Shown here: positions 1 to 64,000 of the stretch, piece by piece
Layout: each line of letters begins with the position of its first letter
How positions within the stretch are numbered: position 1 is the first letter of the stretch
Source: Nitrospira sp.
GTDB taxonomy: Bacteria; Nitrospirota; Nitrospiria; Nitrospirales; Nitrospiraceae
Assembly: GCA_024998625.1 (NCBI GenBank)
Contig: JACOEL010000001.1
Span: 248,001 to 312,000, forward strand
Length of the DNA: 64,000 nt
Reading direction: 5' to 3'
Notes under the pieces: generated by a model
The model's input: only the letters and a program-made list of their open reading frames with translations
What the model was told of the DNA's origin: nothing
The model's database searches: none
Translations under genes and position numbers: made by a program

Positions 1-84
1 GCCGCCATGTTCACGAAACCACACGGGATAGTCGGTGCCGCCGCCGAAGAAGGACATCCGGAACGGTGTTCGACTGATAATCAT
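1..84 (-). CDS. GHMP-family sugar kinase, N-terminal fragment (HddA-like)
   Basis: Only the first 28 codons are inside the window; the gene runs off the left edge. The start is the ATG whose complement is at 82-84, preceded by a strong GGGGAGGG ribosome site 5 nt away. The translated start IISRTPFRMSFFGGGTDYP matches the conserved opening of GHMP kinases of the D-glycero-D-manno-heptose-7-phosphate kinase type. These phosphorylate sugar phosphates at C1 on the way to nucleotide-activated sugars. It lies 30 nt after the epimerase stop on the same strand, so it is probably the third gene of a surface-polysaccharide sugar operon. The substrate cannot be fixed from 28 residues. Confidence 0.75.
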   Translation of the reverse strand, partial: MIISRTPFRMSFFGGGTDYPVWFREHGG

Positions 85-114
85 CGATGCCCTCCCCGCC
101 TACCCGATCTCGAA

Positions 115-1062
115 TCAGACATTGGCATACTGACCGGCTTTGATGATCGTGTAACACTTCATCAACTCACGAATGCCGCGTTCCAAGGACCACTCCGGCT
201 TAAACCCGGTTGCCACTAGACGCTGATTGGATACGATATAGTCGCGCTTGTCGGGGTCCTCGCCGATCGGCGCCTCGAACGACACGAAATGCGGAATGAG
301 CGTCTGGATGACCCGGCAGAGTTCGAGTTTCGAGAGGTTGGCATCGTCCAGACCCACGTTGTACGGACGATCTTTCATCTCGTCGAAATGATCGATGGCA
401 TGCAGAAACGTCCGGACGACGTCCCGGATATGGATGTAGTTGCGTTTGCAGTGCCCTTCGAATACGACGACGGCGCGATCCTGCACGGCGCGCCAGACGA
501 AATCGTTGACTAGCAGATCCATGCGCATTCTGGGCGATACGCCGAACACCGTGGCCAGGCGCAGCGTGATGGCGTTTCCCCGGTCCAACACCACCCGCTC
601 GGCTTTCACTTTGGTTTCGCCATAGAGGCTGATGGGACGTAGCGGTGACTCCTCCGTGCAGGGCACTCCCGGTTGCCCGATGCCATAGCCGCTGTTCGTG
701 ACGGGAAAAATGATCCGCTGCCTGGGAGAAGACAGTTTACACAAGAGCTGAACGGCCTCGAAGTTGACCGTGTAGGCTCCGACGCGATCACGGTCACAGC
801 GTGGTGCCCCGACGAGCGCCGCAAGCGGAATGATGATGTCGGCCGTTCGCAGGAGATCGGTCAACAGGCGTTCGTCGCGGCAATCGCCCCGCACCACCTG
901 GAAACCCTCCTCGCCGCAACAATCCATCAAACTGTTTTGGCGATACATGAAATTGTCCAGGACGGTGACCTTGTAACCACGGTCCAATAAACGTTTGCTG
1001 AGCACGGAGCCGAGATAACCGGCGCCGCCTGTCACGAGCACATGGGTCGAGGCTGTCGTCAT
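115..1062 (-). CDS. NAD-dependent epimerase/dehydratase (extended SDR)
   Basis: A 315-residue extended short-chain dehydrogenase/reductase. The N-terminal dinucleotide-binding motif is VLVTGGAGYLGSVL, followed by an acidic residue after strand 2 (VLDNF) as expected for NAD. The catalytic region shows TNSGYG and YGETK (YxxxK). Such enzymes epimerise, dehydrate or reduce the sugar of a nucleotide sugar. The start at 1062 was chosen over the more upstream ATG at 1155 because it has AGGGGAG 10 nt upstream and the family's conserved beta strand begins soon after. It sits 52 nt downstream of the DegT-family gene and 30 nt upstream of the GHMP kinase, so the three likely form one operon for an activated sugar of the cell surface. 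The exact substrate is unknown. Confidence 0.85.
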   Translation of the reverse strand: MTTASTHVLVTGGAGYLGSVLSKRLLDRGYKVTVLDNFMYRQNSLMDCCGEEGFQVVRGDCRDERLLTDLLRTADIIIPLAALVGAPRCDRDRVGAYTVNFEAVQLLCKLSSPRQRIIFPVTNSGYGIGQPGVPCTEESPLRPISLYGETKVKAERVVLDRGNAITLRLATVFGVSPRMRMDLLVNDFVWRAVQDRAVVVFEGHCKRNYIHIRDVVRTFLHAIDHFDEMKDRPYNVGLDDANLSKLELCRVIQTLIPHFVSFEAPIGEDPDKRDYIVSNQRLVATGFKPEWSLERGIRELMKCYTIIKAGQYANV

Positions 1063-1114
1063 GATCGAACAAGCTCCCCTGTGAATACATAGCTGCTGAA
1101 ATACACCAGTGCTG

Positions 1115-2308
1115 TCACGCAGCCTCCAGGACAATCCGTGCGATGTGAGCCACATCCTGTTCGTTCATGGAGGCGTGATTGGGCAGGAAGAAACCACAAT
1201 GATGCACGCGGTCCGCGATAGGGAAGCTGGCCTTCCCGTAGCGGTTCATCCAGAAAGGATGGAGCCCTAAATTGCCGGCGGAGAAGATTCTCGTCTCCAC
1301 TCCTTCTGCGACCAACGCCCGGACAATTCGACGACGTTGCTCCGTCGAATCCGCGAGCAGCCCGAAGGAGATGCTGGCGACCTTGCTCCCCTTCGGCGGG
1401 CGCTGAGTATAGAACCGCCCGCCCAAATGCTGCAGGTACCGTTCATGATTGGCCTGCCGTTGCCCGGTCATCCAGTCCAGTTTGTGTAGTTGCTCGATGC
1501 CGATAAAGGCATTGAGATCCGTGGAGCGGAGATTGAAGCCCGGTTCGTAAAACACGAAGGGCGAGTGGAAATCGTCGACCTGGTACTGCGTCACCAATGC
1601 CTGATGGCTGGTCTGGTCGAGGTCCTTGCTCCACCCGTGGCTGCGCAGCATCAGGAGCATGTCCGCCAGATGCTTGTCGCTGGTCGACACCATGCCGCCT
1701 TCGATCGTGGACATCTGATGGCCGAAATAGAAAGAGAAGCTCGCCATATCGCCGAATGTGCCGATCTTCTTGCCGCCATATTCCGCTCCGATGGCGGCAC
1801 AGGCATCTTCGAGCAGATAAAACCCGTACCGGTCCTTCAGGGTCTGCAGTTCCTGCATGCGATGCGGAACGCCGAGAACCTGAACGAGTAACACCGTCTG
1901 CGCGTCATGGCGTTGTAAGAGGTCTTCCAGATGATTGAGGTCAAGTCCGAAGGTATCAGGATCGGCCTCGCACATGATGGGTGTGAAGCCGAATTGAATC
2001 GCCGGAGCGATCGAAGTCACCCATCCGACACTCGGGACGATCACGTTCGTGTTGCGCAGCTTGCCGGAGCGCAACAAGGCGTAATACATCAACAGATTGG
2101 CCGACGAACCGGAGTTGCAGTGTACCGAATAGGGACGCCCCAGCCATTCCGACCATTGGCGTTCAAAGTCGAGGGTCACCGCGCCTTTGGTGAGGCGAGG
2201 ATAGGTCCGTAGCCACTCGATCAAATGGTCGATATCCTGCCGGTCGATCGTATCCTGCGCGAGACACCAGCGAGGATTGAGCTTGGCACTCTGTGCATGA
2301 CGCGTCAT
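1115..2308 (-). CDS. DegT/DnrJ/EryC1/StrS-family sugar 3-dehydratase-like protein
   Basis: A 397-residue fold-type-I PLP/PMP protein of the DegT family. The cofactor-binding segment LEDACAAIG and the motif SFYFGHQMSTIEGG are clear. In aminotransferases of this family the residue in that motif that binds PLP is lysine; here it is histidine (H197). The same replacement is known in the PMP-dependent 3-dehydratases E1/RfbH and ColD, so 3-deoxygenation of a 4-keto-6-deoxy nucleotide sugar is more likely than transamination. The cysteines of the E1 iron-sulfur site are not evident, which favours a ColD-like type; this is inference. Start at 2308 has GAGGGA 8 nt upstream. First gene of the sugar operon, followed by the epimerase. 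Confidence 0.8.
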   Translation of the reverse strand: MTRHAQSAKLNPRWCLAQDTIDRQDIDHLIEWLRTYPRLTKGAVTLDFERQWSEWLGRPYSVHCNSGSSANLLMYYALLRSGKLRNTNVIVPSVGWVTSIAPAIQFGFTPIMCEADPDTFGLDLNHLEDLLQRHDAQTVLLVQVLGVPHRMQELQTLKDRYGFYLLEDACAAIGAEYGGKKIGTFGDMASFSFYFGHQMSTIEGGMVSTSDKHLADMLLMLRSHGWSKDLDQTSHQALVTQYQVDDFHSPFVFYEPGFNLRSTDLNAFIGIEQLHKLDWMTGQRQANHERYLQHLGGRFYTQRPPKGSKVASISFGLLADSTEQRRRIVRALVAEGVETRIFSAGNLGLHPFWMNRYGKASFPIADRVHHCGFFLPNHASMNEQDVAHIARIVLEAA

Positions 2309-2504
2309 GATTGTCGTCCCTCTTGCTCCTGAACATGGCCTGCGTCCCTCACAGGACGAGGTGTGGCAACGGGATACCAATCAAGATGTATGCCACTGAC
2401 GTGTATGGCGGGAGGAATTGAAACGACGGGATTTCCGGGCGTTGGGAGCGAGTGGCGGCACAGGACCGGGCAAAAAATTCCCAGTCATCGGCAACCGCTG
2501 CAGT

Positions 2505-3218
2505 CTAGGCGGACTCGAAGGTATGTTTACGATGCACGAAGGATTCAAGCGCGTTCCGCACCGATCCTCCCCAGCCCCGGTACTCGATCGTTTCTTTGCC
2601 GTCGAACCGGAACTCTAGACCAAGATGCGTTCCATCGGTCTGCGGTGACAGGTTTCGGACGACCCCTGTCAGATTGTTGACGTGTCCGGTGCCGGTGATT
2701 TCAAACTCAACCCGCAAAGCCATCCCCGGGTAAAAGTCCTGCACGGGGCGTTGAATGAGCACGGCGCAGCCGGAGGCACTCAAATCCTTCAGGAGCCCAC
2801 CGATGCGGATCGGGGGTTCATTGGGCAGGTTGGATGCGAACTCCTGCACGACGGACAAGACAATCGGCTCCTGGGCCGATACCCGCCCGTGCTTCCGGAG
2901 CGGCACCTCCTCCAACTCGGAGGGAAATGCGAGCAGCAGAAACGGGAAAGGCTGCATCTGCGTTTCCAGCACCTCCGTGCGGTATCCGATCATGTGTCCT
3001 TCATAGATGTACCGCAGCAGGCAGAGGGTGCCTTTCATACAGGGAATCGGCTGCCCCAAATGAAACGGCCATTCACAGACGATCCAGCTCCGGCGTTTCC
3101 ACCCCAGGACCGATGAGCCGTAGTGCCCCCGCGTGTCGTCCTGCGGCAGGCTGAGCTGAAGCGAGAGACCGACCGACAGAAATGAGGACGGATGACGATG
3201 GATGACCGGTTCGCTCAT
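2505..3218 (-). CDS. YcgR-like PilZ-domain c-di-GMP receptor
   Basis: A 237-residue protein with an N-terminal YcgR-like beta domain (about residues 10-110) and a C-terminal PilZ domain. The c-di-GMP signature is intact: RKHGR (RxxxR) at the domain junction and DLSASG (DxSxxG) about 40 residues on. YcgR proteins bind c-di-GMP and act on the flagellar motor as a brake; that role is inferred from the family and from the position next to the flagellar block. The start at 3218 is preceded by GGAGGGAG. It is divergent from the HD-GYP gene, and a sigma-28-like promoter is visible upstream. No transmembrane segment. Confidence 0.85.
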   Translation of the reverse strand: MSEPVIHRHPSSFLSVGLSLQLSLPQDDTRGHYGSSVLGWKRRSWIVCEWPFHLGQPIPCMKGTLCLLRYIYEGHMIGYRTEVLETQMQPFPFLLLAFPSELEEVPLRKHGRVSAQEPIVLSVVQEFASNLPNEPPIRIGGLLKDLSASGCAVLIQRPVQDFYPGMALRVEFEITGTGHVNNLTGVVRNLSPQTDGTHLGLEFRFDGKETIEYRGWGGSVRNALESFVHRKHTFESA

Positions 3219-3268
3219 ATGCTTTCTCCCTCCGCGCCTGCAAGCGCGTAGACGCACCCTCGTCAGCT

Positions 3269-3296
3269 CTATCGGTCGTCCTCTGCAAGACCTGAA
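3269..3296 (-). promoter_or_regulatory. Possible sigma-28 (FliA) promoter for the PilZ gene
   Basis: On the minus strand TTCAGGTC (-35), 12 nt, ACCGATAG (-10). The -10 box agrees with the sigma-28 consensus GCCGATAA at 6 of 8 positions, the -35 box (TAAAGTTC) at 5 of 8. Spacing equals that of the better sites upstream of flgM and csrA in this window. It would start transcription near 3262, about 44 nt before the PilZ start. Confidence 0.45.
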
Positions 3297-3326
3297 GGAA
3301 CCGGTGAGTCTGCGTGGTCGCACAGG

Positions 3327-3354
3327 TAAAGACCGGCTTCGGATCAACCGATAT
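3327..3354 (+). promoter_or_regulatory. Sigma-28 (FliA) promoter for the HD-GYP/hybrid kinase operon
   Basis: TAAAGACC (-35), 12 nt, ACCGATAT (-10) on the plus strand. Both boxes match the sigma-28 pattern, and the spacing is the same as at flgM and csrA. Transcription would begin near 3361, leaving a leader of about 70 nt before the HD-GYP start at 3433. Confidence 0.55.
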
Positions 3355-3432
3355 GAACTCTACAGCATAGATGGAACACCGGAAGAACTCCGCTCAATTC
3401 AATCCGTCCTGAGCAGTAGGTATAGCTCTGAT

Positions 3433-4686
3433 ATGGCTTCGACAAAGCGCATCTCCATCGATCAGCTTACCGTCGGCATGTTCATCGCCGGTTTGGATCA
3501 GCCTTGGTATCGCACTCCGTTTCTCCTCCATAAGTGGCTGGTTTCAAATCCTGACGACATTGTGCAACTCAAACGCCATGGCATCCTCGTCGTCACCATC
3601 GATACCGAACGCGGACTGGACGTCGGGGCCGCCATCCCGCCTGCGCCGGCCACCGTACCTCCTCCGGATGAACCGCCGCCTGTCGGCGTTGAAGCCGTCG
3701 TGCCCCAGCTTAGCGAACAGATTCCACAGGCCGCAGTGGCTGCTGCGGCCTATCGGGAAGCCTCGGCCGCCGTGGAACGCGTCTTCAGTGACCTCGAAGC
3801 GGGTAACCCGCCAAAGATTGCGGTCCTGAAACCGATCGTGAGCAGGCTCCTGGAGCAGATCGTGGCACAGCCGGAAGCGATGCTGATCCAGTTCTGCCTG
3901 GATAAAGTCCGACGTTTTGACGCCACCCTGGCCAGCCATGGCATGGATGTCTGCGTGCTCACCCTCATCCTTGCAGTGGAAAACGGCTGCGTGGAAGCCG
4001 ATCTGGAAGCGCTTGGGTTGGGGGCGCTGCTCCATGACATCGGTTATGTGCGACTCCCGCGCAACCTGTATCGGAAAACCACCCCGTTGACCGATCAAGA
4101 GCAGGTCCTCATGAAGCAGCACCCGCAATTGGCAGCCACCGTACTGGCTCAAGTGGGGTCGGTTCCCGATGCGGTTTCCCGTATTATCCTGGAACATCAT
4201 GAATATCATGACGGGAGCGGGTTTCCTCAACATCTGAAGCAGGAAGGTCTCGCCGCGCTGTCCCAACTGGTGGGGTTGGCTGACACCTACGACGATCTAG
4301 TCAGCGCGCGATATGGCCGTCCTCCCCTGCTGCCTCACGATGCGATTCGGCAACTCTTCGTGCTGGGAGCGAAAGGCCGGTACGAGAAGACGCTGGTGGA
4401 GGTCGCCATCAAGGCGTTAGGAGTCTACCCTCTCGGAAGCCTCATCAAGCTCAATACCAATGAATGTGCCTTGGTCGTCGGTCTGAATCACGAAGACCGG
4501 TTGCGACCGCGTATTCAGATCATCAAGGGTGCCGACGGGGAGCCCCAGAAACAACCGATCGAGGTCGACCTTCAAAACCAACCGCCCGACCAACCGACCC
4601 GCTCCATACTTCGGGCATTGGATCCAAAGCAGGAACAGGTCGATCTTCCCCAATACCTTGAACTTGCCGCAGGTGCTCGCTCGTGA
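3433..4686 (+). CDS. HD-GYP-domain protein with N-terminal DUF3391-like region
   Basis: A 417-residue soluble protein. The N-terminal part (ISIDQLTVGMFIAGLDQPW) resembles the DUF3391 region common in HD-GYP c-di-GMP phosphodiesterases. The HD-GYP domain follows from about residue 180: HD at 201-202, KQHPQ, the HHEYHDGSGFP segment and ADTYDDL. The metal-ligand histidines and aspartates are therefore present, but two hallmark positions differ: the lysine of HDIGK is tyrosine (HDIGY) and GYP is GFP. Activity may be changed or lost. The start at 3433 was chosen because the family sequence begins there; the reading frame is open further upstream but includes the promoter. Its stop overlaps the GTG start of the hybrid kinase by 4 nt (GTGA), implying translational coupling. 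Confidence 0.85.
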   Translation: MASTKRISIDQLTVGMFIAGLDQPWYRTPFLLHKWLVSNPDDIVQLKRHGILVVTIDTERGLDVGAAIPPAPATVPPPDEPPPVGVEAVVPQLSEQIPQAAVAAAAYREASAAVERVFSDLEAGNPPKIAVLKPIVSRLLEQIVAQPEAMLIQFCLDKVRRFDATLASHGMDVCVLTLILAVENGCVEADLEALGLGALLHDIGYVRLPRNLYRKTTPLTDQEQVLMKQHPQLAATVLAQVGSVPDAVSRIILEHHEYHDGSGFPQHLKQEGLAALSQLVGLADTYDDLVSARYGRPPLLPHDAIRQLFVLGAKGRYEKTLVEVAIKALGVYPLGSLIKLNTNECALVVGLNHEDRLRPRIQIIKGADGEPQKQPIEVDLQNQPPDQPTRSILRALDPKQEQVDLPQYLELAAGARS

Positions 4687-7535
4687 CGAACCATCCTCAG
4701 CATCCACGCGCCCAGCCGTCCCAACACGTCGCAGGCATTGCCGTACCTTCAGAGGTCTTAACCTTGCTGTGGGATGCTGTGCCGCTCGGCATCTGCCTTC
4801 TGGCGGCCGAGCAAACAATTATTTTTGCAAATCGAACCGCCGCTCGTCTTTTCGGGCGATCCCCGGCGGCCTGTACGGGACAAGCGTTATCGGACCTCAT
4901 CGGTCAGCGCCTTGATCTGAGCGACTCGCTTCGGGCCACCGGAATTGTGAAACTGCCGGACGGGCCGCTTCCTCCCACCGACCCAGCGACGAGTGGTGAT
5001 GAGAGCAGCACCGGCAATTCCACGGTGATCGAATGGCAACACCTTCGCATCTCCGGGATTCCCTCTGTCGCTACGTTGATGATCCTGCGCGATGTGTCAC
5101 GCGAAATCGAATTGGAGAAAGACCGTGACCGTCTGGCCGAAGTGGCCGAGGAAAGTCCCTATCCGATCGTGGAAATCGACCGGCACGGAAATCTGGTTTA
5201 TGCGAATCCGGCCATGGCAGACGTCCTCGGTCGCTTCGGATACGACCTTGCAGGCAAGCCGGACATCCTTCCGGAGAACCTCCCCGCTCTTGTCGCGACC
5301 TGTTTACTGGAAGGACGGACCTTCACGTCCCAGGAAGTCGTGCGAGGCGACGCCTGTTATAGCTGGACGCTCTGCCCGGTACCCGGGCACGGCCTTGTGC
5401 GGGCCTTTGCCATCGATCTGAGCGAAGTGCATGCGACTCACCGGGCGCTCAACGAGACCGCCGATCGCCTCCGCGAGAGCAACCGCCAGTTGGACCAGGC
5501 ACTCCAGCAGGCCCAGACGGCGGCACGGGCGAAGTCGTCGTTTCTGGCCATGATCACGCACGAATTGCGCACACCGATGAACGGCGTGATCGGGATGGCC
5601 AGCTTGTTGCTAGAGACACCGTTGACCGAAGAGCAACGGTCCTTCACGAATACCATTCAGCAGTGCGGAGAAGCGCAACTTTCACTGATCAACGATGTGC
5701 TCGAATGCAGCAAGATCGAGGCGGGCAAGTTGGAATTGGAACACCTCGATTTTCATCTGCGTACGACCGTTGAAGACGTGTTGTCACAGTTCGCGGAACG
5801 GGCTCAGCGTAAAGGTCTGGAGATTACGGGCCTGGTCCATGCCGCCGTGCCGAACGCGTTGCGCGGCGACCCCGGACGGCTGCGCCAGGTGTTGACCAAT
5901 TTCGTAGGCAACGCCATCAAGTTCACCGAACGCGGGGAAGTCACCTTGCAGGCCTTTCTGGAGCGCGACTCCCCTTCCGAGGTCATCATCAAGTTCGAGG
6001 TGACGGACTCCGGCATCGGCATCAGCGAAGACGTGCAGTCGCGGCTGTTCCAGGCCTTCACTCAAGCCGATAGCTCCACCACCAGGAAATACGGAGGGAC
6101 GGGACTCGGTCTCGCCATCTCCAAACAATTGGTGGAACTCATGGGCGGCCAAGTCGGACTGCGCAGCCAACCGGGCCAGGGCACCACGTTCTGGTGCACG
6201 GCGAGATTTCAGAAGCAGGCGGTCTGTGCCCCGGCCATCGTTCCCTCGGTCGAGTTGAGCGGTCGCCGTATTCTGATCGTCGACGATAATGAGTCCAATC
6301 GCACGATTCTTCATCATCTGGTATCAGGCTGGGGCATGCAGGACGGCCAGGCGCGTCATGCCGATGAAGCCATTCACATGCTGGAGCAGGCCGCCGCACA
6401 AGGCCGGCCCTACGACGCGGCGGTGCTCGATATGCTGATGCCGGGGAAAGATGGACTCCAACTGGCCCAGGAGATCAGGGCCCACCCTCAAGGAGCCGGG
6501 GTTCGCTTGATCGTCTTGACCTCCTTGATTCAGCCTGGTCATGCCGAACGGGCGCGTCGCGCAGGCTTTACGGCCTACCTGACGAAGCCCGTACGCCATG
6601 ATCAGCTCCAAGGTTGTCTCCGCGTCGTGTTTGGGCTGCAGGGATCGGCCACAGCCGCCGTTCCAGGGGTAGAGACGGGTCCGACGATTGTCCCGACATT
6701 GATCACCCGCCACACCTTGGCCGAACAGCGTACCCGCCCTCGTATCCTCGTTGCAGAAGACAATGTGGTGAACCAGAAGCTGGCCGTACGTATGCTGGAC
6801 CGCCTCGGGTATCAGCCGGACATCGTATCCAACGGCCAGGAAGCCGTGGCGGCATTTGAACGGGGTCTCTATGCCGCGATCGTCATGGACTGCCAGATGC
6901 CGACGATGGATGGATATGAGGCGACCCGCCGCATTCGCGAGCAGGAACAAAAGCCTGCCGCATCCGGCACCCGCGCCCATGTCCCCATCATTGCGCTGAC
7001 GGCGAACGCCATGCCGGGAGACCGCGAGCGCTGCAAAGCCGTCGGTATGGATGACTATCTCTCCAAACCGGTGAAGACCGACGATCTCGGTAGAATCTTG
7101 CAGCGGTGGGCTCCCCTCGCGACACCGGACCATGCGTCGGTGCCGACGCCCCCCCGTGAAATGACGAAGACCGATGCCCGCGTGTTCGACGCGAGCACGA
7201 TGCTGGTCAATATCGGCGGCGATGTGGATCTGTTCGATCAATTGATCCGTCTATTCTTGGAGCGCCACCGCATGATGGTCCAGGAGATCGCAGCGGCCAT
7301 CACGCAGGCTGACGGCGTCGCTCTTGAACGGGCGGCTCATAGCCTCAAAGGCACGGCAGGTAATTTGTGCGCACCGGAAGTGGTGCTCCTGGCAAGTCAG
7401 TTGGAGGCCAACGGACGTCTCGGGACGCTCGCCGAAGCCCCTGCCCTATTCGCCCAGCTCGAACGTACGGTTCAGCAACTCGTCGCCGTGCTGGAGCGTC
7501 AGATCACACCAGCCGACCCGTCTCAGTCGCATTAA
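4683..7535 (+). CDS. Hybrid sensor histidine kinase: PAS-PAS-HisKA-HATPase-REC-REC-Hpt
   Basis: A 950-residue cytoplasmic hybrid kinase with no membrane segment. Two PAS-like regions lie at about residues 15-125 and 145-250. The HisKA H-box ITHELRTPMNG carries the phospho-accepting H293, followed by an ATPase domain with the N box and GTGLGLAISKQL. The first receiver has acceptor D583 (VLDMLMPG), the second has D736 (VMDCQMPTMDG), and the C-terminal Hpt domain has AHSLKG with H886. All phosphorelay residues are intact, as in BarA-type kinases. It begins with GTG overlapping the HD-GYP stop by 4 nt, so both are made together. The output protein is not in the window; coupling to the HD-GYP protein suggests that the relay and c-di-GMP-type signalling work together (inference). 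Confidence 0.9.
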   Translation: MTNHPQHPRAQPSQHVAGIAVPSEVLTLLWDAVPLGICLLAAEQTIIFANRTAARLFGRSPAACTGQALSDLIGQRLDLSDSLRATGIVKLPDGPLPPTDPATSGDESSTGNSTVIEWQHLRISGIPSVATLMILRDVSREIELEKDRDRLAEVAEESPYPIVEIDRHGNLVYANPAMADVLGRFGYDLAGKPDILPENLPALVATCLLEGRTFTSQEVVRGDACYSWTLCPVPGHGLVRAFAIDLSEVHATHRALNETADRLRESNRQLDQALQQAQTAARAKSSFLAMITHELRTPMNGVIGMASLLLETPLTEEQRSFTNTIQQCGEAQLSLINDVLECSKIEAGKLELEHLDFHLRTTVEDVLSQFAERAQRKGLEITGLVHAAVPNALRGDPGRLRQVLTNFVGNAIKFTERGEVTLQAFLERDSPSEVIIKFEVTDSGIGISEDVQSRLFQAFTQADSSTTRKYGGTGLGLAISKQLVELMGGQVGLRSQPGQGTTFWCTARFQKQAVCAPAIVPSVELSGRRILIVDDNESNRTILHHLVSGWGMQDGQARHADEAIHMLEQAAAQGRPYDAAVLDMLMPGKDGLQLAQEIRAHPQGAGVRLIVLTSLIQPGHAERARRAGFTAYLTKPVRHDQLQGCLRVVFGLQGSATAAVPGVETGPTIVPTLITRHTLAEQRTRPRILVAEDNVVNQKLAVRMLDRLGYQPDIVSNGQEAVAAFERGLYAAIVMDCQMPTMDGYEATRRIREQEQKPAASGTRAHVPIIALTANAMPGDRERCKAVGMDDYLSKPVKTDDLGRILQRWAPLATPDHASVPTPPREMTKTDARVFDASTMLVNIGGDVDLFDQLIRLFLERHRMMVQEIAAAITQADGVALERAAHSLKGTAGNLCAPEVVLLASQLEANGRLGTLAEAPALFAQLERTVQQLVAVLERQITPADPSQSH

Positions 7536-7692
7536 TCTATTCACAATACATGAGAACACCGCAGCGCCGTTTTTGGCAGCATGCGGAAACAGTCTGCCAG
7601 CGGCATTCTCAACATTCGTGAAGCGTAACTCGTCGGGGTCAGAGCGTATGGCTCGAACGCTGAGCCTGGTGCGCAAATGAGTAAGGCGTGAT

Positions 7693-8169
7693 TTATCGGG
7701 CTGTGGCCTGAAGCGGAGCCGCCGGAGACGGGCGCTGCGCGGGGGCGGCGGAAAAGAGAGGATACCGAGTCGGCCACTCTTCCGAGAGGACCAATTGCTT
7801 GCAGAGCCTGGTCCGGTGATTCATGACCAGCGGTCCCCGCAAATTGGCCGTCACGGCAGTGGGATCGTCCGAGGGAATGGTCAAGATAGTGACGACGGAC
7901 AGTTCATCGCTGTCCTGCTTTTGAATTTCGATGAGCGCATCCAGCGAGACCTCGATCTGGTAATCGGGCCTGAAGAAGGCCGGGTCCAAGATGACAAAAG
8001 CCAGCTGCGGTTCTTCGACACATTGCAGCCACTTGAACGGGGCCTCGGTATCGTGATCGAGCAGCACGTACTTGCTCCACTCCGGAAAGCCGAGGATGCC
8101 CGATGGAAACACCAGGAGTGTGTCGTCATTCACCTCAAAATTCCCGAATCTGGTCGACCGACACTTCAT
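7693..8169 (-). CDS. fliW: Flagellar assembly factor FliW
   Basis: A 158-residue FliW. The family pattern is visible in the opening FGNFEVNDDTLLVFPSGILGF and in LRGPLVMNHRTRLCKQLVL near the C-terminus. FliW binds CsrA and flagellin in turn, so that CsrA represses flagellin translation until flagellin is exported; this is known from Bacillus and Campylobacter. It lies 9 nt downstream of csrA on the same strand, the usual csrA-fliW arrangement. The last 20 residues are a proline/alanine-rich tail (APAQRPSPAAPLQA) beyond the conserved core. Confidence 0.95.
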   Translation of the reverse strand: MKCRSTRFGNFEVNDDTLLVFPSGILGFPEWSKYVLLDHDTEAPFKWLQCVEEPQLAFVILDPAFFRPDYQIEVSLDALIEIQKQDSDELSVVTILTIPSDDPTAVTANLRGPLVMNHRTRLCKQLVLSEEWPTRYPLFSAAPAQRPSPAAPLQATAR

Positions 8170-8178
8170 GACGCTTCC

Positions 8179-8424
8179 TCAACCTCCACGACGGCCTGTT
8201 TTGTTCGACAATTGACGAAAGGCCTCCAACGGAATAACCCCCGGCCCGGCGGCAATGCGATTTTCGTCCTGGATCCGCGCATGCACTTCATCACGATGCA
8301 CGTGCACATTTGGCGGTGCTTCGATCCCGAGCCGGACCTGGCCGCCTTTGATCCCGAGTACCACGATGCGAACATCGGGCCCGATGGTCACGCCTTCTCC
8401 CCGGCGTCGTGTTAAGACCAGCAT
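8179..8424 (-). CDS. csrA: Carbon storage regulator CsrA
   Basis: An 81-residue CsrA with the canonical opening MLVLTRRRGEGVTIG and the conserved VRLGIEAPPNVHVHRDEV segment that forms the RNA-binding surface. CsrA dimers bind GGA-containing loops in mRNA leaders. The gene is followed by fliW (9 nt gap) and preceded by its own sigma-28-like promoter in the 73-nt space after flgL, so it can be made both from the flgMNKL transcript and independently as a late flagellar gene. The C-terminal tail after about residue 60 is longer than in the 61-residue E. coli protein, as is common outside gammaproteobacteria. Confidence 0.97.
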   Translation of the reverse strand: MLVLTRRRGEGVTIGPDVRIVVLGIKGGQVRLGIEAPPNVHVHRDEVHARIQDENRIAAGPGVIPLEAFRQLSNKTGRRGG

Positions 8425-8462
8425 ACAAGCCTTCCTTGGCGTGTGAATACAAGTACATGGAT

Positions 8463-8490
8463 ATATCGGTTTTGATAAAGGTGAACTTGA
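8463..8490 (-). promoter_or_regulatory. Sigma-28 (FliA) promoter for csrA-fliW
   Basis: Minus strand: TCAAGTTC (-35), 12 nt, ACCGATAT (-10), in the gap between flgL and csrA. The -35 box differs from the flgM promoter box (TAAAGTTC) at one base. Transcription would begin near 8455, about 30 nt before the CsrA start. Confidence 0.6.
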
Positions 8491-8497
8491 GCGTCGA

Positions 8498-9388
8498 TCA
8501 GCGGAGATAGTTGATCAACGACGAGTCAAAAATTTTGGTGAAGGTTTGACTGGCGGCCTGCACGGCAACTTCCTGGAGACGGAGTTGGGTAATGGCTGTT
8601 GCCAGGTCCGCATCCTGATTGTCGGAGATGGATTTTGTGATGGTCAAGGTAGCCGCATCCAAGGCGTCGTGTGTGACCTGGAGGCGGTTGGCCAGCGCGC
8701 CGACGGTGCCCTGCACATCGCTGATTTGAGCCGTCGCCAAATCCAGGTTTCCCAGTCCGGCTTGAATGCCGGAGCGATTGTCGCTTTCAAGGGCCGTGAG
8801 GAGGTCACGTAGCGAATCGAACATGTTGGTCGTCGATCCGGTGAAGATGCTGCTTCCCGGTATGAGGATCTGCACGGTTTGATTTTCACCAACCGCGATC
8901 GACTGGGTCTCGCTGTTGCCCTGATAGGCGACCGTATCCCCTGAGGTGATCGTGAAGGGCTGCACATCCGTTTTCGTCCCGCCGAAGATCGCCTGCCCGG
9001 CCACCTCCGTGTTGCCCAGTTGAACCAGTTGCCGCTGAAGCTGCCGGATCTCTTTGGCGATGCTCTGACGCCCTTCTGCTGACGTCGTGTCGCTGCTTGC
9101 CTGAATGGTCAACTCCCGCACTCTGGTGATCAGGTTCTGGACCTGTCCCAACGCCTGATCGGCGGCATTCACGCGTGCGGTCCCGAAATTAATATTGCGA
9201 GCCCACTGCATCGTTTGCGAGAGCGCGGACTTGTCGAGCACGATCTGGCCATACGAGCTCGGATCGTCTTCGGGAGTCGAGACCCGCTTTTGGCTGGAGA
9301 TCTGCTCCTGCGAGGTCAGCATTTGCAAACGGGAACGTTGGAGATTGCCGAGCAAGGTGTTGTACATCTGTTGATCGGCGACTCTCAT
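8498..9388 (-). CDS. flgL: Flagellar hook-filament junction protein FlgL
   Basis: A 296-residue FlgL (HAP3), a flagellin-like protein joining hook and filament. The N-terminal coiled-coil region MRVADQQMYNTLLGNLQRSR and the C-terminal TQLRLQEVAVQAASQTFTKI follow the family pattern of paired helices that polymerise in the filament core. Length is normal (about 300). It starts 32 nt after the flgK stop, in the flgM-flgN-flgK-flgL order expected for a late operon. No secretion signal is needed beyond the disordered N-terminus, since it leaves by the flagellar type III system with FlgN as chaperone. Confidence 0.95.
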   Translation of the reverse strand: MRVADQQMYNTLLGNLQRSRLQMLTSQEQISSQKRVSTPEDDPSSYGQIVLDKSALSQTMQWARNINFGTARVNAADQALGQVQNLITRVRELTIQASSDTTSAEGRQSIAKEIRQLQRQLVQLGNTEVAGQAIFGGTKTDVQPFTITSGDTVAYQGNSETQSIAVGENQTVQILIPGSSIFTGSTTNMFDSLRDLLTALESDNRSGIQAGLGNLDLATAQISDVQGTVGALANRLQVTHDALDAATLTITKSISDNQDADLATAITQLRLQEVAVQAASQTFTKIFDSSLINYLR

Positions 9389-9419
9389 AATGCCTGCTCC
9401 CGGTGAAGTGACAAGAGGG

Positions 9420-10814
9420 TTACCGCTTCAAAGACAAGATCGTCTGCAGCATTTCATCGCTGGTGGTGATCAGCTTTGAAGCGGCCTGGAACGCACGCTG
9501 ATACTTCAACAAATTGATGAGCTCTTCATCCATCGAGACCCCGGAGACTTCCGCCCGGTGGGCCAGCAGTTGATCGTGGAGAATCTCCTGTCCTTGCAGG
9601 TCCCGGGTGGCCCCTTGAAGGGTGGCGCCGAAGCTACCGGCCATGGCGCCGTAGTAGCTTTGAAAGGTCGTATTTCCTAAGCCCGCGACCGAAGCCGTTT
9701 GCAGGTTGGCCAGGGCGAGGGCATTTACGTTATTGCCGGGCACACCGGCGGCGGTTGAAGAGGCGGCGATTTTCTGGCGATCCGTCAACGCCATGCTAAT
9801 CGTGCCGGCCGTGGTCCCGGTGGCCGTGAAGAAATCCTGTGTCGTGGATCCATCCAATCCATAACCGGCACGATGCTGAGTGTTCACTTGCGACACGAGC
9901 TGCGACGTGAGGGTGTCGAGAGAGGTTTGCAGTCCCGCGGCAGTGGTATCACGCGCGTCGATCAATCCCTTGAGACGGCCGCCGCTGATCGAAGAGGTGA
10001 TATCCGTGTTGGGACCGGTCCCGCCGTCATACCGCACGTCGAGCAATCCACCGTTGGTCACATCGGGAACGCCCGTGAGTTTGTATGCCGTGTGGTCGGT
10101 CACAAGGATTTGTCCGACCCCGACAAAAACGGTGACCTGCCCGCTTCCATCCTCGATCGAAGAAATATCCACCAGTCCGGCGAGGTCGTTCAGGAACCGG
10201 CCTCGTTGGTCCCGCAGATCATTGGCCTGCTGCCCGCTCACTTCGGTCAGTTTGATCTGGGCGTTCAGATCAGCGATCTTGCTCGCCAGCGAATTGATGT
10301 CGCTGATCCCGCTCCCAATTTGTCCATCGAGGGAAATCCGTTGCGCCGACAGTTGCGATGACGCCTGGTTCAACTGTTTGGTCAGCCCGTCGGCTTTGGT
10401 CAGGAGCACCGTGCGCGCGGTCAGATCGGCCGGATTGGTCGCCACGTCCTGCCAGGCCTTGAAGAATTCGTTGAGCCCCGCCGCGATGCCTTGATCATTC
10501 GCGTCGTTAAAGAGGATTTGAATTTGCGACAGAGCCTTCTGCGACGCGCCGAATTGCCCGATCCGTTCATTTGAGCTCAGGAGTTGTTGTTCAACGAAGC
10601 TGTCGACGGAGCGGCGGATTTCCGATACCTGGACGCCGGTTCCGATCTGGCCGGGGCGTCCGTTTTCCGGGAGGGATTCGGTCAGAACAGCTTCCTGGCG
10701 GGAATAGCCGGGGGTGCTGACATTGGCGATGTTTTGTCCGGTGACGGACATCGCCCGTTGAAAACTGGCCAGCGCGTTGGAACCTACACCGAATAATCCG
10801 TTGAGTCCCGACAT
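9420..10814 (-). CDS. flgK: Flagellar hook-associated protein FlgK
   Basis: A 464-residue FlgK (HAP1). The N-terminal rod/hook motif GLFGVGSNALASFQRAM with ANVSTPGYSRQE, and the C-terminal SMDEELINLLKYQRAFQAAS, are the conserved ends that pack as coiled coils in the axial structure. FlgK forms the first of two junction zones between hook and filament. It lies between flgN (its chaperone, 11 nt upstream) and flgL. It is somewhat shorter than the 550-residue enterobacterial protein, the difference lying in the surface-exposed middle. Confidence 0.97.
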   Translation of the reverse strand: MSGLNGLFGVGSNALASFQRAMSVTGQNIANVSTPGYSRQEAVLTESLPENGRPGQIGTGVQVSEIRRSVDSFVEQQLLSSNERIGQFGASQKALSQIQILFNDANDQGIAAGLNEFFKAWQDVATNPADLTARTVLLTKADGLTKQLNQASSQLSAQRISLDGQIGSGISDINSLASKIADLNAQIKLTEVSGQQANDLRDQRGRFLNDLAGLVDISSIEDGSGQVTVFVGVGQILVTDHTAYKLTGVPDVTNGGLLDVRYDGGTGPNTDITSSISGGRLKGLIDARDTTAAGLQTSLDTLTSQLVSQVNTQHRAGYGLDGSTTQDFFTATGTTAGTISMALTDRQKIAASSTAAGVPGNNVNALALANLQTASVAGLGNTTFQSYYGAMAGSFGATLQGATRDLQGQEILHDQLLAHRAEVSGVSMDEELINLLKYQRAFQAASKLITTSDEMLQTILSLKR

Positions 10815-10825
10815 ACGATCACCAG

Positions 10826-11278
10826 TTATCCCTTGGCTCTCACCCTGCCGCCTGTGCTGGCTACTGCGGTGCCCGAGGACGAATACAGTGCCGCCGACTG
10901 CGGTGAGCGTTGCCAGATGCGGAGCGTGCCTTGCAAGAACTCGAGCGACTGCCCGATCAGGGCGGCGTTGAACCGGTTCAGCCGATCCGTCTGCTCGATT
11001 GCCGCGACAAGATCGGCCTCCTGCTGCTTGCGCGAGGACGGCGAGCCATACAAAGCCGACAGCGTCAACTCGTTTCGGCGTTGGTGCTCCAATTCTCGAA
11101 TCTCATCCAATAGGTGAGTTTTTCGTATCGTCACGGATGTGAATTGTCCGAAGGAAAGGGACCGAATGGCATCCTGCTCTTCAATCAGCAGAGCCTGAAA
11201 GGCCGTGAGTTTGTCGAGCATGCGGCACAGAAGCGGGTCGGAGGCTATGGAAAGTGGCTGCTGTACGGTCGACACCAT
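10826..11278 (-). CDS. flgN: FlgN-like export chaperone
   Basis: A 150-residue, predominantly helical, charged protein without membrane segments. The sequence is weakly conserved, but size, helical pattern (LDKLTAFQALLIEEQDAIRS) and position directly upstream of flgK and downstream of flgM identify it as FlgN, the chaperone that holds FlgK and FlgL before export. The ATG at 11278 is preceded by AAGGGG. The tail (SSSGTAVASTGGRVRAKG) is low-complexity and probably disordered. Confidence 0.8.
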   Translation of the reverse strand: MVSTVQQPLSIASDPLLCRMLDKLTAFQALLIEEQDAIRSLSFGQFTSVTIRKTHLLDEIRELEHQRRNELTLSALYGSPSSRKQQEADLVAAIEQTDRLNRFNAALIGQSLEFLQGTLRIWQRSPQSAALYSSSGTAVASTGGRVRAKG

Positions 11279-11351
11279 GTTTCCCCTTCAAACGAACGGT
11301 TCCGCCGTGTGAGGCCGCGTGATCGAAGAGTCGAGCCGTACGTCAGGCGCG

Positions 11352-11657
11352 TTACAGGACCGCGTCGGTCAAGACGTTACGAATGATGGCATCCGCAACC
11401 TTCTTACCGTCCACGTTGTACGTGCCCCCTTCGACCGACTGACGAATTTGACCGACTCTGGCATCACGCTCCGCATCCGGCTGTTCCGCTGCCGCCCTCA
11501 GACGCTGGAGTTCTTTGGCCTGTTCGGAAATCTGGACACGATCCTGAGACTGCGTCCCTTGAGACGCGGTCTTCTTGTTGTGTGTCCGTTCAGTGTCCTG
11601 AACTCCCAACAGAATTTTCGCGAGATCTGCCGCCCGGCCATTATGTGAGATCTCCAT
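11352..11657 (-). CDS. flgM: Anti-sigma-28 factor FlgM
   Basis: A 101-residue FlgM. The C-terminal half, with DARVGQIRQSVEGGTYNVDGKKVADAII, carries the conserved sigma-28-binding pattern (RxxxIxxGxYxVDxxxVAxxI). FlgM holds FliA inactive until it is exported through the finished hook-basal body. The N-terminal half is polar and likely disordered, as needed for export. A GGGGGAGGAG ribosome site precedes the start. A sigma-28 promoter lies upstream, so FlgM feeds back on its own regulon. FliA itself is encoded at 17880-18641. Confidence 0.92.
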   Translation of the reverse strand: MEISHNGRAADLAKILLGVQDTERTHNKKTASQGTQSQDRVQISEQAKELQRLRAAAEQPDAERDARVGQIRQSVEGGTYNVDGKKVADAIIRNVLTDAVL

Positions 11658-11718
11658 GACTGCTTCTCCTCCCCCATTGCCAGGGTGTTCCGAAAGGCCA
11701 TTCCCCTAGTCGAGTACT

Positions 11719-11746
11719 CTATCGGCGGGACCAGCCGGGAACTTTA
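11719..11746 (-). promoter_or_regulatory. Sigma-28 (FliA) promoter for flgM-flgN-flgK-flgL
   Basis: Minus strand: TAAAGTTC (-35), 12 nt, GCCGATAG (-10), each differing from the classical TAAAGTTT / GCCGATAA at a single base. It lies between the flgJ-like stop and flgM; transcription would begin near 11711, about 54 nt before the FlgM start. This is the best sigma-28 site in the window. Confidence 0.8.
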
Positions 11747-11761
11747 GGAAAAGCGATCGAA

Positions 11762-12091
11762 TTAAGGAAGTTTTTCTGCATAGGCATCGACGAATGCCGT
11801 AATGCCGATCCCCCCTGCTTCTGTGGATAACTTGGCTATCTCTTGATCGTAAAAGGAGTACCAGACCTGCTCGTTTTTCCGGTCCAGGAGTCCCTTCGGA
11901 ACGGTTTCCCTCATATTTTTAATAAGATAGGAGATGAAATACGATTCAAACTCCTGCCCGGCTTTATGGAGCGCCGCGCGGGCCTTGTCCCCTGCCGGTG
12001 CTTGCTCGACCGGACCGCGGAATCCCAGCGGCTGTGGAGTCGCCATTTGGGCCAGATCGAGTTGCCCTGACATAAGATGTTGTATTTCCAT
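11762..12091 (-). CDS. flgJ: FlgJ-like rod-binding protein (no muramidase domain)
   Basis: A 109-residue protein equal to the N-terminal rod-scaffolding domain of FlgJ. The segment AGQEFESYFISYLIKNMRET with the following GLLDRKNEQVWYSFYDQEIAKLS is typical. Salmonella FlgJ is over 300 residues because it adds a peptidoglycan hydrolase; that domain is absent here, as in many other phyla, so a separate enzyme must open the cell wall. Last gene of the flgF-flgG-flgA-flgH-flgI-flgJ run, 17 nt after flgI. Confidence 0.88.
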   Translation of the reverse strand: MEIQHLMSGQLDLAQMATPQPLGFRGPVEQAPAGDKARAALHKAGQEFESYFISYLIKNMRETVPKGLLDRKNEQVWYSFYDQEIAKLSTEAGGIGITAFVDAYAEKLP

Positions 12092-12108
12092 TGGAGGCGT
12101 GGCCCTTC

Positions 12109-13419
12109 TTAGACAATCTCAAGATTCGCTTGAAGTGCTCCCGCGGAACGCAGGGCCGAGAGGATGGCCACGAGATCACGCGGAGTCACACCCACCGCGT
12201 TGAGTGCCCGTACTACTTCTCCAAGCGTCACCGTTTGATCGACCACAATCAGTCGCGACTCCTGCTCGGTCACTTCCGTCTGCACATCAGGAGTGACCGT
12301 CGTTTGCCCCTGGGTCGAGCCGATCAACGGAGCCGGAGGCTGCGAGACGTTGAGTGTGTTCTTGACGGAGATCGTCAGGTTGCCGTGGGAGATCGCACAG
12401 GTGGAGAGTCGAACATGTTCACCCAGGACCACCGTACCGGTGCGTTCATTCACCACCACTTTGGCGGCGACATCGACGGTTACGTCCAATCCTTCCATCG
12501 TCGCGATGTATTCCACAACCCGTCCGTGAAAGGTTGCGGGAAGCGACGTTTTGACGAGGCCTGCATTTACCGGAACAGCCGTGCCCTTTCCAAACGTCCC
12601 GTCGATCGCCTCCGCCGTACGAATGGCGGTGGTGAAATCTGGGTGTCGTAGCAACACGGAGACACTGTCCCAGTTCTCGATATCCACCACCAACTCTTTT
12701 TCCACGATGGCACCGGCAGGTACCACCCCGGCCGCCTGATGGTTTTTGGTGATCGTCGCGCCGCCGGCGCCGCCGGTCCCGCCGAGGAATCCACCGATGG
12801 AGACCGGCCCCTGAGCCACCGCGAACACCTGTTGGTTCGGCGCCTTCAGCGGCGTGGAGAGCAATGTGCCGCCTTGGAGACTTTTCGCATTGGCCATGGA
12901 AGAGACGACCGCGTCCAGCGTCATGCCGGGTTTCACGAACGGCGGGAGCTTCGCCGTCACCATCACCGATGCAATATTGCGGGTGAGCAACTGGATGGGA
13001 TCGATCACCAGATTGATGCCCATCTTGTTCAACATGGACATCATGGCTTGAATCGTGAACTGGCCGCCGATGACCTGATCACCTGTCCGGTCGAGACCGA
13101 CGACCAATCCATATCCGATCAGTTGGTTTTCGCGCACGCCTTCGATGGTGGCCACATCCTTGACTCGAACGGCCTGGGCCAATGAGGCCGTAAATAACGT
13201 GATCGTGAGGAAGGCCAGCATGCCCACCGCGGTGCGCCGAAACCAGGCCGCTCCTTGTGGCTGTCTGTCAGGAACAGGCGCCGGTTTCGGCGGCGGAGGG
13301 GTCCAGGGCCGCGCGAGAAGGCCGGGATCCATTGAGGCCGGTCGCAACACCCCGCTTGAAAGCATGAGACGAAAGCATTGCGTAAGCATCGCTCGTTGTT
13401 GTTTGCGCGGCCTCGTCAT
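12109..13419 (-). CDS. flgI: Flagellar P-ring protein FlgI
   Basis: A 436-residue FlgI. The mature protein is typical, beginning VRVKDVATIEGVRENQLIGY and ending RDLVAILSALRSAGALQANLEIV. FlgI forms the periplasmic ring around the rod. The signal peptide (hydrophobic stretch GMLAFLTITLFTASLAQA) does not sit at the very start: about 75 residues precede it, including a proline-rich run. The start at 13419 was chosen for its AGGAGT site 7 nt upstream; a start closer to the signal would give the usual length of about 370 but has no visible ribosome site. The 5' end therefore needs direct proof. Follows flgH by 43 nt. Confidence 0.9.
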   Translation of the reverse strand: MTRPRKQQRAMLTQCFRLMLSSGVLRPASMDPGLLARPWTPPPPKPAPVPDRQPQGAAWFRRTAVGMLAFLTITLFTASLAQAVRVKDVATIEGVRENQLIGYGLVVGLDRTGDQVIGGQFTIQAMMSMLNKMGINLVIDPIQLLTRNIASVMVTAKLPPFVKPGMTLDAVVSSMANAKSLQGGTLLSTPLKAPNQQVFAVAQGPVSIGGFLGGTGGAGGATITKNHQAAGVVPAGAIVEKELVVDIENWDSVSVLLRHPDFTTAIRTAEAIDGTFGKGTAVPVNAGLVKTSLPATFHGRVVEYIATMEGLDVTVDVAAKVVVNERTGTVVLGEHVRLSTCAISHGNLTISVKNTLNVSQPPAPLIGSTQGQTTVTPDVQTEVTEQESRLIVVDQTVTLGEVVRALNAVGVTPRDLVAILSALRSAGALQANLEIV

Positions 13420-13462
13420 GATGACTCCTGTGGCTGGTCGATTCTTCCCGACGGACTTGCGA

Positions 13463-14179
13463 TTAAAACGGAGAGACCCAATCCAGAATTCTGACGAGCC
13501 AGCCCGGCCGCTGCACATCGTCGACGACTCCCAGGCCGGAATATTCGATCTTGGCGTCGGCAATGGCGCTCGACTGCACCGTGTTTTTCGTATTCACATC
13601 CACGCGCCTGACGATGCCCCCGATGGTCATGATCTGGCGTTCCGAATTGACGGTCACCTCACGTCGGCCCTCGACCCGTAAATCGCCGTTCGGCAACACT
13701 TCCGTCACGATGGCCGAAATCGTGCCTGTCAACGTGTCTTCCCGGTTGGTTGCGCCTTTGCCGCCGAATTTGCTCTTGGCAGTGGCATCGATGCCGAACC
13801 CTCGCTTGGCTTCTCCGCCCAGGCGGATTCCCGGGATGCCGAGGTAGCCCATCCCGGTCCCGCCGATCCCATTCGAAATGGTGGAGTCCCGCTCTGCGTT
13901 CGTGTCGGCGCTCTTCGAGCCCTTGTGTTTTTCCACGATCAGAATCGTGATGATGTCGCCGATGCGCATCGCGCGAAGATCTTCATAGAGATAGGCCCGC
14001 CCATTCTCTTCCTGCCACAGCGATCCCATGGTCTTGGGGGGAGGCAATTTGGCCATCTCCACCTTTTGTTGCTTCGTGCTGGGCGAGGCCGAACAACCGA
14101 CCATCACGCACAGCGCGAGACCGAACCAGATGAACCGGATGCGGCGATATTGTGTGAGAGACCGGTTAAAAACTGACAC
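13463..14179 (-). CDS. flgH: Flagellar L-ring lipoprotein FlgH
   Basis: A 238-residue outer-membrane lipoprotein forming the L-ring. The GTG start at 14179 lies just inside the flgA 3' end and has a GGGGGTGG site; it gives the expected length and puts a lipoprotein signal (FGLALCVMVGC, lipobox VMVGC) near the N-terminus. The conserved FlgH segments GSLWQEENGRAYLYEDLRAM, TGTISAIVTEVLPNGDLRV and RVDVNTKNTVQSSAIADAKI are present. It overlaps flgA by 14 nt. The presence of FlgH with FlgI shows that the cell has an outer membrane. Confidence 0.93.
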   Translation of the reverse strand: MSVFNRSLTQYRRIRFIWFGLALCVMVGCSASPSTKQQKVEMAKLPPPKTMGSLWQEENGRAYLYEDLRAMRIGDIITILIVEKHKGSKSADTNAERDSTISNGIGGTGMGYLGIPGIRLGGEAKRGFGIDATAKSKFGGKGATNREDTLTGTISAIVTEVLPNGDLRVEGRREVTVNSERQIMTIGGIVRRVDVNTKNTVQSSAIADAKIEYSGLGVVDDVQRPGWLVRILDWVSPF

Positions 14180-14972
14180 GGACCACCCCCGGGGCAACGA
14201 CGGTCGCCCGCAATTCCTTGCCGGAATCGACATTGGAGACCGTGATGGTTTGCCCCAATTCACCATGCGATTTCGTGACTCCCACGGTTTGAATCGACAA
14301 CCCGCCCTGCCGGGCTTCAATCGTCACCCGATCCCCCTTGTGCACGGCGAAGGGGCGCCGGACCGAGGTCATGCGTATGGCATTTTGAGGCGGAAGCGGG
14401 CGAATGGCCGCTTTGCCGATGACTTCGGCAGGACTGGTCACAAACGGTTGCTTCAGGTCGTATAGGACGATCCGTTCCGTGGTGACGTCGTCGGCCCCGA
14501 TCTCCTCGTCGACCTTGATCGACCGCACCGGCACCACCACCTCGACAATGGCGGCCACATCGGCGGTGGCATCGATGGTCTTGATGAATCGCCCGTTCAC
14601 GGCCAGATGAATCTGGAACACTCGACGTCCAAGCGGTTCGTCTGATCGCCCGGCGCTGACCTGCAGATCGACCGCTCCGGAGGGCACGACGATCGGCTGC
14701 TGAGGGTCGCCGATCGCCACCTGGCAATCGACCGCGCGGCCGGCCAGTTCCCGTTTGACGAAATCGTGGATCACCCCACGGATTTGTTCGGGATAGATAA
14801 GCCGTTTTCCACGGGACTGCGGGAAACCCTGCGCATTGTGCGCAACAGCCCCCTGCACCTGGAAGAGCGGCCGCACCGGAGCCCGCTCCCCTGCCATGGC
14901 CGGCAAGACCGCGCTCGTGACCAGGCTGATGGTCGCAACAGACAGGAGGCTGAGTCGATTCACAGGTGTCAC
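14166..14972 (-). CDS. flgA: Flagellar P-ring assembly chaperone FlgA
   Basis: A 268-residue exported protein: signal peptide LLSVATISLVTSAVLPAMA, then SAF domain. Conserved FlgA features are VVVPVRSIKVDEEIGADDV and the C-terminal VHKGDRVTIEARQGGLSI plus GQTITVSNVDSGKELRATV. FlgA is a periplasmic chaperone for P-ring assembly and so fits next to flgH and flgI. Start is a GTG at 14972; another GTG at 14963 has a better-spaced AAGG and may be the true start. It lies 24 nt downstream of flgG. Confidence 0.92.
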   Translation of the reverse strand: MTPVNRLSLLSVATISLVTSAVLPAMAGERAPVRPLFQVQGAVAHNAQGFPQSRGKRLIYPEQIRGVIHDFVKRELAGRAVDCQVAIGDPQQPIVVPSGAVDLQVSAGRSDEPLGRRVFQIHLAVNGRFIKTIDATADVAAIVEVVVPVRSIKVDEEIGADDVTTERIVLYDLKQPFVTSPAEVIGKAAIRPLPPQNAIRMTSVRRPFAVHKGDRVTIEARQGGLSIQTVGVTKSHGELGQTITVSNVDSGKELRATVVAPGVVRVSF

Positions 14973-14996
14973 CCTTGGTTGAAGGTGCGGCGCCGA

Positions 14997-15788
14997 TTAC
15001 CGGCGCAGGTTGTTGGCAATCTGCATCATTTCATCGGATGCCTGAATGGTCTTGGAGTTAATTTCGTAACTCCGTTGGGCGATGATCATGTTGACCATCT
15101 CCTCCGCCAGATTGACGTTCGAACTTTCCAGGAACCCCTGTTGCAACGTCCCGAAGCCGGTGGAAAATCCGCCGGTCCCCTGTTGAGCCGGTCCTGAAGC
15201 AAAGCTGTCCAGAAACAGGTTGCCGCCCATCGCCACCAGGCCCGAAGGGTTGTCGAAGCGGACCAGCTGAATCTGCCCCACCTGTGACGCTTGTGTGACG
15301 CCGGGAAGCAGAACGGAGACGGTGCCGTCCTGGCCCACATCGATTTTCAATGCACCCGACGGAATCGTAATCACCGGATTGAGCTGGTCGCCGTCGCCGG
15401 TCACGAGATTGCCGACGTTGTCGCGTTTGAAGGATCCGTTGCGGGTATACATGATGGTCCCGTCGGGACGGGTCACCTGGAAAAATCCGGCGCCGTCGAT
15501 GGCCAAGTCGAGATCGTTCCCGGTCTGCCGCATGTTCCCTTGCACCCATTCCTTGGCGACCGTAATGGGACGCACACCGCCCCCGACCTGCACGCCGACA
15601 GGAAAAACGCCCACGTTCGAGGCGTTTGTGCCCGGTAAGCGTTGAATCTGATACAGCAGATCGCCGAATTCCGCACGGCTGCGTTTGAACGCGTTCGTGT
15701 TCACGTTCGCCAGATTGTTGGCGATGGTATCCACGTTCAGTTGCTGGGCCGTCATGCCCGTCGCGGCCGTCCACATTGCGCGAATCAT
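14997..15788 (-). CDS. flgG: Flagellar distal rod protein FlgG
   Basis: A 263-residue FlgG. The N-terminal MIRAMWTAATGMTAQQLNVD with NNLANVNTNAFKRSRAEF and the C-terminal SNVNLAEEMVNMIIAQRSYE are diagnostic of the rod protein family, and the length matches the 260 residues of FlgG. It forms the distal rod that crosses peptidoglycan and the P- and L-rings. Strong AGGAGG ribosome site. It follows flgF by 9 nt. Confidence 0.97.
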   Translation of the reverse strand: MIRAMWTAATGMTAQQLNVDTIANNLANVNTNAFKRSRAEFGDLLYQIQRLPGTNASNVGVFPVGVQVGGGVRPITVAKEWVQGNMRQTGNDLDLAIDGAGFFQVTRPDGTIMYTRNGSFKRDNVGNLVTGDGDQLNPVITIPSGALKIDVGQDGTVSVLLPGVTQASQVGQIQLVRFDNPSGLVAMGGNLFLDSFASGPAQQGTGGFSTGFGTLQQGFLESSNVNLAEEMVNMIIAQRSYEINSKTIQASDEMMQIANNLRR

Positions 15789-15797
15789 GCGTTCCTC

Positions 15798-16565
15798 CTA
15801 TTGCACCCGGCCCAGATCCTGAATGGCCGTTTCGGTCATGCGATCCATCGTTTGGATCAATTTCTGCGCCGACTCGTAACTGCGCATGCCTTGCATCATC
15901 TTCACCATTTCACTCAACGAATTCACGTTGGACTCTTCGATGTGTCCCGACTGCACCTGCGGTCTTGTCGACACCGCCGGTTTCCCACCGACAAACAGTC
16001 CTTCGGCAAACTTTTGCGGCATCCCGTTCTCGGGGAACTCGACTACCTTGATGCTGCCGATCGGAGTGCCGTCCACCTGGATCGCCCCCTCCGCATTGAT
16101 CTGGATATTGCCGGGCGGCACCTTGATCTCTCCTTTGGTGCCCATGACCGGGTGCCCAAGATTGGTCACCAGGCGTCGTTGGCTGTCGAGAGAAAAGATG
16201 CCGTTGCGTGTGTAGCGAACGCCGTCAGGGGTCTTGACCTCAAAAAACCCGTCGTTCTGTATGGCGACATCCAGCGGATTGCCGGTAATGCGGATCCGCC
16301 CCGGCTCAAAGGCCGTTCGGACTCCATGCACCTCGGCAAATACCCGTTCGCTGGGACCGGCCGGTCTGGTCGAAATCACCGAGGAGATGCCTCCTGATGC
16401 CACTCCCATCCCCGCCGAACTGGCACGGGCAAAGAGGCTGCGGAATCCCTGCTGGTCCTGCTTGAATCCGGCCGTGTTCACGTTCGCCAGATTGTTGGCG
16501 AAGACCGTGAGTTGTTTTTCCTGAGCGACGGCGCCTGACAGTATGGGGTAGATGGCTCGATTCAT
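15798..16565 (-). CDS. flgF: Flagellar proximal rod protein FlgF
   Basis: A 255-residue rod protein of the FlgF/FlgG family. The opening MNRAIYPILSGAVAQEKQL with NNLANVNTAGFKQDQQGFRS and the ending SNVNSLSEMVKMMQGMRSYE assign it to FlgF rather than to a second FlgG. It is the first gene of flgF-flgG-flgA-flgH-flgI-flgJ and has a well-matched sigma-54 promoter 45 nt upstream. Confidence 0.93.
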   Translation of the reverse strand: MNRAIYPILSGAVAQEKQLTVFANNLANVNTAGFKQDQQGFRSLFARASSAGMGVASGGISSVISTRPAGPSERVFAEVHGVRTAFEPGRIRITGNPLDVAIQNDGFFEVKTPDGVRYTRNGIFSLDSQRRLVTNLGHPVMGTKGEIKVPPGNIQINAEGAIQVDGTPIGSIKVVEFPENGMPQKFAEGLFVGGKPAVSTRPQVQSGHIEESNVNSLSEMVKMMQGMRSYESAQKLIQTMDRMTETAIQDLGRVQ

Positions 16566-16609
16566 TGTTCATATCTTCCAGATGAACCTGTTGTGCTGCA
16601 GAAGGAGTT

Positions 16610-16625
16610 AGCAATGGACATGCCA
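16610..16625 (-). promoter_or_regulatory. Sigma-54 promoter for the flgF operon
   Basis: Minus strand: TGGCATGTCCATTGCT. This has GG and GC separated by exactly 10 nt and matches the sigma-54 consensus TGGCAC-N5-TTGCW at nearly all positions. Transcription would begin about 12 nt on, leaving a leader of roughly 35 nt before FlgF. Confidence 0.8.
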
Positions 16626-16844
16626 TCGCGATACGTCGGGCGGCCCGCTACAGTCGAGGCGATCGCCGAACGAAAATCCTTGTGATTGTCGAGAGATGGG
16701 AACCGAACGGTCTTTGAGGTACCGGAGGGAAAATTCTTCCGCCGTCAACGGCGCCTGTCAAACGGCGTGGCGAACCGGAAGTCTTTGCCGGAAACAGGGA
16801 AAGTCCTGCCTACATGGAATTGGGGGCGACGAGAGTTTCGGAGA

Positions 16845-17720
16845 TCAGGCAGCGATCGTGGAAGTGGGATCAACTGAGGTGGAGGCCATCGCACCGGGGA
16901 GTCCATTGAGGGCGTAGCCTTCGGTACGAGCCCTTGCCATGGCCCGGGTGGCCGCATCGAGGAGTCCGTCACTCTCCACAGTGTCGTGACTGGAGAGACC
17001 GATTCCAATCCGGCTGGTCAGGAACAACTCGTGCCCGTCCAGGGTGACCGGCAGCGATATCGTGCTTTGCATCTTTCTGGCGATGGCCAGTACCTCCTCC
17101 GAACCGGTGACCTGATCCAGCAGGACGACAAAGGTGCGCTCAGCAAGTCTCGCCACCGTGTCGGTGGTGCGCAGGGCGCTCTTCACACGCGCAGCGAGAA
17201 CGCGATACATGAGGTTGAGGTTGATTTGCGCCTGTTCATCCGTCTTTGGGGTGAAGTGATCCAGCTCGATCATGAGGACCGCTACCGGCCGGCCATGCTT
17301 GTCGGCATGCGCCTGGGCTTGCTTGAGGAGAGACGTAAAAAGACGATAGGTCGGCAACCCAGTGACCGAGTCGTAGGTGTGCATGCCAGACCCGTTCGAT
17401 TCTTCCGACAGTGCATGCATCCTGGAAGCCGATTGCGGGCCACGCGGAGTCCAGAACGTTGCGCCGAAAACCAGCAGCGTGAGAAGAATGCCGGCAGAGA
17501 TCATGACGGGATAGGCCATCAAGGCCGACAGAGTCAGCAGGCCCACGGAGGCAGTCCAATACAATCCGCCGGCCATGAACAGGATACAGGCCGCTACGCC
17601 GAGCCGGGCGCTCTGAAGCGATTGGGTACCCGCTTCATCGTCGGGCCACCCATGCTGGTTCGTTGAGTCCGATCCGTTACGGTCGTTCGACGTGTTGAGT
17701 TCCGGACGTGATGAATGCAT
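16845..17720 (-). CDS. Membrane protein with degenerate GGDEF domain
   Basis: A 291-residue protein: polar N-terminus, two membrane helices (about residues 40-95, with a short connection), then a GGDEF-like domain starting at DSVTGLPTYRLF. The catalytic motif is lost: the expected RLGGDEFVVLL reads RLAERTFVVLL, so residues 193-197 are AERTF. It cannot be a normal diguanylate cyclase; it may bind nucleotide, dimerise or serve as a receptor. The start at 17720 has GGGGAGGG upstream. It lies between flgF and fliA, and has its own sigma-28-like promoter, which argues that it serves the late flagellar programme. Confidence 0.8.
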   Translation of the reverse strand: MHSSRPELNTSNDRNGSDSTNQHGWPDDEAGTQSLQSARLGVAACILFMAGGLYWTASVGLLTLSALMAYPVMISAGILLTLLVFGATFWTPRGPQSASRMHALSEESNGSGMHTYDSVTGLPTYRLFTSLLKQAQAHADKHGRPVAVLMIELDHFTPKTDEQAQINLNLMYRVLAARVKSALRTTDTVARLAERTFVVLLDQVTGSEEVLAIARKMQSTISLPVTLDGHELFLTSRIGIGLSSHDTVESDGLLDAATRAMARARTEGYALNGLPGAMASTSVDPTSTIAA

Positions 17721-17768
17721 ACCCTCCCCGATGGGGCAGCGCAGCCAACGGGATGTTGGACTAGGGAG

Positions 17769-17796
17769 GTATCGGAAGAGTGGAGACGAAACTAAA
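17769..17796 (-). promoter_or_regulatory. Possible sigma-28 (FliA) promoter for the GGDEF-like gene
   Basis: Minus strand: TTTAGTTT (-35), 12 nt, TCCGATAC (-10), with the same spacing as the flgM and csrA sites. Expected start near 17761, 41 nt before the coding start at 17720. The site lies between fliA and the GGDEF-like gene. Confidence 0.45.
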
Positions 17797-17879
17797 GGCA
17801 GGGTGGCCCGTGCGACGACGCCCGGGTGCCGACGATACAAACGAACAGCAACGACCGCTAAACCGTCCGGAGGGTCACC

Positions 17880-18641
17880 TCACACATCCACCGGTTCGAG
17901 CCGCGCTTTCAAGTGGAGGATGGCTTTCGAATGGATCTGGCATACGCGCGATTCGGTCACTTTGAGCGCCTGCCCGATCTCCTTCATCGTGAGTTCCTCG
18001 AAATAGTAGAGCGACAATACCAACCGTTCCTTCTCCGGCAGATCCTGGATCGCCGCTTCGAGCACGTGGCGCGCCCGTTCGTTCACCAGGACCGAGAGAG
18101 GATCCGGCTGATTGGAGTCGGTCAACACACTGATGATCTTATGCCCGTCCGCATCCTGCACGCCGAGATCGTCCAGGCTGATCACCACGGCGCCGCGTGA
18201 GCGAGTCAGGAATTCATCCAGTTCCTCCGCGGACATCTTCAATTCTTTGCCGACTTCCTGGTCTGTCGGCGGGCGCCCGAGTCTGTGCAGCAGCTCGGAA
18301 TAGGTTTTTTGAAGGAGCGTAATCCGCTCGTGGACCGAGCGCGGGATCCAATCCATCGACCGGATTTCATCGAGCATCGCGCCACGGATACGGAACTCCG
18401 CGTAGGTTTTGAACTTGGCTTCGCGAGTCGGATCGTACTTGTCCATCGCATCCATGAGGCCCATAATCCCGACGGATATGAGGTCCTCCGCATCCATATA
18501 CGCCGGCAGGCGGAACGCCAGACGATGGGCCATGGCCTTCACGACGTGGGTGAATTCCTGAATCACCCGTTCACGATCTGCCTCCGCAATCACCCGGCGC
18601 GGGGCGTTCCTGACCGCAGACATTTTTCGAGCGTCCATCAT
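17880..18641 (-). CDS. fliA: Flagellar sigma factor FliA (sigma-28)
   Basis: A 253-residue sigma-28. Region 2 reads MDAEDLISVGIMGLMDAMDKYDP and TYAEFRIRGAMLDEIRSMDW with PRSV following, all FliA hallmarks; region 4 has LSLYYFEELTMKEIGQALKVTESRVCQ as the helix-turn-helix. It directs late flagellar genes and is restrained by FlgM (11352-11657). It is the last of a run flhA-flhF-flhG-fliA on this strand, 18 nt after flhG. Several matching promoters are visible in the window. Confidence 0.97.
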   Translation of the reverse strand: MMDARKMSAVRNAPRRVIAEADRERVIQEFTHVVKAMAHRLAFRLPAYMDAEDLISVGIMGLMDAMDKYDPTREAKFKTYAEFRIRGAMLDEIRSMDWIPRSVHERITLLQKTYSELLHRLGRPPTDQEVGKELKMSAEELDEFLTRSRGAVVISLDDLGVQDADGHKIISVLTDSNQPDPLSVLVNERARHVLEAAIQDLPEKERLVLSLYYFEELTMKEIGQALKVTESRVCQIHSKAILHLKARLEPVDV

Positions 18642-18659
18642 TCGCTACAGTCCTTTCAG

Positions 18660-19526
18660 TCAGTGCGTCCGCAAAAGTTGTTGCCAGAGGAACTGCACTG
18701 TGCCTTTGGGAAGCGCCGGTGGAGTCAACTGAGCCACCGCCTCAGTCAGTTCGCGAAACGCACGGCTGGACGGCGCGTGCGGGAAGAGATCGATGACGGC
18801 CCGCTGCTGGGTCACGGCCATCGGCACATAGTCGTCCAGGGGAATCGCACCCAGGTAATCCAGCGAAATATGTAAAAATCGACTGACGGCCAACTCCAGT
18901 TTCCGGAAGATCCGCGCGGCGTCCCGCGGCGACTTCACCATGTTGACGAGCACATGGAAGCGGCGCTCCCGGTACTGCCGCAACAGGACTTTCATTAACG
19001 CATAGGCGTCTGTCATGGAGGTCGGCTCGGGAGACACCACGACAACGATGGATTGGGCCGCCGCCGCAAAGTAGGTCACGGTCGAGGAAATGCCCGCACC
19101 GGTGTCGATCAACAAGACATCCATGTTCGATGCCAATCGCTCAAGTTCATCTTGAAGAATGAGCTGTTGTGCTTCCGTCAGGATCGTCAACTGAGAGATA
19201 CCGGTACTGGCCGGGAGGACGGTAATGCCGTGCGGGCCGGTCAGCGCGATATCTTCCAGCCGGCAGGTCTTCGCGAGTACATGCTCCAACGTGTATTTCG
19301 GTGTCAGGCCGAGCAAAATATCGACATTTCCCAGCCCGAGATCCGCATCCAGCACGAGCACACGCTTTCCGGTTTGAGCCAGGGCGATGGCAGTATTTGC
19401 CACCACGTTGGTCTTTCCTACCCCGCCTTTTCCGCTGGTGACGGTGATCACTTGCGTGCGGGAGGGACCGACGTTGTCATCAAGCGCTCTCATCTGCGGA
19501 TCCAAAATTCCTGGTTGCATCGCCAT
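18660..19526 (-). CDS. flhG: MinD-like ATPase FlhG (flagellar number regulator)
   Basis: A 288-residue MinD/ParA ATPase with the deviant Walker A motif TSGKGGVGKTNVVANTA, the DADLGLGNVDILLG switch and DTGAGIS. FlhG works with the GTPase FlhF to set flagellar number and place; it stimulates FlhF and, in polar flagellates, restrains the sigma-54 master regulator. The start at 19526 has GAGGGGAG upstream and is 28 nt after the flhF stop. The frame is open upstream into flhF but lacks family similarity there. Confidence 0.93.
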   Translation of the reverse strand: MAMQPGILDPQMRALDDNVGPSRTQVITVTSGKGGVGKTNVVANTAIALAQTGKRVLVLDADLGLGNVDILLGLTPKYTLEHVLAKTCRLEDIALTGPHGITVLPASTGISQLTILTEAQQLILQDELERLASNMDVLLIDTGAGISSTVTYFAAAAQSIVVVVSPEPTSMTDAYALMKVLLRQYRERRFHVLVNMVKSPRDAARIFRKLELAVSRFLHISLDYLGAIPLDDYVPMAVTQQRAVIDLFPHAPSSRAFRELTEAVAQLTPPALPKGTVQFLWQQLLRTH

Positions 19527-19554
19527 CGTCGCTCCCCTCTTGTTCGCCAGTCGC

Positions 19555-20838
19555 CTATCGTGCGTAGGTCTTGATTCCGGGCACAAATGTCGGTGTCGTC
19601 TCCCGCTCCCATGCCGGAGTGGTGCCGGTTGCCGGCGTCCGTACCTGCCCTCCCAGCAGCAGGTCGCCCAGGCGATCGACTTGCGCCTGAACCAGGTCAT
19701 CGGGCACCCGTTGACCTGTTCCCCAATAGGACAGCGGGATGCCGGTGCGATGAGTGGCTTCGAAGATGCCGCCATAGCCCGCCGTTTCGTCGAGTTTGGT
19801 AAACAACAACCGGAGGCCCGGCACGTCTACGCATTGACTGGTGCTGACCACGAGATCCGGCACTCGCGTGCCTGCCGCGAGAACGAGATGGACTTCCATT
19901 GGATAGGCCCCGTTCAGCAACCCTCTCCAACGTTGCGCCGTGATGGGCTCATAAGGATTGAACCCTGTGGTATCGATCAAAATCAGTTCCGCTTCACGGG
20001 CCTGCGCAATCGCCGCGCGGGCCTCCTCACAAGAAGCCGCCACCGAAAGCTCGATCCCCAGAACCTCGGCATAGAGGCGAAGATGTTCCACCGCCGCAGG
20101 CCGATACGTATCCATGGTAATCAGGGCCACACTCCGCTGCTCGACGATGCCGTAGTGTGTCGCTAGTTTGGCGATCGTCGAGGTTTTACCTACCCCGCTG
20201 GGCCCGACGAACAACGCGATCTTTTGCTCTCCCGCCGCGCTCAGCAACGGGCCGGCCGTGGTGACCCGATCCAATAATACTGTGCGGAGTAACTGTAATG
20301 AGGAGTTCCGCTGAGCGGATCCCGGTTCCACCAAGGTTTCCCGCAGTTCCCGCAGACAGGCTGCCGCCGTGACATGCTCGACTCCCTGAGCCAACAGGTC
20401 TTCATAGACGCGCTGGAAGGACTGGAACGTTGCGCCCTGGCTCTCCCCGTTCTTGCGTGTGGATGCCGGTGTCGCGCGATTCTCACGCGAAGGGCCTGGA
20501 ACCTGACGAATCGCAGGCCGCGACTGTTCCTTCCCCGTTTCCATCGCTCCCTGCAGGGTCTTTTGAAAGCGCGATTCCTCTGTCGGCACCATCGGCGCAG
20601 GAAGCACGGCCGCACGTGTCCGCTCATCATCCCCGAGCAACGGTGCGGCCTCGGGGACGGCGTCGTCATCTTCAATGGCCGCCATCACCTCCAGCACCGA
20701 CCCGCCCAACAGGCCGAATCCGTTATCCCAGGAGCGTACGCGTTTGGTGGACAGAATCACCGCATCCGGCCCTAACGTGTCTTTAATGGATCGAATGGCT
20801 TCATGCATCGACTTGACGTGGAATGTCCGTACCTTCAT
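19555..20838 (-). CDS. flhF: SRP-type GTPase FlhF
   Basis: A 427-residue FlhF. The N-terminal B domain starts MKVRTFHVKSMHEAIRSIK; a variable polar linker follows; the NG GTPase domain has FVGPSGVGKTSTIAKLA (G1), ALITMDTYRPAAVEHLRLYA (G2), LILIDTTGF (G3) and LFTKLDET (G4). FlhF places the flagellum, usually at a pole, and recruits the first basal-body parts. It overlaps the flhA stop by 4 nt (ATGA), so the two are translationally coupled. Confidence 0.95.
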   Translation of the reverse strand: MKVRTFHVKSMHEAIRSIKDTLGPDAVILSTKRVRSWDNGFGLLGGSVLEVMAAIEDDDAVPEAAPLLGDDERTRAAVLPAPMVPTEESRFQKTLQGAMETGKEQSRPAIRQVPGPSRENRATPASTRKNGESQGATFQSFQRVYEDLLAQGVEHVTAAACLRELRETLVEPGSAQRNSSLQLLRTVLLDRVTTAGPLLSAAGEQKIALFVGPSGVGKTSTIAKLATHYGIVEQRSVALITMDTYRPAAVEHLRLYAEVLGIELSVAASCEEARAAIAQAREAELILIDTTGFNPYEPITAQRWRGLLNGAYPMEVHLVLAAGTRVPDLVVSTSQCVDVPGLRLLFTKLDETAGYGGIFEATHRTGIPLSYWGTGQRVPDDLVQAQVDRLGDLLLGGQVRTPATGTTPAWERETTPTFVPGIKTYAR

Positions 20839-22943
20839 GCCAAGCTCCTGGTTTCACCGACCTCAAGGTCGAGCCGTACGGTTTCCACTGCTTGCAAACG
20901 CGTCACGCTTTCCACCTCGTTCAATCCTAAAATCGGAACCGAGTGCAAAATTCTGTCCGTCAGTTTCCGCAGATGTCGTCGCAACGAAGGCGAACACAAA
21001 ATGACCGGTTGATGCCCGCGCCCGACCATACGTTCCGCGGCAGCCTTCAATGCAGTGAGCAGTTTCTGTGCCACCAGCGGGTCGGGCACCCACTGGGATC
21101 CCTGTCCGGTTGCATTCGCTTGATCGGCAAGCGTGCGATCCAATCGCGGATCCAGTCCGATGATCGGCAACGAGCCATCTGGCGCGAGATATTGCTTCGT
21201 GATGGTCCGTCCCAGCGATTGCCTGACGACTTCCGTCAAAATATCGGCGTCTTTTGTGGTTGCCGCATGGTCGGCAATAGTTTCAAGAATCGTCCGCAAG
21301 TCACGAATTGGTACACCCTCCCGCAAGAGATGCGACAAAACTCTGACGAGTGTGCCCAATGGAATCAGATTGGGAATGGCTTCCTCAACCAGCTTGGGGT
21401 GATTTTTGCCCAGTTGATCGAGCAAGCCCTGCACTTCTTGCCGCCCCAGGAGTTCATGCGCATGCCGTTTGATCAACTCGGACAAGTGGGTTGCGATGGC
21501 TGATCCCGGATCCACGACCGTATACCCTGCCATTTGCGCCTGTTCACGTTGCTGCTCCGGCACCCACATGGCCGGCAGGCCGAACGCCGGTTCTTTGGTC
21601 GGCAATCCTTGGATGGCCCCCCGCTGAGCCGTACCGGGATCGATCGCGAGCACATGCGCCGGCATCACCTCCGACTTGGCGAGTTCCACGCCTTTGAGCA
21701 GCGCCGCATATTCGTTGGGCCGAAGCTGCAAGTTGTCGCGAATATGGATCGGCGGCAGGACAAAGCCCATTTGTTCCGCGAACTGTCGCCGGAGCCCCTT
21801 GATCCGGTCCAGCAGGGCGCCGCCCTGCCCTCCGTCCACCAGACTGATAAGACCGTATCCGACCTGCACCTCCATGAGGTCCAGGGGAACCACCTGGGTG
21901 CCGGCCTCCTCGGCCTTGACCTGAGGCGAGGCTTGTGCCGGCACGGCTTCAGCGGTTTTCTGCTGTTCGTTGATTTGATACGCCATCCAGGCGGTCAGGC
22001 CGCCCAACGCGAGGAATGCGAGATGGGGAAGTCCCGGGACCAGGCCCAGCGTGATAAGAATCCCTGAAGCCGTGCCGATCGCCTTCGGGGAAATGAGGAC
22101 CTGACGGCTGATCTCAAATCCTAAGTTTACTTCGGAGGCGGCGCGAGTGATGACGATACCGGCTGCCGTTGAAACGATGAGCGCCGGCACCTGCGCCACG
22201 AGGCCTTCCCCCACCGTCAACAGCGTATAGGTCTGCGCCGCTGCGGCCAGCGTCATGCCCTGTTGCAACACACCGATCGTCAACCCGCCCAGAATGTTGA
22301 CGAGCGTGATAATGACGGCCGCCACGGCGTCGCCGCGCACAAACTTGCTCGAACCGTCCATGGCGCCATAGAAATCGGCTTCCTGCGCGATCTCTTTCCT
22401 GCGTTGACGGGCCTCTTTGTCATTGATCAGGCCGGCGTTCAGATCGGCGTCGATGCTCATCTGTTTGCCGGGCATCGCGTCCAAAGTGAATCGGGCCGCC
22501 ACTTCGGCGACGCGTCCGGCGCCCTTGGTGATGACCACGAAGTTGATGATGACGAGAATGGTGAACACGACGAGCCCGACGGTGTAGTTGCCGCCGACCA
22601 CGAATGTGCCGAAGGCCCGGATGACCTCGCCTGCGGCGGCGGCGCCTTCATTGCCGTGCAGGAGAATCAAGCGCGTGGAGGCGATATTGAGGGCAAGACG
22701 CAGGAGCGTCACCATCAGCAGAATCGAGGGGAACACCGAGAATTCCAGCGGACGGCGCACCTGCATGCCGACCAGCAGAATGATGATGGACAGCGTGATG
22801 TTGAAGGCAAGAAGCAGATCCAGAAAAAACCGTGGAAGCGGAATCAACATGACCATTAAGATGCCCACAACCCCCACGGACATCATGATGTCCGGGTGTT
22901 TGACCAACGAGGTCGTGGAAATCGATGTGTTCTCGTTCGCCAT
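20835..22943 (-). CDS. flhA: Flagellar export gate protein FlhA
   Basis: A 702-residue FlhA: about eight membrane helices in the first 330 residues, then a large cytoplasmic domain. The conserved FHIPEP region reads FVVITKGAGRVAEVAARFTL followed by DAMPGKQMSIDADLNAG. FlhA forms the nonameric ring of the export gate, conducts protons and binds chaperone-substrate complexes. Length is typical (about 690). It lies 22 nt after flhB and is coupled to flhF. Confidence 0.98.
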   Translation of the reverse strand: MANENTSISTTSLVKHPDIMMSVGVVGILMVMLIPLPRFFLDLLLAFNITLSIIILLVGMQVRRPLEFSVFPSILLMVTLLRLALNIASTRLILLHGNEGAAAAGEVIRAFGTFVVGGNYTVGLVVFTILVIINFVVITKGAGRVAEVAARFTLDAMPGKQMSIDADLNAGLINDKEARQRRKEIAQEADFYGAMDGSSKFVRGDAVAAVIITLVNILGGLTIGVLQQGMTLAAAAQTYTLLTVGEGLVAQVPALIVSTAAGIVITRAASEVNLGFEISRQVLISPKAIGTASGILITLGLVPGLPHLAFLALGGLTAWMAYQINEQQKTAEAVPAQASPQVKAEEAGTQVVPLDLMEVQVGYGLISLVDGGQGGALLDRIKGLRRQFAEQMGFVLPPIHIRDNLQLRPNEYAALLKGVELAKSEVMPAHVLAIDPGTAQRGAIQGLPTKEPAFGLPAMWVPEQQREQAQMAGYTVVDPGSAIATHLSELIKRHAHELLGRQEVQGLLDQLGKNHPKLVEEAIPNLIPLGTLVRVLSHLLREGVPIRDLRTILETIADHAATTKDADILTEVVRQSLGRTITKQYLAPDGSLPIIGLDPRLDRTLADQANATGQGSQWVPDPLVAQKLLTALKAAAERMVGRGHQPVILCSPSLRRHLRKLTDRILHSVPILGLNEVESVTRLQAVETVRLDLEVGETRSLA

Positions 22944-22965
22944 CTAGACTCCAATCCGATCGGAT

Positions 22966-24048
22966 CTATGCCGGCGGCAGTTTGCCGCGCACGCGATATA
23001 CAAACGCCAGGATTTCGGCGACGGCACGATAGAGATCTTCAGGCACTTCCCGACCCACCTCGACCAGCTTAAACAGGGTACGGGCGACCAACTTGTTTTC
23101 AACGATCATGACCCCGTGTTGTCGACCGATTTCCCGGATCTTCTCGGCCACGTAGCCGGCGCCCTTGGCCACGACGATCGGCGCTCCCATGGCCTTCGAG
23201 TCGTACTTCAGAGCCACCGCCAGGTGTGTCGGGTTGGTGATGATGACATCCGCCTTCGGGACGGCGGCCATCATGCGTTTCCGGGACATCTCTCGTTGAG
23301 TGCTCCGGATCTTCGCCTTCAGCCCCGGGTCTCCTTCTGCCGCCCGACTTTCCTCTTTGATTTCGTCGCGTGACATGCGGAGGTCGCGTTCCCATTCAAA
23401 CCGTTGGAAGCCATAGTCGAGGCCGCCGATCACCAGAGCCGCCCCCCCCATCATGAGCGCAGCTTTGAATGTCGCCCACCCTACCGTCGGCAAGAGCGTC
23501 TCCATGCCGAATTGCGTCAAAGGAGAAAACAGCGCCATATCCTGCTTGATCGTGAGATAGCCGACTCCTCCGATGGCAAAGATCTTGAGCCACGATTTCA
23601 CCAGTTCGCTGAAGGACCGGACGGAGAAGAGCCGCGAGAACCCGGCCATCGGGCTAATGCGGGAAAACTCCAACTGCAGGGCGTCTCGCTTCCAGAGGAA
23701 GCCGGTTTGCATGAGGTTGGCTCCCACGCCGACCACCGCGATCCCGGCAATGACCGGGCCGAGCATGACAAACACATCGATTCCGATCTGCCTCAGGATT
23801 AAATGCAGATGGTCGAGACTCAGTGTGCGCTGCGTGGAATCCTCCATGGATTTGCTCAGCCACAATTGAAGCGACTCTCGAAGCCCGTTCAGAATGCCGG
23901 GCATCATCCAATAGAGAGCGCCCAAGCTTCCCAATAACCCCACCGCCATGGCGGCGTCCCGACTGAGAGCGACCTGGCCTTTCGCCCGCGCATCTGCTTT
24001 GCGTTTCGGGGTTGCCTGTTCTGTCCGATTCTGAGCGCTGTCAGCCAT
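22966..24048 (-). CDS. flhB: Flagellar export switch protein FlhB
   Basis: A 360-residue FlhB with four membrane helices and a cytoplasmic C-terminal domain. The autocleavage site NPTH is intact (VIITNPTHLAVALKYD); cleavage switches export from rod/hook to filament substrates, acting with the ruler FliK (30200-31774). Residues near the start (RTEQATPKRKADARAKGQV) are the conserved amphipathic entry. Overlaps fliR by 8 nt. Confidence 0.97.
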   Translation of the reverse strand: MADSAQNRTEQATPKRKADARAKGQVALSRDAAMAVGLLGSLGALYWMMPGILNGLRESLQLWLSKSMEDSTQRTLSLDHLHLILRQIGIDVFVMLGPVIAGIAVVGVGANLMQTGFLWKRDALQLEFSRISPMAGFSRLFSVRSFSELVKSWLKIFAIGGVGYLTIKQDMALFSPLTQFGMETLLPTVGWATFKAALMMGGAALVIGGLDYGFQRFEWERDLRMSRDEIKEESRAAEGDPGLKAKIRSTQREMSRKRMMAAVPKADVIITNPTHLAVALKYDSKAMGAPIVVAKGAGYVAEKIREIGRQHGVMIVENKLVARTLFKLVEVGREVPEDLYRAVAEILAFVYRVRGKLPPA

Positions 24049-24832
24049 GACCGAGTGCCTTCAGGAGTCCGAGGATGGTTTCCACCAGGGTTTCGAATTC
24101 TTTTTCAAACAACAACAGGGTGAAGGGCATCGCCAGGCTCATCGCGAGGAAGCCCGCCCCGATGGTGATCGGAAAACTTGTGACAAACACATTCATCTGA
24201 GGTACCGCCCGGCCAAGGATCGCCAAGACGGTATTGACGATGAGGAGCGTCGCGAAGACGGGAGCCGCGAGCTTGAGAGCGACTCCCAGCATATTCTGCG
24301 CCAGGTGAATGATATCCTGAGCGATACCGTCGGATAACGAGGCTCCGAACGGCGGTACGTATTCGTAGCTCATGCCGATCGCATGCACCACTAGCAAGTG
24401 CGCGTTGAGAGACAGAAATACCAGGGAGCCGAGCGTGAGTTGAAATTGTGCAATGATCGGCGTGTTCTGGTGGCTCATGGGATCGAACATTTGAATGGCG
24501 CTGAAACCCATCTGCGTGCCGATCATGTCACCGGCGACCTGAAACCCCGAGAACAGCAGTCGCACGGCCAAACCGATCGTCAGTCCGATGAGAAACTCAC
24601 TGCCGATTCCGGCGATGACCAGGACCGGATCATTCGGCAGGCTCGGCAGACGAATGATCGGCGCCAAAACCAGTCCCAGTGTGGCGACAAGCCCCGTTTT
24701 GACCGGCATGGGAATCGTGCGCGTGTTGAGGATAGGAAAGACGCTGACAATGCCCGCAATCCGCACCAGCAGGATAGAAAAAGCCTGGAACTGAGGCAGG
24801 GCGAGATGCAGGGTTTGCGCGGCGCTCATCAT
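24041..24832 (-). CDS. fliR: Flagellar export protein FliR
   Basis: A 263-residue, six-helix membrane protein with the family's central segments (SEFLIGLTIGLAVRLLFSGF, GDMIGTQMGFS and the C-terminal PQMNVFVTSFPITIGAGF). FliR forms the export gate core with FliP and FliQ. It lies between fliQ (12 nt upstream) and flhB (overlapping), the normal order. Two adjacent ATGs are possible starts. Confidence 0.95.
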   Translation of the reverse strand: MMSAAQTLHLALPQFQAFSILLVRIAGIVSVFPILNTRTIPMPVKTGLVATLGLVLAPIIRLPSLPNDPVLVIAGIGSEFLIGLTIGLAVRLLFSGFQVAGDMIGTQMGFSAIQMFDPMSHQNTPIIAQFQLTLGSLVFLSLNAHLLVVHAIGMSYEYVPPFGASLSDGIAQDIIHLAQNMLGVALKLAAPVFATLLIVNTVLAILGRAVPQMNVFVTSFPITIGAGFLAMSLAMPFTLLLFEKEFETLVETILGLLKALGHG

Positions 24833-24844
24833 GGTACCGGCCTA

Positions 24845-25114
24845 TCAGTGAATCAGGGACGGGATACTCGTGATGATATGGGTCATGAACGCAATGAGGA
24901 CGCCCATCATCCAGGGCAGAAACAAGAGCGTGGCGGCGAACACCGCCAGTACCTTGGGCACAAAGGTCAACGTCGCTTCGTTGATCTGAGTCATCGCCTG
25001 AAATGTGCTGACCAGCAACCCCACGATCAGGCTCAAACCCAAGATCGGCGCCGACACCAGCATGGTGGTTTCAATCGCTTGGCGACCGATTTCTGTGACG
25101 GTTTCAATCGTCAT
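24845..25114 (-). CDS. fliQ: Flagellar export protein FliQ
   Basis: An 89-residue protein with two membrane helices and the FliQ pattern (ALETTMLVSAPILGLSLIVG-like opening; QAMTQINEATLTFVPK in the middle). It is a gate-core subunit stacked between FliP and FliR. Length is exactly typical. Good AGGAG site; 11 nt after fliP. Confidence 0.96.
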   Translation of the reverse strand: MTIETVTEIGRQAIETTMLVSAPILGLSLIVGLLVSTFQAMTQINEATLTFVPKVLAVFAATLLFLPWMMGVLIAFMTHIITSIPSLIH

Positions 25115-25125
25115 GCGTCGCGCTC

Positions 25126-25926
25126 CTACTGAAAGCTCCTGACCATCGATCCGACGACCAGATACCAGCCGTCGGCCAGCACGAACAAAATCAGTTTGAA
25201 CGGCAGCGAAATCATGACCGGCGGCAACAACATCATGCCCATGGACATCAAGACGCTCGCGACGACCATGTCTACGATGAGGAACGGAATGTAGAGAAGA
25301 AATCCGATCTGAAACGCAATCCGCAGCTCACTCAGCACGAAGGCCGGAATGATCACATGGATCGGCACCTGTTCAACCTGCGTCGCTTTGGGCGCATGCG
25401 ACAGCTCCATGAACAGTTCGAGATCCTTGTCGCGCATTTGTTTCAACATGAAGGCCCGGATCGGCTGAATCCCTCGATTCCAGGCATCTTCGTACCCGAT
25501 TTGCTCGGCAAGCAGCGGTTGCAGGGCATCCTTGTAGACGGCCTGTCCGACGGGAGCCATCACGAACATGGTCAGAAACAGCGCCAGGCTGATCAGAACT
25601 TGGTTGGGCGGTACCTGCTGCGTCCCCAGGGCCTGGCGAAGAAAGGAGAGGACGATGACCATACGGGTAAACGATGTCACCATGATGAACAAGGCGGGCG
25701 CCAGGGAGAGGACAGTGAACAGGGCCAGAATCTGCAGGACTACGGCAGTCTGTTTGCTCCCGCCCTGGCCGAGATCGATCGTGAGCGAAGGCCCATCGGC
25801 GTATGCGGAGGTGGCGAGGAACAGGCAGGCGAAGACGATGACACTCATGAGGCAGCCGGCCCACCATCCGGAACGTTGCGCCACTGATGCCTGTCTCGGC
25901 CGACTCAGGACACTACCTGCGTGCAC
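25126..25926 (-). CDS. fliP: Flagellar export protein FliP
   Basis: A 266-residue FliP with a cleavable signal sequence (LMSVIVFACLFLATSAYA) and four membrane helices. Diagnostic segments are FIMVTSFTRMVIVLSFLRQA, ALFLTMFVMAPVG and GFLLYIPFLIVDMVVASVLM. FliP forms the pentameric base of the export gate. The start is set to the GTG at 25926 because GGAG stands 7 nt before it; another GTG at 25941 has no such site. It overlaps the end of fliO by 14 nt. Confidence 0.96.
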   Translation of the reverse strand: MHAGSVLSRPRQASVAQRSGWWAGCLMSVIVFACLFLATSAYADGPSLTIDLGQGGSKQTAVVLQILALFTVLSLAPALFIMVTSFTRMVIVLSFLRQALGTQQVPPNQVLISLALFLTMFVMAPVGQAVYKDALQPLLAEQIGYEDAWNRGIQPIRAFMLKQMRDKDLELFMELSHAPKATQVEQVPIHVIIPAFVLSELRIAFQIGFLLYIPFLIVDMVVASVLMSMGMMLLPPVMISLPFKLILFVLADGWYLVVGSMVRSFQ

Positions 25927-26281
25927 GCGCGATCTCCTCACGGTTGCCGGACTCGGGGATTCCGGTTGCTGCTCCGGACGACAGCATGGACGCCTCGGCG
26001 ATGAGGCGTTTCGCGACGTCAGGATCGGCGATTTTTCCGAGCGGCACCAAATCGGTGGCGGTGGTGCCCAGGATCAGCACCTCTCCCGCCACCGCCACCA
26101 CCATCACGTGTTTTCTGGACCCGAGCGGACCACTTCCTAAAATCTTGACCAAGGGCGGGCCGTTCACAGGGAGAAAGCGCCGACCGACGGCGGATCGCGC
26201 TACGGCCAGCAGACCCAGGATCAATGCCAGGACGACCCCGAGCGCCGACACCATTCGAACCACACTTTCCCAAATCTCCAT
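25913..26281 (-). CDS. fliO: Flagellar export protein FliO
   Basis: A 122-residue protein with one N-terminal membrane helix (ALGVVLALILGLLAVARSAV) and a small cytoplasmic domain containing the FliO pattern (VMVVAVAGEVLILGTTATDL). FliO helps assemble the FliP ring. The sequence is weakly conserved in general, but fold pattern and position between fliN and fliP are decisive. Confidence 0.9.
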   Translation of the reverse strand: MEIWESVVRMVSALGVVLALILGLLAVARSAVGRRFLPVNGPPLVKILGSGPLGSRKHVMVVAVAGEVLILGTTATDLVPLGKIADPDVAKRLIAEASMLSSGAATGIPESGNREEIARARR

Positions 26282-26338
26282 GGGGACCGTTTATTCCTCT
26301 CGCCGCCGGAGCGGCGGCAATGCCGCTTCTTGCGCCGA

Positions 26339-26713
26339 CTACCCGAGTTGCTGAATGCGCTGATTCGGGCTCACGACATCCGTGAGGCGAATTCCGAACT
26401 TTTCGTTGACCACGACGACTTCGCCGCGCGCGACCAATTTGTTGTTCACCAGAACTTCCATCGGTTCGCCGGCCAGCTTGTTGAGTTCGATGACCGACCC
26501 CTGCCCCAATTGCAGCAACTCCCGGATCAGCATCCGCGTCGAGCCGATCTGCACGGTCACTTGCAGTGGAATATCGAGCACGAACTCGATGTTCTTGTTG
26601 GCGGGGACGGCGTTCTGATTATCGACCGGGGGAAACGAGGTCGGTTGCACGTTGATGTCTCCGGCGCCGGCATTGGTAGCGTCCGACGGTGCAGTTGTGT
26701 CTCCGTTGCCCAT
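26339..26713 (-). CDS. fliN: Flagellar motor switch protein FliN
   Basis: A 124-residue FliN: a variable polar N-terminus and a SpoA domain (LDIPLQVTVQIGSTRMLIRE, then GSVIELNKLAGEPMEVLVNN and GIRLTDVVSP). FliN forms the bottom of the C-ring and in other species docks FliH through FliH's N-terminal tryptophans. The start at 26713 has AAAGGAGA 8 nt upstream. It follows fliM by 29 nt. Confidence 0.96.
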   Translation of the reverse strand: MGNGDTTAPSDATNAGAGDINVQPTSFPPVDNQNAVPANKNIEFVLDIPLQVTVQIGSTRMLIRELLQLGQGSVIELNKLAGEPMEVLVNNKLVARGEVVVVNEKFGIRLTDVVSPNQRIQQLG

Positions 26714-26742
26714 GCGCAAATCTCCTTTAGTTCCGGGACGCT

Positions 26743-27714
26743 CTACCCCAATATCTTGGTCACGCGGCACGCATGATTGCCCTTAAAGATCCCGGGCTGC
26801 CCTTGAAATTTCGGATCACCCTCGACCAGACACAGCATCGGATCGCCGGGATGTTGATCGAGCATCAAGACATCGCCGGGGTTGAAATTGAGCAAGTCCT
26901 GCACATTGATACGCGCGGTTCCCAATTGAACGGTCAGAGCCACATCGCATTCCTGCAAGGAATCCTTGAAACGACTGCCCCAGCTGCTGTCCTGTTCCAC
27001 ATTGTCGGCGAACAATCCGGAATACAGTTTTTCTTTGATCGGCTCCAACATGGAGTAGGGATATGCGATAAACATTTCTCGGGAGATGTCGCCCAGGTGC
27101 ACCTGCAATGTCACCACCACGACGATTTCCGACGTCGTCACGACCATGGCGAACTGCGGGTTGCTCTCGGAGCGTAAGTACCCGATCTTCACCGGCATCA
27201 CGACATGCCAGGCTTTCTCCAAGTCAGCCAGTGCCTGCTGTACCAGTTTCTTGATCAGACGGAGCTGAATCGTGGTGAACTCCCTGCCTTCAGGCTTCAC
27301 GTGCGTCTGCACTTTTCCGCCGAAGAAAAAGTCCACGATCAAGTACACCAGCATGGCGTCCATGACAAAGAGCCCGTTGCCGCGCATCGGCTCCATGGCG
27401 AAGAGATTGAAAGAGGAGGGAACCGGAACTTTTTGAATGAAGTCCCCGAATTTCATGATTTGGGTGCCGAGGACGCTGAATTCGATCTTCTCTCGGAGAA
27501 TGGCGCTCCAGGAAATGGATTGCTGACGTGTGAAGCGATCGTTGATCATCTCCATCGTGGGCATACGCCCGCGAATGATGCGTTCCTGGCTGGTGAGGCT
27601 GTATGCTTTGACCCCGCCCGGATCTTCCTCCTCCTTCGGAACCGTCTCGACTTCGCCGGACATGACGCCGCCCATCAAGGCATCGATTTCTTCTTGGGAA
27701 AGTATTTTATCCAT
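26743..27714 (-). CDS. fliM: Flagellar motor switch protein FliM
   Basis: A 323-residue FliM. The N-terminal CheY-binding peptide is present (ILSQEEIDALMGG), then the middle domain, then a C-terminal SpoA domain (VQLGTARINVQDLLNFNPGD). Because the CheY-P peptide is intact, motor direction is expected to be controlled by a CheY made elsewhere in the genome. It sits 24 nt after fliL. Confidence 0.97.
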   Translation of the reverse strand: MDKILSQEEIDALMGGVMSGEVETVPKEEEDPGGVKAYSLTSQERIIRGRMPTMEMINDRFTRQQSISWSAILREKIEFSVLGTQIMKFGDFIQKVPVPSSFNLFAMEPMRGNGLFVMDAMLVYLIVDFFFGGKVQTHVKPEGREFTTIQLRLIKKLVQQALADLEKAWHVVMPVKIGYLRSESNPQFAMVVTTSEIVVVVTLQVHLGDISREMFIAYPYSMLEPIKEKLYSGLFADNVEQDSSWGSRFKDSLQECDVALTVQLGTARINVQDLLNFNPGDVLMLDQHPGDPMLCLVEGDPKFQGQPGIFKGNHACRVTKILG

Positions 27715-27738
27715 GGCGTCCCGGCGAACGACGATCGA

Positions 27739-28272
27739 CTATTGAATGACGAATTCCGTGAAGTAGGTCGACTTCACCGACTTTTTCGGCAACAACCCGT
27801 TGATGCGATCCGTGATGTCCTCGCGCAATTTGTGTTTGCCTTGAGGAGAGCGGGCGGTGGCGGAATCCAATCCGGTCAACAACACAAGAATGGCGTCGCG
27901 GATTTGGGGAGTGCGCGCTTTGATCTGCTCGACGGTGTTTGAGTTGTCAGCCTCCACCTTGAGAGTCACTTTGAGGTAACGGATCTCCGGCGTATCCGCG
28001 AGGTTGACGATAAAGGGGTCTAGGTCGGCAATCGCACTGGCATCGGCGACGGCTCCATGCCCTCCGCTCTTGTCTTCGGTCTCCCCGTGAGCGGCTTGCT
28101 TCTCTCCCCCGCTGTCGCCATGTGCCTTCTCCCCGGAGGAGCTCATCATTTTGAACATCGCAAAGGCACCACCCAGGCCGAGAATCAATACCCCCGCGAC
28201 GATGATGATGACCATCTTCATGGGAATACCCGCGGGCGCTGCGGGCGCCTTCTCTTCAGCTGCTTCTGACAT
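27739..28272 (-). CDS. fliL: Flagellar basal body protein FliL
   Basis: A 177-residue, single-pass inner-membrane protein: a short cytoplasmic N-terminus, a membrane helix (MVIIIVAGVLILGLGGAFAM), an acidic/polar linker and a stomatin-like periplasmic domain (ADLDPFIVNLADTPEIRYLKVTLKVE). FliL surrounds or supports the stator. The start at 28272 has an ideal AGGAGG site. First gene of the long fliL-fliM-fliN-fliO-fliP-fliQ-fliR-flhB-flhA-flhF-flhG-fliA run. Confidence 0.94.
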   Translation of the reverse strand: MSEAAEEKAPAAPAGIPMKMVIIIVAGVLILGLGGAFAMFKMMSSSGEKAHGDSGGEKQAAHGETEDKSGGHGAVADASAIADLDPFIVNLADTPEIRYLKVTLKVEADNSNTVEQIKARTPQIRDAILVLLTGLDSATARSPQGKHKLREDITDRINGLLPKKSVKSTYFTEFVIQ

Positions 28273-28314
28273 ACGGACCTCCTGCGGACAGTGTTTGCCG
28301 GCGCTGGTCGGTTG

Positions 28315-28330
28315 TGCAATGCATATGCCA
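28315..28330 (-). promoter_or_regulatory. Sigma-54 promoter for the fliL operon
   Basis: Minus strand: TGGCATATGCATTGCA, with GG-N10-GC spacing and near-consensus -24 (TGGCAT) and -12 (TTGCA) boxes. Transcription would begin near 28303, about 31 nt before FliL. Confidence 0.8.
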
Positions 28331-28562
28331 CGCAACGACCGACAACAGCCCGATACGGATTTCGCTCTGTGCGCCGGCGCCTGCGATAACCCACTGATTT
28401 CACGTCACGACGTCTTCCGGACGTACGCGAACGAAGACCGGTCATGAGGCCTTGTCAGCGGAGTGACGGAGACTGAGCGGTGGCCGACAGAATGTTGACG
28501 AAGGCGAGAAAACGTGAGGGGCCTGTGTTGGCGAGCACTAGGAAGAAATTGCCGGCTTGGGC

Positions 28563-28591
28563 CCTGACGCGCGCGTACCCGGCGCATCAGG
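28563..28591 (-). terminator. Hairpin downstream of flgE
   Basis: A 10-bp stem (CCTGATGCGC / GCGCGTCAGG, one G-T pair) with a 9-nt loop lies 12 nt beyond the flgE stop. No T-run follows, so it may stabilise the mRNA end or act with Rho rather than terminate on its own. Confidence 0.4.
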
Positions 28592-28602
28592 ACCCTCCTT
28601 GC

Positions 28603-29826
28603 TTATCGTTTGAGATTCACGAGTTCTTGCAACATTTCGTCGCTGGTCGTAATTGCGCGCGAATTGGCTTGAAATGCGCGCTGAGTAATAATCATGTCCA
28701 CAAACTCCTTGCCGAGATCCACGTTGGATTGCTCCACGGTTCCAGACAGGACTCTACCCAATCCATTCACCGTCGGTGCACCGGCCAAAGCCGCCCCGGA
28801 CTCGACTGTCTCCAGAAAGTGATTGTCGCCGACGTTAACCAACCCGTCGGGATTGGTAAAACGACTCAACACGACCTGGGCAAGCGCGCGTGTTTCCCCA
28901 TTTGTAAACTGCGCCATGACTCTCCCCTCTTTGTCGACATTGATGCGATCGAGAGTGCCCGATGAATAGCCGTCTTGCGTTTGACTCATGATACCGGAGG
29001 CGGCTCCGAATTGCGTCAGAGCAGACAAATCCACCGTCATGGCCTGCGGAGTGGTGGCGCCGTTGGTCAGTGTCGCAGTCACCGTCTGTGTTCCGCCCGC
29101 GGTCACGGCGCCGCTGGCGTTAAATGTCATGTTAGTTTGGGCGGCAGCCGCACCCCCGTCGATTTGAGAGTACACGCCCCAGGCATTTGCCGCTGTCTTC
29201 CGGAAATACAATTGCATTTGATGAGAGTTCCCCAGGGAGTCGTAGAACGTCATGCCCGTGGAGAAATTGTAGGAGGTCGTATCGGTGACGCTGAAGGCCG
29301 TCGTCGGCGCCGTGGCATTGGCATTGAGATTCCCGAGTATCTCGGCGCTGGTGGTCGCGACCGGAGGCACCGCACTCGATGTCAGAGTAATGCCGCCGAT
29401 CGTGCTCGTGATATTGCCGTTCGTATCGGCCTGGTAGCCCTGCAACAGGGCTCCGCTGCTATCGACGACCTGCCCGAGATTGTCGACCTTGAATTGGCCG
29501 GCCCGCGTATAGAAATTGGCGCCGGAAGTATTTCGCACCAGGTAGAAACCGTTTCCATCGATCGCCAGATCGAACGTATTGCCTGTGGTGGTCATCGATC
29601 CCTGCGAAAAATTGGTCTGCACATCGTTGAGAAATACACCAAGACCGATTTGATCGCTGCCGGCACCACCGCCCAGGCTGGAGGAAATGAGGTCCGAAAA
29701 GGTCGCCCGGCTGGACTTAAATCCCGCAGTCCCTACATTGGCGATATTGTTCCCGATCACCCCCATGGCGTTGCCATAGGAGCTCAAGCCGGTTACTGCC
29801 GTGAACATCGATGTTAAAATGCCCAT
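28603..29826 (-). CDS. flgE: Flagellar hook protein FlgE
   Basis: A 407-residue hook protein. The N-terminal MGILTSMFTAVTGLSSYGNA with NNIANVGTAGFKSSRATFSD and the C-terminal SNVDLGKEFVDMIITQRAFQ are conserved axial-protein ends; the middle is threonine/alanine-rich and variable. FlgE polymerises into the universal joint. Length is normal. Strong AGGAGG site; it is 71 nt downstream of flgD. Confidence 0.97.
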   Translation of the reverse strand: MGILTSMFTAVTGLSSYGNAMGVIGNNIANVGTAGFKSSRATFSDLISSSLGGGAGSDQIGLGVFLNDVQTNFSQGSMTTTGNTFDLAIDGNGFYLVRNTSGANFYTRAGQFKVDNLGQVVDSSGALLQGYQADTNGNITSTIGGITLTSSAVPPVATTSAEILGNLNANATAPTTAFSVTDTTSYNFSTGMTFYDSLGNSHQMQLYFRKTAANAWGVYSQIDGGAAAAQTNMTFNASGAVTAGGTQTVTATLTNGATTPQAMTVDLSALTQFGAASGIMSQTQDGYSSGTLDRINVDKEGRVMAQFTNGETRALAQVVLSRFTNPDGLVNVGDNHFLETVESGAALAGAPTVNGLGRVLSGTVEQSNVDLGKEFVDMIITQRAFQANSRAITTSDEMLQELVNLKR

Positions 29827-29897
29827 GTTTCATCCTCCTGGTTACCACTCTGAAACGTTTTCTCCCAACGTTCGCCCGCGCCGCCGGACGATGGGCG

Positions 29898-30188
29898 CTA
29901 TGCGACGGCCGTCGTGCCGGTGGTCGCGGTTTTATTCTGCGCGTTTTCCTGAAGCTTCACACTCTTCTCCATCAAGGACACCAGCTTGGACATCTGCTCC
30001 AGCTGCGAGAACTGCGCGGTCTGCGCGACGAAGTCCTCATTCTCCATCGGCTTAAGCGGATCTTGATGTTGAAGTTGGGTGACGAGCAGCTTCAGGAAAT
30101 CGTCCTTCCCCAGCGGCTTCGGACCATCGGTGGTCGGCGTGGATGAGTCTGGCGGGGTCGCCTGTGTAATCACCTTGCTGATATCCAT
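29898..30188 (-). CDS. flgD: Flagellar hook cap protein FlgD, short form
   Basis: A 96-residue FlgD that keeps only the conserved N-terminal part, [20 protein letters not shown] followed by [19 protein letters not shown]. The C-terminal tudor/immunoglobulin-like domains that form the cap plate in the 230-residue Salmonella protein are absent. Short FlgDs exist in other bacteria, so this may work as is, perhaps with a partner. Start at 30188 is set by GGAGG 4 nt upstream. It lies between fliK and flgE. Confidence 0.92.
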
Positions 30189-30199
30189 GGGGCCTCCAA

Positions 30200-31774
30200 T
30201 CATGCAAATATACTGACGCGTTCACTCGTGTACTCGCCGGTCGCTCCCCTCGCACTGCGCTCCTCTTCTCCCGTCGTGGACCGCTGGCCGGGGGGGACCG
30301 CCGGGCGGTCCTGATGCTGCTGTTGAAACATCCAGGCATTGTCGCTTCGACCCTGTTGTTGATCGACGGTGACCCGCAACATGCCCATTTCCAGGCCTGT
30401 CGTGCGGAGCGATGATTCCAGTGACTGACCCTGTTGCAACAGGCCTTGTCCCAGTTCTCCATGTTCCGTCCGGATGTGCGCATGGACGGTTTGATCGCTC
30501 ATCATGACACGGACCCGCAAGGGCCCCATGTCCAGGGGATCCAAATCCAACATGACGCTTTGCGAGACGGGCAAGGCTCCTCGAAGTTCGCTCATGCGTT
30601 CGGATTCAGCTACTCGGAAGACTGCCGCGGGCTGGCCGGCCTCGTTGCGGCCGACGGCGCTGTCGGCGGGAAGCGAGGTCGGTTGATTTAGCCCACTCAT
30701 CCGGTCCAGGAACAGCAGGCGATCGGTTGCCCCGTTGGTTGTGCCTTGATTCGGCATTGAGCGATCGGGGTCGGCAGAAGAGCCGGCAAACGGCTCTGAT
30801 TCATTCTCGAGAAATTTCCCGGTGCCCGCACTTCCCTGCTCGGCGCTCACTGGAGTGTTCTCCGCGAGGTCTTCAAGAAATGTTGGCCGGTCGACCCAAT
30901 CGCCCTCAGCCTGTTTCATGGTTCCTGCCTCTGCCGTGCGTGTCGTGACAGTCGCAGCGACAGTCGTCACGTTCTCAGGGGCGATCGCGTTGGCGGTGAC
31001 GGCCGCATCCAGCCGATCGGCGCTTACTTCTGGCACTTCACCATGACTGTCGAGCTGAGGAAACGCTGAGAGATCAATCATTCCCTCCCCTGGCTGTGCT
31101 TTTTCAGCGGATTCTTTCATCTCTGACTTCTGCGCCAGGGCCGTTGCAGCATCGCCGACGAGCGCCTCTTCAGATGTTTCCACCGAGGGATTCACCGCTG
31201 CGAGCTGAGGGGAAGACGTCTCGTGAGGGTTCGTAACAGCTGTAGCCGCGATTTTCCCGGCGCCATCCGCAGAGGGGTCCAATTCCGAATCCGGTGCATC
31301 ACTGGCCTGTACTTCGGTCGGTACAATCGCAGGCGCGGGAAGAAGCATCGCGGCCACAAGGATCTCCTGCCGTTGCGCGCTCTGATCCTCAGCCTGTTGA
31401 GTAGTGGCTTCGGCCTTGGGGCTCCCGACTTCCTTGTCGGACACACAGTCAGCCTTCCCACAAGGCTCTTCATTCAGCCCGGCGGTTCGTTCCTGTCGTG
31501 CGGCCTCCGTTGAGCGAGCCGCTGCTTGCTTGTCTGGTTCCACCTTGGAATGGTGCGACGAACGAGCCGGTGAAGTCGGTTTCGATGCGGCTCGAGCTGA
31601 AGCCGGTTCCGGCGTCATTGCCGCCCGGTGAGCTTCTGCTCGCTCAAGCAACGAATTGAATGTACGAGATGGCGATGAACCCTCAACCGTCGCCTGGCGA
31701 TCTCTGGCGACCGGAGCGGCATGGGTGCTGTGAGGTGGAATTCCCTTCATGAAGGGCTGCATGTCAGTGGCCAT
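30200..31774 (-). CDS. fliK: Flagellar hook-length control protein FliK
   Basis: A 524-residue polar protein. The C-terminal third has the FliK export-switch domain ([20 protein letters not shown] and the following glutamine-rich helix ending near VTVDQQQG); the rest is a disordered, alanine/glutamate-rich ruler. FliK is exported intermittently, measures the hook and triggers FlhB switching. The start at 31774 has AGGAAC; the frame remains open to 31861. It is upstream of flgD and flgE, so the three hook genes form one unit. The stop lies 11 nt before the FlgD start. Confidence 0.9.
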
Positions 31775-31822
31775 AGGTGTTCCTGTCCGTTTCGAACCCC
31801 GTGCGTTGTCATGGAACAGCAT

Positions 31823-31838
31823 TACAAAGGCCGTGCCA
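31823..31838 (-). promoter_or_regulatory. Possible sigma-54 promoter for fliK-flgD-flgE
   Basis: Minus strand: TGGCACGGCCTTTGTA. The -24 box is a perfect TGGCACG; the -12 box has GT where GC is expected, at the right spacing. It would give a leader of about 37 nt before the FliK start at 31774. Weaker than the fliL and flgF sites because of the -12 change. Confidence 0.4.
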
Positions 31839-31972
31839 TCCGCGTCGAACGAGAAAACCACGCATGACGGGGGATTTTCGCAAGGAGGACTATAGTCGAG
31901 GACTTGAAGATGGAAGTTTTTGCAGGAGGTGACGGCAAAACCTGCCGAATCACCGGGACACGAAGGGGCTGT

Positions 31973-32611
31973 TTACGGGGCTATCAGCAATTGTTCGGTC
32001 AGGCGGGCGGCGCGCTCCGGTTTGACCTCAGCGAGGATCGCGCCGGCGGATTTGCCTTTAATCAGGCGTAGCACTTCAAGCGCCTTCCGATCCGGCATGC
32101 GCTCCAGGCGGGCGGCGGCTTCCTCGGCCGGCATTGTTTCGTAGATTTTCGCAAGTTGCGTCTGATTGACGTTGGCCGCCCCTCCTGGTTTGGTCGTCGC
32201 CTTGGGCTTCTCCGCTTCACTCGTCGCCTTGCTCTGGGCGGCCTGACGACGCTTTTTTTCGGCCTCCACCGCCTGTTCATGCCGAGTTACAATCTGTTCG
32301 AGTTCCGCTTTGAGTTCCAGGAGATGCATTTCCGATCCACGTAAGGCCGCCTCACGCTTATCCAGGGCACGTTTGCGCTGTTCCAGCATCTGAAAAATTT
32401 CACGCGGCGCGTTAATGGCCGGACCCTGAACCTCTTTCTTGATCGCGTCGGCCTTTGGTTCTTCCTTCGCCGTTGCCGGAGCCTGCGCCGGCGCCACGTC
32501 ATCCGCAAAGGCTGCCGTGCCCATACTCCCCAGCAGGGCCACAGCGAAGGCCATCCTGAGAATCCTCCCTGTGTGGCATGTTCGAACGTCACCCCTCGCC
32601 AGCACGGTCAT
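31973..32611 (-). CDS. MotE-like periplasmic protein (MgtE-N-type domain)
   Basis: A 212-residue protein with a signal sequence or anchor (ILRMAFAVALLGSMGTAAFA), a long coiled-coil region rich in K, E and Q (about residues 75-140) and a C-terminal helical domain (MPAEEAAARLERMPDRKALE and ILAEVKPERAARLTEQL). The architecture and the place after fliJ match MotE, a chaperone of the stator protein MotC described in Sinorhizobium, and related MgtE-N proteins of many flagellar clusters. It overlaps the fliJ stop by 4 nt. Its partner here is unknown since no mot genes are in the window. Confidence 0.75.
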   Translation of the reverse strand: MTVLARGDVRTCHTGRILRMAFAVALLGSMGTAAFADDVAPAQAPATAKEEPKADAIKKEVQGPAINAPREIFQMLEQRKRALDKREAALRGSEMHLLELKAELEQIVTRHEQAVEAEKKRRQAAQSKATSEAEKPKATTKPGGAANVNQTQLAKIYETMPAEEAAARLERMPDRKALEVLRLIKGKSAGAILAEVKPERAARLTEQLLIAP

Positions 32612-33048
32612 GCCCGATCTCCCTTTTGTAATGGGCTCCGTCGCCAGGCTCGTTCATCCAGCAGCTGCTGATCCTGCCGTTCTCGTCGTCGACGTCGTTC
32701 CAGCGCAGCGCGCGCATCGAGGAGGTCCAGCTTCTTCCGATACTGCATGGCTTCCAGGAGTTCTACGCGTTTGTGTTCCATATTGACCTGTTGATCCCTC
32801 TGCATCTGCTCCATGCTCTTCCGTGCCGCGATGGCCTGATCCATCGCGGCAAGGTGAGCGTACACCTGATCCACCGTGCTCCCCTGTCGGATCCGAAGCA
32901 AATATTGCTCGGCATCCGCCTTCGCCCGAGAATCCAACATCGTCATACGGTCGACTGTCTCCTGCAACGCGCTCGCGAGTTCCGCCAACTCGAGCTTGGC
33001 GACCTCTTCAAGTTGGATCGCATAGGTGCGGAGCACGGTCACGTTCAT
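32608..33048 (-). CDS. fliJ: Flagellar export protein FliJ
   Basis: A 146-residue, almost entirely helical coiled-coil protein, as expected for FliJ, which sits as a stalk in the FliI hexamer and contacts FlhA. The opening LRTYAIQLEEVAKLELAELA and the arginine-rich C-terminal helix fit the family. Starts 4 nt inside the fliI stop and ends 4 nt inside the MotE-like gene, so all three are translationally coupled. Confidence 0.9.
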   Translation of the reverse strand: MNVTVLRTYAIQLEEVAKLELAELASALQETVDRMTMLDSRAKADAEQYLLRIRQGSTVDQVYAHLAAMDQAIAARKSMEQMQRDQQVNMEHKRVELLEAMQYRKKLDLLDARAALERRRRRERQDQQLLDERAWRRSPLQKGDRA

Positions 33049-34352
33049 TGAATGGTTCCTGCCAGCGCCAGCAAGGTATCAATGGACTGCGCCAACCCGA
33101 TGGGCTGCTTCGTCTCCTGCCGTAGGAACGCCGTGATGCCTTCATGAGCGGACACGGCTTTATCCAGGTCTTTGCTCGTGCCGGGCTTATACGCCCCCAG
33201 CGTGATGAGATCTTCAGAGCGCCGATAGAGCGCCGTGCGTTCCAGGACTAACCGTGCCGCAGCATAGTGTGCCGGCGTGACAATGTCCCGCATGACTCGG
33301 CTGGTGCTCTGCAGGATGTCGATGGCCGGAAAGTGATTGCGCGCGGCCAGTTCGCGTGACAGCACAATGTGTCCGTCGAGAATGGAGCGCACGGCATCCG
33401 CGACCGGATCATTAAGGTCGTCGCCGTCGACCAGCACGGTATAGAGCCCGGTAATGCTGCCCCCGCTTTGTGCCGGTCCGACCCGCTCCAGCAATTTCGG
33501 CAACACGGCAAAGACGGACGGTGTATACCCTTTGGTGGTGGGAGGTTCACCGATGGCAAGCCCGACTTCTCTCTGGCTATAGGCCAGGCGGGAAAGGGAA
33601 TCCATCATGAGCAATACATGTTTGCCGCAATCGCGAAAATATTCGGCGATGGCCGTCGCCACCAAGGCGCCGCGAATACGCACGAGCGGCGGTTGATCCG
33701 AGGTCGCGACGACGACGATCGAGCGGGCCCTTGCTTCCGGTGTCAGGTCGCGCTCCAGGAACTCCTTGACCTCGCGTCCCCGTTCTCCGACGAGGGCGAT
33801 GACCCTGACGTCCGCCTGCGTATACCGGCTGATCATGCCCAACAAGACGCTTTTCCCCACCCCGGAGCCGGCGAACACGCCGATTTTCTGGCCTTGGCCG
33901 CAGGTCAACAGGGCATTGATCGCCCGAATGCCCAGATCGACCGGCTGGGTAATTCTGGCGCGATGCAACGGATTCAGCGGAGGCGCATACAATGGAACCT
34001 GGACGTCGGTGCGTAGCGGCGGCAAGCCGTCCAGGGGGTGCCCGAGTCCATCGAAAATTCGTCCCAACATCTGCGGTCCGACCGGCACCGAAGCCACATG
34101 CCCTTTCATCACGACACGGCTTCCCGGTCCGATACCCTGCATTTCACCCAACGGCATCAGCAACACACGATCCTCACGGAATCCGACGACTTCTGCCATG
34201 ACGGCGCCATGACCACCCTCGCGAGTGATCTCGCAGACCTCTCCAACAGAGGTGAACGGCCCCGAGGCTTCAATGACGATACCGACGGCTTGGGCCACCC
34301 GGCCCGTGACGGACAAGGGTTCGACTTGTTCGAGGCGTTCGCTAAGCTTCAC
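33045..34352 (-). CDS. fliI: Flagellar export ATPase FliI
   Basis: A 435-residue FliI with Walker A GVFAGSGVGKSVLLGM, the catalytic region VIALVGERGREVKEFLE, Walker B LLMMDSLSRLAYSQREV and the arginine-finger region. It is homologous to F1-ATPase beta and energises export with FliH and FliJ. It overlaps the upstream FliH-like gene by 11 nt, so stoichiometric synthesis of the two is likely; its regulator in this genome carries a receiver domain. Confidence 0.97.
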   Translation of the reverse strand: MKLSERLEQVEPLSVTGRVAQAVGIVIEASGPFTSVGEVCEITREGGHGAVMAEVVGFREDRVLLMPLGEMQGIGPGSRVVMKGHVASVPVGPQMLGRIFDGLGHPLDGLPPLRTDVQVPLYAPPLNPLHRARITQPVDLGIRAINALLTCGQGQKIGVFAGSGVGKSVLLGMISRYTQADVRVIALVGERGREVKEFLERDLTPEARARSIVVVATSDQPPLVRIRGALVATAIAEYFRDCGKHVLLMMDSLSRLAYSQREVGLAIGEPPTTKGYTPSVFAVLPKLLERVGPAQSGGSITGLYTVLVDGDDLNDPVADAVRSILDGHIVLSRELAARNHFPAIDILQSTSRVMRDIVTPAHYAAARLVLERTALYRRSEDLITLGAYKPGTSKDLDKAVSAHEGITAFLRQETKQPIGLAQSIDTLLALAGTIQ

Positions 34353-35391
34353 CGGCCTCTCGTTTTCTCAAGGCTTCGCCGAGCCGCAGCAGCTGGGTAT
34401 CCAGCGTGGCGTCGATCAAGAGGCTCTGGGCCTGCAGGAGACAGCCCCCCGGGCTGATACCGGGATCCGTTTCAAATTTCAGGGTCAATAGTCCATGCGG
34501 CGTCTGACTCAATGCCGCCCGCGACGCTTCGAGCAGCGGCAGGTCCGACGGATGCACCCGGATCCGGACAAGCCCGCTTTCATGCAAATGGGCCAGCGCC
34601 GTTCGTACCTGCGTCACGATGACCTCACGTTTTTCCGTCACCAGTTCACGTAAGACCTTCTGCGCGATCATGAACGAAAGGGCTGCGACTTCTTCTTCCA
34701 CCGTGTCGTGCAGATTGCGCCAGCTTCCCTCCAATTGCGCCATCAGCGAAGCCACCAGGGCCTGTTCCCGTTGGCGCAGCGCGGCGACCCGCTCCGTGAC
34801 CCGCTTTTCACCCTCCGCCACGCCTCGCTCGAACTCAGTCACGTCATCCGTTCCGAAGGGCCGATTGCCACGGCTGAAATCGGCCAGCGGCACTGTCCGC
34901 AACTGGATGTTGCCGGAACGAATCAAGGTGCGAGTGAGGACCGTATTCTCCTGCCTGAGGCGGTAGAGCTCCAGCAGTCTCGACACGGACTGTCTCACCA
35001 ATTCGACTTCGAATGGTTTGGTTAAGAAGTCCGCCGCGCCGGATTTCATGGCCCTCACTGCCAGCTCGATGTTGCCGTGCCCGGTCATGACGATACTCAG
35101 CAGACGGCTATCGACCTCCAAGGCCTGTTGCAAGAAAGCGATTCCATCCGTTCCGGCCAATTGAACATCGACGATCAACACGGCGATCGGGCGGATTCTC
35201 AAGTGCGTCAGGGCCTCGCTGACAGACCCGGCCGTGAGAATCGGGTGCCCTGTGGATTGCAGCATTTCGGTCAAGAGGAAGCCGATGGATGGTTCGTCAT
35301 CAACGATGAGAATGGCGCGTGGCGCGAGTTCCTTCTCATTGTCCGCGGGAGACGTTTGCGGCAGGCGAATTCCCAAATCAACAGTTCCCAT
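34342..35391 (-). CDS. fliH: Receiver domain-FliH fusion protein
   Basis: A 349-residue protein with two parts. Residues 25-140 are a full response-regulator receiver: acidic pair D31-D32 (ILIVDDEP), phospho-acceptor D75 (LIVDVQLAGTDG), T103 (IVMTGHG) and K125 (LTKPFE). Residues about 185-349 are FliH: a charged coiled-coil region, then the FliH/HrpE-type C-terminal domain (VRIRVHPSDLPLLEA and ISPGGCLLQAQSLLIDATLD). FliH binds FliI as a dimer, controls its ATPase and, in Salmonella, docks on FliN through N-terminal tryptophans. Those tryptophans are absent; the receiver stands in their place. There is no internal stop or start separating the parts. It begins directly after the fliG stop and overlaps fliI. 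Phosphorylation could gate export (inference). Confidence 0.92.
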   Translation of the reverse strand: MGTVDLGIRLPQTSPADNEKELAPRAILIVDDEPSIGFLLTEMLQSTGHPILTAGSVSEALTHLRIRPIAVLIVDVQLAGTDGIAFLQQALEVDSRLLSIVMTGHGNIELAVRAMKSGAADFLTKPFEVELVRQSVSRLLELYRLRQENTVLTRTLIRSGNIQLRTVPLADFSRGNRPFGTDDVTEFERGVAEGEKRVTERVAALRQREQALVASLMAQLEGSWRNLHDTVEEEVAALSFMIAQKVLRELVTEKREVIVTQVRTALAHLHESGLVRIRVHPSDLPLLEASRAALSQTPHGLLTLKFETDPGISPGGCLLQAQSLLIDATLDTQLLRLGEALRKREAGEA

Positions 35392-36387
35392 CTACAGCAA
35401 CTCCTCGCCTCCGCCGCCCCCGATCACGATGCGGCCTTCCTCCTCAAGCTTGCGACAGACTTTGAGAATGTTCTGCTGCGCCTTCTCGACATCGGAGACC
35501 TTGACCGGCCCGCGCGTTTCCATGTCCTCCTTGAGCATTTCGGCCGCGCGGCTGGACATATTCTTGAGAAATTTTTCCTTAATCTCCGGGGTGGCGCCAC
35601 GAAGCGCGACTGGAAGGTCTTCTTTGCTGATTTCCTTCATGAGTTCCTGCATACCGCGCGAATCCAGTTCCACCAGGTCATCGAAGACGAACATCAGCGC
35701 CCGGATACTTTCTGCCAGAGCCTGGTCGCGTTCGGTGATCTTGGCCATAATGGCCCCTTCGGTGTTCTTATCCACACGCGTCAGAATATCGGCCATCAAT
35801 TCGGCGCCGCCGACCGACATGCTCGACATACCCATCGAGGCCGACAGAATTTCCTGTAAACTATCGCTCAATTCGGACAGCACCTCCGGCTGCACTTCTT
35901 GCATCGTCGCGAGTCGCAGCGACACGTCGGCATGCAGATGTACCGGCAACAACGCCAGCACGGCACTGGCCTGTTCAGCCTCCATTTGTCCCAGGCAGAC
36001 GGCAATCGTCTGGGGATGTTCGATCTTGAGAATCTGCGCGACGGTTCTGGGATCGACCCACTTCAGAGCGTCGATACCAGGATAGGTCTTTGTATTCAAG
36101 GATTCCATCATCCTGGCGGCCTTCTCAGGCCCCAGTGCCTTCTTCAGAATGGCTTCCATGAATTCGCGTCCCTCGAATTGCACCTCGCCGGATGAACTCG
36201 CCTGTTCAAATTCGGCGATCACGCTGTCCTCTTCCTGCTTCGTAATGTTCGCGGTCTCTTTCATGAAGCTCCCGAGCTTGCGAATATCCTTCGGGTCGAG
36301 AGTCTTCATAACCGCCGCCGCCGCTTCTTCACCGATGGCTCGAAGCAAGATCGCCGCTTTTTGTGCGCCCGACAGTTCTTTATTCAT
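35392..36387 (-). CDS. fliG: Flagellar motor switch protein FliG
   Basis: A 331-residue FliG. The N-terminal part binds FliF (LSGAQKAAILLRAIGEEAAA); the middle domain has the EHPQ motif (IEHPQTIAVCL); the C-terminal torque helix includes LVELDSRGMQELMKEI with the charged residues that meet the stator. Full length and intact. Its stop is directly next to the start of the receiver-FliH gene and it lies 11 nt after fliF. Confidence 0.98.
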   Translation of the reverse strand: MNKELSGAQKAAILLRAIGEEAAAAVMKTLDPKDIRKLGSFMKETANITKQEEDSVIAEFEQASSSGEVQFEGREFMEAILKKALGPEKAARMMESLNTKTYPGIDALKWVDPRTVAQILKIEHPQTIAVCLGQMEAEQASAVLALLPVHLHADVSLRLATMQEVQPEVLSELSDSLQEILSASMGMSSMSVGGAELMADILTRVDKNTEGAIMAKITERDQALAESIRALMFVFDDLVELDSRGMQELMKEISKEDLPVALRGATPEIKEKFLKNMSSRAAEMLKEDMETRGPVKVSDVEKAQQNILKVCRKLEEEGRIVIGGGGGEELL

Positions 36388-36398
36388 GATCAGCTTGG

Positions 36399-37955
36399 TT
36401 AGGCGTTACTTTTCAGCCACTGTTTCACGACGACGGCGGTATTGGCGGGGTTGTTCTTGGCCATATCGAGGATCTGCCCCGGCTGCTTTCCGCTGATGGC
36501 CGCTTCAACCTGTCCCACCGACGCTGGCAGCGCCGGGGTCTCGCCGCCGCCGGCCGCGGGCGCGGACTGCACCAGCATCACCATCAACGGGCGCACCACC
36601 ATGAAGAAAATCAGAAAAAACAGGACACCGCCTACCGCGTAGCGCACGTAGGGCATCCAGGCTTTGCTTGCATCTGGCGTGGCCTCGACTCCGCCGGCCG
36701 GCTCCTCCGCTCCAAGCCCGAACTGAATGCTCACCACTTCCACTTGATCCTGCCGTTCGGTCGAATATCCCATCGCCTTCTTGACGATTTCTTCGATGCG
36801 TTTCATCTCTTCCTCAGAACGAGGCACGTATTTCTTGGGCTGATCCGCGCCGGCCTCGCCCGCCTTGCCCCCGCCCTCATACGTACCGTCTACCAGGACT
36901 GCAACCGAGAGTTTCTTGATGGTGCCGGTCGGCTCCACGATGCGCGACACGGTCCGGCTGATTTCATAATTGACTGTCTCGTTTTTCGTCTGGTTGTTGT
37001 TTGAGCTGGTTTGTCCACCTTCGGCTTCGGTTCCACCCGGCACGTTCGACTCGACACCGGGCACGCCGCCCGAGGTGCCGTTCACCCCGCTCGATTTTTC
37101 CTGTCCGCGCTGCTCACTGCGAACGACCTGTCCGTTCGGATCATAGCGTTCTTCGGTGGTTTCAATTTTGCGGAAATCGAGCACACTCGACACGCGCACC
37201 ACCGCCTTATTGACGCCGACAATCCGTTCCAACATTGTTTGAATACGGGTCTCGATGTCCTTTTCCAGCGTCCGTTGATATTCCATCTGGGTTCCGGAGA
37301 GCCCAGCTGATTCATCGTTGGAGGTATTGGACAGTAAATTGCCGTGGCCATCGACGACGGTCACATCGCGTGATTGAAGTCCTTCGACGCTGCTGGAGAC
37401 CAGATGCACCACGCCCTGAATTTGCGCCTTCGACAACGTTTGACTGGCGCGCAGAGACACCACCACGGAGGCTCGCGCGCGATCCTGCTCAGTGGCGAAC
37501 AGCCGGCGTTCAGGAATCGCCAAATGCACCCGTGCTCGTTCCACCTCCGGCATTTGAGTGATCGTGCGCGCCAATTCGCCTTGCACGGCCCGTCGATAAT
37601 TCAACTTCTGCACGAAATCGGACATGCCCATGGTCGTCCGGTCGAAAATTTCATACCCCACGCCCCCGCCATGCGGAAGGCCTTGACCGGCCATCTCCAG
37701 ACGCAAGTCATGCACCTGCGCACTGGGCACCAGTACGGTAGTCCCGCCGTTGGCCGTCTCATAAGGCACCTTTGCATCTTTCAGCTTGTCGATAATGCCC
37801 GATGCATCATCCACCGCCAGGTTGGCAAAGAGTACCTGCATATCCGGCTGCTGAGTCCAGAGGGTTACTGCGACCAGTCCTGCAATGGACCCGGCGAGCG
37901 CGAGCAGAATAATGAAGCGTTGATTGATCGTGAACTGGTTGAATTTTGAAAACAT
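36399..37955 (-). CDS. fliF: Flagellar MS-ring protein FliF
   Basis: A 518-residue FliF with two membrane helices (near residues 15-35 and 430-450) enclosing the periplasmic ring-building motifs. Conserved are LRLEMAGQGLPHGGGVGYEI, RRAVQGELARTITQMPEVER and ARVHLAIPERRLF. FliF forms the membrane ring on which the rod, C-ring and export gate are built. The C-terminal FliG-binding tail ends MAKNNPANTAVVVKQWLKSN. It follows fliE by 49 nt. Confidence 0.98.
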   Translation of the reverse strand: MFSKFNQFTINQRFIILLALAGSIAGLVAVTLWTQQPDMQVLFANLAVDDASGIIDKLKDAKVPYETANGGTTVLVPSAQVHDLRLEMAGQGLPHGGGVGYEIFDRTTMGMSDFVQKLNYRRAVQGELARTITQMPEVERARVHLAIPERRLFATEQDRARASVVVSLRASQTLSKAQIQGVVHLVSSSVEGLQSRDVTVVDGHGNLLSNTSNDESAGLSGTQMEYQRTLEKDIETRIQTMLERIVGVNKAVVRVSSVLDFRKIETTEERYDPNGQVVRSEQRGQEKSSGVNGTSGGVPGVESNVPGGTEAEGGQTSSNNNQTKNETVNYEISRTVSRIVEPTGTIKKLSVAVLVDGTYEGGGKAGEAGADQPKKYVPRSEEEMKRIEEIVKKAMGYSTERQDQVEVVSIQFGLGAEEPAGGVEATPDASKAWMPYVRYAVGGVLFFLIFFMVVRPLMVMLVQSAPAAGGGETPALPASVGQVEAAISGKQPGQILDMAKNNPANTAVVVKQWLKSNA

Positions 37956-38004
37956 ACGATATGGAATCCTTTATGCGTGAGACCGGCGACCGGACAACCA
38001 CCGC

Positions 38005-38316
38005 CTAAATCTGCATCCGCTGAATTTCCTCGTAGGCGGTGACCAGCTTGTTCCGCACCTGCATCATCAACTGAAAGGACACATCGGCCTGTTGCAATGC
38101 CACCATGGTTTGATGAATGTTGGTGCTCTGCCCGGTCACTAACGCATCGACGGCCTGGCTGGCGCCGGTCTGTGCGTCGTTGATATGCCCGATGGCCTCC
38201 TTGAGGGAGCCCATGAAATTCGCTGCGCCGACCTCGCCGGCTTGCCCCGTCTCGTGAATCTCAGGCACCTCAATCGGTCGGGCGCCATTTGCTCCCGCAA
38301 TACGCAGATCAGACAT
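38005..38316 (-). CDS. fliE: Flagellar hook-basal body protein FliE
   Basis: A 103-residue FliE, the adaptor between MS-ring and rod and the first export substrate. The C-terminal half (LQQADVSFQLMMQVRNKLVT) followed by AYEEIQRM is diagnostic. The start at 38316 has GGGAGG 6 nt before; it sits 2 nt after the flgC stop. Confidence 0.95.
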   Translation of the reverse strand: MSDLRIAGANGARPIEVPEIHETGQAGEVGAANFMGSLKEAIGHINDAQTGASQAVDALVTGQSTNIHQTMVALQQADVSFQLMMQVRNKLVTAYEEIQRMQI

Positions 38317-38318
38317 GG

Positions 38319-38771
38319 TTACCTCCCGATCTCCAACGCGCGATTCCACATAGTGCGGGTCGCGTTAATCGCCTGCACGTTCGCCTCATAAGCGCGCGAG
38401 GCGCCGATCATGTTGACCATCTCTTCCATGACATTCACGTTGGGCATCGTGACGAATCCCTTCTTATCCGCATCGGGATGACGAGGGTCATAGACCGTCT
38501 GTCCAGGCTTCTTGTCTTCGATGACGCGCGCGACTTTGACTCCGTCCAACGCTTGACGGCCGGGGCCGGACGTCACTTGCTTGAACGCCTTTTGAAACGC
38601 CGAGGATACGGGCGCGGCCTGAAACACGACATCACGGCGACGATAGGGCCCCCCGGTGCTTGTTTTCGTCGACTGGGCGTTGGCCAGGTTGCTGGCAATG
38701 ACATTGAGTCGATGCCGATGGGCATCCAGTGCGGAGACGGAAACCGCAAGGCTATCTGTCAATTCCATCAC
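38319..38771 (-). CDS. flgC: Flagellar proximal rod protein FlgC
   Basis: A 150-residue rod protein with the expected NVIASNLANAQSTKTSTGGP and YRRRDVVFQ segments and the C-terminal VNVMEEMVNMIGASRAYEAN. Length is close to the usual 135-150. AAAGAGG site upstream; 57 nt after flgB. The flgB-flgC-fliE order is standard. Confidence 0.97.
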   Translation of the reverse strand: MMELTDSLAVSVSALDAHRHRLNVIASNLANAQSTKTSTGGPYRRRDVVFQAAPVSSAFQKAFKQVTSGPGRQALDGVKVARVIEDKKPGQTVYDPRHPDADKKGFVTMPNVNVMEEMVNMIGASRAYEANVQAINATRTMWNRALEIGR

Positions 38772-38828
38772 ATACCTCTTTGTGGTTGCTTCCAGAAGTC
38801 ATGAGTTCAGGGTTTTCCACGCTCGTGC

Positions 38829-39236
38829 CTACCGTCCTTCCCGAATGGCACTCAAAAGACTTTTGAACTTCATCCCAATGATGGTCGCCGCAGTGTTGTA
38901 TTGCTGAGCGTTATCCGACATTTTGGCCATTTCCAGTTCAATGTTGACGGAATTGGCGTCTAGCGGCAGATCGCCTGCCGGTACGTCTTCGAGCTGACCG
39001 AGGACCCGTTGATAACCCGTCCCTTGTGGCCCGAAATGTTGAGCGTTGGTGGACACCAGGGAGATCGGCAACTTGCCCTGCTGCGCATTGGCCAGCGCCT
39101 GACCGAAATTCAAATCCTTCGCGCGATACTTGGGCGTTTCTTCATTGGCGATATTCGCCGCGATCACCTGCTGGCGAGCACCGCGAAGATCCAGCGACCG
39201 ACTCAACAACTGCATCGTTCTGTCAAAAATAGTCAT
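38829..39236 (-). CDS. flgB: Flagellar proximal rod protein FlgB
   Basis: A 135-residue FlgB with the conserved RQQVIAANIANEETPKYRAK and a C-terminal helix that ends with IGMKFKSLLSAIREGR. It is the most proximal rod subunit. AAGGAG site upstream. First gene of flgB-flgC-fliE-fliF-fliG-fliH-fliI-fliJ-motE, under a sigma-54-like promoter. Confidence 0.97.
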   Translation of the reverse strand: MTIFDRTMQLLSRSLDLRGARQQVIAANIANEETPKYRAKDLNFGQALANAQQGKLPISLVSTNAQHFGPQGTGYQRVLGQLEDVPAGDLPLDANSVNIELEMAKMSDNAQQYNTAATIIGMKFKSLLSAIREGR

Positions 39237-39275
39237 GTCCGACGCTCCTTAGAAAAGCTTCGCGATCACAGGATG

Positions 39276-39291
39276 TGCAATACGTATACCG
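39276..39291 (-). promoter_or_regulatory. Sigma-54 promoter for the flgB operon
   Basis: Minus strand: CGGTATACGTATTGCA, with GG-N10-GC spacing, a perfect -12 box (TTGCA) and a weaker -24 box (CGGTA). Expected start near 39264 gives a leader of about 28 nt. It lies in the 169-nt gap after the sigma-54 activator gene. Confidence 0.6.
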
Positions 39292-39405
39292 CGCTTGCGG
39301 CTCATCGAATTAGGAGCACGTTCCCTTTGAGGGGCACGCTCCGATCGGCACCCGGCAAAAATGTCCACCTCGGAGAATAATCTGCCCATTTCCCTGCCGG
39401 CGCGA

Positions 39406-40824
39406 TCAGGACTTCTCGGCCTCGACCTGGTAACCCATATCGCGATACTCCCGCAATTTATTCCGCAGCGTTCTGATGCTGATCCCCAATTCCTTCGCCG
39501 CATGCGTGCGGTTTTCTTTCACTCGCGCCAGTGTCTTGAAAATTAGGTCGCGCTCCATCTCCCACAGCGATCCATGCGCCGAGGACGTCACGAGGGTATC
39601 GACCACCTCTACCTCCCGTACCGGCACCGTGCCATCGCCCGGCATCAGATGATCCACATCCACCGCCCCTCCGGTGGCCACCAAGATGGCACGTTCCATG
39701 ACGTTTTCGAGTTCACGAACGTTGCCTTTCCAGGGACGCTGCTGGAGATCGGCGATCGCTCGCTCGGACAACGTCGGCATGGTGAGCCCGTTTCGCTGTG
39801 CCGAGGAACGAAGGAAATGTCTCGCCAGAAGCGGAATATCGCCCGACCGATCACGAAGCGGAGGCACCGTGACGGGAAACACGTTCAGCCGATAAAAAAG
39901 ATCCTCACGGAATCGGCCCTGGGTGACTTCGTGATACAGGGAGCGATTGGTCGTGGCGATGACGCGAATATTCACCGGAACGGGCTCGCGCCCACCGATA
40001 CGATCGACTTCACGCTCTTGCAGAACACGCAGGAGTTTGGACTGCAAGCCCAAATTCATTTCGCTGATTTCATCGAGAAACAGCGTCCCAGTATGCGCCA
40101 TTTCGAACTTGCCCAATTTTTTCTGAATGGCCCCGGTAAACGCGCCGCGTTCGTGGCCGAACAGCTCGCTCTCGAGGAGACTGTCCGGGAGTGCGGCGCA
40201 ATTTAACGCCACGAACGGGCGATGCGCGCGCGGACTGCGCGCGTGGATGTAGCGTGCCAGGAGTTCCTTCCCGGTCCCGCTCTCGCCGCTGATCAGCACG
40301 GTGGCCTGACTCGCCGCGACCCCCTCCAGAGTGGTGAGCAGGCGGATCATGCCGGGGTCTTGCGTCAAAATCGCCCGTGCTTCCAGTGTGGCGGGCCCTT
40401 CCTGCTCGTCCGGCGCCGTGGTGGACTGCAGGTTGAGAATCACTCGTTCCAACAGGTCCGTCGAGAAAGGCTTTAAGAGGTAGTCATTCGCACCACATTT
40501 CATCGCTTCCACCGCTGTCTCCACCGTGCCGTAGGCGGTCATCAGGACAATGAAGGTCTGGGGGGATTTTTGTTTGATGGCCTTGACGAGTTCCAGCCCG
40601 GTCAGGCGCGGCATCTTCAAGTCAGTCACCACCAGCCAGGGTTTTACTCGTTCAATCTGCTCAATCGCGTCGACGCCGTCGATCGCCCCCCGGACTTGAT
40701 AGCCCAATCTACGGACGGTTTCAGACAAGGCCGTTCTCATCGAAGGCTCATCATCGACGATCAGGACCATCCGAGTTTCTTCGGAGGTGGCGGAGGGGTC
40801 TTGCAAATCCTGTTGCACGCTCAT
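39406..40824 (-). CDS. Sigma-54-dependent flagellar response regulator (FlrC/FleR-type)
   Basis: A 472-residue NtrC-family activator: receiver (residues about 18-130; DDEPSMRTAL and VVTDLKMPRLTG with the acceptor aspartate), AAA+ domain with Walker A GESGTGKELLARYIH, the sigma-54 contact loop GAFTGA intact, LFLDEISEM, and a Fis-type helix-turn-helix (THAAKELGISIRTLRNKLRE). It lies immediately upstream of the flgB promoter and overlaps the kinase gene by 4 nt. It most likely activates the flagellar sigma-54 promoters seen in this window, as FlrC does in Vibrio and FleR in Pseudomonas. Confidence 0.9.
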   Translation of the reverse strand: MSVQQDLQDPSATSEETRMVLIVDDEPSMRTALSETVRRLGYQVRGAIDGVDAIEQIERVKPWLVVTDLKMPRLTGLELVKAIKQKSPQTFIVLMTAYGTVETAVEAMKCGANDYLLKPFSTDLLERVILNLQSTTAPDEQEGPATLEARAILTQDPGMIRLLTTLEGVAASQATVLISGESGTGKELLARYIHARSPRAHRPFVALNCAALPDSLLESELFGHERGAFTGAIQKKLGKFEMAHTGTLFLDEISEMNLGLQSKLLRVLQEREVDRIGGREPVPVNIRVIATTNRSLYHEVTQGRFREDLFYRLNVFPVTVPPLRDRSGDIPLLARHFLRSSAQRNGLTMPTLSERAIADLQQRPWKGNVRELENVMERAILVATGGAVDVDHLMPGDGTVPVREVEVVDTLVTSSAHGSLWEMERDLIFKTLARVKENRTHAAKELGISIRTLRNKLREYRDMGYQVEAEKS

Positions 40825-42110
40825 TCGTAGGTCTCCTCTTCGGTTACATTCGCGATCGTACGGGTTTGCACGGACCGGCCGACCAACGCGGCGTTTCGCG
40901 CAGGCATCGTTGTCTGCTGTGTGGGGCCCTCGGGCAATGTCATCACAAATGAGGTCCCATGCCCCGGCCTGCTCTCCACATCGATGCGGCCGTGATGTGC
41001 CTCGATCAGCGCATGTACGATGGCGAGCCCCAATCCCGTCCCATGGTCTTTCGTGGTAAAAAACGGATCGAATACCCGCGATTGCAGCTCAAGCGGAATC
41101 CCCGTGCCGGTGTCACGGACCGTGAGTTGAATGGCAGGCGATTCTAATATTTGTTCCGGAGCCATACGAGCGGACAATGTCAGGGTGCCGCCTTCGGCCA
41201 TGGCCTGAAGGGCGTTCAGAACAAGATTCAGCAATACCTGTTTCATTTTCGCGCCGTCACACCAGAGTTTCTGAACATGAGGATCGACCTCGCAACGGAC
41301 CACGATCGAAGCCGATGACATGGCATGGCTCGCCAGGGTGAGTACTTCCCGGATCAGCGACTCCGTATCCTGCCAGGCCAACTGCGAACAGTCCGGTCTG
41401 GTATAGACAAGAAGGTTGGATAACAACCGGTCCATAGCCTGCACCGCCATGGAGATGTGCTCCGCATACGTCCGCAGATGCGGCTGGTCGCGCAGATCCT
41501 TGCGCAGCATCGACGCGAACAATTCGACGCTCCCCAGGGGATTCCGGATCTCATGCGCGATGTTACCGACCATCTGTCCCATGGCCTCCAGACGGTTCCG
41601 CCGCTGCAAACGGTCTTCAAGCTGTCGAATGTGAGTCACGTCATGGATCAACACCAGTTTGCCGATCAAACTCCCGGTTTCGTCGGTCAAGTCGCTCTGC
41701 GAGAGGGCAATGGTGACGCCCGTCGGAAGGACCAGCGGATACTCGCCGTGATCTTTCCGGATTTCCTCCAGCACTTCTGTCGCCCGACGCCCCTTGAGGC
41801 TGGCTTGCGAACCCCCCAACAGACGTTCCGTGGCGTGATTGCACCGCACGACCGAATCCTGCGAATCTGCTACGATCACACCCGTATCCAGCGACTCCAG
41901 CACCGCGGTCACATGTGCCCGCATCTCTTCTGTTTCACGCAGATGTTCGCGCAAACTGGCATTGGTTTGCGCGAGTTCCAGATCCATTTGCTGCAACCGG
42001 GTGGTCAACGCGTCATACGACTGTTGAAGGACGGTGGCAGCCTGGTCGAAGTCGTGGAACGCACGTGTCAGCAGGTCATTGTTCGATGTGTCGACCTCGC
42101 GCGTTGTCAT
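40821..42110 (-). CDS. Cytoplasmic PAS histidine kinase (FlrB/FleS-type)
   Basis: A 429-residue soluble kinase: an N-terminal coiled coil, a PAS domain (about residues 75-165, VLESLDTGVIVADSQD), HisKA with H-box NIAHEIRNPLGSVELFA and an ATPase domain (N box LNLVLNALQAM, then GTGIPLEL and GTGLGLAIVHALI). The H-box and lack of membrane segments match FlrB/FleS/FlgS kinases, which sense flagellar assembly inside the cell. It overlaps both the TPR gene and the response regulator by 4 nt, so the three are made together; the regulator is its likely partner. Confidence 0.9.
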   Translation of the reverse strand: MTTREVDTSNNDLLTRAFHDFDQAATVLQQSYDALTTRLQQMDLELAQTNASLREHLRETEEMRAHVTAVLESLDTGVIVADSQDSVVRCNHATERLLGGSQASLKGRRATEVLEEIRKDHGEYPLVLPTGVTIALSQSDLTDETGSLIGKLVLIHDVTHIRQLEDRLQRRNRLEAMGQMVGNIAHEIRNPLGSVELFASMLRKDLRDQPHLRTYAEHISMAVQAMDRLLSNLLVYTRPDCSQLAWQDTESLIREVLTLASHAMSSASIVVRCEVDPHVQKLWCDGAKMKQVLLNLVLNALQAMAEGGTLTLSARMAPEQILESPAIQLTVRDTGTGIPLELQSRVFDPFFTTKDHGTGLGLAIVHALIEAHHGRIDVESRPGHGTSFVMTLPEGPTQQTTMPARNAALVGRSVQTRTIANVTEEETYE

Positions 42111-44329
42111 CGCTTTTTGCCTCCTGCGGCGGGAGTGGGCTCAGGTAACTCGGTCTGCAACACGGCAGCCATGCGCCGAACGAGGCTGTCGCTGTTCTCA
42201 TTCAGTGCGCGAAGCCCGTTTCTTGCAAACTCTTCACGCTTCACTCCCCGCGCCAACTGCACGATCTGAAATTGCGCCCAGGCTTCCTCCTCAGGCTCCA
42301 ACCCCGCCACCAATGCCTGCTTATACAGAGCCAGTGCTGGCTCTTGACGATTCAGCCTGGCCAAAACATCGGCATATCGGAGCCGGTCCAATGCGGACAG
42401 GTCCGTCCCCGCCTTAAGCACGTCCTCATACAGGGAAGCGGCCTCGGCATCCCGTTTTACTTGCCTCAAGGCATCGGCTACCTTCAGCTGAACCAATGCG
42501 CGGTCCGGATGGCGCGGGTTGTGTATCAACCACTGCTTTCCAAGCTTCACCAAGCCGGCCGTGTTTCCTTCCCCCTCGAAGGACGTCAGGATTCCAAGCA
42601 GAGCCTGGCCAGCGAACCGGCCGACGGGAAATTGCAACCGATACCGCTCGAAGACGGCCCGGGCCGCTCGCATGTCTTTTTGTTCCAAGTAACTATCGCC
42701 GAGCCCCATTAACGCGACTTCGTGAAAGGTTCCGGCTTTGGAATCTCGAATCAATGCCTGAAAGAGCCGCGCCGATTCGATTGGAAATCCAAGCCGACGA
42801 TGCGCCTCGGCCACCTTGAGCAAGAGCTCCGTACCGGCGTATAGCCGATCGGCAAACGGGCCGTTACGGTGGAACAGATTGATGAGCTCAAAATCGTCGC
42901 CTGCTTTCAGTGCCGCTTCCAGCCTGGGTCGCATAAATGTGACGAGTTGCGCCCCGCTTTTCTCCGGCCAGGGGTCGTTCTCAAACTTCCCCGCCCGCTG
43001 GACCCCCCGCTCGTAGGCTTTCAGCGCGTCTTCCCGCTTGCCGACCCGCTCCAACGCCTCCCCGAGATGAAATAATGCCTCGCTTCCAACCGGTGAGTCT
43101 TCATATTGATTGGCGCTGCTTTCGAACAACTGGCGCGGACTGAGCATTTCACCGGGTTTGAGAGGAACGTTTGCAAGATGTGCGGCGATCGTGTGTCGAA
43201 GATTGACCTCCTCGCCTTCGGGAGTAAGATGCTCCTGCACGTCCGCATACCGGAGCTTGGCCGTGGGCACCACCTGCGCATCCGGATACTGGTTCAACAA
43301 CGCCGCATAGAAAATGCTCGCATCCTCCCATCGCCCGGCCTCTTTGTAACTGTCGGCCAAGTGCATCAATACAAAAGGATTCTCCGATCTGGAGGGATAC
43401 AGATTGTAGAAATGGAGGAGTTGTTCCCGCATGACCGGACCGCGCTGAGCGTCTCCGGCCGTATCCGCGTAACGCAGTAAGGCATACGGATCCGCCCGAA
43501 GAGCGGCAGGCCAGCGGCTGCTGATGCTTTCATACAACATATCAGCGTCCTGGATCCGCCCCATTCGATAGAGGCTGTGGGCCTGTCCCAGGGACGCGGA
43601 CACCAGCAACGTGGGGTCCGTGGTTCGCTTCAGGACGTGATCAAACGTCTGTACGCTGTCCTTCCAACTCTTGATGCCGCGAAAGACATAACCAAGACCG
43701 AGCATGGCTCGATTGGCATCGTAGGAATCTCGCTCGGAGAGACTGAGCGCATGCTGGTAGGCGATCTGCGCCTCCTGGTACCAACCTTCAACACGATACA
43801 CATCACCGATTCTCCAGGCGGCCCGCCTGGCATTTGTCGACTGGGGATTCTCCCGCATCAGCGCCTTGTACTGATCGATGATTTCCAGAGGCCTCAGTTC
43901 TTGTGCGCTACTCTTCAAGAAGCTTTCTGTGAGAAACGCTTGAATAGACGACCGGAGTGGTAGGTCGCGATGGTCTCGCAGCATGTTGGTCAGGTGAAGC
44001 CGCGCCTCGAGATACTGCCCCTGATTGTAGAGAGTCACCCCCCGTTCAAATTCACCCCATTCAGGACTCTCGGGAACCCGTTCCAAGCGAGGCCCTGGAT
44101 CCGGAAGTGCGCCTCGCACCAATTCCGATGGCTCAGGCATCATGGCAGGCAATTCTTGTCGCATCGTCGAGGGTCCGCCGGCAGCCATGGCAGACAAACC
44201 TCCGGCGAGGAACAGGCTTCCCAGGAAAAATGCCAGGCCTATCTGGATCCTGACGGGTTGTTGTGACGAAGATCGGTAGTGCACAGGAGGCAAATCAGCA
44301 AGTCCTGTGCCCCTTCTGGAATCATTCAA
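42107..44329 (-). CDS. Large TPR protein, probably periplasmic
   Basis: A 740-residue protein with an N-terminal hydrophobic signal/anchor (IGLAFFLGSLFLAGGLSAMA) and a long array of TPR-like helical hairpins over almost the whole remainder, such as EFERGVTLYNQGQYLEARLH, WRIGDVYRVEGWYQEAQIAY and FHLGEALERVGKREDALKAY. It is the first gene of an operon with the flagellar kinase and regulator, all joined by 4-nt overlaps. Size and architecture recall the periplasmic TPR motor scaffold PflA of Campylobacter, but sequence homology cannot be judged here. It could be a structural motor part, or a periplasmic partner that reports assembly to the kinase. Function unproven. Confidence 0.75.
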   Translation of the reverse strand: MNDSRRGTGLADLPPVHYRSSSQQPVRIQIGLAFFLGSLFLAGGLSAMAAGGPSTMRQELPAMMPEPSELVRGALPDPGPRLERVPESPEWGEFERGVTLYNQGQYLEARLHLTNMLRDHRDLPLRSSIQAFLTESFLKSSAQELRPLEIIDQYKALMRENPQSTNARRAAWRIGDVYRVEGWYQEAQIAYQHALSLSERDSYDANRAMLGLGYVFRGIKSWKDSVQTFDHVLKRTTDPTLLVSASLGQAHSLYRMGRIQDADMLYESISSRWPAALRADPYALLRYADTAGDAQRGPVMREQLLHFYNLYPSRSENPFVLMHLADSYKEAGRWEDASIFYAALLNQYPDAQVVPTAKLRYADVQEHLTPEGEEVNLRHTIAAHLANVPLKPGEMLSPRQLFESSANQYEDSPVGSEALFHLGEALERVGKREDALKAYERGVQRAGKFENDPWPEKSGAQLVTFMRPRLEAALKAGDDFELINLFHRNGPFADRLYAGTELLLKVAEAHRRLGFPIESARLFQALIRDSKAGTFHEVALMGLGDSYLEQKDMRAARAVFERYRLQFPVGRFAGQALLGILTSFEGEGNTAGLVKLGKQWLIHNPRHPDRALVQLKVADALRQVKRDAEAASLYEDVLKAGTDLSALDRLRYADVLARLNRQEPALALYKQALVAGLEPEEEAWAQFQIVQLARGVKREEFARNGLRALNENSDSLVRRMAAVLQTELPEPTPAAGGKKR

Positions 44330-44460
44330 TTAGCGGCATCACTTGATGATTTCGGTCGGCAGAGAAGTCAGGATAGAAGGTGTTGTCAGAAATCCCGACA
44401 GGCACTTTGTGGGGCCGGTCAAAAAAATGACGTGGGAGAGGAGAGAAGGTGAAAGAAACG

Positions 44461-45876
44461 CTAGTTTTGAATCGAGTACCCGTGAGTCTTGGGATCAAAT
44501 CCTTTCCGTTTGAGTTTTTCCACCAGGGTGGTGCGATTCACTTGAAGTAATTGTGCCGCTCGGCTGGTAATTCCATTGGCCTTTCGCAACGCTTCCCCAA
44601 TAAGCCTATTTTCATAATGCTCGAGTTCTTTGGTCAAATTAATCCCGTCTTCCGAGAAGCGAATAAACTGCTCAGGCGATTCGACTCCCTTACCGGCATT
44701 CATCTTGACCGGCCGCTCAGGCAAATCGCCCATGGTGATCATGCCTCGTTTCTTCAACACACAGAGACGTTCAATCATGTTTTCAAGTTCCCGGATATTC
44801 CCCGGCCATTCTTCTTCCATCATGCGCGCTAACGCGTCAGGCTCCATGCCGAGAATCTCCGTCCGCCGTAATTGATTAAACTGGGCGATGAAATGGTTTA
44901 CCAAAAGCGGAATATCGCTACGGCGCTCCCGCAATGGCGGAATGTGAATGGGAATCACGTGCAGCCGGTAATACAGGTCTTGTCGGAACCGCCGCTCTTG
45001 AACAGCTTGCGCCAAGTCCTGATTCGTCGCCGCGATGATACGGACATCCACATTGATCGTCCTTGTCCCGCCCACGCGCTCAAAACATCGCTCCTGTAAC
45101 ACCCGCAGCAGTTTGACCTGCAACGGCAAACTCATCTCTCCGACTTCGTCTAAAAAGATAGTTCCGCCATGAGCCAACTCAAATCGTCCGAGTCGCGTAT
45201 GGGCCGCTCCGGTAAACGCTCCCTTTTCATGGCCGAACAGTTCCGACTCCAACAAAGTTTCTGGAATGGCCCCACAGTTAACCGGAACCAGCGGACGTTC
45301 CCTCCGCATGCTGTTAAAGTGCAACATACGTGCAATCAATTCTTTACCGGTCCCGCTTTCGCCCTCAATCAGCACCGTGCTGTCGCTATCAGCCACCTTT
45401 TCGACAAAATCAAGTACCATGCGCATCGGTGCGCTCGTCCCCACCAGATGCTCCAAGCGATATTGATCTCGCACAGCTTTTCGAAGCAGGTGGTTCTCCT
45501 GCTTCAACTTGTAGACGTCCAAGGCCTTTCGGACCACTACCGCCACGGTATCGGGCTCAAAGGGCTTGGTAATAAAATCAAACGCGCCGGCTTTCATCGC
45601 CCGTACCGCGTAGTCGACCGTCCCATAACCTGTCATGACAATCGCAATAATCTTGGAGTCGATTTTTGAGATTCGATCAATGGTTTCCAACCCATCGATT
45701 CCCGGCATCTGGAGATCCGTGAGCACCACATGCACCGGCTGATCCTTGACAGCCTCCACTCCCTCCAGCCCGCTGGACATAACCGTCACCTGATGGCCTT
45801 CACCGGTGAGCGTCTCCGTCAAGATTTGACGCACGGCAGGATCATCATCAATCACGAGAATGTGTGACTGGCTCAT
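44461..45876 (-). CDS. Sigma-54-dependent response regulator (NtrC/FleQ-like)
   Basis: A 471-residue activator with receiver (VIDDDPAVRQIL, acceptor in VLTDLQMPGIDG, TKPFE), AAA+ domain (Walker A GESGTGKELIARML, GAFTGA intact, IFLDEVGEM) and Fis-type DNA-binding end (SRAAQLLQVNRTTLVEKLKR). The C-terminal LQVNRTTLVEKLKRKG resembles flagellar master regulators FleQ/FlrA, though unlike FleQ the receiver is complete. No kinase is next to it. It lies 131 nt upstream of the TPR-kinase-regulator operon on the same strand, and may be the upstream activator. Start at 45876 is chosen for AGGAG 9 nt upstream. Its receiver and linker resemble those of the receiver-FliH fusion. Confidence 0.85.
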   Translation of the reverse strand: MSQSHILVIDDDPAVRQILTETLTGEGHQVTVMSSGLEGVEAVKDQPVHVVLTDLQMPGIDGLETIDRISKIDSKIIAIVMTGYGTVDYAVRAMKAGAFDFITKPFEPDTVAVVVRKALDVYKLKQENHLLRKAVRDQYRLEHLVGTSAPMRMVLDFVEKVADSDSTVLIEGESGTGKELIARMLHFNSMRRERPLVPVNCGAIPETLLESELFGHEKGAFTGAAHTRLGRFELAHGGTIFLDEVGEMSLPLQVKLLRVLQERCFERVGGTRTINVDVRIIAATNQDLAQAVQERRFRQDLYYRLHVIPIHIPPLRERRSDIPLLVNHFIAQFNQLRRTEILGMEPDALARMMEEEWPGNIRELENMIERLCVLKKRGMITMGDLPERPVKMNAGKGVESPEQFIRFSEDGINLTKELEHYENRLIGEALRKANGITSRAAQLLQVNRTTLVEKLKRKGFDPKTHGYSIQN

Positions 45877-46182
45877 CAAGGGCACTCCTCTCTGAGGGGA
45901 CTAACAAATCAGGTTTGGCTCAATAAGGATGAGCAGAACGCGCTACGAGAAACAGCTCTCGCGCCGAAGGGTTGAACACAGAATCAGCTTATTGGGAATT
46001 GAAACTTTATTCAAGTGAAAGTAAGGATGGCCTACATAGGTGAAGCCTCAGACCCTACGCAAAGAAAGCTTCTCTGCTTGATCGCACCGACCTAGATCTT
46101 GACAGGTGAGAAGAAGAATTGTAGGGTTTGCAATCTTCCTTTCAGATTCACTTGATAATAAATCAGGTAGCTGATCTCTCGG
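45877..46182. other. 306-nt intergenic region between the sigma-54 activator and tRNA-Thr
   Basis: A divergent spacer with lower GC than its surroundings. It holds a sigma-70-like promoter reading toward the tRNA (46099-46127). On the other strand a TAAAGTTT box occurs at 46002-46009, but the matching -10 (GCTGATTC, 13 nt away) is poor, so a sigma-28 promoter for the activator is not claimed. No coding sequence is supported. Confidence 0.5.
46099..46127 (+). promoter_or_regulatory. Probable sigma-70 promoter for tRNA-Thr
   Basis: TTGACA, 17 nt, TAGGGT. The -35 box is perfect; the -10 box matches TATAAT at three positions. It ends 55 nt before the mature tRNA. Confidence 0.45.
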
Positions 46183-46258
46183 GCTGGCGTAGCTCAATTG
46201 GCAGAGCAGCGGTTTTGTAAACCGCCGGTTGGGGGTTCGATTCCTCTCGCCAGCTCCA
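46183..46258 (+). tRNA. tRNA-Thr (anticodon TGT), CCA encoded
   Basis: The cloverleaf can be drawn directly. The acceptor arms GCTGGCG and CGCCAGC pair fully, D-arm GCTCAATTGGCAGAGC, anticodon stem GCGGT/ACCGC with loop TTTGTAA giving anticodon TGT, T-arm with GGTTCGATTC, discriminator T, then a genomically encoded CCA. It reads ACA and, by wobble, other ACN threonine codons. Confidence 0.95.
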
Positions 46259-46350
46259 TAAATCAGGCGGATCCGTCAAGCACCGGGCGGCTCGCGAACT
46301 CACTTCTCGTATCTCAGGTTCTTTCATTCTACTTATTGCAATTCAGATTA

Positions 46351-46368
46351 GAACCTATCTCAAAATTG
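46351..46368 (+). repeat. Left terminal inverted repeat of the IS
   Basis: GAACCTATCTCAAAATTG, matching the right end in inverted orientation with one mismatch. Confidence 0.9.
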
Positions 46369-46484
46369 AAAAACGTGGTTGCGAGCGAGCACAATCTCCA
46401 GCGACCAAGCGAGTGGCACGCGCATTTTCAGCCCAATGCGATCTGTTGCACGGCAAGTCCCTGCGTTGAGCGAGCCCGACCACA

Positions 46485-47147
46485 TCAAAATCGTTTGAGG
46501 AGCATCGTGATGCAGGCGAGCTGCACAAACCCAAGAAAATTGGCGGCGTAGTACTCCCAGCGAATGAGGAGTCGGCGTTTCCACTGGAGCCAGGCAAAGA
46601 ACCGTTCAACGAGCCAGCGGCGTTGGTACCGGCGGAGGTGCCGCCCATCCTGGGTCTTGAGTTTGCGAGTGGAGCGATGCGGCGCGATCAGGTTCACCCC
46701 GTCGTGATGGAGGTCGGCATCGAGGCCATCGCTGTCATACGCCCGATCCCCGATGAGATGCTCGGGCTTGGCCTCGAGCATGTAGAAGTCGAAACTGAGT
46801 TGCACCAGGGTGATTTCATGATGATTCGCCGCCGCAAACGTGGCATCGATGAAACTCTCGCGTTCATCCAGGGCCCCTTCGTCACGCAGCGTGTTTGCCA
46901 GCTGGGTGAGGACCTCGCGCAGGACCGCCCGTTGGCACCCCTGTTGGAACCGGCGATGCACCGTCTTGTAGTTGGGATAGCACTGCGGGAGCAGGTGCCA
47001 TTGCGCCCCGGTGTTCAGAATCCAGAGCACCGTGTCCAGGACGGCTCGGGTGGGGATCGGTTTGCGGCCCGGGCGAGTGTCTGGGACGTGTTCTTCAGGA
47101 AACTGGTCCCGAATCCGCTCCCATTGATCGTCGCGCAACCGCAGCAT
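46485..47147 (-). pseudogene. IS5-family transposase with in-frame internal deletion
   Basis: A 220-residue IS5/IS427-type transposase. The N-terminal domain (LRLRDDQWERIRDQFPEEHV), first catalytic aspartate (SFIDATFA), second aspartate (LIGDRAYDSD) and glutamate (RRWLVERFFAWLQ) are recognisable. In intact relatives about 65-70 residues separate the two aspartates, including a GKTKRG-type segment; here only 33 do, with ATFA joined directly to AANHHE near 46825-46843. The frame is kept, so a shortened protein could still be made, but the catalytic core is unlikely to fold properly. Intact copies elsewhere might mobilise it in trans. Confidence 0.8.
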
Positions 47148-47183
47148 GGGAGCACGTATACGGACGTCTGTTCACCCTGTCAA

Positions 47184-47201
47184 CGATTTTGAGATAGGTT
47201 C
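47184..47201 (-). repeat. Right terminal inverted repeat of the IS
   Basis: Read on the minus strand this is GAACCTATCTCAAAATCG, one base different from the left end. Confidence 0.9.
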
Positions 47202-47560
47202 TAGTCAATAAGCAGTCATGACTAGTTTAAACAAGTAGGTATTTTACCCGCTATATTTCGATGCCCTCATTCTGCAAACCCGCCGAGCCTTAGAGTCCCA
47301 CAAGGGTGCGCTCTTGCATCCATATGAAAATGACCATAAAAGCAGAGTCGCAGCGAGATGCGCCAGTTCAGGTCTCAAACGGTTCCTCCCAGGCCTACAG
47401 AGCCTAATAGAATCGCAACGATCAAGGATGGACACCTGACGCCCCCCTAAAGAGTTAACGATTCTGAGGACTAGGCCTCCCACCAACCTCCGAGTATAGT
47501 TGGGAACAAGAGCGACTCAACACACCCGTGCTAGTTCCAGTGAGAGACAAAGGAGGCGCG
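47202..47560. other. 359-nt non-coding spacer after the IS
   Basis: AT-richer than the flanks. Immediately beyond the IS is a short inverted repeat (CTAGTCA at 47201-47207 and TGACTAG at 47219-47225). No convincing gene, promoter of a known class or RNA is seen. The last 10 nt hold the AAAGGAGG ribosome site of the PilZ gene. Confidence 0.5.
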
Positions 47561-47938
47561 ATGAAAAATCGATATAGCCAACGAGTATCAGTAGATTGTT
47601 CCGTCATGTTTGCCGGAGAAAACGTTGTTGCCGAAGGGCGGATTCTTGACCTCTCCCTCCCAGGATGCCTCATGGAAAGCTCGAAAAAAATGTCCGCCGG
47701 CGAATATATCCAACTTCGGCTATTTCTGCCGGACTACCAGGCTCCGCTGCATATCGCACTTGCCGCCATCAGATGGGCCGAGGGATCGAAGGTTGGCATC
47801 GAGTTCATCCGCACATCCCAACCTGAACAACATCGCCTTGAACAATTCGTACGCCGGAGTTCCGGATATGATGGTTCATCCACATTGAGCGATAGGGGTG
47901 TCCTTGCTGGAATAAAGTGGGATGAGAAACAGTCGTAG
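47561..47938 (+). CDS. Small PilZ-domain protein
   Basis: A 125-residue single-domain PilZ protein. The c-di-GMP-binding pattern is present: RYSQR (RxxxR) near the start and DLSLPGC (DxSxxG) about 35 residues later, followed by beta-strand pattern (LRLFLPDYQAPLHIALAAIR). It lacks the YcgR N-domain, so it would act as a small adaptor. Start is set by AAAGGAGG 5 nt upstream. The next gene, 38 nt downstream, is a second PilZ-like protein; the pair probably form a unit, downstream of an IS and convergent with a GlrR-type regulator. Confidence 0.8.
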   Translation: MKNRYSQRVSVDCSVMFAGENVVAEGRILDLSLPGCLMESSKKMSAGEYIQLRLFLPDYQAPLHIALAAIRWAEGSKVGIEFIRTSQPEQHRLEQFVRRSSGYDGSSTLSDRGVLAGIKWDEKQS

Positions 47939-47976
47939 CTGCTTCCCCGGCTTAATCCCCCCGGAAAGTACTTGCC

Positions 47977-48318
47977 ATGCCGAAACACTTTAGACTCCGT
48001 ACTTACCAGAGAGCCCTGATTTGTGGAGCGGGATACTATCTCTCGGAAGATTTCCTGGGGAAAGGCACTGTCTGGGATATGTCATCGGGAGGATGGCGTT
48101 TCCAAGGTGACCATCAAGTCACGATCGACATGCTACTGACACTGCGAATTGAGCTGCCCGAGGAGAAAATACCGTTGGAAATCGAGCAGGCTGTTGTTCG
48201 GTGGGTCAGCGGAAAGGCCTTTGGAGTCCGCATCAAGAAAATCAACCGGTCGGCAGCCACTACGCTAGAGCGTCTTATGGGCCACCACCTGTGCATACTG
48301 CCCCCTGTCGAGCCCTAG
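47977..48318 (+). CDS. Second small PilZ-like protein
   Basis: A 113-residue PilZ-like domain. RTYQR supplies the RxxxR motif and WDMSSGGWR supplies DxSxxG. It is more divergent than its neighbour, but the strand pattern ending in the motif VVRWVSGKAFGVRI is shared (compare IRWAEGSKVGIEF in the first protein), which suggests that the two arose by duplication. Its 3' end overlaps the convergent GlrR-like gene by 4 nt. Confidence 0.7.
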   Translation: MPKHFRLRTYQRALICGAGYYLSEDFLGKGTVWDMSSGGWRFQGDHQVTIDMLLTLRIELPEEKIPLEIEQAVVRWVSGKAFGVRIKKINRSAATTLERLMGHHLCILPPVEP

Positions 48319-49730
48319 ACATCCTTAACTTCTTCCTTCGCTTCTTCCAGATCTGAATGATCAAGATCCGCGCGTTCCTTCAACATGGAGGGATGCAACC
48401 CATACTTCTTCAGCATCTTGTAGAAATCCGCCCGATATCTCCCGGCGAATTGCGCAGCCCTTGAAATATTCCCGCCCGTCATTTGCAACACATTACGCAA
48501 ATAGGAGCGTTCAAACTCTTCCTTCGCCTCGGTTAGCGGTTTCAAGCCGATATCTGCCCCCCCCCCTGCCGTAGGGAGTAACTCTGGCAACACCATATCT
48601 TGTCGAGACATTACGACAGCCTTTTCGACGGCATTTTCGAGTTCTCGCACATTGCCCGGCCATGGATACACCATGAGTCGATGCATGGCTGCAGGGGTAA
48701 ATCCACAAACGTCCTTGTTCGAACGTTTAGCGCTCTGTTTCAAAAAATGCTGCGCAAGAAGCGGAATATCGTCTTTCCGCTCCCGCAGTGGGGGGATAGC
48801 TAGAGGAACTACGGATACTCGGTAGTAGAGGTCATGGCGGAAGGTTCCGGCTTTTACACTTTCTGCCAGGTCCTTGTTCGTAGCGGTAATGATGCGCACA
48901 TCTACCTTGGTTGCGTAGTCCGCTCCCACCTCCCGCACTTCCCGCTCCTGTACCGCTCGGAGAAGTTTCACTTGCATGGGTAAGGACATTTCGGCAATCT
49001 CGTCGAGAAACAGAGTGCCCCCATTTGCACTTTGGAAGAGTCCTCGCTTGGCCGCCACCGCATTGGTGAAGGCGCCGCGAACATGTCCGAATAATTCACT
49101 TTCAAAGAGGGTCTCGCTGATTGCAGCACAATTCAAGGCTACAAATGGCCCTTTGGAACGACGACTATTGGCATGAAGTACGCGCGCGAGCACTTCTTTC
49201 CCTGTGCCGGTCTCCCCGGTCAACAGAATGGTCACATCTGAATCCGCAATCTGCGCAACCTGCTGGAACAATCGCTGCATTGCAGGACTTCTGGCAATCA
49301 CGTTCTCCAGTCCGTATAGCTCCTTGACTAAAGATTTGAGGCGTTGAATCTCACGCGTCATTCGTAACTGAATCAACGCCTTGTCGAGGGTCGCCTTTAG
49401 CTCTTTATCATCGAACGGCTTCGTCAGGTAGCCGAAAGCCCCTCGTTGCATCGCCTCGACGGCATTGGGAATGCTCCCATGCGCCGTGAGAATGATGACC
49501 GGCAGACCCGGCTGGATCTGCATGAGTTCTTCGGTCAAGGCCAACCCATCTTCAGCTCGCAACCTCAAGTCAGTAATAGCGATGTCAAACGTTTCCTGCC
49601 GAGCAGCGGTCAGCGCATCGCGACCACCGGTACACGGCGTCACAGAAAACCCAAGCGCCGACAGCCGCATCCTCAACAGATGCAACAATCCTTCGTCATC
49701 ATCTACAACGAGAATGCGTTCCTGCTCCAT
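48315..49730 (-). CDS. glrR: Sigma-54-type response regulator, GlrR/QseF family
   Basis: A 471-residue regulator: receiver with acceptor aspartate in AITDLRLRAEDG, AAA+ domain (Walker A GETGTGKEVLARVLH, LFLDEIAEM) and a Fis-type end (GNISRAAQFAGRYRADFYKM) that closely resembles GlrR of enterobacteria. The sigma-54 contact loop reads GAFTNA, not GAFTGA, so the last glycine is asparagine; this may change promoter opening. It is the last gene of a kinase-lipoprotein-regulator operon of the GlrK-QseG-GlrR type, which in E. coli responds to envelope stress and controls a small RNA. Targets here are unknown. An acidic tail (DHSDLEEAKEEVKDV) extends beyond the domain. Confidence 0.85.
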   Translation of the reverse strand: MEQERILVVDDDEGLLHLLRMRLSALGFSVTPCTGGRDALTAARQETFDIAITDLRLRAEDGLALTEELMQIQPGLPVIILTAHGSIPNAVEAMQRGAFGYLTKPFDDKELKATLDKALIQLRMTREIQRLKSLVKELYGLENVIARSPAMQRLFQQVAQIADSDVTILLTGETGTGKEVLARVLHANSRRSKGPFVALNCAAISETLFESELFGHVRGAFTNAVAAKRGLFQSANGGTLFLDEIAEMSLPMQVKLLRAVQEREVREVGADYATKVDVRIITATNKDLAESVKAGTFRHDLYYRVSVVPLAIPPLRERKDDIPLLAQHFLKQSAKRSNKDVCGFTPAAMHRLMVYPWPGNVRELENAVEKAVVMSRQDMVLPELLPTAGGGADIGLKPLTEAKEEFERSYLRNVLQMTGGNISRAAQFAGRYRADFYKMLKKYGLHPSMLKERADLDHSDLEEAKEEVKDV

Positions 49731-49738
49731 GACGGCCC

Positions 49739-50509
49739 CTAAGGTTTGAAGGATTCCGGCTGTTGAGGCGAAAAAACATTCGACGGTGGTTTGATCGGGC
49801 GGGTCTTTCCCCTCATTTCCTGATCAATGCGCTTGAGGGCTTCCAACTGACTCGTGAGCTCCTCAATTTTTCTATCTCGATCACTGACTTGCCGTTGCAA
49901 ACTTTGGAGTGTAGCCGGCTCGACCGACATCCGAGGATGTTCTCTCCTGGAGTTGAACAACTCCGCCTTCCGTTCCTGGTCTTGGAGCTCCCGTTGCAAC
50001 GCCTCAAGGGATTGCGCCTCGCTATCCTGCAGCACCCGCAATTGCTGAATTGTTAGTTCGCGATCAAGCAAGTCGTGTACGGTCCGCTCAATTGCCTGAG
50101 ACAGAAGCCTCTGTGTATGTGCAGTGGCCGGAGCATTCCAGACGGAACGGATCCAGGACTGATCGGCAGGCACTTCTTCTGACTGCAACAATTGCAGCCA
50201 CAGGCGGCTCGACGCTGCCAACTGACTCTTCGGCGCGACAGCAATCACTTTCTCAAAATACTGGCTTGCTGACTCCCGACTTTCATACAGAGACGCCAAG
50301 GCGCGCGTGAAGAATACATGATCGCAGGTATTTTTACTAGCGCATTTGGTCACTAACTGGCTTTCTTTACGTATAATGTCTTGCAACGCCTTTCCGTCGC
50401 TGCCATCCCCATAAAAATAGGGGGCCTGGCTCGGAGGCGGGGACACAGTGCTGCAGGCTGACAAGAGGCCGAGTCCCAGCAGTACTGCCATATTTCGCAG
50501 ATGCCACAC
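49739..50509 (-). CDS. QseG-like lipoprotein
   Basis: A 256-residue lipoprotein: signal MAVLLGLGLLSAC with lipobox LSAC, a proline-rich segment, a helical middle (VFFTRALASLYESRESASQY) and a C-terminal coiled coil of about 80 residues (LQRQVSDRDRKIEELTSQLE). It lies between the GlrR-like regulator (8 nt downstream) and the kinase (1-nt overlap at a GTG start). In enterobacteria QseG is an outer-membrane lipoprotein that holds the kinase in check, and position plus architecture support that assignment. An ATG at 50491 is an alternative start. Confidence 0.75.
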   Translation of the reverse strand: MWHLRNMAVLLGLGLLSACSTVSPPPSQAPYFYGDGSDGKALQDIIRKESQLVTKCASKNTCDHVFFTRALASLYESRESASQYFEKVIAVAPKSQLAASSRLWLQLLQSEEVPADQSWIRSVWNAPATAHTQRLLSQAIERTVHDLLDRELTIQQLRVLQDSEAQSLEALQRELQDQERKAELFNSRREHPRMSVEPATLQSLQRQVSDRDRKIEELTSQLEALKRIDQEMRGKTRPIKPPSNVFSPQQPESFKP

Positions 50510-51981
50510 TATGCCAGTATCCCCGGTTTTGTCAGACACAGCATGAATCGCACAGTTGTTCCTTTTCCGATTTCACTGTCAACCCAGATGCGCCCACCAT
50601 GGGCTTCCACGACCTTTTTGGCCAACGCCAGCCCCAATCCACTGCCGACCGAGACGTGTCGTGTCTTGGTGCGGCCCTGGTAAAAGCGCTCGAAAATATG
50701 CGGGATTTCCTCCGTCGGTATACCCGGCCCACAGTCTGTCACATCGACGAACAGCAACCCTTCATCACGCCTCGGCTCCATGTGCAACTTCACCGCCGCC
50801 CCCTCCGGGCTGTACTTCAACGCATTCGAGAGCAGATTGTCCAGCACTTGTTCGATGCGAGCGCTGTCAGCCTTCACCCAATGGCGTTCGACCGGAGCTT
50901 CGACAAGGAGTCGCACTTGTTTCGCATCCGCCAACAACCTGATTTTATTGACTGAGATGTCAGCAACCCGTCTCAAATCCGTCGGAGCAAACCGGTATTC
51001 CATCATGCCGGACTCCATTTTCGACAGGTCGAGGATTGTCGAAATGAGGTACATCAACCGCCGGCTACTGTCGGACATGATACGTAATGTCGTCCGCTGG
51101 TCCTGCGTCAGCGGGCCGGGGATTTCATCCAAGAGAAGATGGGTTCCTTCCTGAATTGAAGCCATCGGCGTGCGAAGTTCATGGGACACATGGGCAAGAA
51201 ACTCGCTTTTGATATCGTCGAGTTGCTGCAGCCTAGCCCCCATCCACTTCACCGTATCACCCAATTCTCGAAGTTCACGGGGTGCCTGACCATCCATTGT
51301 CGCCCGGAAATTTCCCTGCCCCATTTCCTGAATCGTCGACTGCAGTCGGCGCAACGGTCGCAGGATATTGTAACTCGCCACTGCAGCCATACCGAGCCCG
51401 AACATCAATGCTACCAACACCAATTGCCGTGTCACCGCTTCCGCATGAACCGAGCTCGCATGCGACTCATTCACCCCGACTGCGATACGCGCCTCGTGGA
51501 GCCCGATGTACTGCTGCAGAGTCGACGCCATCTTCCCGGCCAGAGCGTCTCTTCGTTCATCATAGGCTGTGCTCGACTCCGCAGGTTGCCCGACGAACTC
51601 AGCAAGTTGCGCATGGAAAAGAGCCAAGTGCGCCTGTTGAATCCGCTCGACTTCCCTCACCAACCGGATCTCCGGCTCGGAGGTGTCCCGCATGAGCAAG
51701 CCTTGCAAGACCAGTTGAAAATCTTTGCTTTCGGCGTCGAAGTGTTCGAGAAACGTGGCCGCCGGCACAGCCACATACTTTTTCTCGCTCTGAACTTGCT
51801 CGTAAAACGAACTCAGCAGTCGTTTTGCCGACTCAATTTCAGGATGATGATGGGAGCCAACCTCGGTATTGAGGCCGGCCAATGTTCGAATTTGCAACAA
51901 AGCATAGATATTGACGGCTGTCATCACCGCAATGATGACCACATACGTCAGAATCAGTCGCCAAAAAATCGAGAGGCGCAC
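50509..51981 (-). CDS. glrK: Sensor histidine kinase, GlrK/QseE family
   Basis: A 490-residue membrane kinase: a membrane helix near the start (LILTYVVIIAVMTAVNIYAL), a helical periplasmic domain of about 150 residues, a second helix (LVLVALMFGLGMAAVASYNI), HAMP, HisKA (FLAHVSHELRTPMASIQEGT with the phospho-histidine) and ATPase domain (LDNLLSNALKYSPEGAA, DCGPGIP, GSGLGLALAKKVV). Start is taken as the GTG at 51981, with GGAGG 10 nt upstream; the frame is open further upstream but that part contains an operator-like palindrome. First gene of the three-gene operon. Confidence 0.85.
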   Translation of the reverse strand: MRLSIFWRLILTYVVIIAVMTAVNIYALLQIRTLAGLNTEVGSHHHPEIESAKRLLSSFYEQVQSEKKYVAVPAATFLEHFDAESKDFQLVLQGLLMRDTSEPEIRLVREVERIQQAHLALFHAQLAEFVGQPAESSTAYDERRDALAGKMASTLQQYIGLHEARIAVGVNESHASSVHAEAVTRQLVLVALMFGLGMAAVASYNILRPLRRLQSTIQEMGQGNFRATMDGQAPRELRELGDTVKWMGARLQQLDDIKSEFLAHVSHELRTPMASIQEGTHLLLDEIPGPLTQDQRTTLRIMSDSSRRLMYLISTILDLSKMESGMMEYRFAPTDLRRVADISVNKIRLLADAKQVRLLVEAPVERHWVKADSARIEQVLDNLLSNALKYSPEGAAVKLHMEPRRDEGLLFVDVTDCGPGIPTEEIPHIFERFYQGRTKTRHVSVGSGLGLALAKKVVEAHGGRIWVDSEIGKGTTVRFMLCLTKPGILA

Positions 51982-52083
51982 GACGGCGCATCCTCCCCGG
52001 TGAACCGCATGAGCACTAGAGCAATCGGCAGTGCAGGTTAAGCCATACACCACTTCGTGCACGCCCTCAACAAGTTCTCCATA

Positions 52084-52098
52084 TTGTGCAATGCACAA
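52084..52098. promoter_or_regulatory. Perfect palindrome upstream of the glrK-type operon
   Basis: TTGTGCA-A-TGCACAA: two 7-nt arms with perfect inverted symmetry about one base, 103 nt before the kinase start. The size suits a dimeric DNA-binding protein. Which protein binds is unknown. Confidence 0.4.
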
Positions 52099-52127
52099 GG
52101 ATGGACTCTGGATGGCCGGTGTGTCTC

Positions 52128-52946
52128 CTATCGGGCGGAATCGTCAAACTGCGATTGGTATGCGCGCTGTCGTCTGGAGGTTGCGGATAGGGCGACAAAG
52201 AGGTGACCGCGAAAGATGAGCATGCCGACCATGAGCGGCGGGGTCAGCAGCAGCGCTATCATGCCGGTCAGTTCCGCCGAAATCCCGAAATCTGTCAGCC
52301 AGGCGCTGAGCACGGTAAACGGCACAAACACCAGTTGAATGAAATCCAATCCAGCCCCCCTCCCCAGCTGACTGGACAGTTTGAAAAAGAGGGAGAGCCC
52401 AAGCGGCGCCAGCACCAATGCCATCGGCAGAAACCATTCGATCCAATTCTCGAGCACGAAATCGTAACTTCGCTTCAAGACATCAAGGGGCGAATCATGT
52501 CGGGTGAGATAAATGACTTCCGGGGCTGGATTCAGAAGGATAAACACGAGCAGCAGACAAGCGGTGACTAGCAACTGGCTGTCAGGGTTCGCACGCAGGC
52601 TTGTATCCAGCAGCATGGTGGGAAGCCACAACACGAACCCGACGCTTATCACGTCCCAGAAATAGTGCCCCATACTCTCGATCACATCGCTGATGGTGAT
52701 GGCCCGCATACCCTTCATCGCCTGCTCGACCAAGCTGAGGGTAGCCCCGATCAAGCAGGCATTGACCGCACCCAGCAGAAAGCCACCCAGCATCCCCAGG
52801 GGGCGGGCGAGCTGATGCGCCAGCAACATGAGCAGCGTAAACACAATAACGGCGGGTATCGCCAGCCATCCACGGACCAGGGAACGACTAGAGGCGTGCA
52901 GGGCCTCCCGATAGAGGTGCAGAGTGGAGGTCATGACAGTCAGCAT
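52128..52946 (-). CDS. Multi-pass membrane protein of unknown function
   Basis: A 272-residue protein with about six predicted membrane helices (for instance WLAIPAVIVFTLLMLLAHQL, MLGGFLLGAVNACLIGA, LLVTACLLLVFILLNPAPEV and MIALLLTPPLMVGMLIF) and a central segment TRHDSPLDVLKRSYDFVLEN. No family is recognised. It is separated from the glrK operon by about 150 nt on the same strand and is divergent from clpB. Starts at 52946 and 52934 are both possible. Confidence 0.7.
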   Translation of the reverse strand: MLTVMTSTLHLYREALHASSRSLVRGWLAIPAVIVFTLLMLLAHQLARPLGMLGGFLLGAVNACLIGATLSLVEQAMKGMRAITISDVIESMGHYFWDVISVGFVLWLPTMLLDTSLRANPDSQLLVTACLLLVFILLNPAPEVIYLTRHDSPLDVLKRSYDFVLENWIEWFLPMALVLAPLGLSLFFKLSSQLGRGAGLDFIQLVFVPFTVLSAWLTDFGISAELTGMIALLLTPPLMVGMLIFRGHLFVALSATSRRQRAYQSQFDDSAR

Positions 52947-53111
52947 GGATCAATCGAATGGAGGTAGATGTTCATATCAAAAGGCCTCCGCTTAGACAGA
53001 CCTGTTCCATCTATCGGAGGCGGACAATAAGCCGGATACACCCGACAGGTCAAGTCGATCAGCATAGCCCTTGGATCTGCACGTGTCCAAGATACCGCCC
53101 GCCACGCGCTA

Positions 53112-53139
53112 TTGACTTGCGCGTTGATATGATTATGTT
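53112..53139 (+). promoter_or_regulatory. Probable sigma-70-type promoter for clpB
   Basis: TTGACT, 16 nt, TATGTT; expected start near 53146, 29 nt before ClpB. No sigma-32-type or CIRCE element is recognised in the 228-nt spacer. Confidence 0.45.
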
Positions 53140-53174
53140 CTTTCAATAGATACACCCACCCAGGAGTGACCCAC

Positions 53175-55769
53175 ATGGATATGAACAGGATGACCGTCAA
53201 ACTACAAGAGGCCTTGCAAAGCGCATCAGCCCTTGCCATGCGCCGGGGGCATCAGGGTATTGACGTCGAACACCTGCTCCTTGCCCTCATGGAGCAGGAG
53301 GGGGGGATCGCGGGATCCTTGCTTGAAGAGGCTGGGGTGTCTCCTGCCGCAGTTCGCCAAGCAGCGGAACAGGCGTTGACCAAGATAGCTCAAGTGCATG
53401 GGCCTGGCGCGGCGCCTGGGCAGATTCATCTCACTCCCCGCCTGGGCTCACTCTTGACTAAGGCTGAAGACCGAATGAAGGAACTCCGTGACGACTTCGT
53501 GAGTGTCGAACACATTATCCTGGCCATGGCGGAAGAAGGCGGTATCTTTCGCCGGCTCAACCTTACCCGCGAACGCCTGCTGTCCGCTCTGCAGCAGGTA
53601 CGGGGAAATCAACGAGTCACCAGCCAGGACCCGGAAGGCACATACCAGGCGCTCGAAAAATATGGACGGGACCTCACCAAACTTGCGGGACAGGGCAAAC
53701 TGGATCCGGTCATCGGCCGAGACGACGAAATCCGACGGACTATCCAGATTCTCTCACGTCGTACCAAGAACAATCCCGTCCTCATCGGTGAGCCAGGTGT
53801 CGGTAAAACGGCCATCGTGGAGGGTCTCGCACAACGCATCGTCAAAGGAGATGTCCCGGAAGGGCTCAAGCAAAAGCGAGTGGTGGTCCTCGATATGGGC
53901 GCGCTCGTTGCCGGAGCCAAGTTTCGCGGCGAGTTCGAAGAACGATTAAAAGCCGTTCTCAAGGAAATTCAGTCGGCGCAGGGACAAGTCCTGTTGTTCA
54001 TCGACGAGCTCCACACGGTGGTGGGAGCCGGTGCTGCGGAAGGCGCTATGGATGCCGCGAATCTGCTCAAGCCCATGCTGGCCAGAGGCGAGATGCACCT
54101 CATTGGCGCCACCACCCTCGACGAGTACCGTAAACACATTGAGAAAGACGCCGCGTTGGAACGTCGCTTTCAAACGGTCCTCGTGGACCAACCGACCGTC
54201 GAAGATACCATTTCAATCCTCCGCGGCTTGAAAGAACGCTACGAAGTACACCACGGGGTGCGGATCAAAGATGCGGCGCTGGTCGCGGCGGCCAAATTAT
54301 CGAACCGCTATATCGGCGACCGGTTTCTGCCTGACAAAGCCATCGACCTGGTCGACGAGTCTGCCGCACGCCTTCGAACAGAAATCGACAGCCTGCCGGC
54401 CGAGTTGGACGAAGTCTCGCGCAAGGTGCTTCAGCTTGAGATCGAACGGGAAGCGCTGAAAAAGGAAACGGATGCGGGCAGCAAGGCACGGCTGCAATCG
54501 ATTGAGAAAGAACTGACCGAGAAAAACCGCGATCTCCAGGCGCTCAAGACGCGCTGGGAGTCCGAGAAAAACTCGGTCAGTAAGCTCAGAAAAATCCGTC
54601 AGCAGATCGAAGAAGTCAAACAAAAAATCGAGCAGTCCGAACGAGCGTACGACTTGAATAGGGTCGCTGAACTGCGCTACGGCGAGCTGCCGAGGCTCGA
54701 ACGGGAGCTCGAACTAGAGCAGCAACATCTCGGCAAGAAACAAAATGAAAGCCGCCTCCTCAAGGAAGAAGTGGATGAAGAGGATATCGCTGCCGTCGTC
54801 AGTCGGTGGACCGGTATCCCTGTCACCCGTCTGGTCGAAGGCGAAATGGAAAAACTCCTTAAGCTGGACGAACTCCTGCACCGGCGCGTAGTAGGACAGG
54901 AACAGGCCGTCACCGCAGTGGTAGACGCCGTACTCCGCGCACGCTCCGGTATCAAGGATCCCAATCGCCCCATCGGATCGTTCTTGTTCCTCGGGCCCAC
55001 CGGTGTCGGCAAAACAGAACTGGCGCGGGCACTCTCGGTCACGCTGTTCGATGATGAGTCGAACCTCATCCGCATCGACATGTCAGAGTATATGGAGAAA
55101 CACACGGTCGCGCGACTGATCGGCGCTCCTCCCGGCTATGTCGGATACGAAGAAGGCGGTCAGCTGACCGAAGCCGTGCGACGGCATCCCTTCTCCGTCA
55201 TTCTCTTCGATGAAATCGAAAAGGCTCACCACGACGTCTTCAACATTCTTTTGCAGGTCCTCGACGACGGACGGCTGACCGATTCCCAGGGTCGAACCGT
55301 GGACTTCAAGAACACCGTGCTGATCATGACGTCGAATATCGGGAGCCAGCATATCCTGGAAGCGCAACAGGCCGGTGCCTCGTATGAGACGATGAAGGCT
55401 CAAGTGACCGGCGAATTACGGGCACACTTCCGGCCGGAATTCCTGAACCGGGTCGATGAAATCGTGGTCTTCCATGCCTTGAGCAATGAACACCTGGCGA
55501 AGATCGTGGAGATCCAGCTGGAGCGGTTGCGTGCCCGGTTGATGGAACGGCGGATTACCCTGACGGTGACGCCCGACGCGCTACACAACCTCGGGCAGCG
55601 CGGATATGATCCCGTATATGGAGCAAGACCGCTGAAGCGGCTCATTCAGCAGGAAATCGAAACCCCTATGGCACGTCAGCTGATCAAAGGTGAACTACGG
55701 GATGGAGATACGGCCGTGGTGGATCTGAAGGACGGGCACATCGCCATCATACCGACGGTCGCACCCTAA
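53175..55769 (+). CDS. clpB: Disaggregase ClpB
   Basis: An 864-residue class-I Clp/Hsp100 ATPase. The N-terminal repeat domain opens with [20 protein letters not shown]. The first ATPase has Walker [19 protein letters not shown] (residue 205 on) and [20 protein letters not shown]. The coiled-coil M-domain (about residues 400-530) marks it as ClpB rather than ClpA or ClpC. The second ATPase has [10 protein letters not shown] (residue 607 on) and sensor motifs; the C-terminal part is [16 protein letters not shown]. ClpB frees aggregated proteins with DnaK. No ClpP-binding loop is expected. Start at 53175 has AGGAG 8 nt before; a GTG at 53166 lies inside that site. Confidence 0.98.
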
Positions 55770-55781
55770 CGAATGACTGTA

Positions 55782-55841
55782 GAAGGGACGAGGGGCGGAA
55801 CAGCCGGATGGTGTTATCCGATGAACACTGCCCCTCCCTTC
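55782..55841. terminator. Possible shared hairpin between clpB and the convergent gene
   Basis: GAAGGG and AGGGGC pair with GCCCCT and CCCTTC, leaving a 3-nt bulge and a loop of about 33 nt. It lies between the convergent 3' ends and includes the last codons of the unknown gene. The large loop and lack of T-runs make it a weak call. Confidence 0.3.
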
Positions 55842-56239
55842 GTGTCTGTGTCTTTGCCGCTGAAGCGTTTCTTATCGATCCGACATTCGGTTTGCGACAC
55901 GTCCAGGCGATGCCCCTTGATCGTATGGAAGGAACCTCGGCTGAACACAACCCGGTTCCCCTCTTTCAACTCCAGCGCAAAGACTACCGTCCCCGACTCT
56001 TCGTGTTTCAATGACACACTCGTCGGACTCTTGGCGAGCTGATAGGCGCGCCGCTCATTGAAGGTCAGATTGCTATCGACCACTTTCGCCATCATGCGGC
56101 CCACGTCGTCGAACAGCGCGAAGTTCACGAGCAATGCCCGCGCCGGTTCCTTGATGGCCACTTCAAATTGCGGCACCCCTTCGATATCAATGATGCCGTT
56201 GGAATTCCGATACAGATTGGAACCGACTTCAATATCCAT
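55814..56239 (-). CDS. Hypothetical protein
   Basis: A 141-residue soluble protein without signal or membrane segment; mostly beta-strand pattern (IIDIEGVPQFEVAIKEPARA, LLVNFALFDDVGRMMAKVVD, GTVVFALELKEGNRVVFSRG). No family is recognised. The start at 56239 has GGAG 8 nt upstream, better spaced than the GTG at 56243-56245. Convergent with clpB, and 41 nt downstream of a small membrane protein gene on the same strand. Confidence 0.65.
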   Translation of the reverse strand: MDIEVGSNLYRNSNGIIDIEGVPQFEVAIKEPARALLVNFALFDDVGRMMAKVVDSNLTFNERRAYQLAKSPTSVSLKHEESGTVVFALELKEGNRVVFSRGSFHTIKGHRLDVSQTECRIDKKRFSGKDTDTKGGAVFIG

Positions 56240-56280
56240 CGACACGACTCCTTATGCTGCACGGCACCGGGAGCTGCCCG

Positions 56281-56511
56281 CTATGCCTTCTTGATACGGT
56301 CCAGAATCAGCGCGATACACCCGCCTAACAATCCTCCGCCCAGAATCGTCGTCAACAATTCGACCAGCTTGAGCTCCCACACCGATCCTTGCGCCTGGAG
56401 CGCCTCACGGATCCCGCCCTGCAGAAGAATCACCGCCAAGGCCATGGTCGCACCGACGATGAACCACCAGGCAAAGACTCGCGCCGTATGGATGACGGGA
56501 GATTCCTTCAC
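56281..56511 (-). CDS. Small two-helix membrane protein
   Basis: A 76-residue protein with two hydrophobic helices (ARVFAWWFIVGATMALAVIL and LLTTILGGGLLGGCIALILD) and a basic end (RIKKA). The GTG start overlaps the comM stop by 4 nt (GTGA), which supports translation. No family recognised; glycine-rich helix GGGLLGG suggests helix packing. Confidence 0.6.
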   Translation of the reverse strand: MKESPVIHTARVFAWWFIVGATMALAVILLQGGIREALQAQGSVWELKLVELLTTILGGGLLGGCIALILDRIKKA

Positions 56512-58037
56512 AACTCGACTCGTCGATCAAAACTCCGGTACTGAATCGCTTCGGCCAGATGCGCGGGACCGATACTACCAGAATCGGCCAAGTCGGCAAT
56601 AGTACGCGCCACACGAAGGATGCGTCCATGGGCACGGGCAGAAAATCCCAACCGGGTCATGGCCTGCTCCAGCAGCTCACGGCTCTGCAGATCCAATGCA
56701 CAATACTGCTTCAGGTGGCGCGGTTTCAATTGGGCATTGGTGTAAATTCCATCACCACGATACCGCTCCGCCTGACGCGCCCGCGCAGCCATCACTCTCG
56801 TACGGATGACGGCCGATGAATCGGTCACGGCGACATCTTCGCCAAGCGCACGAATCGGCACAGCCGGCACTTCGATCTGCAAATCAAGACGATCCAGCAA
56901 CGGGCCGGACAAGCGCCCCCGGTACCGTCGTACCTGCGCCGCACTACAGACGCAGTCCTTGCTCCGATCGCCATAATAGCCGCAGGGGCAGGGGTTCATT
57001 GCAGCCACCAGCATGAACCGGGCAGGAAATCGAAGGGAACCGCTGGCGCGCGTCACGGTCACATGCCCATCCTCAAGCGGTTGCCTCAGGCCGTCCAGCG
57101 TCGCACGCCCAAACTCGCCGGCCTCATCCAGAAACAGCACCCCATTGTGGGCCAGCGAGACTTCCCCGGGTCGTGGCATGGTTCCGCCACCGATCAGGCC
57201 GGCCTCGGAAATACTGTGATGCGGGGCCCTGAACGGCCGGCGTCGCATGAGAGGCTGCTCTTTGGATAGTTGCCCGACTACGCTATGAATGCGACTGGTC
57301 TCCAGTGCCTCCTCCTGCGCCAATAACGGCAAAATTCCCGGCAGGCGACGAGCCAGCATCGTCTTGCCTGCGCCCGGGGGGCCCATCATGAGCAGGTTAT
57401 GTCCGCCGGCTGCAGCCACCTCGATTGCGCGTTTCGCATGCGTCTGCCCCTTCACGTCGGCAAAATCTTCATCGTCAGGAAGTCCGGAAGAAGCCGAACC
57501 ATCCTGCGACACCGATACCTTCGCGATCGTCAACGCGCCACGCAAGAATTCCACGGCCTGCGGTAACGTATGAATCGGGAACACTTCTGCGCCCTCGACG
57601 AGAGCCGCCTCCCCAGCGTTCTCGGCGGAGACCAGCACCGGATGACGACGGCGACAGACGGCACCGATCGAAAGCGCGCCGGGGATAGGCTTCAGGCGGC
57701 CGTCCAGCGAGAGTTCTCCCACAAACACAAAATCTTTCACCGCTTCAAGCGGAATGATATCTTCTGCCGTCAGAATGCCCAGGGCAATGGCCAGGTCCAG
57801 GCCGGCACCTTCCTTCTTGATGTTCGCGGGTGCCAGATTGACCGTGACTTTTTTCACAGGAAAGTGAAAGCCGCTGTTTTTAAGCGCGGCACGAACCCGG
57901 TCACGACTCTCACGCACTGTGGCATCGGGCAGTCCGACGATGGAGAACTGAGGAAGACCGGAAGAGATATCGACTTCCACGTCAACCAGATGCGCATCGA
58001 CGCCTACAATCGCTGCACTTAACACATTAGCCAGCAC
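56508..58037 (-). CDS. comM: Magnesium chelatase-like AAA+ ATPase ComM/YifB
   Basis: A 509-residue YifB/ComM protein: an N-terminal Lon-like fold (VDVEVDISSGLPQFSIVGLP), AAA+ domain with Walker A MGPPGAGKTMLARRLPGIL, Walker B GVLFLDEAGEF, and a zinc-finger-like insert (NPCPCGYYGDRSKDCVC). ComM is a hexameric helicase that promotes branch migration during natural transformation in Vibrio and others. Starts with GTG at 58037. Downstream it overlaps a small membrane protein gene. Confidence 0.95.
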   Translation of the reverse strand: MLANVLSAAIVGVDAHLVDVEVDISSGLPQFSIVGLPDATVRESRDRVRAALKNSGFHFPVKKVTVNLAPANIKKEGAGLDLAIALGILTAEDIIPLEAVKDFVFVGELSLDGRLKPIPGALSIGAVCRRRHPVLVSAENAGEAALVEGAEVFPIHTLPQAVEFLRGALTIAKVSVSQDGSASSGLPDDEDFADVKGQTHAKRAIEVAAAGGHNLLMMGPPGAGKTMLARRLPGILPLLAQEEALETSRIHSVVGQLSKEQPLMRRRPFRAPHHSISEAGLIGGGTMPRPGEVSLAHNGVLFLDEAGEFGRATLDGLRQPLEDGHVTVTRASGSLRFPARFMLVAAMNPCPCGYYGDRSKDCVCSAAQVRRYRGRLSGPLLDRLDLQIEVPAVPIRALGEDVAVTDSSAVIRTRVMAARARQAERYRGDGIYTNAQLKPRHLKQYCALDLQSRELLEQAMTRLGFSARAHGRILRVARTIADLADSGSIGPAHLAEAIQYRSFDRRVEL

Positions 58038-58266
58038 AGTCCCCCCAGATATCCCTCGTTCGGATCAAGCAGTGTACACCAGGAAATCAGCCGCAAACAG
58101 GCTCCAGTGGCCGAATTATAGGCAGTCAATCCCGCTGAATTCAATCGCCGCTCCCCCATCTCTTGCTGTCCCTCCTCCTTGCTGTAGCGTGCCCTGCGGC
58201 TGTTCTGTATAATGCGGCATGCCACCAGCACGTCACCGTCGGCGCAGTACAGCCCCTCCATCCGAC

Positions 58267-58905
58267 ATGATTGGGCCTTTTGGAACCAGTCAGGCGAGGG
58301 CATTTAGCGGCTCACACCGACCGCACCTTCTCCTGACCGCGCTGCCACTGGCACTTCTTTTCCCTGCCATCGCTCTCAGTCAACCCGTGAGCGACAAACC
58401 GAGCTCTATGATGCAGCCGGTCGCCCAATTGTCACGAACGTCGTCGGTGTATATCGGGTCCGTCATGGCCCTGCTTGCCACGTTTGAAGACGCCGGCATT
58501 CTGCCACCGGAAGGTACGCCCCAGGCCAATGGCATCATCAAGGCTGTCATTCAGTTTCAATCGGCTTTTTTAAAGAGTAATCATCCCGCGATCCGGCAAT
58601 TCTTTACCGACGCCCATCGCGTCAAGCTCGGCCCTCGCGCCGAGGAAGTCGAAACCGCCTTTCGTCGAAGCGGCTGGTCGGCGGATACCTTCGACTCAGT
58701 GATGGCGGCCGGTCAAACCGACAATGTTTGGAACACCGAAGGACTGAGTGAGGGATTCCGTGAATTCAATATCGGCAAGCCGGACTTCGATATTCTTGCG
58801 CGACTGTACGAACAGAGCAGCGCCGCATTCTCCACACAGGGCAAGACCTTCCAGGAGGTCTATGCCCAGCGGCGCCGGGAAATGCCCGGCGCCAAGTCGG
58901 AATGA
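58267..58905 (+). CDS. Exported protein of unknown function
   Basis: A 212-residue protein with a signal peptide (HLLLTALPLALLFPAIALSQ) and a helical mature part (VYIGSVMALLATFEDAGILP, IKAVIQFQSAFLKSNHPAIR, FREFNIGKPDFDILARLYEQ). No family recognised. The ATG at 58267 is preferred: a TATAAT box stands at 58208-58213, so an ATG at 58219 would lie at the RNA start. No good ribosome site is visible for either. Divergent from comM. Confidence 0.6.
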   Translation: MIGPFGTSQARAFSGSHRPHLLLTALPLALLFPAIALSQPVSDKPSSMMQPVAQLSRTSSVYIGSVMALLATFEDAGILPPEGTPQANGIIKAVIQFQSAFLKSNHPAIRQFFTDAHRVKLGPRAEEVETAFRRSGWSADTFDSVMAAGQTDNVWNTEGLSEGFREFNIGKPDFDILARLYEQSSAAFSTQGKTFQEVYAQRRREMPGAKSE

Positions 58906-58977
58906 CCGTCCCCTAGCAGCGAGCGCCGGCGATATCGATCGCCCTTTTTCTCACGATGTGTAGCCCGAGGAGGCATC

Positions 58978-59214
58978 ATGGCAACGAAAGCGTACATTCT
59001 CATCAAGGTCAAGGCAGGCAAGGGCAAGTCGGTGCTCAGCGCCCTGAAGAGCATTGCCGGCGTGGAGCAGATTCACGCCTGTTTCGGCCAACCCGACATT
59101 TTCGTCTTTATCAATGTGGCGGATGAACGGGCGCTCTCGGATGTCGTGATTACGCGAATTCATGCGATCGAGGGAGTGGAAGAAACCGACACTCATATCG
59201 TGGCGGAAACCTAG
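58978..59214 (+). CDS. Stand-alone Lrp/AsnC ligand-binding (RAM) domain protein
   Basis: A 78-residue protein made only of the alpha-beta ligand-binding domain of Lrp/AsnC regulators (AYILIKVKAGKGKSVLSALK, then GQPDIFVFINVADERALSD and IHAIEGVEETDTHIVAE). No DNA-binding helix-turn-helix is present. Such small proteins oligomerise and bind amino acids, but their role is unclear. AGGAGG-type site at about 58968. Its stop abuts the convergent oxidoreductase gene. Confidence 0.85.
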   Translation: MATKAYILIKVKAGKGKSVLSALKSIAGVEQIHACFGQPDIFVFINVADERALSDVVITRIHAIEGVEETDTHIVAET

Positions 59215-60204
59215 CTACAGGTATTCGACCGGCACAACCCGTCCACCCTGCCTGGCTGAAGCATAGCAGGCTTCGGCAATTTCAACCGCACGCTTGCCGT
59301 CTTCGATCGTCACCGGAGGCGGCAAGCCGTTGCGCACAGATTTCACAAAAGCGCGGAGCGTCCTGAGCACAGTCGGCTCCGCAATGCTCGGCCAGTTGCC
59401 GGCGCCATGCCCGGCAGAGACCTGCGCCACTCGCTGCCCGCACCAGTCCGCCGATAACTGCCCTTCGCTTCCGATCAACTCCACTCGCCCGACCCGTCCC
59501 GACGACACCCGCGACACATCCACAAGGCACACCAGACCACTATGAGTCGTCAAACGGCCGATAACCCGACGCTCCGCACCATCCGGCGGCGCCACATCCA
59601 TCTCACAGGACACCGTTAGCATCTCGTCTCCGGTCAGGACACGAGCCAGGTCCAAGAGATGAATGCCGGTCTCAAGCAAACAGCCGCGTCCGCCGAATCC
59701 CCGCCCGTCCTCATTCATCCCATGAGGCTCCATGCGACTGGCGAGGCTCAGATATTGGAGGGCACCGATCTGTGCCTGTCGCTCCCGCAGCATACCCACG
59801 GCGGCATCAAACCGTAACGTGTGTGCAGTCATCATAATCTGACCGCTTCTCTGCGCGGCCTGCGCAATGACACGAGCATCCCTTGCCGATATCGCCAAGG
59901 GCTTCTCAACCAACAATGCTTTCTGCGCCTGTACCACTGCCAGGCAGATCTCCCGATTGAGTTCTGGCGGAGCCACGACGACCACGGCCTCCACATGAGG
60001 ATCCGTGATCAACTCATGATAGTCGGGATAACAGGGCACGGCCGGCGCAGATGCCAGGCCAGTTCCCTCGGCAGTCCGACGGCGGCTGACCGCCGCCAGA
60101 CGTGCTTCAGGCAGGTCCTGCACAAGGTGCTTGACGTAGCGGCTGCCATGATGGCCGACGCCGATCAGTCCGATTCCAAGGGGTAAACCCGGTTCGTGAG
60201 ACAT
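59215..60204 (-). CDS. Gfo/Idh/MocA-family oxidoreductase
   Basis: A 329-residue NAD(P)-dependent oxidoreductase. The Rossmann motif is IGLIGVGHHGSRYVKHL, the active-site EKP is in LLVEKPLAISARDARVI, and the C-terminal domain binds substrate, which in this family is a sugar or cyclitol. Conserved GIHLLDLARVLTGDE provides the usual catalytic histidine region. Substrate unknown; no sugar genes adjoin it. No strong ribosome site precedes the ATG. Confidence 0.85.
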   Translation of the reverse strand: MSHEPGLPLGIGLIGVGHHGSRYVKHLVQDLPEARLAAVSRRRTAEGTGLASAPAVPCYPDYHELITDPHVEAVVVVAPPELNREICLAVVQAQKALLVEKPLAISARDARVIAQAAQRSGQIMMTAHTLRFDAAVGMLRERQAQIGALQYLSLASRMEPHGMNEDGRGFGGRGCLLETGIHLLDLARVLTGDEMLTVSCEMDVAPPDGAERRVIGRLTTHSGLVCLVDVSRVSSGRVGRVELIGSEGQLSADWCGQRVAQVSAGHGAGNWPSIAEPTVLRTLRAFVKSVRNGLPPPVTIEDGKRAVEIAEACYASARQGGRVVPVEYL

Positions 60205-60274
60205 CGTTGTCGCGCACTCTACCGACCGCCCGGCAACGGGTCAATATGCCTCGACCACTCAGCCCTCGCCTCGA

Positions 60275-60304
60275 TTGACAACGCCCAAATACGCTCCCTA
60301 TAGT
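60275..60304 (+). promoter_or_regulatory. Sigma-70 promoter for the dienelactone-hydrolase-like gene
   Basis: TTGACA, 18 nt, TATAGT. The -35 is perfect and the -10 has five of six matches. Expected start near 60311, 47 nt before the coding start. Confidence 0.6.
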
Positions 60305-60357
60305 ACCGAAGGAATTCGCCCGAAGCCGACGTCAATCGAGAAAGGACCTCATCGCCC

Positions 60358-61149
60358 ATGACTACTCAGGCAGCACCCTTTTCACTGGATCAGATCGGAA
60401 CCGGTACGGCTCGCTTCCCGAGTGGTATGGCCATTCCCACCGCGACGGATGCCATGGTGGATCCCTATATCCGCACGCGCGTGAGCAAAGACGTGCAGGT
60501 GGAATGTATCGAGTTCTGGCCGCAAGATAAGACTGCCTATCCCGGTATCGTGCTCTTGCACGATTGGTGGGGCTTGAATTCTCAGATCACAGACCTCGGT
60601 GCCAGATTGGCCTGCGAAGGCTACGGCGTGATCATTCCCAAGTTATACGGACGGCTTGGCGGGATGGTCACAGCCAACACCGAAGTAGCAGAAGCACTCA
60701 TGGCCAAGTGCAATGAAAAGCTGCTGCTGCAGGACATCAACACCTGCTGCGAATACCTCAACACCACGGCCCACACCAAGCGCAATATCCATGGCGTCGT
60801 CGGATTTGGGATGGGCGCCAGTCTGGCGATCCGGTTCGCCTGTCAACGCAAGCGGCTGCGAGCCGCCGTCGCCTATTATGGAAAGGTCACCGCTCCCGAC
60901 CAACTGACGAATATGATGAGTCCGTTGCTCTATCACCAGGCCGAACAGGACACCTGGGCAACTCAGCAGGATGTCAATCACCTGAAGGCCGCCGCGAGCC
61001 AAGGGAAGCGCATCGAGATCAAGATCTACCCGGGGGCCTCTCACGCGTTCTGTGACGAGACACGTCCGGCCGGCTACCAGCCCGAGGCCGCAACCCAGGC
61101 TTGGGATGCCACCGTCGCATTTCTCAAAACCTCTTTTCAAGGAACATAG
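60358..61149 (+). CDS. Dienelactone hydrolase-like protein without catalytic nucleophile
   Basis: A 263-residue alpha/beta-hydrolase of the dienelactone hydrolase family: GIVLLHDWWGLNSQITDLGA at the oxyanion region, and the C-terminal YPGASHAF with H229. The nucleophile elbow, GxCxG or GxSxG in active members, reads GFGMG, so position 151 is glycine. The acid segment (LYHQAEQDTW) is also atypical. The protein is therefore probably not a normal hydrolase, though it may bind a related ligand. It has a separate sigma-70-like promoter and appears monocistronic. Confidence 0.8.
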   Translation: MTTQAAPFSLDQIGTGTARFPSGMAIPTATDAMVDPYIRTRVSKDVQVECIEFWPQDKTAYPGIVLLHDWWGLNSQITDLGARLACEGYGVIIPKLYGRLGGMVTANTEVAEALMAKCNEKLLLQDINTCCEYLNTTAHTKRNIHGVVGFGMGASLAIRFACQRKRLRAAVAYYGKVTAPDQLTNMMSPLLYHQAEQDTWATQQDVNHLKAAASQGKRIEIKIYPGASHAFCDETRPAGYQPEAATQAWDATVAFLKTSFQGT

Positions 61150-61241
61150 CGGACACCGATGGGCAAGGCAACCGGTCATGAATGGCCGCCGCACAGTGCC
61201 TCTCGCCCGCTGCTCCGCACGCAAAGAAAGTATTCGCACTC

Positions 61242-62216
61242 ATGCCGAATCATTCAGTTCGCACCCTGTTCATCGCCTGTTGTGTCACCACCATGCTGAC
61301 GGCAGCAGTCGTGGCCCAGGCCGACGCGCCGTCGCCCCAAGCCAAAGCAACACTTGCCAATCGCCTGCCCGCCTTTCACGACCTGGTGCGGGCCGATGCC
61401 GCATCACTAGCGGCCCTCCCAACCCAGGGCGATTCGCTGGGCCTGTTTAAGACGGTCCTCGGCCCGCAGCTGGGATTGAACGACGTCGCCATGACCCTCG
61501 GAGCCAAGGGTCTCTCGCCCGCCATGAGCCAGGAGCTCCTGATCCCCGATCTTACGAAGTCGGCCAATGAGCTCGTGCGGGGACTTGCCGCATGGCAACT
61601 GACACAAGCCGCCAAAGACTCCGGTATCTCCGCAGGAACGGAACAACGGGAAAACCTTCAGCGACAAATCGAATCTCAAATGACTTGGCTGACCGACGGC
61701 ACACCTCTGGAGACACCTCTGCGCCAGCTGCTGGCGTTGCTCAAAGAATCCCCGACACAGGAAGCAGCCGCCCCCCTACAGGGAACGATCGCCCCAATCG
61801 AATTATGGGCCATCGATACCGTATATCGGGAATGGTTCCGTCTCTACAATTGGAAAGATCAGGTCCGTCAGCAGCGTGGCCTCACACGATTGTGCGGTAC
61901 GTGGCAATGGTCGATTCACAATCATCAGAATCATCGTGAGGAAAAAACGGCCGTGATCTTCGCCCCGCCGGGACTCGCGTCGTCGACCAGTCCCGCGGAA
62001 ATCACCGTCCTCGGCGACAGCGTCTATTTACGATGGGAAACCAGGGCGGGGGTGCAGGAAGACAGTCTGTTATTTTCCGGAGAAGGACGACGCCTGGAAG
62101 GAACGTTTGTGAATACGGCGGGCGGATGGGGATCAATTACCGGCAAACGTACCGCGACCTGCGTGACGGAGGGAGGGGGAAAACCTGCGCCGTCACCGCG
62201 TCGCCAGCATCACTGA
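61242..62216 (+). CDS. Exported protein of unknown function
   Basis: A 324-residue protein with a signal peptide (TLFIACCVTTMLTAAVVAQA). The middle is helical (residues about 80-200); the C-terminal 100 residues are beta-rich, with paired cysteines (LCGTWQWSIHN and ATCVTEGG) that could form a disulfide in the periplasm. No family recognised. Start at 61242 is chosen because the signal peptide begins there. Its end overlaps the convergent DUF423 gene by 7 nt. Confidence 0.6.
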   Translation: MPNHSVRTLFIACCVTTMLTAAVVAQADAPSPQAKATLANRLPAFHDLVRADAASLAALPTQGDSLGLFKTVLGPQLGLNDVAMTLGAKGLSPAMSQELLIPDLTKSANELVRGLAAWQLTQAAKDSGISAGTEQRENLQRQIESQMTWLTDGTPLETPLRQLLALLKESPTQEAAAPLQGTIAPIELWAIDTVYREWFRLYNWKDQVRQQRGLTRLCGTWQWSIHNHQNHREEKTAVIFAPPGLASSTSPAEITVLGDSVYLRWETRAGVQEDSLLFSGEGRRLEGTFVNTAGGWGSITGKRTATCVTEGGGKPAPSPRRQHH

Positions 62217-62605
62217 ACAGGTCCCGCGCGCCAGGCAGTCCAGGCCACACAGGCCCATCCGGAAATAAAGGAAACACCGCCAAGGGGAGTCAACGCTCCC
62301 ATCCACTTGATTCCCGCCAGCGCCACGATATACAAACTGCCGCTGAACAGGAGAATCCCGATGCAAAAGAGCCAACCGGCCTTTAGCGCCAGCGGATCTT
62401 CCGTCTCACGAACCAGCCAGGCTACGACAAACAGACCGAGAGCATGGTACATTTGGTAGCGGGCCGCCGTTTCATAGACGGCAAGCATGGAGGGATCCAG
62501 AATCGATTTGAGCGCATGGGCGCCGAAGGCACCTGCGGCCACGGATGCCGCAGCGAACAGGCCGCCGAGAAACACAAACCGGAACGAGCGCGCCGCCACA
62601 GCCAT
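62210..62605 (-). CDS. DUF423 membrane protein (YgdD-like)
   Basis: A 131-residue inner-membrane protein with four helices. Family marks are VAAGAFGAHALKSILDP near the start, YQMYHALGLFVVAWL and LLFSGSLYIVAL, then LTPLGGVSFISGWA. The function of DUF423 is not known. Start at 62605 has an ideal AGGAGG 5 nt upstream. The open frame further upstream overlaps the divergent zinc-ribbon gene and is not used. Confidence 0.88.
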   Translation of the reverse strand: MAVAARSFRFVFLGGLFAAASVAAGAFGAHALKSILDPSMLAVYETAARYQMYHALGLFVVAWLVRETEDPLALKAGWLFCIGILLFSGSLYIVALAGIKWMGALTPLGGVSFISGWACVAWTAWRAGPVQ

Positions 62606-62677
62606 ACGATCCTCCTGATCAGACGCAGCCATTGGCAAAGGCATGGCACGCGATTCTAACACGACTCTCGCTGAAAA

Positions 62678-63244
62678 ATGGGCAAACCTACCCCGCTTGA
62701 ATGTCCCCGTTGTCTGATGGCGAATCCCGACGCCGTGCAATATTGCGAATGCGGCTACGACTTTACGCCGCACTTCCAGGGATTCCCCATAAAACCCGCT
62801 TCCGATACGACGGTTCGCAAACGCCTGTTCCCGGACGAAATGGGGCGCGGCAGCTTTCTGCTCGGCATTCTGCTGATCTGGCTGGCGCTCTCTGTCGGCG
62901 AACTCTATCGCATACGCATCGAACTGCCACGCCGCCCGAAGATGGAATTAGGGCTCAGCAGCCTGATGGTCGGCATGACCGATCTTGCCGCCGCGCTCGT
63001 CGTCGGAGCCATCGGCTGGGCCTGCGTGTGGATTGTGCTGGCAGCTCAAAGCAAGCGTGACGGAAGTCTCTGCCCGAAGCGTACCACGTTTGTCGTCACA
63101 TTAGTGGCTGCCGGCGTGCTCTTCGTGACTCGAACGATCGACCCAAGCGTGCTCGTCCAGCACGTGATGCAGATTCTGTTCGTTCTGGCCATCGCGATTG
63201 CGTCGTATTATGCAGGTTGTCGGAACTGGTTGGGGAAATGGTGA
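62678..63244 (+). CDS. Zinc-ribbon membrane protein of unknown function
   Basis: A 188-residue protein: an N-terminal zinc ribbon (ECPRCLMANPDAVQYCECGY, cysteines in CxxC and CxC pairs) and four hydrophobic helices (LLGILLIWLALSVGELYRI, LAAALVVGAIGWACVWIVLA, TFVVTLVAAGVLFVT and ILFVLAIAIASYYAG). No known family. Divergent from DUF423 with about 70 nt between starts. Confidence 0.6.
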   Translation: MGKPTPLECPRCLMANPDAVQYCECGYDFTPHFQGFPIKPASDTTVRKRLFPDEMGRGSFLLGILLIWLALSVGELYRIRIELPRRPKMELGLSSLMVGMTDLAAALVVGAIGWACVWIVLAAQSKRDGSLCPKRTTFVVTLVAAGVLFVTRTIDPSVLVQHVMQILFVLAIAIASYYAGCRNWLGKW

Positions 63245-63347
63245 TCGCTCTTCGGTCGACTTTGCTTCAGATAACCGAAACGTGAATCACTGAGGGGACC
63301 TGCCGCGGAGACGAGAAGAAGACCTGATCGTATCGACTGCGACCGCG

Positions 63348-63848
63348 TCACTTTTGGCAAAAGTAGAGATAGAAGTCGGCGAATTCCTCAGCGGGAATGC
63401 CTAACTGGACTCGCTTCGTCGTATTGCCACACAGCAAGCTCCATTCCGCGGCAATCTTCGCCAGCTGCTCATCGTTCACACCGTGCGTGCTCCACAGATT
63501 GACCGACGCAGAGCTGAGCACCACCGTGACCGTCTGCAGTGACGGTCCATAGCTGAACTTGAACTCGTAGCCGCCTCGAAACAAGAGGATCACACCTTCA
63601 CGGGATCGAAAACCTCGATGCCCGCACTGCGCGCACACCAGCCCCTCCAACCCTGTCTGCGCATCGTAGCCGGAGGCATCGGTATTCAAGAGCCCGCCAC
63701 ATTTATGGATCGGACAGCGGAGAGAGACCGGCCCGTTTGATAGGAGCAGGTCAGGACCAGGAACTGCTCCTGCGGGTGGTTCCTGGGGATCGGCCGGCCC
63801 TGAAGAATTATCGTGCGGCACAGTGACCTCGGCGGTGCGTTGTACCAT
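63348..63848 (-). CDS. Hypothetical protein with two cysteine pairs
   Basis: A 166-residue soluble protein: proline-rich N-terminus, then a possible zinc-binding region (RCPIHKCGG and CAQCGHRG, about 30 residues apart) and a C-terminal domain (VTVVLSSASVNLWSTHGVND and GIPAEEFADFYLYFCQK). No family recognised. The last 150 nt of the window upstream of it hold no recognisable feature. Confidence 0.6.
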   Translation of the reverse strand: MVQRTAEVTVPHDNSSGPADPQEPPAGAVPGPDLLLSNGPVSLRCPIHKCGGLLNTDASGYDAQTGLEGLVCAQCGHRGFRSREGVILLFRGGYEFKFSYGPSLQTVTVVLSSASVNLWSTHGVNDEQLAKIAAEWSLLCGNTTKRVQLGIPAEEFADFYLYFCQK

Positions 63849-64000
63849 CCCTGAATCTCCCGCAAGAACGCGTCAAAAGTACGATGCCACGGTCAACTAT
63901 GGCAAGTATATCAGACATCGTCATAAGCCCAAGACGCAGAAATAACCCGGCAAATGTCCTTCGGAAAACGGTCCGAAACCTAGAAGATCGATGAATGCAC

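Follow-up and report, generated by a model that had tools for sequence, protein, structure and literature searches.

Sequence evidence for a divergent sigma-28 promoter pair between a flagellar brake gene and an HD-GYP/hybrid-kinase operon in Nitrospira

Background

Two genes that start back to back in a Nitrospira genome of 4.42 Mb raise the question of whether a flagellar brake and its putative signalling partners are made together with the late flagellar genes. The window, meaning the whole stretch of DNA analysed here, comprises 64,000 nucleotides (contig C9:248001-312000), and positions without a contig name refer to it unless a locus is given. The intergenic gap occupies 3219-3432, exactly 214 nt, with an ATG at 3218 on the minus strand on one side and an ATG at 3433 on the plus strand on the other. 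Leftward lies a gene for a YcgR-like flagellar brake protein (2505..3218, minus). Rightward lie a gene for a DUF3391 and HD-GYP protein (3433..4686, plus), which carries HDIGY where HDIGK is expected, and a hybrid histidine kinase gene (4683..7535, plus) with PAS, HisKA, HATPase, two receiver domains and Hpt, the start of which overlaps the stop of the HD-GYP gene. The closest named matches of the HD-GYP protein are from Candidatus Nitrospira defluvii (92%) and Nitrospira MAGs (74-85%). Further matches include one Nitrospiraceae MAG (87%), one record under the title 'uncultured Nitrosospira' (76%) and, weakly, four records of Lachnospiraceae.

The sigma factor of such promoters and its antagonist are both encoded in the window: fliA, for sigma-28, at 17880..18641 (minus) and flgM, for the anti-sigma-28 factor, at 11352..11657 (minus). 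FliW and CsrA are encoded in the window as well.

Results

The sequence-only reading had proposed that sigma-28-like sites face both ways in this gap with the spacing seen at flgM, and the sites and their spacing are indeed found. The plus site, before the HD-GYP/kinase operon, lies at 3327-3354 and reads TAAAGACC-N12-ACCGATAT, with the -35 element TAAAG at 3327-3331 and the -10 element CCGATA at 3348-3353. The minus site, before ycgR, lies at 3269-3296 and reads TTCAGGTC-N12-ACCGATAG, with the -35 element TTCAG at 3292-3296 and the -10 element CCGATA at 3270-3275. The reference site of this type, the flgM promoter (core 11720-11746, minus), reads TAAAGTTC-N12-GCCGATAG, and the 12-nt spacing is common to all three, giving the core form T..AG-N16-CCGATA. 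Measured by a TAAA-like -35, a -10 of CCGATA and a fixed spacing, the plus site agrees throughout and its TAAAG-N16-CCGATA matches the promoters of flgM and the che operon. The minus site is weaker, with two mismatches to TAAAG in its -35. The E. coli FliA consensus, taken literally with its 11-nt spacing, is not matched anywhere in the genome, and the form with 12-nt spacing, not the 11-nt form of E. coli, is the right one in this Nitrospira. Sigma-70 promoters were set aside as an alternative, a search of 3100-3500 having found no sigma-70-like match, although promoters of other kinds may also serve the two genes.

The same motif recurs at other late genes. Matches on the contig with one mismatch and the same spacing include those before flagellin, csrA-fliW and a STAS/MCP pair. 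Together with flgM and che, these are typical late genes of the sigma-28 regulon. Both boxes at this spacing precede fliC, flgM, csrA and che genes in up to 15 genomes, and in the same genomes the regions upstream of flgL, flgK, flgJ and fliA gave best matches with 2-5 mismatches only. The link to the late flagellar regulon that had been claimed from the sequence is thus supported by a motif that is shared with these genes and conserved in relatives. The site before csrA-fliW (8464-8490, minus) has 0-2 mismatches in 14 of the 14 genomes with csrA in the stretch, and csrA-fliW seems, from its motif, to belong to the late regulon. A further site, TTTAG-N16-CCGATA at 17770-17796 (minus), precedes a GGDEF-fold gene just downstream of fliA (16845-17723, minus). 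Its promoter is of the same weak type in 13/13 genomes, and in 13/13 sequences the GGDEF motif is replaced at the place of the active site (AERTF in the window).

TAAAG-N16-CCGATA is matched exactly three times in 4.42 Mb. Two of these matches are the plus site and the flgM promoter. The third lies ahead of a gene cluster that opens with a small HTH gene and continues with cheR, a gene for a CheY-like receiver and two genes that were read by eye from the sequence as cheZ and cheA. Since the reversed pattern, used as a control, gives five matches in the same genome, the genome count alone is not decisive, and position and conservation are. In dinucleotide shuffles of 25 intergenic regions of the genus (locus L038, at a contig end, left out), plus sites averaged 0.02 and minus sites 0.017 per set, and the strict pattern was observed in the real regions 25 times for the plus site and 18 times for the minus site, which was missed in seven. 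Among 15 regions of other genera (L159-L163 of 20 left out because the gap is not simple), the strict pattern gave 15 plus and 14 minus sites; the -35 pattern T[ATC][AC]AG had been widened after the minus site and other late promoters had been seen.

A weight matrix was trained on the flgM, csrA, che, fliC and STAS sites of up to 15 genomes, with the two test promoters excluded and training limited to sites that differed from an initial pattern in no more than one position. In a scan of 2 x 460,721 positions (the 461-kb contig), the plus site ranked sixth, below four of the training sites and one site that precedes a DUF420 gene. The minus site ranked eighth, below those five, the plus site and the training site of STAS. 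With one training family left out at a time, the sites of the omitted families ranked 4th, 5th, 6th, 10th and 113th, so that the two test sites rank in a similar range to accepted late promoters. The rank of 113 belongs to the STAS/MCP site, which indicates that the sensitivity of the motif model is limited.

Three side observations may be added. The strong site before the DUF420 gene (G000:C9:207420-207446, minus; rank 5) lies upstream of C9:206879-207340, a gene with no obvious flagellar role. CCGATA occurs at 45 places in the window, compared with 20.7 expected from dinucleotide shuffles, and none of 100 shuffles reached 45. This excess is not explained by promoters alone. Finally, of four further HD-GYP-like genes in this genome, one (L171) has a strict-pattern site in its flank, upstream at 2818-2844 (minus) of that locus, the gene lying at G000:C32:230160-231347.

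Of 29 genomes of the genus, 26 have the HD-GYP gene, 24 have ycgR and 27 have FliA. T[AT]AAG-N16-CCGATA was found at every one of the 26 HD-GYP loci, and in the 15 genomes measured the plus site ends 71-80 nt before the HD-GYP start. The minus site is present in 25 of the 26 loci, at a spacing of 15-16 nt, under a loose pattern (-35 of T[ACT][ACT][AT][GT], 15-17 nt allowed) and counting L038, which a contig end cuts before ycgR. With the spacing fixed at 16, three of 14 ycgR regions show 2-3 mismatches. The sole locus without the minus site is that of a one-contig genome (G004, L047), in which FliA and the HD-GYP gene are present and no ycgR match was found at E 1e-20. In the genus alignment, column conservation is 0.97 for the minus -10, 0.92 for the minus -35, 0.97 for the plus -35 and 1.00 for the plus -10, against a mean of 0.59 for the rest of the same intergenic alignment.

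Beyond the genus, 112 of 147 genomes of the family match the HD-GYP protein at E 1e-40. When only clear orthologues count (best E up to 1.6e-85), FliA and the HD-GYP gene occur together in 96 genomes, whereas three have the HD-GYP gene only, ten FliA only and 38 neither, and as the 147 genomes share ancestry, a Fisher value on this co-occurrence is not a true probability. Strict divergent pairs were found at 27 of 30 loci from other genera of the family, comprising 17 of 20 hand-chosen from the family match list and ten of ten further loci. The exceptions are L155, with the plus site present and a minus site with one -10 mismatch, and L161 and L162, both of genus g19, which have neither site although the genus has FliA as well as the HD-GYP gene. 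At three loci from a different family of the order (L190-L192), neither a site nor a ycgR match was found.

Directly after the HD-GYP gene, a relative of the hybrid kinase is encoded in 20/20 (L162 in part) and 10/10 of the two sets of other-genera loci. A second HD-GYP gene, termed HD2 here, lies on the ycgR side in 13 of the first 20 and in one of the ten (L189). In all 13, ycgR lies beyond it, so that HD2 sits between ycgR and the divergent region (L150-L157, L159, L160, L162, L163 and L168). The ycgR gene adjoins directly in L149, L158, L164-L167 and nine of the ten loci of the second set, and no ycgR match was found in the stretch read at L161. HD2 is not at the locus in the genus of the window nor in part of genus g6. 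Since g6 occurs with and without it, HD2 probably came or went more than once, as judged from this distribution. A motif search of the four other HD-GYP-like genes of the Nitrospira genome did not find the HDIGK form of this second HD-GYP of the sister genera in any of them; three have HDIGL, HDIGI and HDVGK, and L171 has no HD.G.

The sequence-only reading had also described the two divergent products as a brake-type receptor and a possible c-di-GMP hydrolase. The receptor part stands as a prediction, since the YcgR protein has the PilZNR and PilZ layout and keeps the c-di-GMP-binding motifs: RxxxR and DxSxxG in the window, and RxxxR with [DN]xSxxG in all 43 sequences examined. The hydrolase part is weakened. 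Aligned with PmGH (4mcw), to which its HD-GYP domain has a sequence match, the window protein has seven of the eight metal ligands (equivalents of H189, H221, D222, H250, H276, H277 and D305, 7/7) and the equivalent of D183. It differs in having Thr for E185, GFP for GYP and, at the lysine of HDxGK (K225 in PmGH), a Tyr, giving HDIGY for HDIGK. In PmGH, the K225A and D183A mutations are reported to abolish activity and E185A to lower it, mutants of the GYP motif being still active, and E185 is described as variable among HD-GYP groups (PMC4159591). Among the orthologues in the family, the K225 position is Tyr or Phe in 54 of 56 (26/26 in the genus, 18/20 and 10/10 in the other genera) and Glu in two. 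The neighbouring HD2 proteins have Lys there in 14/14.

Discussion

The gap is best explained as a divergent pair of FliA (sigma-28) promoters serving ycgR and the HD-GYP/hybrid-kinase operon, a reading given a probability of about 0.88. The predicted placement of both in the sigma-28 regulon is strongly supported by the shared motif and its conservation, and the brake and its signalling partners are probably produced along with the filament of the flagellum.

Several observations speak against this reading: the two g19 loci and the three loci of the other family that have no sites, the ten genomes with FliA and without this HD-GYP gene, and the -35 of ycgR (TTCAG or TTTAG), which departs from that of flagellin and flgM. 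Possibly, the plus site alone functions as a sigma-28 promoter, with the minus site bound by another factor or ycgR transcribed mainly from a different promoter. The two mismatches to TAAAG and the lower strict count in the genus (18/25 versus 25/25) fit this alternative. The conservation of the minus -10 and the spacing in 25/26 genus loci speaks against it, as do the good -35 elements of other genera (TCAAG or TTAAG), the TCAAG of G003 within the genus and the lack of a minus site in the genome without ycgR, and we consider it unlikely. Still less probable, to the point of being hardly credible, is that both sites are accidental or owe their conservation to something other than sigma-28, for instance a regulator binding two boxes. 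Given the over-representation of CCGATA in the window, single boxes do mean little, but the same two boxes at the same spacing stand before fliC, flgM, csrA and che, and shuffled regions almost never yield both. With about 0.02 sites per shuffled set and boxes common to the late genes, chance and a stand-alone regulator were set aside.

A different alternative accepts the regulon and concerns the protein: the HD-GYP protein may be an ordinary phosphodiesterase that lowers the c-di-GMP level in the manner of E. coli PdeH and tolerates Tyr or Phe in place of the lysine. The retained metal ligands and D183 equivalent would fit such an enzyme, as would the conservation of Y/F rather than decay and the variability of E185 among HD-GYP groups (PMC4159591). 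The inactivity of PmGH K225A (PMC4159591) argues against it, and the neighbouring HD2 of the sister genera keeps the lysine throughout, as if roles were split. This alternative is accordingly a possibility of some weight, albeit a doubtful one. Since Tyr/Phe replaces the lysine across the family and the metal site is intact, the substitution appears old and kept, and it points to an altered function and not to decay. The label 'c-di-GMP hydrolase' is therefore doubtful on present sequence comparisons, and a sensor, or an impaired or altered enzyme, is more likely than an ordinary phosphodiesterase.

For the divergent FliA pair, we infer the dependence on FliA, the positions of the starts, the release through export of FlgM and the braking output as follows. 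FlgM would hold FliA back until, with the hook complete, FlgM itself is exported, as has been described for Salmonella and other bacteria (PMC13432727). FliA freed from FlgM would then direct RNA polymerase to a leftward start about 45 nt ahead of ycgR and a rightward start about 70 nt ahead of the HD-GYP/hybrid-kinase operon, at the same time as flagellin, flgM, csrA-fliW and the chemotaxis genes would be transcribed. YcgR bound to c-di-GMP would act as a brake on the motor, which is how c-di-GMP acts through YcgR in enteric bacteria (PMC13432727), and the HD-GYP/kinase pair would probably read or modulate the c-di-GMP signal.

More tentatively, the locus may represent a sigma-28-timed c-di-GMP module across the Nitrospiraceae. 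It would consist of an intact YcgR, a sensor-type HD-GYP protein without the lysine and a relaying hybrid kinase, made with the filament, a canonical HD2 being repeatedly present or absent and the protein without a GGDEF motif next to fliA having the same weak promoter type. If this is true, the flagellar regulon adds c-di-GMP sensing and not simply removal. In practical terms, a sigma-28 motif for Nitrospira can be defined from sequence alone, at about T[ATC][AC]AG-N16-CCGATA.

In E. coli, pdeH and ycgR are separate loci, and the counterpart of the HD-GYP protein is an EAL enzyme. For the one gene paired with ycgR in Nitrospira, DUF3391 and HD-GYP were found instead of an E. coli-type EAL domain. 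In E. coli, pdeH (yhjH) is reported as a FliA-dependent class 3 gene and YcgR as FliA-controlled (PMC8669469), so that there, too, FliA controls a YcgR brake and a protein of c-di-GMP turnover along with the late flagellar genes (PMC8669469, PMC5300878). Nitrospira differs in having an HD-GYP protein without the key lysine and a hybrid kinase, divergent from ycgR across one short promoter region. In Pseudomonas, the YcgR homologue FlgZ is reported to be transcribed with flgMN and to depend on FliA and FleQ (PMC3913639), and bifA is reported as partly FliA-controlled (PMC5300878). The likeness again lies in a YcgR homologue and a c-di-GMP gene under FliA, whereas a divergent pair with an HD-GYP gene is not described in the available text of these two sources (PMC3913639, PMC5300878). 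In the open literature, covered by title and the start of the abstract and with most subscription papers outside it, no study of sigma-28 control of c-di-GMP genes in Nitrospira was found.

As the FliA dependence of pdeH, YcgR and FlgZ has been reported, the wiring principle is already known, and the divergent arrangement, the HD-GYP class and the missing lysine are a variant of it. The present reading would link braking of the motor to assembly of the flagellum in one group of nitrifying bacteria, and it points out an apparently non-standard HD-GYP protein with its own kinase. The enterobacterial wiring of FliA, YcgR and a turnover protein would thus have a counterpart in Nitrospira that is built from a different protein class.
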